DNA of 33,592 bases from an uncultured Eubacteriales bacterium (GTDB lineage: Bacteria; Bacillota; Clostridia; Christensenellales; Aristaeellaceae): the NCBI GenBank assembly GCA_902801765.1, contig CADCJO010000020.1:1-33592 (forward strand), written 5' to 3'. Below, piece after piece: positions 1-33,592 of this stretch. Positions within the stretch are counted from its first letter, which is position 1. Every line of letters starts with the position of its first letter. A program made the translations under genes and the position numbers. The notes beneath the pieces were generated by a model, which was given only the letters and a program-made list of their open reading frames with translations, was not told where the DNA came from and did no database searches.

Positions 1-130
1 TCATGGTGGCGAAGGATTTGACATTGGGGGTTCCCTTGGGGGCGGCAGGAGCTTCAACAGCTTCAGCGATCGCCACAACGCTGGTCAGAACCAGAGCGAG
101 GGCCAGAACCAGAGTAATGATCTTTTTCAT
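1..130 (-). CDS. Secreted small protein, N-terminal part only (cut by window edge)
   Basis: Only the first 43 codons lie inside the window; the gene continues past base 1. The visible part is a classic Sec signal peptide: a basic start (MKK), a Leu/Val/Ala-rich core of about 15 residues and a likely cleavage region around AIAEA, followed by an Ala/Pro-rich stretch. The ATG at 128-130 has a good ribosome binding site (AAAGGAG) 7-8 bases upstream and a sigma-A-type promoter at 189-217. The mature protein is not visible, so no function can be given. It is transcribed in the same direction as rny but lies beyond the rny terminator and has its own promoter, so it is probably an independent unit. 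Confidence 0.7.
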   Translation of the reverse strand, partial: MKKIITLVLALALVLTSVVAIAEAVEAPAAPKGTPNVKSFATM

Positions 131-188
131 GGTTGTTCTCTCCTTTAATAGGTTTCTGTTTTGTGCACCCTGTTTCGGTGACAGGGAT

Positions 189-217
189 ATAATAACGCAA
201 CCAGCAATCTTTGTCAA
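189..217 (-). promoter_or_regulatory. Sigma-A promoter for the secreted-protein gene at the window edge
   Basis: On the minus strand there is a perfect -35 TTGACA (212-217), a 17-base spacer and a -10 TATTAT (189-194). This predicts transcription starting near 182, about 50 bases before the ATG. Confidence 0.8.
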
Positions 218-330
218 GGGGTTTTTGGATAATTTGTAAACTTTTTGTGAAAATAATTTTGGAACGCATCAGGATGCGGTTGAACAGAGCACCGCATACA
301 AGATATTGAGACTGTGCCGTTGTGCCAATG

Positions 331-359
331 CAAAGCGCCGCCGGGTTTCCGGCGGCGCT
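331..359 (-). terminator. Probable rny terminator
   Basis: A perfect 11-bp GC-rich stem (334-344 with 349-359) with a 4-base loop lies 15 bases after the rny stop codon. The following T-run on the minus strand is short (TTTG), so termination may be partial or the hairpin may mainly protect the 3' end. Confidence 0.6.
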
Positions 360-373
360 CTGGGTGGATATGA

Positions 374-1936
374 TTATTTGGCATACTCGGTGCTGCGGGT
401 TTCGCGGATCACGTTCACGCGGATCTGGCCGGGATACTCCATTTCCTTTTCGATGCGCTTGGCGATTTCCTTGGCCAGGACTTTGGTGCCCTCGTCGGTC
501 ACGTCCTCGGGCTTGACCATAATGCGCACTTCGCGGCCGCTCTGGATGGCGAAGCACTTGTCCACGCCGCTGAAGGAATTGGCGATTTCCTCCAGCTTGG
601 TCAGACGCTTGATATAGTTTTCCAGGCTCTCGCGGCGGGCGCCGGGGCGGGCGGCGCTGATCGCGTCGGCGGCCTGCACCAGCACGGCTTCCACCGTCTG
701 GGGCTCCACGTCATTATGGTGAGCCAGGATGGCGTGGATCACGTCGGGGCTCTCATGGTACTTCCGGGCCAGCTCGCCGCCCAGGGACACGTGGGTGCCC
801 TCCTGTTCGTGGTCAACGGCCTTGCCGATGTCATGCAACAAACCGGCGCGCTTGGCCAGCGCCACGTCCGCGCCCAGCTCGGCGGCCATCAGGCCGGCCA
901 GGTGGCTGACCTCGATAGAGTGCTTGAGCACGTTCTGGCCATAGCTGGTGCGGTACTTCATCCGGCCCAGCAGCTTGACCAGTTCGGGATGGATACCGTG
1001 CTGACCGGTTTCGAAAACGGCCTGCTCTCCGGCTTCGCGGATCTGGTTTTCCACTTCTTTCTTGGCTTTTTCCACACACTCCTCGATGCGGGCGGGGTGG
1101 ATGCGGCCGTCCATGATCAGCTTTTCGATGGCCAGGCGGGCGATTTCGCGGCGCACCGGGTCGAAGGCGGACACGATCACGGCTTCGGGGGTATCGTCGA
1201 TAATCAGGTCAACGCCGGTGGCGGTCTCCAGGGCGCGGATATTGCGGCCCTCGCGGCCGATGATCCGGCCCTTCATATCGTCGTTGGGCAGGTTGATAAC
1301 GGAGACGGTGGTTTCGGCCACATGGTCGGCGGCGCATTTCTGGATCGCCAGGGCGATGATATTGCGGGCTTTCTTTTCGCCCTCCTCCTTGGCGCGGCTT
1401 TCGATTTCCCGCACGGTGGCGGCGGCGTCGTGGAAGGCTTCCTTCTGCACGCGGTCGATGACCATCTGACGGGCCTCGTCCTGGGTCATAGTGGCGATGC
1501 GCTCCAGCTCCGTGGTCTGCTTTTGCTTGATTTCCTCGGCTTCCTCCTGGAGCTTCTGCACGTCGGCATATTTTTCGTCCAGCGCTTCTTCCCGGGAAGT
1601 CAGCGCATCCTTGCGTTTATCCAGCTGCGCTTCGCGCTTGTCCAGGGTTTCCTCGCGCTGCTCGATGCGGCGTTCGGAGCGCTGCATTTCCGTCCTGCGG
1701 GCGCGGCTTTCCTTGTCCAGCTCGCTTTTGAGATGCAGAATTTCTTCCTTCGCGGCCAGAATCATTTCCTTTTTATTGTCCTCAGCCTTGCGTGTGGCGT
1801 CGTCCAGCAGCTTCTTGGCGTATTCCTCGGTACGGCCGATTTTCTTTTCCGCCACGTTCTGGCGGTAAAGATAACCGCCATAGCCGCCGCCTGCCGCCGC
1901 TGCAAGGATAAGCAGTATCCATATAATGGGTGACAT
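374..1936 (-). CDS. rny: Ribonuclease Y
   Basis: This 520-residue protein is a membrane-anchored endoribonuclease that starts mRNA decay and processing in Bacillota. The full domain order is visible: an N-terminal transmembrane helix (about 3-23), a long charged coiled coil (about 30-200), a KH RNA-binding domain with the GRIIGREG loop at 223-230, and an HD metal-dependent nuclease domain with HDIGKA at 368-373 and an upstream His at 339. The length matches B. subtilis RNase Y. The ATG is preceded by AAAGGAGG, about 10 bases away. The gene has its own promoter (2231-2259) and a long leader containing an intrinsic terminator, which suggests control before the coding region. Its identity is secure. 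Confidence 0.98.
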
Positions 1937-1993
1937 TCTGTTGCATCCTCCTTTCCTTTCTCTTCTCTCAAATTTTATTGATCATTTTATAGG

Positions 1994-2030
1994 CCAAAAA
2001 CCGCACGAAAACAAACCCGTTTTCGTACGG
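1994..2030 (-). terminator. Intrinsic terminator inside the rny leader
   Basis: On the minus strand a 12-bp stem (2019-2030 with 2001-2012, one G-U pair) with a 6-base loop is followed directly by TTTTT (1996-2000). It lies downstream of the promoter at 2231-2259 and about 60 bases upstream of the rny start codon, so it would stop transcripts before rny unless read through or prevented from folding. On the plus strand no T-run follows, so it acts leftwards. Confidence 0.8.
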
Positions 2031-2224
2031 CAAAGCTGAATCCCGATACCGCGTGCTTTGGTTGCACGCAAGCATAAACACCCAAACACAACGGCCCCGC
2101 AGGGAATCCCCCCGCGCCGGACCTTATGGAAAAGCGATAACGCCTGCAAAAGGAAAAGGAAAGCAAACTGTATCCTGAAAACAGCTTCACGGCGCCGCGA
2201 CACAACGCCGATTTTCAGCCGATC
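1994..2224 (-). ncRNA. Candidate structured leader RNA or independent small RNA upstream of rny
   Basis: The predicted transcript starts near 2224, seven bases after the -10 box, and would end at the terminator at 1996-2000, giving about 230 nt. Its extreme 5' part (GCTGAA, minus strand of 2214-2219) is complementary to TTCAGC (minus strand of 2035-2040) just before the terminator, so the RNA could close into a rod. Inside are at least two more hairpins: GCGTGC/GCACGC at 2051-2069, and a GC-rich one around 2095-2122. A 73-codon reading frame across it has no convincing ribosome binding site or recognisable product. It may be a regulated leader of rny or a small RNA; the closed-rod shape recalls 6S RNA in general form only. 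I cannot name a family. Confidence 0.4.
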
Positions 2225-2230
2225 ATAATT

Positions 2231-2259
2231 ATTTTACACACTCAATCATTCCATGTCAA
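2231..2259 (-). promoter_or_regulatory. Sigma-A promoter for the rny leader
   Basis: The minus strand carries TTGACA (2254-2259), a 17-base spacer and TAAAAT (2231-2236). It lies roughly 290 bases upstream of rny. Confidence 0.8.
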
Positions 2260-2363
2260 GCAAGTTTCAAAAAGTTCATACCGTGTTCACAACATCGAAG
2301 ACCGCCTGTTTCAGAAAGGTCATCAAAAGCTGTCAGCAGCCGCCCCTGGCATGAACACGGGAA

Positions 2364-3854
2364 TTATTCATGAAGCAGACTGTAGGGGATTTCCGCCGCC
2401 CAGGCAAGCGTCGGGTCGCCGGTTTCCAGGATAGAAGCAAGCATCGTTTCCTCGGAAGGATGGACAAGCACCTCGAATTCTCCCTCCGGCGTAATGATAT
2501 GAATGGGATTTTCTACATCCAGCAGCGCGGGGTTCACCAGAATGGAAAAATCCCCATTTACGTTTTCCGGATTTACGCGGATGGTGTTGTTCTCCGCGTC
2601 CAGGTAGGCGGCAATCGTTCCTTCCGTGACGGAAGCGTCCGCCTTCAGCCAGTAAAAGCTGTCCACTTCCCGGGAGGCCGCCCGGGTGCTCAGATCCCAG
2701 ACCACGGTGTCCGGCGCGGGATTCCGGGTAAACCTGGATACGTAATCCACCGCGCTGGCGTTGACGAACGCGGTTTCCAGCTGGAAATCCTCTTTCACAA
2801 TCTTCCGGACGGCCTGGTCGAAGGCGGCGTTTTCCCCGGCGGGATAATAAGAAAGAAAGCTCACATCATCCTCCCGAAGGATGGATTGCAGCGCGTCCAG
2901 GAAGCAATCCATCATCGTGTCCACGATCTCAGGATTAGCGTAAACGGTTGGATTGACGAGCACTTCCGCCTCTTCCTCGGCGGTAATATCGTTGTAATTA
3001 TGCCCTGCCGGCACATGCACCAGCACCTGATGCTCGTATCCATACCCGTACTCATCGCGGTAAGCATTCAGCACCTGATCAAATTCCGCTCCGCGAACAC
3101 AGCGGAGGGCGCTTTCGCTGTAATAGTCGCGCACGCCCACCTGGATGCTGAACGGGCAGTTCATCATATTCCGCAGGGACACTCCGTTGGGATGCCCGGA
3201 AGACATATTGGCAGCGGCGAAGCGGTCCGCCATCCTGGGCGCGATTTGGTACACCCCGTCCCCGCCCGCGGAAAAGCCCAGCAGATACACCCGGTTGGGG
3301 TCGGCCCGGTACAGACGGATCATCGCCTGAATCAGCCGGTCGTACAGCGGATAGGATTCGGGACGGAAATGCAGATCCCATGTGTCGGTGATTCCCCGGC
3401 AGGCAATGTAGATACCGTTCTGCACGGCTGACCGGTAATAATAATACATGGACATCCATTGCTCGTCATTCCCCTCCGGCACATCTTCGCCGCCGCCGTG
3501 CAGCGTGAGGTACAATGGATACAGGCCGTTCTCATCCGGTTCTCCGATGATATCCATCAAAAACCGCATGGTCTGCCCCCCGTGTGTGAGGGAGCAAATG
3601 GTTATCGTTTCGCTCTCATCCATCCCGAAGGGATCGGGAATTTCGTTTAGCTCGATTTCCCCGCTCAGTTCCGCCGCCACCGCTTCGTCCTGATCATAGA
3701 CGTCCGTGATGGCGGAAAGCATCGCAAGGGTTTCCTCCCGCGTCTTGGGCTCCAGCTCCCCGTTGATCAGGATCACGCCTTCCGCCTGAGCGGAAAACAC
3801 CAGCAGGAATACCAGCAGCAGGGCAATGGCCCATTTCTGAAACATAACTTTCAT
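2364..3854 (-). CDS. Secreted alpha/beta-hydrolase (esterase/depolymerase-like)
   Basis: The protein has about 496 residues with a signal peptide (basic start, hydrophobic AIALLLVFLLVF, cleavage near SAQA-EG). An alpha/beta-hydrolase domain follows: the oxyanion segment LHGGG (about 120-124 counted from an alternative GTG two codons upstream), the nucleophile elbow GFSAGG with Ser near 197, a candidate acid Asp in GVRDYY (245) and a catalytic His in PAGHNYND (287). This resembles polyhydroxybutyrate-depolymerase/feruloyl-esterase-like secreted hydrolases; the substrate is unknown. The C-terminal ~150 residues look like an added beta-rich module. I chose the ATG at 3852-3854 because GAGAGG lies 7 bases before it, while the GTG at 3858-3860 would be too close. 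It is the last gene after an acyltransferase on the same strand, so a role in extracellular ester chemistry is plausible. Confidence 0.75.
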   Translation of the reverse strand: MKVMFQKWAIALLLVFLLVFSAQAEGVILINGELEPKTREETLAMLSAITDVYDQDEAVAAELSGEIELNEIPDPFGMDESETITICSLTHGGQTMRFLMDIIGEPDENGLYPLYLTLHGGGEDVPEGNDEQWMSMYYYYRSAVQNGIYIACRGITDTWDLHFRPESYPLYDRLIQAMIRLYRADPNRVYLLGFSAGGDGVYQIAPRMADRFAAANMSSGHPNGVSLRNMMNCPFSIQVGVRDYYSESALRCVRGAEFDQVLNAYRDEYGYGYEHQVLVHVPAGHNYNDITAEEEAEVLVNPTVYANPEIVDTMMDCFLDALQSILREDDVSFLSYYPAGENAAFDQAVRKIVKEDFQLETAFVNASAVDYVSRFTRNPAPDTVVWDLSTRAASREVDSFYWLKADASVTEGTIAAYLDAENNTIRVNPENVNGDFSILVNPALLDVENPIHIITPEGEFEVLVHPSEETMLASILETGDPTLAWAAEIPYSLLHE

Positions 3855-3894
3855 ATGCACACCTCTCTTGTTGTTTTGTCGCGCAGTTCTTTCT

Positions 3895-3957
3895 GATGCT
3901 GTTTTTTTCTTTTACTCATGATCATTCGTTGACGCGTATAGAAAAATGAACAGCATC
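3895..3957. repeat. Imperfect long hairpin between acyltransferase and esterase genes
   Basis: The arms GATGCTGTT (3895-3903) and AACAGCATC (3949-3957) are a perfect 9-bp inverted repeat. Pairing continues inward through T-rich and A-rich tracts (TTTTTCT with AGAAAAA), leaving a loop that contains the palindrome ATGATCAT. It starts a few bases after the acyltransferase stop and 41 bases upstream of the esterase ATG. It could be a terminator or an mRNA processing site. Confidence 0.5.
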
Positions 3958-3961
3958 CGAT

Positions 3962-5191
3962 TCATTTCTCCGCTTTCGTTCTGCGGCGCAGTACGCGGGC
4001 GATGGGGCGCTCAAACAGGAAGGTGATCAGCGCAGCAAGGACGAGAGCAAACACGAAGCAGCAAATGGTATACGTAAGCTGCCAGCGGTAATCGCCATCC
4101 ATCCAAGGCTGGGAAAACTCGCTGGGGGGAAAGCCCCAATCCTTCAGTTTCACGGCCAGCATCTGGTGGTAGATATAAAACTGAAAGGAAACGAGGGAAA
4201 GGAAATGCATTCCCCGGTTGCCCAGCAGGAACCGCATGATGGGCAGGCTGAACGCGGCGCAGACCATCAGGCAGGCAAGCGCGGCGGACAGGGAAAAGCG
4301 GCGGTCCATCTGCCCCTGACGGATCAGCTCCTGGGAGGGGGAATAGGCCTGAGCCTGGGCGATGTGCATGAGCACCGAAACGCAGAGAACCATCAGCACT
4401 GTAAAGAGCAGGCGGACTTTTGCGTCAGGCTCATTGCCCAGCCGTTTGCGCAGGGCGGCGAATACCGACGCGGCCACGAACCCGTTGGCGTACACATCCA
4501 GGAACGCGGGCAGCTGATTGAAATACATGCTGGTGTCCGCCTGCATCGAGGCATAATAACGAAACGCGAAGGCCGCGCCCGCCATCGCAAAATACGTAAC
4601 GATGGGCAGCTTCCGAAACGCCCGGGCCAGGAAGGGAAACAGCAAATAAAACTGCATTTCCACCGCCAGCGTCCACAGCGCGCCGTTCAGCGGGGAACGG
4701 AAATAGCTGAAATAAAACAGGTTGTGGGTGAAGGTAAGGTGGGACAGGATGTCCAATACCGCGTCGGAGGTCTTCAAATAATCGCCCCGGACACAGCTGA
4801 TAATAAACATCGGCACAACGCATAGTAAATAGGAAGGTAATATTCGGATGAGCCGCCGCTTGTAAAACGCGCCGACGGCGGGCAGCCTGCTCCCGGCCTG
4901 CGCGTAGGGCAGATACAGCAGAAAGCCGCTGAGCAGCAGCAGCCCGTCCACCCAGATATACCCCGAGCGCAGCAAAAAATCCAGGCTGACAAATTCGCCC
5001 AGCACTTCAAACTGGGGCGAAAGCCAGCTCTGCTGCCAGATATGGAACCACCCCACCAGCAGGATACAAAGAACCCGGACGCCGTCCAGGACGTCCAGGT
5101 GCTTTGCGTCAGGCCACATCCGGTAGGACAGGAAGGGCTGGAACCGCTTTCTTTCGTGACGGGGCGCTTTGCTAACGTTTTCGTTTTCCAT
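3962..5191 (-). CDS. Acyltransferase-3 family membrane protein (OafA-like)
   Basis: This 409-residue polytopic membrane protein belongs to the acyltransferase 3 family, which moves acyl groups from inside the cell to surface sugars, peptidoglycan or exported glycans. About ten hydrophobic segments are visible. Family signatures include the early conserved His in LVGWFHIWQ (about 50), the second-helix segment GLLLLSGFLLYLPYA, the Arg-rich loop KRRLIRILPSY, LWTLAVEMQFYLLFP in the middle, and a terminal FERPIARVLRRR. The ATG lies two bases after the stop of the 942-residue repeat protein gene with no close ribosome binding site, so its translation is probably coupled to that gene. A secreted esterase follows downstream, so this cluster may add and remove acyl groups on a surface polymer (inference). 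Confidence 0.88.
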   Translation of the reverse strand: MENENVSKAPRHERKRFQPFLSYRMWPDAKHLDVLDGVRVLCILLVGWFHIWQQSWLSPQFEVLGEFVSLDFLLRSGYIWVDGLLLLSGFLLYLPYAQAGSRLPAVGAFYKRRLIRILPSYLLCVVPMFIISCVRGDYLKTSDAVLDILSHLTFTHNLFYFSYFRSPLNGALWTLAVEMQFYLLFPFLARAFRKLPIVTYFAMAGAAFAFRYYASMQADTSMYFNQLPAFLDVYANGFVAASVFAALRKRLGNEPDAKVRLLFTVLMVLCVSVLMHIAQAQAYSPSQELIRQGQMDRRFSLSAALACLMVCAAFSLPIMRFLLGNRGMHFLSLVSFQFYIYHQMLAVKLKDWGFPPSEFSQPWMDGDYRWQLTYTICCFVFALVLAALITFLFERPIARVLRRRTKAEK

Positions 5192-5193
5192 GG

Positions 5194-8022
5194 TCAGATG
5201 GCTTCTTCCTCCACACGCTTGAGGCGGTAGGTGGTTCTGGTTTTGGTGTTGCGGAGGGTCAGGGCATTCTGCTTCTGCGAAACGATTTCGTAGGTCAGCG
5301 TGGTGGGGTTGGGTTCGTCGCCGGTATTCACCGCGTACATGTTCGGCACATAGTAGTAGGCTTCTTCACCAAGCAGGTTGCACGAGCCGTCCTCCCGGAA
5401 TTCAAACGTCTGTCCCTTCTCCGTTTCCCACTGACCCATCAGTTTATACACCGCCCGATCGAGACGGTAGGAGGCCACATCCCGGTAATCCGGAATAAGC
5501 TGATAGTATTTCAAGGCTTCGAAAGGCCTGCGGTCGTTGTACAATTCGTTGGCGTACAGATAGCAGGCTTCCTTGTACATGGACGGAATATCGGCGTACT
5601 TTTCGGGCAGGAAGCCTTCCTGCAAGGGGGAGAGCGCTTCGATCACGGTCAGGTAATCCTTCTGCGCCACAGCGGCCTGAGCGGTTTCATAGGCGGCGGC
5701 GCAGTAAGCGTCGGCGCATTCCTGGGCCCGCGCCTGGGCGTCCCGGTAATTCCCCGCCCGCTCGAACATCGCGGCAGCCGTTGCCATATCGGCCGCGGTC
5801 ACAGCTTCTTCGCCCGCGCGATAAGCCAGCTCCTGCAGCGCGGCGCGGGCGGTGGAATCCTCCTGCTCGATGGCGGCGAGCATCTCCATGGCGGCGGCCA
5901 TGTCTCCCTCGTCCACCTTTTCCAGGGCCAGCAGATACACGCACTGGCGGTATTGGTAAGCCGCGTCTTCATAATCGCCCAGCGCCTCATACAGGCCGCG
6001 GGCGGTTTCGTAATCGCCCTGATCCTTCAATTCCGCTGCCAGCAGGTAACGCGCGCGGCGCAGGGCTTCCTGCACGGCTTCATTATCGCTGTCGTCCGAC
6101 ACGAGGGTGATCGCCTGTTCATACTGCCCGTTTTCGATGCGGGCCTGGGCGGCGTTGGTGAGGGCGCGGGCCAGCTGCGACACGGCGTCCTGATATTCGC
6201 CTACCTGGCGAAGCAGCGCGGCGGCGCTTTCATAGTCCTCCTGCTGCATCAGCGTCATGGCGCGGTCATAGAGGATTTGGTTGATGTAGGCGGTGGCGTT
6301 GCCGTAGTCCGAAATGGTTTGCAGCAGCGCCAGCGCGCCTTCCTGGTCGCCGTCCTCCAGCATCATCAGAGCGGGGCGGTAGACGCATTCCTTTTTCGCT
6401 TCCTGGGCGGCCAGCAGATCGGGCGCTTTATCGAAATATTCCACGGCCCGGGCGTATTCGCCGTCCGCCATCAGCGCGGCGCCAATATAATAGTAGCATT
6501 GCATCAGCAGGGCGCGGGAGTCCTGATAACCGCTGATCTTTTCCAGCATTTCGGCGGCCCGCTGATAGTCGCCCTCGTTCATGGCGGTCACGGCGGGCGT
6601 GTACAGGCACGCCGCGGCCCTGCGGTAAGCATCGGAGTAATCCCCGGCAGCCAGGAAATATTCGGCGGCGGCTTCATAATCGGAATCGCGGAAGGCCGCG
6701 TCGCCCGCCGCGTAATGCGCGCGCTGGAGCTGGAAGGCGGAATCCCGGTAATCCCCCAGCTCTTTAAACGTTTCGATGGCGGTCAGCGGGTCGCCGCCGT
6801 AGTCGAGGGCTTCCAGTGCGGGCTGGTACAGGCATTCCTTGGCGTTGGATTCGGAATTCTGGAAAGAACCCAGGGACATAAATTTGTCCCGGGCTTCCGC
6901 GTATTGCTTTTTGCCCATCAGATCCAGCGCCCATTCATATTCCGCCTGGCTGCGGCGCATCCGGGCGTTGCTGTAATTGGGCACCGATTCGTACAGCGCG
7001 ATGGCGTCCGCCCAATTGCCGGAGGCCAGCAGCTTTTCCGCGTACACATACCGCGCTTCCTGGGCGCGGGTGGCGCTGTCCTTATAGTCCCCCAGGGCGT
7101 CAAAGCCGCTCTGGGCTGCCCGGAGAGAGGTAAAAGTGCCGCCGTTCAGGGCGTTCATGGCGGCGCGGTAATCGCATTCCTGCGCCAGGTCGGCGCTGTC
7201 GCGGTAATCGGCCAGGGCCAGGAACTGGGCCTTCGCGGAGTCAAACTGGCCGTTTTCCAGGGTGCGGTTGGCCTGGTAATAACGGTAATAGGGAATGCCG
7301 TGGAAATAAACGCCGTAGAACAGGCCGATCACCAGCAGGATGGAAATGAGGGCAGTCAGGATGATCCGACGCCTCCGGCGCTGGCGGCGCTGCCGGGCTT
7401 CCTTGACGGCGGCCTGGCGGCGGGCTTCCTCCCGCTGGCGGCGCTGCTCGTCCTCGATGGCGGACTGGCGCGTGAACAGCACACGCTCGATGGCGGCCTC
7501 GTTCAGCTTGGTAAAAATGGCGTGCTTGTCGCGCCGGCAGCGGCGGCAGGTATCCTCATGGGCGGAATTGGGCCGGCCGCAGACGCAGACCCAAACAGCT
7601 CCCTGGTCGCTGGGATAGCTGGCGGCGTCGGGGCCGGCCAGTTCCTGCATCACCTGCAATTGCGGACCGCTCAGCAGGGGGGAGGGTTTGAATTCAAGAG
7701 GCTCGGCCAGCCCCTTGCGCCAAATCGTGTTATCGTCAAACCAGACCTTTTCGATGATGACTTCCAGATCCTGGGCGTATTCCGCTTCTTCCACCTCGAG
7801 AGACGCTTCAAACACATGCCGCCCGGGGCCGTCAATGCCCTGCAGCCGTTCCACGTGGCGGGCGTACTGGTCGCCCTCGGCGTCATAGCAGTGTACGCAA
7901 ACCTGGATGCTGCGCACATCTTTATCGCTCATGTTGTAAATCTGCATGGTCAATACAGGATCATCCGGCGTGGGAATCCTGCAATGCCACAGTTCAACAG
8001 GCGAAGTAAGGTCGATTCGCAT
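5194..8022 (-). CDS. Membrane protein with RanBP2-type zinc finger and about 16 TPR-like repeats
   Basis: The protein has 942 residues. Residues 1-130 form a soluble beta-rich domain. A compact zinc finger follows, with W144, C146, C148, N152, C159 and C162, spaced like a RanBP2-type finger apart from one shortened gap. Next is a highly basic stretch (about 193-219) and one transmembrane helix (about 220-240), so the first part is probably cytoplasmic and the rest outside. Residues 246 to about 855 hold about 16 tandem repeats of 37-40 residues with the pattern Y..A...l..gdY..A...F..lgdY.DA, i.e. Sel1/TPR-like helical hairpins. The C-terminus (about 860-942) is a beta-rich module starting GQWETEKGQTFEF. 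The ATG has GGAGG 11 bases upstream. It heads a same-strand run with the acyltransferase and esterase genes, perhaps as a scaffold. No named function. Confidence 0.85.
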   Translation of the reverse strand: MRIDLTSPVELWHCRIPTPDDPVLTMQIYNMSDKDVRSIQVCVHCYDAEGDQYARHVERLQGIDGPGRHVFEASLEVEEAEYAQDLEVIIEKVWFDDNTIWRKGLAEPLEFKPSPLLSGPQLQVMQELAGPDAASYPSDQGAVWVCVCGRPNSAHEDTCRRCRRDKHAIFTKLNEAAIERVLFTRQSAIEDEQRRQREEARRQAAVKEARQRRQRRRRRIILTALISILLVIGLFYGVYFHGIPYYRYYQANRTLENGQFDSAKAQFLALADYRDSADLAQECDYRAAMNALNGGTFTSLRAAQSGFDALGDYKDSATRAQEARYVYAEKLLASGNWADAIALYESVPNYSNARMRRSQAEYEWALDLMGKKQYAEARDKFMSLGSFQNSESNAKECLYQPALEALDYGGDPLTAIETFKELGDYRDSAFQLQRAHYAAGDAAFRDSDYEAAAEYFLAAGDYSDAYRRAAACLYTPAVTAMNEGDYQRAAEMLEKISGYQDSRALLMQCYYYIGAALMADGEYARAVEYFDKAPDLLAAQEAKKECVYRPALMMLEDGDQEGALALLQTISDYGNATAYINQILYDRAMTLMQQEDYESAAALLRQVGEYQDAVSQLARALTNAAQARIENGQYEQAITLVSDDSDNEAVQEALRRARYLLAAELKDQGDYETARGLYEALGDYEDAAYQYRQCVYLLALEKVDEGDMAAAMEMLAAIEQEDSTARAALQELAYRAGEEAVTAADMATAAAMFERAGNYRDAQARAQECADAYCAAAYETAQAAVAQKDYLTVIEALSPLQEGFLPEKYADIPSMYKEACYLYANELYNDRRPFEALKYYQLIPDYRDVASYRLDRAVYKLMGQWETEKGQTFEFREDGSCNLLGEEAYYYVPNMYAVNTGDEPNPTTLTYEIVSQKQNALTLRNTKTRTTYRLKRVEEEAI

Positions 8023-8083
8023 AAGGAGTCATGCCTCCGGCAATAGAGAAATATAGGCAGACGCGGGATCAAAGTTTCAAGTT

Positions 8084-8174
8084 CCAAGTTCTAAGCATTC
8101 AGATGGTTCTGCGCTTCAAGCTCAGGAACAGATTGACAATCATTCTTTGCTTAGAACTTAGCGCTTAGAACTTG
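8084..8174. repeat. Iterated-word inverted repeat tract between pdp and the repeat-protein gene
   Basis: The left arm AAGTTCTAAGCA (8086-8097) and right arm TGCTTAGAACTT (8148-8159) are a perfect 12-bp inverted repeat around a 50-base core. The right word is repeated at 8161-8174 (GCGCTTAGAACTTG), and degenerate copies of AAGTTYYA precede the left arm (from about 8072). The tract fills the gap before the downstream gene and could form a large hairpin at the 3' end of pdp mRNA. A similarly built tract with different words lies at 17033-17135. Confidence 0.7.
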
Positions 8175-8175
8175 C

Positions 8176-9504
8176 TTAATCGTTCAGCTCCGTCACGCCC
8201 TCCGGCTTCACCAGCGCGTAGAGCAGGCGGGCCTTAGGGGTGGGATCGCTGACAAAGGTGAGCGCGTCCAGAATGCGCTGTTCGGTTTCTTTGGCGTTCT
8301 GTTCGCTGGCGGCGTGGAGGGTGCATACGGTGTCCCCTGCCTTGACGAAATCGCCGATGCGCTTTTCCATCACGAAGCCGACGGCGGGGTCAATCTTGTC
8401 CGTTTTGCTGATGCGGCCCGCGCCCATGCGCTGAGCGGCCAGACCGAGGGCCGTGCCGTTCACATGGGAAAGATAACCGTCCTGCCGCGCTTTGACGGGA
8501 TACAGCACCGGCGCTTTGGGCAGCAGGGATACATCGTCGCACACCCGGCAGTCGCCGCCCTGGGCGGTGATCATTTCCTTCAGTTTGCGCAGGCCCGCGC
8601 CGCTCTCCAAAGCGCTGTTCAATTTGGTCAGCGCTTCTTCTTCATTGTTAGCCACGCCCGAGGCGACCAGCATCTGGCTGCCCAGGAACAGGCTCACGTA
8701 TTTCAGCGGCCCCGCCGCGCGGCCAGACAGAATGTCGATGGCTTCCTTCACTTCCAGGGCGTTGCCCACATGGGAGCCCAGCGGCTCTTCCATGCCGCTG
8801 ACCACCGCCACGATCTTTCTTCCCGCGTGGTCGCCGATGCTGACCATCGCCTTTGCCAGTTCGATGGAGGCGTCAAGGGTGGGCATGATCGCGCCTGACC
8901 CGGCCTTCACATCCAGCACGATGGCTTTCGCGCCTGCCGCGAACTTTTTGGACAGGATACTGCTCACGATCAGCGGAACGGAGTCCACGGTGGCGGTTAC
9001 GTCCCGCAGGGCGTAAAGCCGCTTGTCCGCCGGGGCCAGCTGCGGGCTCTGGCCCACCACCGCACACCCGACACGGCGAACAATGGATACAAATTCTTCC
9101 TCCGGCAGCTCCACGCGCATGCCGGGGATGCTTTCCAGTTTATCAATGGTGCCGCCGGTATGGCCCAGGCCGCGCCCGCTCATTTTCAGCACCTTGCCGC
9201 CGCAGGCCGCAACCAGCGGGGCCAGCACCAGGGTGGTGGTGTCGCCCACGCCGCCGGTGGAATGCTTATCCACGGGCGTGCCGCCCACGTCGGGGTTCAG
9301 CATATTGCCGGAGGCGGCCATTTCCATGGTCAGATCGGCGGTTTCCCGCGCGTCCATGCCGTTTAAGCGAATGGCCATCAGCAGCGCCGTCAGCTGATAA
9401 TCGGCGATGGAACCATCCGCCGCGCCTTTCACAAAGTAAGCGATCTGTTCCCGGCTCAGGGCCCGGCCATGTTTTTTGTCTTCCAAAATAGAAATAATAT
9501 CCAT
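8176..9504 (-). CDS. pdp: Pyrimidine-nucleoside phosphorylase
   Basis: This 442-residue cytoplasmic enzyme splits uridine, thymidine or deoxyuridine with phosphate into the free base and (deoxy)ribose-1-phosphate, a step in pyrimidine salvage. The family signature SGRGLGHTGGTIDKLE is intact at about 109-124, and the phosphate-binding segment KHSTGGVGD is at about 80-88. The glycosyltransferase family 3 N-terminal helical domain (1-65), the central alpha/beta domain and the C-terminal PYNP domain (about 340-435) are all present at usual length (B. subtilis Pdp is about 433). I chose the ATG at 9502-9504: GAGGAGGTG lies just before it, while the GTG three codons upstream overlaps that site. No deo partners flank it. 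It appears to be a single-gene unit with a promoter near 9542-9552. Thymidine phosphorylase (deoA) is the only alternative label. Confidence 0.96.
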   Translation of the reverse strand: MDIISILEDKKHGRALSREQIAYFVKGAADGSIADYQLTALLMAIRLNGMDARETADLTMEMAASGNMLNPDVGGTPVDKHSTGGVGDTTTLVLAPLVAACGGKVLKMSGRGLGHTGGTIDKLESIPGMRVELPEEEFVSIVRRVGCAVVGQSPQLAPADKRLYALRDVTATVDSVPLIVSSILSKKFAAGAKAIVLDVKAGSGAIMPTLDASIELAKAMVSIGDHAGRKIVAVVSGMEEPLGSHVGNALEVKEAIDILSGRAAGPLKYVSLFLGSQMLVASGVANNEEEALTKLNSALESGAGLRKLKEMITAQGGDCRVCDDVSLLPKAPVLYPVKARQDGYLSHVNGTALGLAAQRMGAGRISKTDKIDPAVGFVMEKRIGDFVKAGDTVCTLHAASEQNAKETEQRILDALTFVSDPTPKARLLYALVKPEGVTELND

Positions 9505-9541
9505 GCGACACACCTCCTCATCGTAATCATCTATTTTTTCT

Positions 9542-9552
9542 ATTATAGTATA
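9542..9552 (-). promoter_or_regulatory. Probable pdp promoter -10 region
   Basis: On the minus strand two overlapping -10 candidates, TATACT (9547-9552, preceded by TGG as in an extended -10) and TATAAT (9542-9547), lie about 40 bases upstream of the pdp ATG. The matching -35 is poor. Confidence 0.55.
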
Positions 9553-9606
9553 CCATAAATCATGCCTCAGGAAAAGAAAATGAATCTAACGATCCGTTCT
9601 AAAAAT

Positions 9607-9664
9607 TGTAACAAAATTTATAAAAACTCTTGACCTTGTAACAAAAATGTAATAGAATGTAACA
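9607..9664 (+). promoter_or_regulatory. Three TGTAACA words overlapping the SH3-protein promoter
   Basis: TGTAACA occurs at 9607-9613, 9637-9643 and 9658-9664, i.e. upstream of the -35, in the spacer and at the start of transcription. The spacings are 30 and 21 bases, close to three and two helical turns. This looks like a possible operator set for an unknown regulator. Confidence 0.35.
9630..9658 (+). promoter_or_regulatory. Sigma-A promoter of the SH3-repeat cell-wall protein
   Basis: TTGACC (9630-9635), a 17-base spacer and TAGAAT (9653-9658) predict a start near 9665, about 87 bases before the ATG at 9752. Confidence 0.75.
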
Positions 9665-9751
9665 GAAAGGTCGAAATTTCACTTTTTGACGTCTTCCAGC
9701 GTGAACCGGCTCGAACGCCGGGAAAACACAAGTGGATGGAGTGTTGATTTT

Positions 9752-12700
9752 ATGAAGCAGACAGGATTTTTCAATCGGTTGCTTGCCGCCGTGCTGTTCG
9801 TTGTGCTGGTGCTGTCTATAGCGCCTGTAGCACAGGCTGAGACACAGCATGGATATGTGCTCATTCCTGGGACAGGTGGAGACAGAGTCGTCAATTTCCG
9901 CCGTGATCCGAACACAGATGACAACGCAAACTATCCGCTTGCCCGGCTTCCGGAATACTGGGTGATGGAAATTCTTGGAAGTATAACCAAAGGCAGCCAG
10001 ACTTGGTATCATGTGCAAACCAATATCGGTGTTGGTGAAAACGACCCTGTAAAGTATCAAACAGGTTATGTGATGTCCAACTATGTCAAAGTCATGTCGC
10101 CCGAAGAGGAAGAGCGTTACGGCTTTGTTCAGGGAAACTATTTCCATACTGATCCTGAGGCAGGGATCTATACCAATTTTGCTGCGGATACACCGGTCAA
10201 GGAAACCATTCCAAAGATCATCCCCACCGGCACTGTCCTGGGATATGTGTTCATCGTGAACGGCGACGCCACAATCTATGACGCGCCGGCTGGTTCGCCA
10301 ATCGGTTTCTCCATTCCCAAAGGAACGATGGTGGCCTATTTTGAAGTAATTCCTTTCTCCACGAAGGATGCTTACGAATGGCTGCGAATCGGGTATGACG
10401 GGAATGAAGGTTATATCCGCGAGGGCACTTATCAGCGTATCGCGCAGACCAATTACGTCAGTTCGCAGACGGCAGTGCCTATGATCCAGCCGACCGCCGC
10501 CCCGGCTTACGTGGCGCCTGTTCCCACGGCTTATACCGCGCCCACGCTCGTCGCCGGACAGACGCTGGGCATGGTTACGCAGGACAACGTATTCTTCCGC
10601 AAGGACATGTCCACCGCGGGCGACTTCTGGGCCAGGCTGCCCTATGGCTGGACCATGACGGTGCTGGATGTGCAGACCAAGGGCAAGACCACCTGGTACA
10701 AGGTCAAGGGCGGCACGCCCCAAAATCCCAACCGCACGTATACCGGTTACATCCACGGCGACTATTTTATCCTGGTCGGCTCCACCGTGACGGCGACCCC
10801 CGCTCCCTGGTATGTGCCCACCGGCCTGCCCACCGCGGCGCCCACCGCCGCTCCCCAGGGGAATACCAACTACGGTCTGGTGCTGGTGGACGGCGTGAAT
10901 ATGCGTCAGTCTCCCGGCGGCACCACGGTGAACGTGCTGCGTCTGAACACTGTGGTAACAATTCTGTCCAAGCCCACAAGCTTCACGGCCAACGATTGGT
11001 ATTTTATCAAATACAACGATACGATGGGCTATCTGCCCGCCACTTCCATGCGGGTGCTCAACTCGTATGAGCTGGCCAATTATCAGCTGCCCGACGGTGT
11101 AGTGGTCACCGCCTCGCCCACCCCTCCCGTCCTGCCCGCAGGCGTGAAGGGCTATGTGAAGCTGATCAAGGACAAGGTCAATATCCGCGAAAACCCCAAC
11201 GGAAAAATCCTCACCGAGACGGATAAATCCAAACTGCCCATAGGCAAGGTGCTGCCCTACTACGACGGTCCCTCCGCTGTGATCGACGGTTTCATCTGGG
11301 TGCAGGTCAAGGAAAACAACATCACCGGTTATATCCGCAACGACTGCTTCAGCTACTGCGACGCGCAGGGCAATATCATCGCCGCGCCTACCCAGGCGCC
11401 CGCGGTGATCGTGACTCCCACGCCCAATCCCCTCGTTCCCGGCGGCGGCCAGGGTTATATCAAGCTGCTCAAGGGCGGTGTGAATCTGCGCGCCACGCCC
11501 GGCGGGAATACCATCGCCCAGCTGGCGAAGGATACCGTGCTGCCGTACTTTAACGTGACGACCAAGAACGGCACATCGCTGGAAACCTGGTATGAAGTGT
11601 TCTGGCCTGAAAGGGGCACGTTCGGCTTCATCCTGGCCACGATGGCTCAGGTCTGCGACGCGCAGGGGAACGCCCTCACGCCCGCGCTGCCCACCGGCAG
11701 CCCTGTTGCCGGCATCGGTTATGTGGCCACGAAGGTATCCGGCGTATGGCTCCGCGCCACGCCCTATACTGACGGCGACATCGTGGGCCAGATCAAGCAG
11801 AAGGGCACCGTACTGCCCCAGATCAGCGCGGTGATCAGGAACGGCTACGACTGGTATCCCGTGCAGACCAAGGAAGGCCTGCGGGGCTACCTGCGCGGCG
11901 ACTGCGTGTTCGAGCTGGCCGAGTGGCAGCTGGAGGAATTCCAGCGCTCCGGCAAGGTGGCCACCCCCACGCCCGGCCCCGCCACGCCGCGGCCCGGCAA
12001 CAGCAATTATATCATGACCACGGCGGATAAGGTGTATATCCGTCAGAGCCCCAGCACAAAAGCAACGGCCATCGGCCAGGTGCCGCTGGGCAGCGTGATG
12101 CGCTTTACCACCACCCAGACCACCGGCCTGGGCACCAAGAACCAGATCACCTGGTATCAGGTGACTTACGCCGGCCAAGTGGGCTGGCTGCACGGCGGCT
12201 ATGCCCGCGTGCTGAGCAACGCGGAATACGACGCCATGAACGCCACCCCGACTCCGATCCCCGGCACCACCGCCGTACCCACCGCCCCGCCGGTGCTGGA
12301 AGACCTGAGCGATCTGGCCGTCACCACTTTGGATCGGGTCAACATCCGCGCCAGCGCTTCCATGAGCGGCCGGGATATTTACATGATCGACAAGGCCAAC
12401 ACCGAGGTCACCTACCTGGGCAAGTACGTTGCTCCCGACGCGGCCAAGAACAATAACTACTACTGGTTCAATATCCGCTACGGCAAGGTGACCGGCTGGG
12501 TGCGCGGCGACTGCATCCACGTGCTGACCCAGGCTGAAAAGAACGCGCGGAAAGCCAATCCTTCCGCTCCTGTCGTTCCGCCAGCCACAAGCTACCGCAG
12601 CCTGGCCAAGGGTGATTCCGGCGATGATGTGTACGCTTTGCAGTACAGGCTGTATCAGCTGGGTTACCTGGCAGGTCCCGAGGTGGACGGCAATTACAAG

Positions 12701-13372
12701 GACACCACGGTCACTGCTGTGCGCGCCTTCCAGCAGGCCAAGGGCCTGACCGCCGACGGCATCGCGGGTATCCAGACCCAGCAGGCCCTGTACGGCACGC
12801 AGGTCATCGTGACCCCCGCGCCCGGCTATAACGGCGGCACCGCCAGCCAGTATGTGGACGGCTCCTCTACCTCCGTCACGCTTTATCCCGTGGAAAAGAT
12901 CGACTGGTTCAACGGCGGCATCCAGGATATCTGGCCCAACGGCGCCGTGGCCATCCTGACCGACGTATACACCGGCATCTCCTTCAAGGCCCAGCGTCTC
13001 TACGGCGGCAACCATGCCGACTGCGAACCCGTGGACACCGCCGACACCGCCGCCATCTGCGCCATTTATGGCGTCAGCAAGCCCCAGGAAATCGAGGACC
13101 GCGAGAGCGAGCTGCAGTCCTACCGCCGCCGTCCCACCTGGGTCACCGTGGGCGGGCGCACCTTCTGCGCTTCCGTGTACGGCATTCCCCATAACTACTC
13201 CGGCGACCGCATCCCCAACAACGGCTATAACGGCCAGTTCTGCGTCCACTTCACCAACAGCCGGACGCACACCAGCAACATCGTGGACCCGGACGCCAGC
13301 TACAACAACTACTTCGGAGCGCAGAGCGCCATTCAGTACGCGTACGAGCACTCCATCAGCGGACAGAAATAA
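9752..13372 (+). CDS. Secreted SH3-repeat, peptidoglycan-binding cell-wall protein
   Basis: The protein has 1206 residues. A signal peptide (about 1-30, cleavage near AQA-E) is followed by about nine bacterial SH3-type modules, each with VNIR-, VNMR- or VYIRQSP-like starts and a G(Y/W)(I/V/L)RGD-like end. They are joined by Thr/Pro/Ala linkers typical of surface proteins. Near residue 955 comes a peptidoglycan-binding-1 domain (LAKGDSGDDVYALQYRL, then AFQQAKGLTADGIAG). The last ~165 residues form a conserved-looking domain with GNHADCEP, GRTFCASVYGIPH, NGQFCVHF and SRTH; it is His/Cys rich like a hydrolase or transpeptidase but lacks the usual L,D-transpeptidase HGC signature. I chose the ATG at 9752 because GGAG precedes it and the signal peptide begins there. 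The first ~750 bases are visibly lower in GC than the rest. Probably binds or remodels cell wall. Confidence 0.85.
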   Translation: MKQTGFFNRLLAAVLFVVLVLSIAPVAQAETQHGYVLIPGTGGDRVVNFRRDPNTDDNANYPLARLPEYWVMEILGSITKGSQTWYHVQTNIGVGENDPVKYQTGYVMSNYVKVMSPEEEERYGFVQGNYFHTDPEAGIYTNFAADTPVKETIPKIIPTGTVLGYVFIVNGDATIYDAPAGSPIGFSIPKGTMVAYFEVIPFSTKDAYEWLRIGYDGNEGYIREGTYQRIAQTNYVSSQTAVPMIQPTAAPAYVAPVPTAYTAPTLVAGQTLGMVTQDNVFFRKDMSTAGDFWARLPYGWTMTVLDVQTKGKTTWYKVKGGTPQNPNRTYTGYIHGDYFILVGSTVTATPAPWYVPTGLPTAAPTAAPQGNTNYGLVLVDGVNMRQSPGGTTVNVLRLNTVVTILSKPTSFTANDWYFIKYNDTMGYLPATSMRVLNSYELANYQLPDGVVVTASPTPPVLPAGVKGYVKLIKDKVNIRENPNGKILTETDKSKLPIGKVLPYYDGPSAVIDGFIWVQVKENNITGYIRNDCFSYCDAQGNIIAAPTQAPAVIVTPTPNPLVPGGGQGYIKLLKGGVNLRATPGGNTIAQLAKDTVLPYFNVTTKNGTSLETWYEVFWPERGTFGFILATMAQVCDAQGNALTPALPTGSPVAGIGYVATKVSGVWLRATPYTDGDIVGQIKQKGTVLPQISAVIRNGYDWYPVQTKEGLRGYLRGDCVFELAEWQLEEFQRSGKVATPTPGPATPRPGNSNYIMTTADKVYIRQSPSTKATAIGQVPLGSVMRFTTTQTTGLGTKNQITWYQVTYAGQVGWLHGGYARVLSNAEYDAMNATPTPIPGTTAVPTAPPVLEDLSDLAVTTLDRVNIRASASMSGRDIYMIDKANTEVTYLGKYVAPDAAKNNNYYWFNIRYGKVTGWVRGDCIHVLTQAEKNARKANPSAPVVPPATSYRSLAKGDSGDDVYALQYRLYQLGYLAGPEVDGNYKDTTVTAVRAFQQAKGLTADGIAGIQTQQALYGTQVIVTPAPGYNGGTASQYVDGSSTSVTLYPVEKIDWFNGGIQDIWPNGAVAILTDVYTGISFKAQRLYGGNHADCEPVDTADTAAICAIYGVSKPQEIEDRESELQSYRRRPTWVTVGGRTFCASVYGIPHNYSGDRIPNNGYNGQFCVHFTNSRTHTSNIVDPDASYNNYFGAQSAIQYAYEHSISGQK

Positions 13373-13376
13373 AAAC

Positions 13377-14588
13377 ATGAACGATGTGATCATCATCGGC
13401 GGAGGCGCGGCGGGTTTGACCGCCGCGCTTTCCGCATCACGGCGGGGCGCGAAGGCGACCGTGCTGGAAGCCGCGCCGCGCATCGGCAGAAAAATATTGG
13501 CATCCGGCAACGGCCGGTGCAATCTTGCCAATCTGGGCGCAATGCGGTACAATGGTGATACCGCCCTGGCCAGTGCGATCCTGGCCGCATATCCCGTGGA
13601 AAAGGTGCTGTCCTTTTTCACGGAGCTGGGCCTTGTGACCATCGAGGAAGCGGGCGGCAGGGTCTATCCCGCCTGCGGACAGGCGGCGGCGGTGCTGGAC
13701 GTGCTGCGGCTGGCACTGGACAGGCAGCATGTACAGATTGTCTGTGAAGCGCCAGTGACGAAGCTGACGAAATCGAAAGCGGGCTTTCAGGCCGTCACAC
13801 CCCAGGGAACTTTTGAAGCCAAGGCCGTGGTCGCCGCCTTCGGCGGCATGGCGGGCGGGAAGCTGGGTCATGACGGCGGGGCATACCAATTGCTGACGAA
13901 ATTGGGGCATACCCTCGTTTCTCCACGGCCCGCGCTGACAGCGCTGGTGACGGAGAAGAAAGCGGTCAAGGGCCTCAGCGGCCTGCGGCTGCCTGCCAGG
14001 CTGACGTTATGCGACGGGGCAAAGCCCGTCGAAGCCGCGTCGGGGGAAGCGCTGTTCACCGATTACGGCGTCAGCGGGGTGTGCGCCATGCAGCTGTCCC
14101 GCAGAGCGGGGGAACTGTTAAACCAAGGAAAGCAGCCCACGCTGTACCTGGATTTTTCCCCCATGCTGGGCCTGATTCCCCGGATTTATGACCGGGTGGA
14201 AGCGGCTGATCCCTTTCAAAATGTCTCTTTGCTTCTGTCATGCTTAAAGGAGCGGCAGCATACCCTGCTGCAAGGAGCGCTGCTCACCGGACTGGCGCCC
14301 CGGTTATTGGCCGAACGGCTGAAAGGCATGAGCCTGCCGGATATGGCAAAGCACCTGGCCGCCTTCCCCGCGCCGATTCTTGGTGTGCGCGGGATGGAAA
14401 ACGCCCAGGTCACCGCGGGCGGCATCCGGGGCAGCGAGTTTGACCCCCGCACCCTGCAATCCCGCAGGTGTCCCGGCCTGTTCGCCGCCGGGGAAGCGCT
14501 GGACGTGGACGGCGACTGCGGCGGCTTCAACCTGCAATTTGCTTTCGCCTCCGGCCTCATCGCCGGGGAGAACGCGGCGCGGGTGTAA
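13377..14588 (+). CDS. HI0933/YhiN-family FAD-dependent oxidoreductase
   Basis: This 403-residue cytoplasmic flavoprotein has an N-terminal Rossmann FAD motif (GGGAAG at 8-13), then the family hallmark GRKILASGNGRCN (about 37-49), and a C-terminal FAD-closing segment with AAGEALDVDGDCGGFNLQ and AFASGLIAGENAA. A TAGGI motif precedes the last part. The family (BaiN/YhiN/HI0933) is widespread and its physiological substrate is mostly unknown; some members are annotated aminoacetone oxidase-like. The start is the ATG 4 bases after the SH3-protein stop, with no strong ribosome binding site, so translation may be coupled to the gene before it. The annotation is firm at family level only. Confidence 0.93.
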   Translation: MNDVIIIGGGAAGLTAALSASRRGAKATVLEAAPRIGRKILASGNGRCNLANLGAMRYNGDTALASAILAAYPVEKVLSFFTELGLVTIEEAGGRVYPACGQAAAVLDVLRLALDRQHVQIVCEAPVTKLTKSKAGFQAVTPQGTFEAKAVVAAFGGMAGGKLGHDGGAYQLLTKLGHTLVSPRPALTALVTEKKAVKGLSGLRLPARLTLCDGAKPVEAASGEALFTDYGVSGVCAMQLSRRAGELLNQGKQPTLYLDFSPMLGLIPRIYDRVEAADPFQNVSLLLSCLKERQHTLLQGALLTGLAPRLLAERLKGMSLPDMAKHLAAFPAPILGVRGMENAQVTAGGIRGSEFDPRTLQSRRCPGLFAAGEALDVDGDCGGFNLQFAFASGLIAGENAARV

Positions 14589-14592
14589 AAAA

Positions 14593-14630
14593 GAACGGTT
14601 TCCCCCAGACCCCCTTCCAAGAAAGCCATA
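14593..14630. repeat. 38-bp intergenic repeat, copy 1
   Basis: These 38 bases match 15307-15344 with three mismatches. They start just after the flavoprotein stop. This copy lacks the left half of the palindrome seen in copy 2. Confidence 0.8.
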
Positions 14631-14662
14631 CAGAAACAGTCAAAAATAAGGGAGAAATGATG

Positions 14663-15265
14663 ATGAGCGAACAATTTATCCCTCTCAATCCCGGCACGCT
14701 GCTGGCCCCGGTGCCCGCGGTGATGGTATCCTGCGCCCTGCCGGGACAGAAGCCCAATATCGTCACCATCGCCTGGGCAGGCACGGTCTGCTCCGACCCG
14801 CCCATGTGCTCCATCTCCGTACGGAAGGAGCGCTTTTCCCATCCGATCATCCGGGAGTCCGGAGAGTTTATCATCAACCTCTGCGGGGAAGACCAGCTGA
14901 AAGACATGGACTACTGCGGCGTGAAATCGGGCCGGGACGTGGATAAGTTCGCCGAGCGGCATTTGACCCCCGTATCCGTGCCGGACTTTGCCGCGCCCGC
15001 CATCGGCGAATGTCCGCTGTATCTGGCCTGCAAGGTCACGTCGGTGCAGGAGCTGGGCAGCCATGACCTGTTTCTGGGCCGAATCGAGCGGGTGGGCGTC
15101 AAGCCCGATCTCATGGACGAAGCGGGCCGTATCGATTACAGCAAAGCGAAATTGATAGCTTACAACCACGGCAACTATTACGCCCTGGGCCAGGCGCTGG
15201 GCTTCTTCGGCTATTCCGTCGCCGCGCCGGATGTGCTTAAGCGGCGGATGGAAGCGCTGAGATAA
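14663..15265 (+). CDS. Flavin reductase-like (flavoredoxin) family protein
   Basis: This protein of about 200 residues has the flavin-reductase-like domain that binds FMN non-covalently. Visible family features are the N-terminal LLAPVPAVMVSC, the flavin-binding strand NIVTIAWAGTVCSDPPMCSISV, RESGEFIINL in the middle, an ECPLYLACKV strand, and a C-terminal RIDYSKAKLIAYNHGNYYALG. Members serve as flavoredoxins, flavin reductases or electron carriers; which one applies here is not shown. Three ATGs sit in a row (14657, 14660, 14663); I chose the last because GGGAG lies 8 bases before it, and the choice changes only two residues. It follows an FAD oxidoreductase on the same strand, so a redox partnership is possible but unproven. 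Confidence 0.88.
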   Translation: MSEQFIPLNPGTLLAPVPAVMVSCALPGQKPNIVTIAWAGTVCSDPPMCSISVRKERFSHPIIRESGEFIINLCGEDQLKDMDYCGVKSGRDVDKFAERHLTPVSVPDFAAPAIGECPLYLACKVTSVQELGSHDLFLGRIERVGVKPDLMDEAGRIDYSKAKLIAYNHGNYYALGQALGFFGYSVAAPDVLKRRMEALR

Positions 15266-15276
15266 GATGGGTGTGT

Positions 15277-15323
15277 TCTGGTGGAAACCACTCTTTGGAG
15301 GCCAAAGAGCGGTTTCCGCCAGA
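15277..15323. repeat. 22-bp-arm palindrome between the flavin reductase gene and dnaX
   Basis: Arms 15277-15298 and 15302-15323 are inverted copies with two mismatches around a 3-base loop. The right arm runs into the 38-bp repeat copy 2. It begins 11 bases after the flavin reductase stop. No T-run follows directly, so it is not a standard terminator. Confidence 0.8.
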
Positions 15324-15344
15324 CCCCCTTCCGAGAAAGCCATA
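15307..15344. repeat. 38-bp intergenic repeat, copy 2
   Basis: This is the second copy of the element at 14593-14630 (35 of 38 bases identical). Here it overlaps the right arm of the 22-bp palindrome and lies upstream of dnaX. Confidence 0.8.
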
Positions 15345-15409
15345 AAGGATTTCGGACTTTTTTCCCTGTGGCTGTACAGATACCCGCTTATAGAATGGAG
15401 GACACAACG

Positions 15410-17014
15410 TTGTACCAAGCCCTGTACCGGGTCTGGCGGCCCAAGACTTTTTCGGATATGGTGGGCCAGGAGGCCATCGTGCGCACGCTGCGGAACCAGG
15501 TGAACACGGGCCGCATCGCCCACGCCTACCTGTTCTGCGGCAGCCGCGGCACGGGCAAAACCAGCGCCGCCCGCATCCTGACGAGGGCCATCAACTGCCA
15601 AAACCCCAAAAACGGCGACCCCTGCGGGGAATGCGCCTCCTGCCAGATGATTGAAAGCGGCACGTCCTTCGATGTGTACGAAATGGACGCTGCCAGCAAC
15701 AGCCGCGTGGAAGAGATCCGCGAGCTGCTGGAAAAGGTGGACTATCCGCCCCAGTTCGGCAAATACAAGGTGTACATCATCGACGAAGTGCACATGCTCT
15801 CCAACGCCGCGTTCAACGCGCTGCTGAAAACGCTGGAGGAGCCGCCGGAATACATGGTGTTCATCCTGGCCACCACCGAGCCACAGAAGCTGCCCTCCAC
15901 CATCCTGTCCCGCTGCCAGCGGTACGACTTTGGCCGCTATTCCGAAGATCAGATCGCCGGGCATTTGGAGCATGTCGTCACGGAAAGTGGAGAAAAGGCC
16001 GAGCCGGAAGCCCTGAACCTGATCGCCCGCGCCGCCGAAGGCGGGATGCGCGACGCCCTGTCCATCCTGGATATGTGCATGGGCGGCGGCGAAACCATCA
16101 CCGAGGAGCATGTCCGCGCCGCACTGGGCACGGCGGACCGGGCGTTCCTGTTTTCCTTCGCCGACGCGCTGGCCCATAAGGACGCGGCGGAAGCCCTGAA
16201 ACGAATTGACGAACTGATGCGCGGTGGGCGGGACGTGCAGGTGTTTTTGAAGGACGTGTCCGCCCACCTGCGCTTGCTGATGGCGGCGATGCTCTGCGGC
16301 CCCGGCGAAGCGCTGCCGGGCGCCAGCGGGGAAAACATGCGCCGCTATGCCGACCAGGCCAAGCAGTTTTCCCAGCAGCGGCTTTTGCGGGTGCTGGATC
16401 TGTGTATGAAGGCCGAGGCGGACACCCGCTGGGCGGCGTCGGCCCGGTCGGTGCTGGAAATCTTCGCCCTCCGCGCCTGCGACCAGCCGGAAGAAAAAGA
16501 TATTGAAGCCCTGCTGGAGCGCGTGGCCGAGCTGGAGCACGAGCTGGCCGAGCTGAAAGCCACCGGCGTGCGCGTCGCCTCCGCGCCTGCGGAAACGGTT
16601 GGACAGGCTCCTCGGAAAGCCGCCGCTCCCAAACCCGCGCCGATTGTGGAAACGCCTGTGCCCGACGGCAGCAAAGCGCCGAAGGACGTATGGAACGATA
16701 TGCTCAAACTGCTCAAAAAGACCGAGCCCTCCATTTACGGCCCCCTGTCCCGCGCAAAGTACGGCGGGTATCAGGACGGCGTGTATAAGGCGCTGTTCCT
16801 GCCGGGGGAAGAAATCTTCCAGAACATGCTGTCCAATGAAAAACATAAGGCCAAGATCGAAGCGGCGCTCAACCAAAGCGGCAGCCTGAACGCCAGGTTC
16901 GAGGCCGCGTCCCAGCTTCCCCCGCCCGACCCGGACGCGGGCAGGCGTCAGGAGCAGAGCCTGTCCAGCCTGATTGATGTGTTCGGGCGGGACAAGGTGC
17001 AGATTGACGAGTGA
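15410..17014 (+). CDS. dnaX: DNA polymerase III subunit gamma/tau
   Basis: This 534-residue AAA+ subunit of the clamp loader opens the beta clamp (dnaN, also in this window) and organises the replicase. Motifs: N-terminal MYQALYRVWRPKTF, Walker A GSRGTGKT (44-51), a zinc site with C63, C72, C75 and C78, Walker B IIDEVHML (123-130), and the sensor/SRC motif LSRC at 166-169. The helical lid and collar domains follow, then an Ala/Pro linker (about 405-430) and a short tau-like C-terminus. I chose the TTG at 15410 because GGAGG lies 8 bases upstream and it gives the family N-terminus; the in-frame ATG at 15395 has no ribosome binding site. The usual ybaB and recR do not follow it. Confidence 0.96.
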   Translation: MYQALYRVWRPKTFSDMVGQEAIVRTLRNQVNTGRIAHAYLFCGSRGTGKTSAARILTRAINCQNPKNGDPCGECASCQMIESGTSFDVYEMDAASNSRVEEIRELLEKVDYPPQFGKYKVYIIDEVHMLSNAAFNALLKTLEEPPEYMVFILATTEPQKLPSTILSRCQRYDFGRYSEDQIAGHLEHVVTESGEKAEPEALNLIARAAEGGMRDALSILDMCMGGGETITEEHVRAALGTADRAFLFSFADALAHKDAAEALKRIDELMRGGRDVQVFLKDVSAHLRLLMAAMLCGPGEALPGASGENMRRYADQAKQFSQQRLLRVLDLCMKAEADTRWAASARSVLEIFALRACDQPEEKDIEALLERVAELEHELAELKATGVRVASAPAETVGQAPRKAAAPKPAPIVETPVPDGSKAPKDVWNDMLKLLKKTEPSIYGPLSRAKYGGYQDGVYKALFLPGEEIFQNMLSNEKHKAKIEAALNQSGSLNARFEAASQLPPPDPDAGRRQEQSLSSLIDVFGRDKVQIDE

Positions 17015-17032
17015 GGCAGGACGTTGGAGATC

Positions 17033-17135
17033 AGGCAATAGTCATTAGGCAATCGTTATGATGGTTTCTAACCTTGGCACACCTGATGCCGTTTCTTAAT
17101 ATCTAATGCCTATTGCCTATTCCCTACTGCCTAAT
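17033..17135. repeat. Iterated-word inverted repeat tract after dnaX
   Basis: The 15-base arm at 17033-17047 (AGGCAATAGTCATTA) pairs with 17104-17118 with one mismatch, around a 56-base core. The right side continues with further degenerate GCCTAWT/CCCTAAT words to about 17143, and TGCCTAAT (17128-17135) also pairs with ATTAGGCA in the left arm. The architecture is the same as the tract at 8084-8174, but the repeated words differ. Confidence 0.7.
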
Positions 17136-17157
17136 CCCTAATCCAAAGGAGCAAACC

Positions 17158-18270
17158 ATGAATTCCAACCGCGGTCAGTATAACGAATCGCCCATGTACA
17201 ATATGAAAAGCAAGCGGCAGGAGAAGAAGCGCCCCGCTCCGCAGCAAGTAAGCGAAGAGCAGGGCTGGGCTCAGATGCCGCAGGAGGGCGAAGCCCAGGG
17301 CATACAGCGCCACGTGTTTTTATCAGCGGTGCTGTCCTTCGTGCTGCCCGTCCTGTTTCTGGTGTCGCTGATTCTGCCCAGCAACGAGCTGCGCTGGGCG
17401 TTCCTGGCCATCACAGCGGTGAGCGTGCTTTCCATGTGGGTTTTAGGCGCCTTCGTGCGCAGCGCGCGGAACACCCTCACGGTGGTTTACGCCGCCCTGG
17501 CCGTGGTGATCGGCCTGGCGCTGTTCATGAACCAGCAGTCGCCCGAAGCGCTGCGGGTCGCCGCGCACAATCCGCCCTCCGCCGTACAGCAGGATCAGCA
17601 GGCGCTTTTGAACGCCATGCCCACGGAAACGCCCGCGCCTACCACCGATCCAGAAAGCCTCAAGCCCGAGGCGCAGCGGCGGCTGGAGGAATTTTTCACC
17701 GCCTGGAGCAGAAACCAGATTCAGGAAATCCTGAAATACTGCAGCCCCGCCTGGGTCAATTCCACCCAGGCGCCGACAAACGTGCTGTTCCAGGCCCTCA
17801 GCGGAAATCTTCCCCTGGACTGGCATGTGGAGAATGATAACGGCAGCGACGCCAACGCCAACCGCGTGATCACGATGCGGGCCACCTTCCAGGACGGCGG
17901 GGAAACCGCCGATTACCGCCTGAACGTGCGCATGGTGAAAACCAACGACGTGTGGTATGTGGACCCCAATTCGCTGGATCTGGTGCCGGTGAACGAGGCC
18001 GCGGAGCAGCGGGCGTCCGTCCAAAACTCCATGGTCATCAACACCACCATCGCGCCCGAGGTCACCAAGGACCCCAGCGAACCCACGATCGTGGTGTACT
18101 ACAACAAGGAAGGCAAGGGCAAGTATTACCACACGGACAAACACTGCCCCGCCGTTGCTTCCCAGTGGTGGCCGCTGACCGAGTTTTCCTTTGACCTGAT
18201 CAACAGCCGCGAGTTCAAGAACCTGCTGCCCTGCCAGAAGTGCGGCGCACCGCCCAGGCCGGGGGTATAA
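17158..18270 (+). CDS. Two-TM protein with extracytoplasmic NTF2-like region and C-terminal metal-binding motif
   Basis: The protein has 370 residues. The first ~55 are polar and disordered-looking. Hydrophobic segments at about 56-110 make a hairpin or three short membrane passes, ending with VVYAALAVVIGLALFM. A Thr/Pro linker leads to residues 170-280, which resemble an NTF2/DUF4878-type fold (LEEFFTAWSRNQIQEILKYC, then VRMVKTNDVWYVDP). The last ~50 residues contain YYHTDKHC and CQKCGAPPRP, a His/Cys set (H325, H329, C330, C359, C362) like small zinc modules found at the ends of other Bacillota surface proteins. The ATG is preceded by AAAGGAG, 6 bases away. It converges with the SPOR-like gene, leaving 7 bases. 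I do not recognise a named family. Confidence 0.8.
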   Translation: MNSNRGQYNESPMYNMKSKRQEKKRPAPQQVSEEQGWAQMPQEGEAQGIQRHVFLSAVLSFVLPVLFLVSLILPSNELRWAFLAITAVSVLSMWVLGAFVRSARNTLTVVYAALAVVIGLALFMNQQSPEALRVAAHNPPSAVQQDQQALLNAMPTETPAPTTDPESLKPEAQRRLEEFFTAWSRNQIQEILKYCSPAWVNSTQAPTNVLFQALSGNLPLDWHVENDNGSDANANRVITMRATFQDGGETADYRLNVRMVKTNDVWYVDPNSLDLVPVNEAAEQRASVQNSMVINTTIAPEVTKDPSEPTIVVYYNKEGKGKYYHTDKHCPAVASQWWPLTEFSFDLINSREFKNLLPCQKCGAPPRPGV

Positions 18271-18277
18271 CAGCGTT

Positions 18278-19108
18278 TCACTGCGTCAGGACGGAAGCGT
18301 ACGCCGCCATGCGGCAGATGCATTCCAGGTGGCAGTATTTCACCTGCGCCCCCAGCTGGGTCAGGTTTTTCGCGGCGCTGGCAGCGGTCAGGCTTTGAAC
18401 GCAGTCATCCAGGATTTGCTTGAGACCCAGGACAGCCGCAGGCGCGGACGCGCCGAAACGGGATTGCAGCCGCGCGGAGAGGACGCTCAGGGTGTCCCGC
18501 TCCGATTGAAGCGCCGTCAGCGCTTCGGCCGCCTCCGTTTCCTGCCGGTCGAGGGAAAGCGAAAGCTGGTACAGGTGCCAGCACAGCTTTTCCATCGCGG
18601 AAAATGCGTCGGTCAGCGCGGTCAGCTGGCCCTTCTGCCCCGACAGGCGCAGCGTGATTTCAGGCGATACGATTTCCACTATTTCGGTGCTCAGGCCATG
18701 CCTGGTTTTCAGCCGGCTCATCACGGCCTGGGCGTCGGCCCGCGCTGTATAGGCCGCGGCCAGCAGGCGGCAGCCGTCCTTCCGGAAGATATAGCCGCCC
18801 GCGCCGCGCGCGCGGTAGCCCTCCGCTTCCTGGCTGGCGGCGCTGGCATCGTCGAATACGCCAATTTGCAGGGCATACCAGCTTTGCCCGGCCAGGGCAA
18901 TCGTCCGTTCGTCCGCCTGGGTTTCCTCCGGGGGCAGAGTCGGCGCGGGTTGGGCGGAGATCTGGGCCTGGGGAAACGGCTGAACATGGCGCAGATAAGA
19001 CGAAACGCCAAAGCCCAGCCCGATGCCCGCAATCAGCAGCAGCCACCCTGCCTTTCTCCTGCGCACCTTGTAGCGCCGGGTCGCCAGTCTGCCCGCCCGC
19101 ACATGCAT
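18278..19108 (-). CDS. Membrane-anchored SPOR-like domain protein
   Basis: The protein has 276 residues. A basic N-terminus (RLATRRYKVRRRK) precedes one transmembrane helix (AGWLLLIAGIGLGFGVSSYL, about 22-41) and a Pro/Gln-rich linker. Residues about 75-145 look like a SPOR domain: WYALQIGVFDDASAASQEAEG, a central GYIFRKDGCRLLAAAY, then RLKTRHGLSTEIVEI. SPOR domains bind denuded glycan in peptidoglycan, often in sporulation or division. The rest is helical with no clear match. I chose the ATG at 19108 because AAGGGGCGGTG precedes it; the GTG at 19159 lacks a ribosome binding site. It is divergent from the DUF6062-like gene. Confidence 0.75.
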   Translation of the reverse strand: MHVRAGRLATRRYKVRRRKAGWLLLIAGIGLGFGVSSYLRHVQPFPQAQISAQPAPTLPPEETQADERTIALAGQSWYALQIGVFDDASAASQEAEGYRARGAGGYIFRKDGCRLLAAAYTARADAQAVMSRLKTRHGLSTEIVEIVSPEITLRLSGQKGQLTALTDAFSAMEKLCWHLYQLSLSLDRQETEAAEALTALQSERDTLSVLSARLQSRFGASAPAAVLGLKQILDDCVQSLTAASAAKNLTQLGAQVKYCHLECICRMAAYASVLTQ

Positions 19109-19194
19109 CACCGCCCCTTCCCCCAATTGTATGCGGACGCAAGCGGGAATATGAAGCACGTTTCTTTTTGCACCCTGATGAAATGGAGGTCATT

Positions 19195-19968
19195 ATGCGT
19201 TATCACATTGACACCATCCCGGTCTGGGACGCCGTGAAGCAAAAGGGCGAATGCCCCCTGTGCGCCCTGCGCCGCCGCAATGAGCTGATCGACGTGGAGC
19301 GGTTTTTGGGCGCGTCGGTCATGGAGCCGGACACCCGCATCCAGGTGAACGACATCGGTTTCTGCGCCCATCACCAGGTATTGCTGTACGAGCAAAAGAA
19401 CCGCCTGGGCCACGCCCTGATGATGCACACGCATCTCAAGGAAACCATCCGCAAATTGCAGCCCATCCTGGACGAAGCCGCCTCCGCCGGGGAAAAGAGC
19501 GCTAAGACGCCCGCTCTCAAGCGGATGCTGGGCAAGAGCGAAGGCAAGGAAGGCTTGCAGGAAGCGGCGAAAAAGGTGCGCGCCATGAGCCAAAGCTGCA
19601 TCCTGTGCGACACCATCGAGGAAAACACCCGCCGCTACGCCTATACCCTTCTGCACCTGTACAAGAACGATCCGGCTTTCCGCAAGGAGTTCGCCGCGTC
19701 CCGGGGCGTGTGCCTGCCGGACATGGCGATGCTGCTGGAAATGGCGGAGGAGGCGCTCAGCGGCGATACGCTGCGGGACTTCCTGAAAGACCTGCAAACC
19801 ACCATGCGGCAAAGCATGGATAAGCTGGAAAAAGACATCGAAGGCTTTACCCTGAAATTCGATTACCGCAACGCCGACAAGCCCTGGGGCGACAGCCGGG
19901 GCTCGCTGGAGCGGACGATCAACAAGCTGCAGGGCTGGTGCCTGGGAGAGGAGCCGAATCCCAAATGA
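19195..19968 (+). CDS. DUF6062-like protein with paired CxxC motifs
   Basis: The protein has 257 residues, is soluble and largely helical. It carries two similar metal-site-like clusters: GECPLC (C20, C23) with GFCAHH (C57, H59, H60), and SCILC (C135, C138) with GVCLPD (C173). This suggests an ancient internal duplication in which the second half has lost the His. It matches what I know of DUF6062, a Clostridia family of unknown role. The ATG has GGAGG 5 bases upstream. Its stop overlaps the ATG of the first GerMN lipoprotein by four bases (ATGA), so the two are co-translated. It may bind zinc or a cluster; function unknown. Confidence 0.78.
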   Translation: MRYHIDTIPVWDAVKQKGECPLCALRRRNELIDVERFLGASVMEPDTRIQVNDIGFCAHHQVLLYEQKNRLGHALMMHTHLKETIRKLQPILDEAASAGEKSAKTPALKRMLGKSEGKEGLQEAAKKVRAMSQSCILCDTIEENTRRYAYTLLHLYKNDPAFRKEFAASRGVCLPDMAMLLEMAEEALSGDTLRDFLKDLQTTMRQSMDKLEKDIEGFTLKFDYRNADKPWGDSRGSLERTINKLQGWCLGEEPNPK

Positions 19969-20927
19969 CCCGGAATCACAAAAAAGCCGTGCTGTGGCTG
20001 CTCATTCTTGCCGCCATATGTCTGTCCGGCTGCGCCATCTCCCCGCCCGATTCGCTGAAACGCACCGGGGTGGAAAGCCGCAGCCTCATCAGCGCCAGCA
20101 CCGCTGACCTGGCCCCGGATGAACGGGCGGTGGCCCTGTATTTCCGCTATCTGGATTCCTCCTTCCTGGCCCCGGAAGCGCGCGTTGTGGTGGTGCAGCG
20201 CAATGAAAGCCTGGAAAAGGCCATCGTGCAGGCGCTGATCGCGGGCCCGCTGAACACGGAATTGTCACCCCTGTTTCCCACGGGCAGCGAAGTGGTGAGC
20301 ACATCCACCCAGGATGGCACGCTGTTTGTGACTCTGAACGACGCGTTCCTGGGCCGCTACGCGGATGAACCCGGCGATATTTCCACGGGACACTGGAAAA
20401 CGGAAGGACCGGAGCGCCGTCGTCTCTGTCTGGACGCCATGGCCGCCACGCTGACGGAAGCGGGCCTGTGCGACCGGGTGCAGGTGCTGGTGCTGCAGGA
20501 TTCCGGCCGGCAGATCAGCATGCGCCTGCCATCAGGCTTTCTCACCCGCAGCACGGATACGGATCTGCTGCCCCCCGCCGTGCGGGATGAAAACGTGCTG
20601 CTCACTCCCCATAACACGGCGGAATGTATCCTGAACGCCTGGCTCCAGCAGGATTGGGACACGCTCACGCTGTTTTCCGCGCACTCCCCGGGCGAGCAAA
20701 GCATGTTTGAAGCGTTCGAGGCCGCGGGTGTGCTGCTGGGGTTTGACCTGTCCTGCGGCAGCGTTTCCTACGACGGCCAGAACGCCGTCCTGACGGCGTC
20801 CATGACGCTTCGCGGAGATGCGCGGGAATCGATTGTCAGCAGCTATCCCCTGCGTCTTATCCGAGAAGAAGGCCTTTGGAAAATGGATTATCAGGCGCTT
20901 TTGGCCATGATGAACGCAAAGGAATAA
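19965..20927 (+). CDS. GerMN-domain lipoprotein, first of a tandem pair
   Basis: The protein has 320 residues. The N-terminus is a lipoprotein signal with lipobox LSGC (Cys 23). A GerMN domain covers about 60-180: LEKAIVQALIAGP, LSPLFPTGSEVVSTSTQDGTL, then CDRVQVLVLQDSG. GerMN modules occur in the spore germination protein GerM and in other surface lipoproteins. The last ~110 residues resemble an NTF2-like module ending SSYPLRLIREEGLWKMDY. The ATG overlaps the upstream stop (ATGA), with GGAGAGGAG in the gene before it. It is followed 37 bases later by a second GerMN lipoprotein gene. A role in spore coat/cortex or surface assembly is inferred. Confidence 0.85.
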   Translation: MTRNHKKAVLWLLILAAICLSGCAISPPDSLKRTGVESRSLISASTADLAPDERAVALYFRYLDSSFLAPEARVVVVQRNESLEKAIVQALIAGPLNTELSPLFPTGSEVVSTSTQDGTLFVTLNDAFLGRYADEPGDISTGHWKTEGPERRRLCLDAMAATLTEAGLCDRVQVLVLQDSGRQISMRLPSGFLTRSTDTDLLPPAVRDENVLLTPHNTAECILNAWLQQDWDTLTLFSAHSPGEQSMFEAFEAAGVLLGFDLSCGSVSYDGQNAVLTASMTLRGDARESIVSSYPLRLIREEGLWKMDYQALLAMMNAKE

Positions 20928-20964
20928 GAACAAAGCGAAATGCGCCGGAAAGAGGTTGAAGAAA

Positions 20965-22485
20965 ATGAAGCGTCGCCCAATCGGAATGATTTGCCTGCTG
21001 TGCGTGTGCGTGCTGCTGTCCGGTTGTCAAAGCCAGGGGCAGGTCGCGGCTGTGCAGGCGACGCTGCCGCCGGTGGCTCCGAAATGGGAAGCGCCAACCG
21101 CCGACGTGGAAAGCGCTTATGAGCAGACGGTCATGATGTATCTGCCTTCCACGGACGGCACGCGGCTTGTGGCTGTTCCTCAGCGGGTGCTGGTGCCCGC
21201 GGGGAAGCATATGGCGAAGATGCTGTGCGAAGTGCTTCTGGCCCATCCGGGGGATGAGGGCACCGCGGCCGTAGGCGCAGGCATCCGCCTGTCGCTGGCG
21301 GGCCGGGAAGCGGTGGAAGTGTCCGGCGATACCGCCACGGTGAATTTGGACGTGTCCGCGCTGAGCCTGTCCAATGAGCAGTTTTTCACCGTGGGCCAGG
21401 CGCTGGCGAATACCCTGTGCCAGTTCGGAGATATCCAGTATGTGAATGTGCTGATCAACGGCGTTCAGCCGGGGCTGAACCGGGCAGGCACGCTGCCCGC
21501 CGGCTGTTTCCAGATGAACATGCGCGAAGATCTGGCCGCGCTGTGGTCCCGCGCCTCCGCGCCGATCTCCCAGAACCGCCGGGCCTATGCCGCGTCCCTG
21601 TATTATCCGGCGCCCTCGGGAAAAGGAATCCTGTGCGAAACGCGCACGTTTGCCCTGGTGTCCACAGATATCGCTTCCCTTACACAAACCCTGCTGGATG
21701 CCCTTGCTTCGGAAGCCGTCACCCTGCCGCGCCTGCCCCGGTGCCCGGATTTCCGTACGCTGCTGGCCGACACCCCCGCCGTGGAGGATCGGGACAACCG
21801 CCGCGTGCTGGTGCTTCGTTTCCGCGACGGGATGAATTCCGCCCTGATCGACGCGGGAATCACGCGCTCGGTGATGATGGCATCCCTCGTGTACACATTT
21901 ACTTCCTTTCTGCCGTGGATCGAAGGAATGGAAGTTTATATCGGCGATGAAAGGATCTCGTCTCTCACGCCTTCCGGCGTGTACCGCCGCGCAGGAGAGG
22001 TCATGACCTTTACCGACGGCATCATGACCCGGCAGGATTTCGAAGGCTTTTTGCTGGCAGAATGCTCGCTGTTTTTTCTGGATGAATCCGGCCGGCTGAG
22101 CCGCGTATACCGTCCCGTTCCCTCCCAGAATGCGTTCAGCGCGCGGGAGATTTATCTCCAGCTGATGGACGGCCCGCAGGCATATGACAGCAAAACCGGC
22201 CTGCAGCCCGTATTGCCGCAGGGGCTGGAGGAAGATGACCTGCTTGGCGTATCCTATGACGGCAGCGTGCTGCTGATCAATTTCTCTCAGAAGCTGATGA
22301 CCATCACAGAGGAAATGGAAGGAAAAGCGGTGGAAAGCATGGTATATGGGCTGGTGAATACCATGTGCTGCCTTCCCGGCGTCAAGCGGGTGGCCATCTT
22401 TGCCGCGGGGATGCAGCCTGAAAGTCTGGGCGGCACAGTTTATCTGCCGGGGGATTTTTTGCCGAGCCCGAACATGGAAGAATGA
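20965..22485 (+). CDS. Lipoprotein with two GerMN domains
   Basis: The protein has 506 residues. The lipobox is LSGC (Cys 21). Two GerMN modules are visible. The first is at about 75-165 (AKMLCEVLLAHPGDEG, VNLDVSALSLSNEQ, then DIQYVNVLINGVQPG). The second is at about 385-490 (REIYLQLMDGPQAY, LQPVLPQGLEEDDLLGV, LLINFSQKLM, then GVKRVAIFAAGMQPESLGG). The middle ~200 residues form a separate region with no match I know. I chose the ATG at 20965 over the TTG three codons upstream because AGAGG is 9-10 bases before it. It is co-transcribed with the single-GerMN lipoprotein, so the pair carries three GerMN modules. Confidence 0.87.
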   Translation: MKRRPIGMICLLCVCVLLSGCQSQGQVAAVQATLPPVAPKWEAPTADVESAYEQTVMMYLPSTDGTRLVAVPQRVLVPAGKHMAKMLCEVLLAHPGDEGTAAVGAGIRLSLAGREAVEVSGDTATVNLDVSALSLSNEQFFTVGQALANTLCQFGDIQYVNVLINGVQPGLNRAGTLPAGCFQMNMREDLAALWSRASAPISQNRRAYAASLYYPAPSGKGILCETRTFALVSTDIASLTQTLLDALASEAVTLPRLPRCPDFRTLLADTPAVEDRDNRRVLVLRFRDGMNSALIDAGITRSVMMASLVYTFTSFLPWIEGMEVYIGDERISSLTPSGVYRRAGEVMTFTDGIMTRQDFEGFLLAECSLFFLDESGRLSRVYRPVPSQNAFSAREIYLQLMDGPQAYDSKTGLQPVLPQGLEEDDLLGVSYDGSVLLINFSQKLMTITEEMEGKAVESMVYGLVNTMCCLPGVKRVAIFAAGMQPESLGGTVYLPGDFLPSPNMEE

Positions 22486-22492
22486 CAATGAA

Positions 22493-22521
22493 TTGACAGA
22501 TCATAGGTTTTATGATAAAGT
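22493..22521 (+). promoter_or_regulatory. Sigma-A promoter for the polymerase-like membrane protein
   Basis: A perfect TTGACA (22493-22498), a 17-base spacer and TAAAGT (22516-22521) lie just after the GerMN lipoprotein stop, giving a start near 22528. Confidence 0.72.
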
Positions 22522-22548
22522 GAGGGCGTTTTTAAGCGGTATGCAAGA

Positions 22549-22608
22549 ATGAATGCCCATTGCGTCCGTTTGGCCCGGAGTCAACGGAAATACGCAGCGC
22601 GGCTGTAA
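22549..22608 (+). other. Possible 19-codon leader reading frame
   Basis: An ATG at 22549 opens a 19-codon frame rich in Arg, Lys and Ala whose TAA stop (22606-22608) overlaps the ATG of the next gene by one base (TAATG). That overlap is typical of translational coupling. No strong ribosome binding site precedes it, so it may be chance. Confidence 0.3.
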
Positions 22609-23945
22609 TGGGAAGGATGATCTTTTTGGAAAGCGCCGGAAAGAAGAATGTTTGGCAGTCGATCAGGAATAGCGCCCTTTCTTTTATGGAAGTGGTAAAA
22701 AGCGGTCCGGATTTTCTGTACTTTATTCTCGTGATTTGCTACGTCGTATCTGAATACGCCGAGCGCATTGAATGGACCATTGATATTTTTTCCGCTCAGC
22801 GCATTCATTTTCTGCATTATTTCGTGCTGCTTGGGTCAGGAGCGTATCTTTGCTATAAAGCCGCCGTATGGAAAAAAATGTGGGATAAGCCGTATCTGCT
22901 GCTGCCGATGATCCTGGCAATCGGCTGCCTGTGCGGCTATTTCCTGCTCTTCCTGAACAAGGATTGGACACACAACAAAGTTGTTTTTTCGGTTGTAATC
23001 GACATTTTCCTGTGCCTGATGGCGTATGGAAAGAACTATAAAAGGCTGCTGCAATGCCTGGTGTTTGTTCCTATTGCGGTGCTGGCGGTCGCCGGTCTGG
23101 GGCTGCTGGTAGGCCTGACCCAGGAATTCACGAAGGTGGGTACCGACTCCACGCATTCCCTGGGGATTATTTATCCCAATACGTGGGGATATATTGCGTT
23201 CCAGGCGATGCTGCTTGCCTGGTATTTGTACCTGAAGAAAAAGCCGCTGATCACGTTCGCCATGTTCTGGGGAATGAGCGTGTTTATGTATTTTGTGATC
23301 GGATGCCGCACCATCGCGGTGCTGTCTGTTGCATTTCCGCCGGTCACGCTGCTGACATCCTGGATGGAAAAACGGGAGAGGAAGCCCGGGGGAAAACCCG
23401 GCATCATCGGATGGTTCGCCATCGCGCTGCCTGTCCTGTGCTTCGTATTCACCCTTGTGCTGAGCCTGAATAAAGAATGGGTAGCGGTCACATTTTATAA
23501 AAACTTCTACGGAACGCCGCTGCATACCATGTCCATGCGCTTCGTGCAGAGCGGCCTGGCCATTGACGCGTTCGGCTTCCCGCTGTTTGGCCGTCCGATG
23601 ACGCTGATGGCTCCGGTGTATCTGGACCCGGCAACCGGCATCACCGAAGATCTCTATGTCATGGATAACGCCTATACTACCTTTATGATCCTGAAAGGCT
23701 GCCTGTGGCTGGCCTGCTGCCTGTCCTGGCTGACTTTCGCGCAATGGAGAAGCTGGAAAAACAAGGATTACGCCATCCTGATGATCGGCTGCTTCATGTT
23801 GGTTTTCGCCATCATGGAACGCCCGGGCATGGAGGTGTGGTACAATTTCGTGCTGCTGTATCCGCTCGCTTCCATCGCTGAACCATTGATCGTTCATAAG
23901 GTTCCCAAGGCCAAGAAAAATGGCCATAAAAAAAATAGGAGGTGA
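22608..23945 (+). CDS. Polytopic membrane protein, O-antigen-ligase/polymerase-like
   Basis: This 445-residue integral membrane protein has about ten to twelve hydrophobic helices and a large extracytoplasmic loop late in the sequence (about 300-360: TFYKNFYGTPLHTMSMRF through ITEDLYVMDNAYT). The layout, with an Arg in the loop (SMRFVQSG) and the phrase VMDNAY before the last helices, resembles Wzy/O-antigen polymerase and ligase families that extend surface polysaccharides. The substrate is unknown. Start choice is uncertain: TTG 22560, ATG 22608 and ATG 22617 are in frame and none has a close strong ribosome binding site. I prefer 22608 because it overlaps the stop of a short leader frame. 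It has its own promoter and is followed 5 bases later by an 80-codon gene with a strong site. Confidence 0.7.
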   Translation: MGRMIFLESAGKKNVWQSIRNSALSFMEVVKSGPDFLYFILVICYVVSEYAERIEWTIDIFSAQRIHFLHYFVLLGSGAYLCYKAAVWKKMWDKPYLLLPMILAIGCLCGYFLLFLNKDWTHNKVVFSVVIDIFLCLMAYGKNYKRLLQCLVFVPIAVLAVAGLGLLVGLTQEFTKVGTDSTHSLGIIYPNTWGYIAFQAMLLAWYLYLKKKPLITFAMFWGMSVFMYFVIGCRTIAVLSVAFPPVTLLTSWMEKRERKPGGKPGIIGWFAIALPVLCFVFTLVLSLNKEWVAVTFYKNFYGTPLHTMSMRFVQSGLAIDAFGFPLFGRPMTLMAPVYLDPATGITEDLYVMDNAYTTFMILKGCLWLACCLSWLTFAQWRSWKNKDYAILMIGCFMLVFAIMERPGMEVWYNFVLLYPLASIAEPLIVHKVPKAKKNGHKKNRR

Positions 23946-23950
23946 ACACA

Positions 23951-24193
23951 ATGAGCCAGGACATTACCAAGTATGTTGAACAGGTGGTCAAAAAGCTGAC
24001 GGGCAACAACAGCCTGATCGACCAGTTCAAGAAGAACCCCGTCAAGATCGTAACCGATATTCTGGGCATCAAATTGGACAATCAGCTGATCCAGGCGGTC
24101 ATCAAGGCCGTTCAGGGTAAGCTGAACATCGAAGATGTAGCCAAGAACGCCGGCGGCATCCTGGGTAAGCTGAAATCACTGTTTGGGAAATAA
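23951..24193 (+). CDS. Small helical protein of 80 residues, function unknown
   Basis: The ATG has an excellent ribosome binding site (AGGAGGTG, 6 bases upstream), so high translation is likely. The protein is basic, with no signal peptide and no cysteine. It has three amphipathic helices: YVEQVVKKLTG, a middle FKKNPVKIVTDILGIKLDNQLIQAVIKAV, and a Gly-rich tail GGILGKLKSLFGK. Small proteins with a (D/N)P.K.(I/V)..(I/L)LG pattern recur in Clostridia but are unassigned. The middle part also recalls the core of NHLP/Nif11-type peptide leaders, yet no maturation or export genes are nearby, so a natural-product precursor is only an alternative. The gene follows the membrane protein by 5 bases and is closed by a strong terminator. 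Confidence 0.8.
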   Translation: MSQDITKYVEQVVKKLTGNNSLIDQFKKNPVKIVTDILGIKLDNQLIQAVIKAVQGKLNIEDVAKNAGGILGKLKSLFGK

Positions 24194-24242
24194 TGCTTTT
24201 TCCCCGGCAGAAATACAGCCACTTCCAATTCTATACAAAAGC

Positions 24243-24269
24243 AAAGGGCCGTCCACGGACGGCCCTTTT
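24243..24269 (+). terminator. Strong intrinsic terminator after the 80-aa gene
   Basis: AAAGGGCCGTC (24243-24253), loop CACG, GACGGCCCTTT (24258-24268) and a further T form an 11-bp stem including the A/T flank. The A-run on the left makes it able to act on both strands. Confidence 0.9.
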
Positions 24270-24314
24270 AATACTAAACTCAATCTAAAACTATATCATC
24301 TTTGGGTGTCTTTT

Positions 24315-24358
24315 ACGCCATGGCGTTGCTTCGTTCCGGTCAACGTAGCGCTGCTACG
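24315..24358. repeat. Paired palindromes in the 24.2-24.4 kb gap
   Basis: A perfect 12-bp palindrome ACGCCATGGCGT (24315-24326) is followed by the hairpin CGTAGC-GCT-GCTACG (24344-24358). No reading frame of note lies here. It has the look of a dispersed intergenic repeat, but there is no second copy in this window. The rest of 24270-24412 shows nothing else. Confidence 0.35.
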
Positions 24359-24412
24359 CCTTCCTCATACCATTCATCTTCAGAAACAAACCATATTGGC
24401 TGCTGTTTGAAA

Positions 24413-24967
24413 TTATTCCTGTTTGACCGGTTTCCGGGATAAAAGAATCGTCCACAGTCCCGGCAGCATGGACAGCAGAACAGCGGCAGCGGTAAGCATT
24501 CCGTAAAAAACCGAACGCAGCCAGTCCGGGGCTTTCTCGGTCAGATACAGGGGCAGCAGGGCCTCCGACAGCGCATCGTACTGGTGCCAGGCCAGCAAAC
24601 CCACCAGCAGCGGCAGCAGCACGATCAGCAGTCCGCCCACCAGCTTGCCAAAGACGGATCCGCCACGGCGCGGACGATCCATTTCTTCTTCGTCATCATA
24701 ATACTCTTCGTTTTCCTGCTGCTGAACCGTGGCCCGATAGGCCGCTCTCGCAGCCGCGGCGGAACGCGCGTCCGGAATAGACTGATTGGAAGCGGCGGTT
24801 TGATCGCTTTGCTGAGCCGGAACGACCACCGGCGCTGAAGACGCGGGAGCGGCGGAACGCGCCTGCGGCGCGGAACCGAAACGCCGCATAGGCCGAGGCG
24901 TGCCACAGGCAGAGCAAGTGGCCGACGTGTCTTTGTTTTCCGAATGGCAGTGCTGACAAACCCACAT
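24413..24967 (-). CDS. Membrane protein with N-terminal RanBP2-type zinc finger
   Basis: The protein has 184 residues. It opens with MWVCQHCHSENKDTSATCSAC, a clean RanBP2-type zinc finger: Trp 2, C4, C7, N11, C18 and C21. A low-complexity Ala/Ser/Gln region with an acidic cluster (EEYYDDEEEMDRP) follows, then two hydrophobic segments (LVGGLLIVLLPLLVGLLAW and MLTAAAVLLSMLPGLWTILL). The finger would face the cytoplasm. I chose the ATG at 24965-24967 because AAGGAAG lies 6 bases upstream and the finger begins at once; upstream in-frame ATGs add unrelated sequence. It lies after the terminator of the coiled-coil gene, so it must have its own promoter, which I did not find clearly. RanBP2-type fingers usually bind RNA or protein; role unknown. 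Confidence 0.8.
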   Translation of the reverse strand: MWVCQHCHSENKDTSATCSACGTPRPMRRFGSAPQARSAAPASSAPVVVPAQQSDQTAASNQSIPDARSAAAARAAYRATVQQQENEEYYDDEEEMDRPRRGGSVFGKLVGGLLIVLLPLLVGLLAWHQYDALSEALLPLYLTEKAPDWLRSVFYGMLTAAAVLLSMLPGLWTILLSRKPVKQE

Positions 24968-25038
24968 TCCGTTCTTCCTTCTTTCAAAATGCATATATTT
25001 GTATATTTTCGTCATCATTCGCTTTTTTCCTGCATGAA

Positions 25039-25081
25039 GAAAAAAAACAAAAACCGGGGGAAGCAAATCCGCTTCCCCCGG
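25039..25081 (-). terminator. Strong terminator downstream of the coiled-coil gene
   Basis: On the minus strand a perfect 11-bp stem (25071-25081 with 25054-25064), a 6-base loop and a long T-rich tail (25039-25053) form a textbook terminator. A MITE-like element separates it from the gene it most likely serves. Confidence 0.9.
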
Positions 25082-25094
25082 TGCTCGGCCTGAT

Positions 25095-25225
25095 TAGGGA
25101 GTGTTCACACTACCGCTCAAAGGCTGAATTCTGGCTGATTTTCCGTCATACTGCGTTGCATTTCCTTGAAATACCGCCAGTATTCCTGCGGGCCAGTATT
25201 CCTGCGGAAGTGTGAACATTCCCTA
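25095..25225. mobile_element. MITE-like element, 131 bp, with 22-bp terminal inverted repeats
   Basis: Terminal arms 25095-25116 and 25204-25225 are inverted copies with two mismatches, both bounded by TA, as expected for Tc1/mariner/IS630-type MITEs that duplicate TA. There is no coding capacity. It sits two bases after the coiled-coil gene stop codon and just before the terminator, so the insertion split the gene from its terminator without damage. It contains a perfect 16-bp tandem duplication. Confidence 0.65.
25176..25207. repeat. Perfect 16-bp tandem duplication inside the MITE-like element
   Basis: GCCAGTATTCCTGCGG occurs twice back to back (25176-25191 and 25192-25207). The second copy overlaps the inner end of the right terminal repeat, suggesting local slippage. 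Confidence 0.9.
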
Positions 25226-25227
25226 GC

Positions 25228-28200
25228 TTATTTTACGTTGAGCACCACGTCAGCATTGCCAATCCACTGGGTCAACAGGCTTTCCCGCGTATCGTCCCGC
25301 AGCGCGGTGAGCAGTTCCTGCCGCAGCTCCTCCTGCGCCGCCTGGATAACAGCGGAGCTTTCCGTGATTTCTTCGCTGTAATAAAGCACATGATATCCGT
25401 CGTCCATCCGGATGGGTTCGCCCACATCGCCCTGCTGATTCAAGGCAAGGGCCGCGGCGATCCATTCTTCTTCCGAAACCGCCGCGCCGCTGAACACAGC
25501 ATAGCCGCTGGCAGGCATGCTTTCATCCTGCCGGGCGAGGGCTGCGGCGTCCTCAAACGTGATTTGCCGATTTCGGATTTGCAGCGCCAGATCGGCTGCT
25601 TTGTCCTTGGCCCGCTGCTCGAAGGTTTGGAGCAGTTTACGGTCGCTGTTGAGCTGAGTAACCTGCTTGGCCAGGACCTTTCTTTCCTCCTCCAGATTCT
25701 CCAGCGCTTTTCCCGTGGCTTTTCGGCTGTCAATTTCCTCGTTGATTTTGTCCAGCTCTTTTTGGAACTGCTCCAGCTTGGGCAGGATCGTATCCAATTC
25801 GGACATATCCACGGGCACGATCAGCTGCTTGACGAAACGGCAGCCATCGGGCAGGATGGGGGAGGCGATTTGCCCGTCCTCCAGCATCCGGGCATACTGC
25901 GCCGGATCAGCGGTCAGCAAGGCGTCCTCCTCTGCCTGACGCTTTTGCAGAGCGGCGGAAAAATCCGTTTCACTTACTTCAACATGCTTCAGCGCTTCTT
26001 CCCACAGCTTTTCTTCCATATCCAAAGCATCCGGATCGATGTCAAGCGCCACCGCATGTTCACGCAGCACCTGGCGCCTGGTCATTTCCTCGGCGGTCAA
26101 TTGGTTCAGCTCTGCTTCCGAGGCCGCCGGATTCAGGGCGAAGATCTCCGCGTATACGGCTTTGAACGCCGCTTTATCAAAGGCGGTGCCGTTCACGATC
26201 AGCGCTGCGGTCTGATTATGATTCAGGTCAAGCGTATACAGCGCCTGACTGTCATTGATCTGTTTCGCGGTCTCATATGCCTGTGCTTCCTGGACTTTTG
26301 TGAGGTCGTAGACAATGGTCATAACCTCTTGACCGTCAATCACCACCGAAGCAGGCACGGGATACGTCGTTCCGCCGCCGAAGTCTTCTGGAATGCTTTC
26401 CCGGAAGGCGCGCAGAATCGGATTAGCCAGGTCAGTCAGTTCTTTTTCCTGTACGGGTTCTTCGGCGCTGCTTACCGCTTCCAGGCGTTTTTCCAGCGCT
26501 TCCGGCTTGGCGGACTGCACGTCCAGCTCCTCCTGCAAGCGGACGGATTTTTGCGTTTCTTCTTCCAGGCTGCTGCGCAGCGCGGCGGCTTCCTCAGTCA
26601 ACGCTTTGTTTTTCTGTTCCAGCGCGGCAATCCTGGAATTGGCTTCCTCGTTTGCTTTTTCCTGGGCGGAAGCCGCCGCGGCAAGCTGTTCACTGGCCAG
26701 GGCCAATTCATTCCGGCTTTCATTCAGCTGTGCGTTCAGCGCTTCCGTGGTTTCATCTGTCGTGTTTTTTGCCTGAGTCAGCTCTTTGTTCAGAACGGCG
26801 ATTTGCGCGTTCAGTTCCTCGGTTTTTTTCTCCGCGTCTGCCAGCTGTTCTGTCAGCGAAGCCACGGCGGCGGTCAGCTCTTCTTTTTCCTGACCGATGG
26901 CGGCGAGAGCTGTCCGGGCCTGATCCAGCTGTCCGCGCGTTTCGTTCAGGTCAGCTGTCTGCACCGCAAGCTTCTTCTCCTGATCCTCAGCGGACACTTT
27001 GGAATTATCCAGCTGAAATTTCATTGAAGCAACGGTCTTTTCCAGTTCTTCCTTTTCCTGAAGAGCAGCGTTCAGGGCACTTTGGTTCTGGGCGAGCTGT
27101 TCGTTCAGGGCGGCGACGGATTGACCCAGCGCTTCCTTTTCCTTGCTTATGCTGTCAAGCTGAGCCCTTGCCTCGTTCAATTGTTCATTCAGGGTGGCGG
27201 CCTTCGCCATGGATTGCTGCGCGTCGCTGATCATAGCGGCTTGCGCGGCAGCCAGCTGTTCGTTGAGGGCAGCGACCGCCTGATCCTGTTCTTCTTTTTC
27301 TTTCTGCGCGGCTTCCAGCTGCGTCTGGGCGTTGGTCAGCTTTTCGTTCAGAGAGGCGATTTGGGCCACGGACTGTTTCGCATCCTTGTCGGCTGCAGTT
27401 TTTGCGACGGTCAGCTGTCCGTTCAGGTCGATGATGGTCTGGGTCAGGTTTTCCACCTTTTGATTCGTAGCGGCAAGATCCTCCTGCGCCTTTTTCAATT
27501 GCTCGCTGAGGGCGGTTACTTGGGCCGCGGATGCCTCGGCGTCTTTAATCGCGATGGTTTTCGCAGCCTCCAGTTCTTCCTGAAGCGCTTTGATCTGTGC
27601 GCTCAGCGTCTGCTCTTTCTTCGCTGCGTCAGCCTGCGCGGCGGCGGCCTGTTCTTTCAACGCGGTGACGCTTTGGTTCAGTGTTTCGTTTTCCTGCCGC
27701 AGGGCCTGTAAATCCGCCTGTGCCTTTGTCAAAGCGTCCGAAACCGATTTGTACTCCGCCGTGGATTGGATGCTCGCCGCTTCATAATCAGATTGCAGCT
27801 TTGCGAACTGCGCATTCAGTTCTTCAACCTGCTTCTTCTGTTCTGTCAGCTCGGCGTCGGCGGCTTCATATTGTGACTGCCAGCCCTGCGTTTCCTTTTC
27901 GGCCTGTTCTTTTTTTTCCGTCAGGGCTGCTACCTGGGTCTGCAGCGTGTCGCGTTCGCTTGCGGTTTGATCCAGTGCCTGCTGCATATTCCCGATCTGA
28001 AGCTGATAAGCCTCCGTTTGATTTTCCAGCTCTTTCGCTTTTTCGTCCGCCAGGGTTTTGCTTTGCTCCAGCGCATCGGATACGCTGTTCAGGTTTGCTT
28101 CCAGGTCTGCCATCGCCTGCTGGTTGCTTTTATTCATGTTGTAGCTTCTCACCAGCAGTATGCCGGTAATCACCACGATTAAGCTCAAGGCCGCGATCAA

Positions 28201-28230
28201 AGACCAAATAAGCTTGCTGCTGTTTTTCAT
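25228..28230 (-). CDS. Membrane-anchored giant coiled-coil protein with C-terminal parvulin-like (PrsA/SurA-type) region
   Basis: The protein has 1000 residues. One N-terminal helix (about 8-27) anchors it; residues about 31-590 are an almost unbroken coiled coil with repeated blocks such as VAALNEQLAAAQ and KEKEEL. The C-terminal ~400 residues resemble a secreted foldase: a chaperone-like helical part (VNGTAFDKAAFKAVYAEI, LREHAVALDIDPDALD) and a parvulin rotamase core. The core starts with CRFVKQLIVP (about 795-805) and ends with FEDAAALARQDESMP, GYAVFSG and EPIRMDDGYHVLYY (about 880-945). A second coiled coil of about 75 residues is inserted within the core, so activity may be altered. The ATG at 28228-28230 has AAAGGAG 9 bases upstream. 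It may act as an extracytoplasmic folding factor held away from the membrane. Confidence 0.83.
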   Translation of the reverse strand: MKNSSKLIWSLIAALSLIVVITGILLVRSYNMNKSNQQAMADLEANLNSVSDALEQSKTLADEKAKELENQTEAYQLQIGNMQQALDQTASERDTLQTQVAALTEKKEQAEKETQGWQSQYEAADAELTEQKKQVEELNAQFAKLQSDYEAASIQSTAEYKSVSDALTKAQADLQALRQENETLNQSVTALKEQAAAAQADAAKKEQTLSAQIKALQEELEAAKTIAIKDAEASAAQVTALSEQLKKAQEDLAATNQKVENLTQTIIDLNGQLTVAKTAADKDAKQSVAQIASLNEKLTNAQTQLEAAQKEKEEQDQAVAALNEQLAAAQAAMISDAQQSMAKAATLNEQLNEARAQLDSISKEKEALGQSVAALNEQLAQNQSALNAALQEKEELEKTVASMKFQLDNSKVSAEDQEKKLAVQTADLNETRGQLDQARTALAAIGQEKEELTAAVASLTEQLADAEKKTEELNAQIAVLNKELTQAKNTTDETTEALNAQLNESRNELALASEQLAAAASAQEKANEEANSRIAALEQKNKALTEEAAALRSSLEEETQKSVRLQEELDVQSAKPEALEKRLEAVSSAEEPVQEKELTDLANPILRAFRESIPEDFGGGTTYPVPASVVIDGQEVMTIVYDLTKVQEAQAYETAKQINDSQALYTLDLNHNQTAALIVNGTAFDKAAFKAVYAEIFALNPAASEAELNQLTAEEMTRRQVLREHAVALDIDPDALDMEEKLWEEALKHVEVSETDFSAALQKRQAEEDALLTADPAQYARMLEDGQIASPILPDGCRFVKQLIVPVDMSELDTILPKLEQFQKELDKINEEIDSRKATGKALENLEEERKVLAKQVTQLNSDRKLLQTFEQRAKDKAADLALQIRNRQITFEDAAALARQDESMPASGYAVFSGAAVSEEEWIAAALALNQQGDVGEPIRMDDGYHVLYYSEEITESSAVIQAAQEELRQELLTALRDDTRESLLTQWIGNADVVLNVK

Positions 28231-28294
28231 TCGCCATTTCTCCTTTATGCCTCGTCTATTCCATAACCGGACGATAAAAACTTGATATGATCCT

Positions 28295-28323
28295 ATTATA
28301 CATAATAAATGGAAATTACTCAA
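28295..28323 (-). promoter_or_regulatory. Sigma-A promoter of the coiled-coil/parvulin gene
   Basis: The minus strand carries TTGAGT (28318-28323), a 17-base spacer and a perfect TATAAT (28295-28300). Confidence 0.75.
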
Positions 28324-28386
28324 CCATTTTATTAAAATCTGGACTGGAAATTTTCTTCATTCCCGCTGTCTTTTCCATGCTTCCCC

Positions 28387-28415
28387 TTGCATCCGGTCTA
28401 TGCTTTTGGTATACT
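28387..28415 (+). promoter_or_regulatory. Promoter of the DUF1934 operon
   Basis: TTGCAT (28387-28392), a 17-base spacer ending TGG, and TATACT (28410-28415) form an extended -10 promoter. It is back-to-back with the promoter of the coiled-coil gene, about 64 bases between -35 boxes. Predicted start near 28422, giving a very short leader. Confidence 0.75.
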
Positions 28416-28439
28416 GTAAATGGGAGGATTATACACAAT

Positions 28440-28877
28440 ATGAAGAAAAAACAGCAAGTGCTGCTGTCAGTGATGGGCTGGACCCATGACGACGACGAGC
28501 CCGGCGATTCCATCCGCCTGCTGACCACAGGCACCATGACCGGCGGAAAGGATTTATGGCGCATCGACTATACGGAAACCCAGCCCGACAACGAGAGCAG
28601 CGACGTAACGCTGACGCTGGACAAAGGTGTTGTGACCATGCAGCGCACAGGCACCTTCGCCACCAGCATGGTGTTTGACCAGGGCCGCCGCTTCGAGGGC
28701 AATTACAGAACGCCTTTCGGCGATCTGGCGATGGGCGTGTACGCCACGCATGTCAAATATCAGGTGGAGGACGGCCCGGTGGGGGAAGTGAACCTGACCT
28801 ACCAGCTGGATCTGCAGGGTCAGTTCGCCGCGATGCATGAGCTGCGCATCCGCTTCTGCCCGGCCGGCAAGCAATGA
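28440..28877 (+). CDS. DUF1934 (YwiB-like) beta-barrel protein
   Basis: The protein has 145 residues. It matches the DUF1934/YwiB family, small calycin-like beta barrels of unknown role in Bacillota: a first strand QQVLLSVMGWT, the acidic DDDEPGDSIRLLTTG, then WRIDYTETQ, the strand VVTMQRTG, SMVFDQGRR, YRTPFGDLAMGVYAT and a final pair around LTYQLDLQG. The start is an ATG with GGGAGG 12 bases upstream, a little far. Its stop overlaps the next ATG (ATGA). The gene starts a three-gene operon. Confidence 0.88.
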   Translation: MKKKQQVLLSVMGWTHDDDEPGDSIRLLTTGTMTGGKDLWRIDYTETQPDNESSDVTLTLDKGVVTMQRTGTFATSMVFDQGRRFEGNYRTPFGDLAMGVYATHVKYQVEDGPVGEVNLTYQLDLQGQFAAMHELRIRFCPAGKQ

Positions 28878-29371
28878 GCCCATTGGATGCCTGGCGGCGC
28901 GAGCTTCGCGTCTTGATTCCGCGGGGATTTCTGCGCCGGGATCAGGGAAACGGCCTGCTGGTCAGCGATTACCCCCGGCACGGCGGCGAAACAGAAACCA
29001 CGAAAGCGCTGATGCGGGCGGGTTATACCGTGCGGATAGAAAACCGACTGGCTTCTGTGGACGGAAGCCTGCCAAAGTATCAGGCGCTGGCGGCTGCGCT
29101 GTCAGATAAAAAACCTTGTCCGACGGATGAAAACCTGATGCTGTACGCGCTGGGCGGCCTTCTGCTGCGGTCCGGCGGCGAGGTGACGGAGGAAAACCTT
29201 CCCCTGGTTCGCATGACGTTGAAATATCTTGACAGCAATGACTTGAATCTATTGGCGCGACACCTGTCCCCCGCCTGCGCGGAAGCGCAAAGGAAGCATA
29301 TCCGATTGCCGAAAGCGGCGGGGCAGCTGATTCTTTATGCATTGTGGGAAAGGAGCGATTCACCGTGCTGA
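28874..29371 (+). CDS. Hypothetical protein of 165 residues in the DUF1934 operon
   Basis: The ATG overlaps the DUF1934 stop by four bases, and its own stop overlaps the next start, so it is clearly translated in the operon. The sequence has no signal peptide and no membrane segment. It shows an early beta-rich part (VLIPRGFLRRDQGNGLLVSDYP, split here as an observation of hydrophobic strands), a region like a small alpha/beta fold (TKALMRAGYTVRIENRLASVDG), and a helical C-terminus (LYALGGLLLR, LKYLDSNDLNLLARHL). I do not recognise the family. Its context links it to a barrel protein and a metal-dependent hydrolase. Confidence 0.8.
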   Translation: MSPLDAWRRELRVLIPRGFLRRDQGNGLLVSDYPRHGGETETTKALMRAGYTVRIENRLASVDGSLPKYQALAAALSDKKPCPTDENLMLYALGGLLLRSGGEVTEENLPLVRMTLKYLDSNDLNLLARHLSPACAEAQRKHIRLPKAAGQLILYALWERSDSPC

Positions 29372-30012
29372 TCACCTATCACGGACACTCGGAATTTTAT
29401 CTGGAAGGAGCCAACGGCTTTGCCCTGCTCACCGACCCCTACGACGCCCACGTGGGTTATCCCATGGGGAAATACCGCGCCGACGCGGTGACCGTCTCCC
29501 ACGGCCATGGCGACCACAATTACACCGCCAAAGCCACCGGCACGCCCGCCATCATTGACCAGGCCGGGGAATGGTATCCAGCGCCGGAAGTGAAAATCAC
29601 CGCCATTCCCTCCGTCCATGATGACGCGGGCGGCGCGAAGCGAGGTCCCAACCTGATCATGAAAATCGAGATGGAAGGCCTGACCCTCGTGCACCTGGGC
29701 GACCAGGGCGCTCCCCTGACTGCCGACCAGATCAAGGCGATTGGCGCCGCTGACATTCTGATGATCCCCATCGGCGGGTTCTACACCATTGACGCGCAGA
29801 CCGCATATCAAGCGGTGCAGGCCCTCCGGCCGCGCATGGTGATCCCGATGCATTACAAAACCGCCGTCAACAAGGAATGGCCCATCACCGATGAACAGCC
29901 CTTCCTGCGCCTGATGGGGGCCGAAAACCTTTCTCCCATGCCGCTCCTGCGCGTTACCAAGCAGGACCTGAGCGAACAGCCTGCCCTGGCGCTGATGCAG
30001 GCGAAGGTATAA
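29365..30012 (+). CDS. Metallo-beta-lactamase-fold hydrolase (UPF0173/UlaG-like)
   Basis: The protein has 215 residues, is cytoplasmic and belongs to the MBL-fold superfamily. The full metal-ligand set is visible: H46, H48, D50 and H51 in SHGHGDHNY, H85 in PSVHDD, D113 in LGDQG, and H163 in PMHYKT. The short length and the opening YHGHSEF match UPF0173/YtkL-like members, whose substrates are mostly unknown. I chose the GTG at 29365 because AAAGGAG lies 9 bases before it and it begins the family's usual first strand; the start overlaps the upstream stop by seven bases. It is the last gene of the three-gene operon. The exact substrate cannot be read from sequence. Confidence 0.9.
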   Translation: MLITYHGHSEFYLEGANGFALLTDPYDAHVGYPMGKYRADAVTVSHGHGDHNYTAKATGTPAIIDQAGEWYPAPEVKITAIPSVHDDAGGAKRGPNLIMKIEMEGLTLVHLGDQGAPLTADQIKAIGAADILMIPIGGFYTIDAQTAYQAVQALRPRMVIPMHYKTAVNKEWPITDEQPFLRLMGAENLSPMPLLRVTKQDLSEQPALALMQAKV

Positions 30013-30071
30013 TCATTCCTCTTCATTCTTAAGATTTGAACACAAATCGTATAAGCGCAACAGCAGGTTGC

Positions 30072-30100
30072 TTGTATTGCAGGTATCTCTGTATTACAAT
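30072..30100 (+). promoter_or_regulatory. Promoter of the XRE regulator gene
   Basis: TTGTAT (30072-30077), a 17-base spacer and TACAAT (30095-30100). The words TTGTATTGCAG and CTGTATTACAA repeat within it, and its outer edges TTGTA/TACAA are inverted, so an autoregulatory operator is possible. Confidence 0.65.
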
Positions 30101-30131
30101 GAAATAAAGATCGTGACAGGGAGGTATTTGC

Positions 30132-30896
30132 ATGAACGCGCAGAATGTGTTTTATCAGCTCAGAACCAAAAACGGACTTTCCCAGGACGACGTGGCGGAA
30201 AAGGTATTTGTGACGCGGCAGGCGGTGTCCCGCTGGGAGAACGGCGAAACCGTGCCGAACACGGAAACATTGAAGCTGCTGTCCAGGCTGTTCAACGTAT
30301 CCATCAACACGCTGCTGGGTTCGCCGCATCAGCTCTTTTGCCAGTGCTGCGGCATGCCCATGGACGACACTATCATCGGCAAGGACAAGGACGGGACACC
30401 CAACGAACATTACTGCCAGTGGTGCTACGCCGACGGAACGTACACCTACAGCAATATGGACGACCTGATCGACGTTTGTATCCGCAATATGGTCAATGAG
30501 AATTTCACCGAGGAGCAGGCCCGCGCATACTTGAAGGAAACGCTGCCCAAGCTGGATTACTGGAAGCGCTACGAGGAACTCAGCGACGACGGGCAGTTTG
30601 AAGCCTTTAAACAGCAATTGATCGAAGAAATCAACGCGCTGCATATCGAGGGTATGCCGAAGGTGGAAAAACTGAACGCGCTGGTGGGCCGGTTCGTCAA
30701 TCTGGAATATCCCCTGCCCGGCGGCATGAACGCCAAATTCCTGAACGACCAGACCACCTACCTGGGCACCCAGCTGGAATCGGAATTCGGCGGCGACCGA
30801 TGCTTCGGCGTGCTGGCCAATATGGATTTCATTCTCGTCTGCACCTATGAGAAGGACGGCGTCAATCCGGAATTGGTACTGTACAAAAAGAGATAA
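30132..30896 (+). CDS. XRE-family regulator with zinc-ribbon domain
   Basis: The protein has 254 residues. Residues about 5-60 are a Cro/C1-type helix-turn-helix (LSQDDVAEKVFVTRQAVSRWENGETVPN). A putative zinc ribbon follows (FCQCCGMPM at 69-77, YCQWCYADG at 94-102), matching the Zn_ribbon_2 family in which C70, C73, C95 and C98 would bind metal. After a helical segment, the last ~80 residues hold an unassigned beta-rich domain. The ATG has GGGAGG 7 bases upstream and a clear promoter. This HTH plus zinc-ribbon layout is common in Clostridia; the effector is unknown. It has its own terminator and stands alone. Confidence 0.9.
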   Translation: MNAQNVFYQLRTKNGLSQDDVAEKVFVTRQAVSRWENGETVPNTETLKLLSRLFNVSINTLLGSPHQLFCQCCGMPMDDTIIGKDKDGTPNEHYCQWCYADGTYTYSNMDDLIDVCIRNMVNENFTEEQARAYLKETLPKLDYWKRYEELSDDGQFEAFKQQLIEEINALHIEGMPKVEKLNALVGRFVNLEYPLPGGMNAKFLNDQTTYLGTQLESEFGGDRCFGVLANMDFILVCTYEKDGVNPELVLYKKR

Positions 30897-30911
30897 ATGC
30901 CGTTCATTCAA

Positions 30912-30959
30912 AAAGAATCCGGGACAGGGATTGAAAGAATTCCTGTTCCGGATTCTTTT
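30912..30959 (+). terminator. Bidirectional terminator between the XRE gene and the NlpC/P60-like gene
   Basis: A 17-bp stem (30912-30928 with 30942-30958, one G-U pair) with a 13-base loop is followed by T-runs on the right, while A-runs on the left give a T-run on the minus strand. It lies between two convergent genes and can serve both. Confidence 0.9.
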
Positions 30960-30986
30960 ATGCGGATCAATCACAGCGTTTTTTCT

Positions 30987-31895
30987 TTATCTGTACCAGC
31001 AATATCTTTGTCCCGCATGCCAGGGCAGCACAGTAAGCCAGGTATGGTCGGGCAGGTCAAAATACCAGGTGTCCTGCTTCTGCTGGAATACATGGCCCGG
31101 CGCGGATTCCACCGGCACACCAAGCAGAGATACGCCTACGCCGCCGTCGGTGACGGTGGCCAGCTTATATTTCTGCAAGCCGTTTTGAATCAGGTATTCA
31201 AAGTGGTCGGCCACGCCCGCGTGCACGGTGGAATGGATCACCAGCGGCCAGTCCAGGAATGGCCCAAGTTGTGGCACGTCCTCCGCCGTGTAACCGAAAT
31301 TGCGCAGCGTACCCAGGAAAAAAGCCATATGGCTTTCCGTCACCAGCAGATCGCCGGGCCGAAGCGTGCGAGCCAACTCCGAAAACGGCGGCATCTCCCG
31401 GCTCACGCTGTGGTAAAAGGAGCGGAATCCATCGTTCAGCATTTCCTGTCCGCTGGGCAATTGACCCAGCCCCGCCTGCTTCCATACCCATTTCGCATAG
31501 CCCGCGCAGTCAAACCCATAGATATAGGTAACCCCTGCCCGGTAATAGACAGGGCTGTTGATCCACGCTTCCTGCACGATATATTCCGGTTCCTTGGCGA
31601 ACACATGCGATTCCGCCTGCCCGCCGTACAGGTACGGCACGCCGTAGGGCATTCGCGCCTGGATGGCGGAACCGGTGATGATGTTGTACCGCTCCAGGAA
31701 GGGATTGCCTTCTTCCAACAGCGACAGTGCCGCGTCCAGTACAGGAGTGGCCGCCATGCTGCCCCGCGCGCGAATCAGCGCCTTTTCCTCCGCGGTCATG
31801 CCGCTCGGGCCAGGCAGGCGGCTCTTTTCCGAAAGCGCTGTTTCCGCAAAAAGAAGGAGCAATACTGCCAGCAAAAACATCAGACGCCTGGCCAT
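30987..31895 (-). CDS. Secreted NlpC/P60-like cysteine hydrolase
   Basis: The protein has 302 residues. A signal peptide (MARRLMFLLAVLLLLF, cleavage near ALS-E) precedes a mature domain with a papain-like layout: catalytic Cys in YGFDCAGYAKWVWKQAG (C130) and His in TESHMAFFLG (H189). A third polar residue may come from the HSTVHAGVADHF region. Such enzymes cut peptidoglycan peptides or, in some cases, act as amidases. The spacing is slightly longer than in small NlpC proteins. The ATG has GGGAGG 7 bases upstream. The dnaN terminator lies just before it, so its expression may come from read-through or from a promoter inside dnaN; I see none clearly. Confidence 0.82.
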   Translation of the reverse strand: MARRLMFLLAVLLLLFAETALSEKSRLPGPSGMTAEEKALIRARGSMAATPVLDAALSLLEEGNPFLERYNIITGSAIQARMPYGVPYLYGGQAESHVFAKEPEYIVQEAWINSPVYYRAGVTYIYGFDCAGYAKWVWKQAGLGQLPSGQEMLNDGFRSFYHSVSREMPPFSELARTLRPGDLLVTESHMAFFLGTLRNFGYTAEDVPQLGPFLDWPLVIHSTVHAGVADHFEYLIQNGLQKYKLATVTDGGVGVSLLGVPVESAPGHVFQQKQDTWYFDLPDHTWLTVLPWHAGQRYCWYR

Positions 31896-31916
31896 AGAAA
31901 AACCTCCCGGAAAACG

Positions 31917-31949
31917 AAAGGCGCGGATATAAACGACCCGCGCCTTTTT
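31917..31949 (-). terminator. dnaN terminator
   Basis: The stem GGCGCGG/CCGCGCC with an AAA/TTT extension (31917-31926 with 31938-31947) and an 11-base loop lies 23 bases after the dnaN stop. On the minus strand the T-run is short and broken; on the plus strand it is TTTTT. Confidence 0.65.
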
Positions 31950-31971
31950 GCTATTTTGTTGAAATAAACCC

Positions 31972-33099
31972 TTACTTATTGAAGACCCGCACCGGCAACA
32001 CCAGGAAGGTAAACGCGTTGCCTTCCAGAGGCAGGATCATGCAGGGTGACACGCTGGAATTGAAGCACATGCGTACCTGCTCGCCGTCGATGTTGTGGAT
32101 AATATCGGTCAGATACCGGGAGTTGAACGCGATGTTGAGCTCATTGCCCTGGAAGCCCACGTCGATTTCCTCATGCACGTCGCCGCGGTCGGCGTTGGCA
32201 GTCATTTCCATGGGCATTTCGGGCTTCAGATGCAGATAAATCAGGTTGTTTTTTCCCTCCCGCGCCATCAGGCTGCAACGGTCGATGGCGTCAGAGAACT
32301 GGACGCGGTTCACCAGCGCTTCCGTGCTCCAGTTTTCGGGCAGGATTTTGCGGTAGTCGATGAACTCGCCGGTCAGCAGGGTGCCGTACACCTTGACGGA
32401 ATTGAAGGAATACATAATGTGGGAGGAATTGAACGTGATCTGGCACTTTTCGTTGCTGTCCGGCAGCATCTTGCTCACTTCGCCCAGGGTCTTGCCCGGC
32501 GTCACAGCGGACAGATGATCCTTCTGCGCGCTCTGCGGAATCTCGTTTTCCGCCTCCAGACGCTGCAGCGCCAGCCGGAACCCGTCCAAGCCCACCAACA
32601 GCGTTTCCTTTTCGTACACTTCCATCAGGATACCCGTCAGAATTTTGCGGCTTTCATCCGATGAAACGGCGAACTGCACTTTGGACACCGCGTCGCGGAA
32701 TGTGTTGCACGGCAGCGCCGCGCAGTATTCCCCGGAAATATCGCGGATGTCGGGATAGTCCTCCGCCGACATGCACGCCATGGACGTGTTGCTGCCCCGG
32801 CTCTTGATCACCGCGCGCATTCTTTCATCCACCTTGATGTCCACTTCGCCGACCGGCTGCTTGCGCATCATCTCGGCAAACAGCTTGGCAGGCAGAAGCG
32901 CGCAGCCGTCCTCCTCCACCAGCGCACTGACCGTCGCCTTGATGGAGATTTCACCGTCCGTGCACGTCAGCACCAGTCCGTCTCCATTCGTTTCGATCAG
33001 CACACCGTCGTATACCGGCTTCACCGGCCGCGCGGAAATCGCGCGTGTCACCATGCCCAAGCCATAGTTCATTTCGTCGGTCTGAACCCGAAAATGCAT
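31972..33099 (-). CDS. dnaN: DNA polymerase III beta subunit (sliding clamp)
   Basis: This 375-residue protein is the ring-shaped clamp that holds the replicase on DNA. Three clamp repeats are visible in order; landmarks are the N-terminal GLGMVTRAISARP, CTDGEISIKATV, VQFAVSSDESRKILTGIL at the start of the second repeat, GTLLTGEFIDYRKILP, and the C-terminal AFTFLVLPVRV where a typical clamp ends in a MP(V/M)R-like motif. Length fits the family (366-380). The ATG at 33097-33099 has AAAGGGACGG upstream. It is next to the origin, as in most bacteria, but the usual recF and gyrB do not follow: the next gene is an NlpC/P60-like protein. dnaA is not inside the window. Confidence 0.97.
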   Translation of the reverse strand: MHFRVQTDEMNYGLGMVTRAISARPVKPVYDGVLIETNGDGLVLTCTDGEISIKATVSALVEEDGCALLPAKLFAEMMRKQPVGEVDIKVDERMRAVIKSRGSNTSMACMSAEDYPDIRDISGEYCAALPCNTFRDAVSKVQFAVSSDESRKILTGILMEVYEKETLLVGLDGFRLALQRLEAENEIPQSAQKDHLSAVTPGKTLGEVSKMLPDSNEKCQITFNSSHIMYSFNSVKVYGTLLTGEFIDYRKILPENWSTEALVNRVQFSDAIDRCSLMAREGKNNLIYLHLKPEMPMEMTANADRGDVHEEIDVGFQGNELNIAFNSRYLTDIIHNIDGEQVRMCFNSSVSPCMILPLEGNAFTFLVLPVRVFNK

Positions 33100-33196
33100 A
33101 TCGTCCGTCCCTTTCTGTTCTGTGATTTGCCTTGCCTCGGCGTTGTATCCTCTGTCGTACTTTCCCGCCATCCACGGACGCGCCGCCAATGACGGT

Positions 33197-33340
33197 GGTT
33201 GTAGTTATATATATTCTCAGTAGTAGTATTAGTCCCTACGGAAAAGTGGATAACTTTCCCGAATCCACGCAGCGCCATCATTCCCGCGTGCTTTCCAGTT
33301 GTGGAAACTGTCGGGATACATGTGGATACATGGTGGATCA
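33197..33340 (-). other. oriC: Replication origin (oriC) unwinding region with DnaA boxes
   Basis: Reading towards dnaN (minus strand) there is a cluster of same-direction DnaA-box-like 9-mers compared with TTATCCACA: 33332-33340 (7 of 9), 33321-33329 (8 of 9), 33300-33308 (7 of 9) and 33245-33253 (8 of 9). After the last box comes a GC-rich spacer (33233-33241), then DnaA-trio-like triplets (on the plus strand TAG, TAT, TAG, TAG, CAG over 33218-33232) and an AT-rich stretch (33205-33215). This is the same order as the B. subtilis unwinding module between dnaA and dnaN. Confidence 0.82.
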
Positions 33341-33418
33341 TCCTCTATTTTCGCACACTTCCAGTCAAAAATCAAGCTTTGCGGATTTTTATTTCAGCGG
33401 GTGAATCATTCAGTATTT

Positions 33419-33435
33419 CTGGGGTGAAACCCCAG
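33419..33435. repeat. Short perfect hairpin upstream of the origin
   Basis: CTGGGG, loop TGAAA, CCCCAG. A weak DnaA-like word, GTTGGATAA (33447-33455), follows. No function assigned. Nothing coding is visible from 33345 to the window end. Confidence 0.5.
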
Positions 33436-33519
33436 CGTACTCTCCTGTTGGATAAATAGAATGTGAAATGGTAACTGTTCAGTCGGGTTCAATAAAGGGC
33501 ACTTTAATTCACAACGGGG

Positions 33520-33571
33520 CGAGGGCCTGTGCGGCCCTCGTGCACCTGCACCAGGAGATTTCATCTCCTGG
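33520..33571. repeat. Double-hairpin element with TGCACCTGCA linker
   Basis: The first hairpin has stem CGAGGGCC/GGCCCTCG (33520-33527, 33533-33540) and loop TGTGC. The linker TGCACCTGCA spans 33541-33550. The second hairpin has stem CCAGGAGAT/ATCTCCTGG (33551-33559, 33563-33571) and loop TTC. The tight arrangement of two strong stems looks like a REP-type intergenic element. Confidence 0.6.
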
Positions 33572-33592
33572 ACCTCAATAGCGGATATAGCT

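Follow-up and report, generated by a model that had tools for sequence, protein, structure and literature searches.

Organization of the region upstream of dnaN

The analyzed stretch of DNA (the window) was one entire contig (C20) of 33,592 bases from a MAG of 2.4 Mb that consisted of 93 contigs and was 81% complete. The right end of the window carried the dnaN gene encoding the 375-aa beta clamp of DNA polymerase III (31972-33099, minus strand, ATG at 33099). The gene was transcribed leftwards, and the contig stopped 493 bp upstream of it. Its identity was established by the TIGR00663 profile (271 bits versus a cut-off of 137.65) and by three Pfam clamp domains. Further to the left, the minus strand at 25228-28323 encoded a 1031-aa coiled-coil-like protein with a PPIC-type rotamase domain at its C-terminus.

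The 147 bases at 33194-33340 contained, in the direction of dnaN, four DnaA-box-like words, a spacer, five DnaA-trios, an AT run, and a degenerate second array, all on the minus strand. Words with up to two mismatches to TTATCCACA were counted as boxes, and the word search returned TGATCCACC (33332-33340, two mismatches), GTATCCACA (33321-33329, one mismatch), GTTTCCACA (33300-33308, two mismatches), and TTATCCACT (33245-33253, one mismatch), the last being the putative platform for the trios. The 12-nt spacer (33233-33244), delimited by the module search and by alignment, covered the greater part of a degenerate DnaA box close to the trios, TTTTCCGTA (33237-33245), that was recognized by alignment with relatives. 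The module search placed the five trios CTA-ATA-CTA-CTA-CTG at 33218-33232, corresponding to CAG-TAG-TAG-TAT-TAG on the plus strand (3'-GAT type). Reading the sequence directly, we found the 11-nt AT run AATATATATAA at 33205-33215, the likely site of strand opening, as well as four overlapping TnnT motifs in the first array on the strand complementary to the trios, at least two being required for a DnaD Recognition Element (DRE). Pattern matching and alignment revealed a second array with a period of three, CTACAACCACC, at 33194-33204, which the initial annotation had overlooked.

The module was searched for by rules taken from the available text of PMC8287927, namely a DnaA box with up to two mismatches, a spacer of 0-16 nt, and at least three trios; the scoring was our own. 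By these rules for a basal unwinding system (BUS), the window had a box with one mismatch located 12 nt from five NAN trios of the correct polarity. The combined score of box, spacer, and trios was 11, with 4 for the next best site within the window and 7 for the best site in 40 windows simulated with an order-1 Markov model. The order of box, spacer, trios, and AT run towards dnaN that had been read in the initial annotation was recovered with every element in its place. A tandem second box beside the trios, which is common and not obligatory, was degenerate in the window (TTTTCCGTA) but present in relatives, for example as TTTTCCACA in a 98% relative (L002). DnaA boxes by themselves were unremarkable: nine words with at most one mismatch occurred in the window, two of them inside the module, and further two-mismatch words lay outside it at 33447-33455 and 33505-33513. 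The sole perfect TTATCCACA of the window was located within dnaN (32094-32102), and the module had no perfect box. A 10-bp tandem word noticed earlier, GGATACATG(T/G), was indeed present, but one of its copies was altered in L002. We rejected it as an iteron because it was not conserved in L002 or L003.

Next to the boxes, at 33346-33376 of the minus strand, we noted by eye a promoter-like element, CTTGATT...GAAAATA. A similar element was seen by eye in the upstream sequences of many relatives and in part of the alignment, and the one in the window is perhaps the dnaN promoter.

Conservation and uniqueness of the module

For comparison, we collected 23 dnaN loci from MAGs of the same genus, which together with the window made a set of 24 sequences. 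The first trio array and the AT run were present in all 24. In the alignment of 16 of these sequences, 17 of the 27 invariant columns fell in the box, the trios, and the AT run and four in the second array, while the DNA between the second array and dnaN had none. The diagnostic middle T of the DnaA-trio was retained in 109 of the 115 triplets of the first array (23 sequences), and the trios were conserved in the genus.

A loose form of the module, TCCAC-N(0-20)-NTANTACTACT, was found solely upstream of dnaN in the 81% complete MAG and in four other genomes of the same genus (G019, G007, G024, and G001). The pattern had no match in G141, G180, and G077, which belong to other genera and have more degenerate trios. 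Since the backward control of the pattern also had four matches in the MAG, the number of matches was not significant, and it was their position that served as evidence. No second site of this pattern was found elsewhere in the 81% complete assembly. The view of the locus as a B. subtilis-type unwinding module was thus borne out by its conservation across the genus and by the position of its only pattern match in the MAG.

Separation of dnaA from dnaN

A profile search of the 81% complete MAG did not find the C-terminal domain of DnaA, and the dnaA gene of G019 with its flanks had no match in the MAG either (a search run without a positive control). Among the 28 other genomes of the genus, 26 had dnaA and 24 had dnaN, at least in part. 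In all 22 genomes with both genes, dnaA and dnaN were located on separate contigs (one of these dnaN genes being a fragment). Since the contigs were short, the DNA upstream of dnaN in 23 relatives was searched by tblastn with a DnaA of the same genus. It had no match, while 6 of 6 control loci were matched. The searched DNA extended from 527 to 4,000 bp upstream of dnaN, with at least 3 kb in 19 of the 23 loci and 3,087 bp in L002. Judged by eye, several kinds of open frames preceded dnaN in the 19 loci inspected, and a few of them were common to close relatives.

These observations bear on an alternative, an ordinary Firmicutes origin of the oriC1-dnaA-oriC2-dnaN type that was broken by the assembly with dnaA just past the contig end. 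Such an arrangement would agree with the adjacency of dnaA and dnaN in many order-level relatives and in one clade of the family, as well as with the absence of the MAG's own dnaA from the assembly. The 22 genomes with separate contigs and the 23 relatives (including L002) with no DnaA in the searched DNA upstream of dnaN speak against it. Moreover, the contig ended in repetitive DNA. A repeat search with aligned copies identified positions 33494-33592 of the plus strand as the start of a dispersed hairpin-rich repeat, which was present at no fewer than 40 places of the MAG including the window (40 of 178 candidates were scored). The repeat (copies L058-L081 and the window's) measured about 350 bp or more when complete, and many of its places in the MAG were at contig ends. 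A search of the window against Rfam gave no match. We therefore regard a broken ordinary origin as very unlikely, and the initial expectation of dnaA just beyond 33592 was not supported. Because dnaA was absent from the MAG, we inferred its position in the window's species from the relatives, whose gene order this species probably shares. In the DNA searched, dnaA lay between the two box clusters in none of the 23 same-genus relatives, and presumably does not in the window's species.

At the family level, 124 of the 150 sampled genomes had both genes. They were adjacent in 36 genomes, including G104, which had two such pairs, and G157, which carried an additional dnaN. Five genomes had them on the same contig 38 kb to 1.3 Mb apart, and 81 had them on different contigs, which is not proof of distance, G086, G113, and G144 being contig-edge cases. 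The other two genomes (G118 and G163) each had two dnaA and two dnaN genes, with one pair adjacent and one separate, representing either contamination or two real sets. The distance between dnaA and dnaN was 1.21 Mb in G141 and 1.28 Mb in G180 (both of genus g51, their contigs measuring 3.26 and 3.41 Mb) and 38-47 kb in three g50 genomes, with 47 kb in G077. Both linkage states occurred within g42, g43, and g55.

In a phylogeny of dnaN built from 50 rows, to which each genus contributed one to four, the linked rows of the family formed one clade (support 98/96), and the linkage label required two changes. Forcing the unlinked rows into one clade was not rejected (AU p 0.255). Thus, a single separation of dnaA from dnaN was possible, though not demonstrated. 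A common new neighborhood of dnaA was considered as a mark of one move and rejected, since no neighbor was shared by more than 4 of 20 loci from 19 genera, the neighbor families having been built from the longest open frames, some of them antisense. Small groups did share neighbors. One open-frame family was located upstream of the moved dnaA in L244, L247, L251, and L253 (genera g34, g36, g40, and g1), and others occurred in two or three loci. The new place of dnaA may be old within the g34/g36/g40/g1 subgroup. In L244 and L255, dnaA had a ParA/Soj-like gene (named by eye) next to it or in its vicinity, as if the two had stayed together in some genera.

The moved dnaA was often accompanied by boxes of its own. 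In 8 of 21 loci (L238, L241, L244, L247, L248, L251, L254, and L256), two forward DnaA boxes with a spacing of 13-15 bp were located about 95-135 bp upstream of the estimated start, suggesting that autoregulation may have moved along with the gene. The DnaA of a relative had its N-terminal, ATPase, and C-terminal domains all present.

GC skew and probable position of the origin

The GC skew switched at dnaN in two near-complete family relatives, G180 and G141. In G180, the 10 kb preceding 2,590 kb had a skew of -0.053 and the 10 kb that followed had +0.071, with dnaN at 2,590.8 kb. In G141, the skew was -0.084 before and +0.083 from 1,670 kb, with dnaN at 1,671.1 kb, and two pieces just beyond dnaN were negative again (-0.022 and -0.053). 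Along G180, twenty 20-kb samples had a negative skew at 1.02-2.55 Mb, except at 2.21 Mb, and a positive one from 2.65 Mb through the end of the contig and on to 0.85 Mb. Along G141, the skew was negative at 0.17-1.70 Mb, with a zero value at 1.02 Mb, and positive from 1.87 Mb through the end of the contig and on to the first 20 kb, except at 2.89 Mb. Finer sampling placed the switch no more than about 10 kb away from dnaN in each of these near-complete relatives. In G077, three samples gave -0.064 and +0.048 flanking dnaN. Eight contigs of the window's genus, three of them sampled partly, had a weak skew that was higher on the dnaN side in six and changed sign in four. Pooling these contigs gave -0.012 for the upstream side and +0.013 for the side with dnaN. 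The cumulative skew, examined in three of the contigs, reached its minimum at a distance of 9-20 kb from dnaN.

As estimated from the skew, dnaA of G141 and G180 was located roughly three quarters of the way from the origin to the terminus. At this position, dnaA would be copied late in these two relatives.

The skew also helped to weigh a reading of the locus as a regulatory region of dnaN, in which the boxes would control dnaN transcription, the module would be a relic, and the origin would be elsewhere, for example at dnaA. The promoter-like element beside the boxes agrees with such a role, as do the upstream boxes of the relocated dnaA in many genera. However, the skew switched at dnaN and not at dnaA in G141 and G180, most invariant columns belonged to the box, the trios, and the AT run, and the module pattern had no second site in the MAG. 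A purely regulatory role is thus very improbable. We conclude that the interval very likely represents the inner, unwinding half of the chromosomal oriC of an uncultured rumen-type Clostridia species, in whose lineage the origin stayed by dnaN and dnaA left. The earlier proposal that this was the functional origin was strengthened by the conservation in the genus, the unique pattern, and the skew switch at dnaN in two family relatives (with a third in agreement), and a functional origin is most likely.

The outer box cluster

A second, outer cluster of boxes was found further from dnaN. In 18 of the 24 genus sequences, two to four inverted boxes were located 189-644 bp upstream of dnaN, mostly at 330-520 bp. 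Of the six sequences without outer boxes in this usual range, three (L002, L008, and L022) were long enough, and these had inverted boxes at 715-914 bp. The DNA around these boxes was alignable with the outer cluster of the remaining sequences, less readily so in L008. In L002, L008, L021, and L022, GC-rich hairpin repeats were seen by eye closer to dnaN than the outer boxes. Repeats thus appear to have entered oriC in these loci, where they separate the outer boxes from the inner module, so that the distance between the two clusters is not fixed.

The repeat at the end of the window probably also separates the outer box cluster of oriC from the inner one. Since the repeats of the relatives were nearer to dnaN and the window ended in a repeat, its outer cluster is probably past 33592. 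In that case, by analogy, the origin would be bipartite like that of Clostridioides difficile but without dnaA in the middle. We also considered the outer cluster as a former dnaA promoter and rejected this idea, since the relocated dnaA often had its own upstream boxes.

The second array beyond the AT run

The usual genus form of the second array was CTACTACNACN. After sequences without the first array (a match of at least 8/12) or without the AT run had been dropped (0 of 24 in the genus, 3 of 25 unlinked and 3 of 22 linked in the family, and 8 of 20 in the order), the second array was matched at 8 or more of 9 positions in 20 of 24 genus, 5 of 22 unlinked family, 2 of 19 linked family, and 0 of 12 order sequences. 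The reverse complement of the array was never found (0 of 24 in the genus). The copy in the window matched at 7 of 9 positions, and an equally good match arose in 4% of shuffles. At least two TnnT motifs were present in 19 of 23 second arrays, and the window had one.

One explanation is a simple extension of the DnaA-trios, with a single DnaA filament crossing the AT run. The two arrays agreed in strand and polarity, CTA predominated in the first two triplets of the second array, and the distance from the first trio to the second array was 25-30 nt (start to start) in 23 of 24 sequences, L023 being without the array. On the other hand, the triplet phase between the two arrays was random (8, 8, and 7 sequences), and the trio-diagnostic middle base persisted in 109 of 115 first-array triplets versus 58 of 92 second-array triplets. 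Triplet 3 of the second array ended in A in 23 of 23 sequences. The sequences compared are related, and the search expression had set or restricted some other positions of triplets 1-3. The second array did not look like a plain continuation of the trios because its middle base was less well kept. An extension of the DnaA-trios, which would be compatible with our main explanation of the locus, is therefore possible but not the expected outcome.

A more elaborate and rather doubtful scenario combines two novelties. The origin would have been uncoupled from dnaA, which would be copied late in the two near-complete relatives, and would have acquired a new CNA array with a period of three. This array might be read by a partner other than DnaA, such as a DnaD-type helicase loader, and mark the far edge of the bubble.

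Proposed mechanism of origin opening

Given this anatomy, ATP-bound DnaA would bind the box at 33245-33253, aided by the weaker boxes at 33300-33340. Since dnaA has left the origin in this lineage, DnaA would act from elsewhere in the chromosome. The DnaA oligomer would then extend onto the five trios of the plus strand and stretch this strand, after which the AT run at 33205-33215 would open. A DnaD-type protein could engage the exposed minus strand and bring the helicase for both forks. DnaD-like proteins (PF07261) had matches in 40 of the 41 genomes scanned, including the MAG. Near a DnaD-like protein, contig C34 of the MAG encoded a weak match to Bac_DnaA, which we take for a probable loader of the DnaC/DnaI type.

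Significance of a probable origin away from dnaA

Firmicutes origins have been described in a conserved rnpA-rpmH-dnaA-dnaN context (PMC7561715, available text), and origins are predicted from where the dnaA-dnaN operon is located (PMC7198777, available text). In the available text of the literature on separated dnaA and dnaN, on second trio arrays, and on this family, we found no earlier report of the separation of dnaA from the oriC-dnaN unit in this family. Prediction based on dnaA would misplace the origin in this family, by more than 1 Mb in two relatives. The clade is also a natural experiment on whether the control of initiation tolerates a late-copied initiator gene, and the second array gives a direct test of the far side of the opened region.

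Comparison with known systems

At its core, the locus adds one more example to a known type of module. The BUS of B. subtilis has an AT run and is located upstream of dnaN. Within incC, it comprises boxes 6 and 7, a GC-rich spacer, and DnaA-trios (PMC8287927, PMC10201434). The B. subtilis module resembled ours in the order and polarity of its elements, the spacer length, the trio sequence, the AT run, and the site upstream of dnaN. In contrast to B. subtilis, the genus had no dnaA as a neighbor and possessed a differently constrained second array after the AT run.

The oriC of C. difficile is bipartite (oriC1-dnaA-oriC2), with an inner cluster that has a trio and an AT-rich unwinding site before dnaN (PMC7561715, available text). 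Our sequences shared with it the two box clusters, the inner one having trios and an AT-rich unwinding site before dnaN. They differed in that the relatives had no dnaA between the clusters and their outer boxes were mostly 330-520 bp, or 715-914 bp, upstream of dnaN. Synechococcus elongatus belongs to a different phylum and is set alongside by position, since it shares an oriC beside dnaN at the shift point of the GC skew. The separation of dnaA from the oriC-dnaN unit in cyanobacteria (PMC7198777, available text) is a parallel to the situation described here.

DnaD of B. subtilis requires paired TnnT motifs, the DRE (PMC10201434, available text). Repeated TnnT motifs were likewise found opposite the trios in our sequences, and the lineage has DnaD-like proteins, making them candidate binding sites. 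Unlike the DRE, the second array was located beyond the AT run, and in the window it had a single TnnT. Finally, the extended trio (eTrio) of Thermotoga maritima consists of TAG repeats beside AT-rich stimulatory DNA (PMC10316083, available text). As described there, AT-rich sequences flank one TAG array in T. maritima, whereas here two arrays flanked one AT run.
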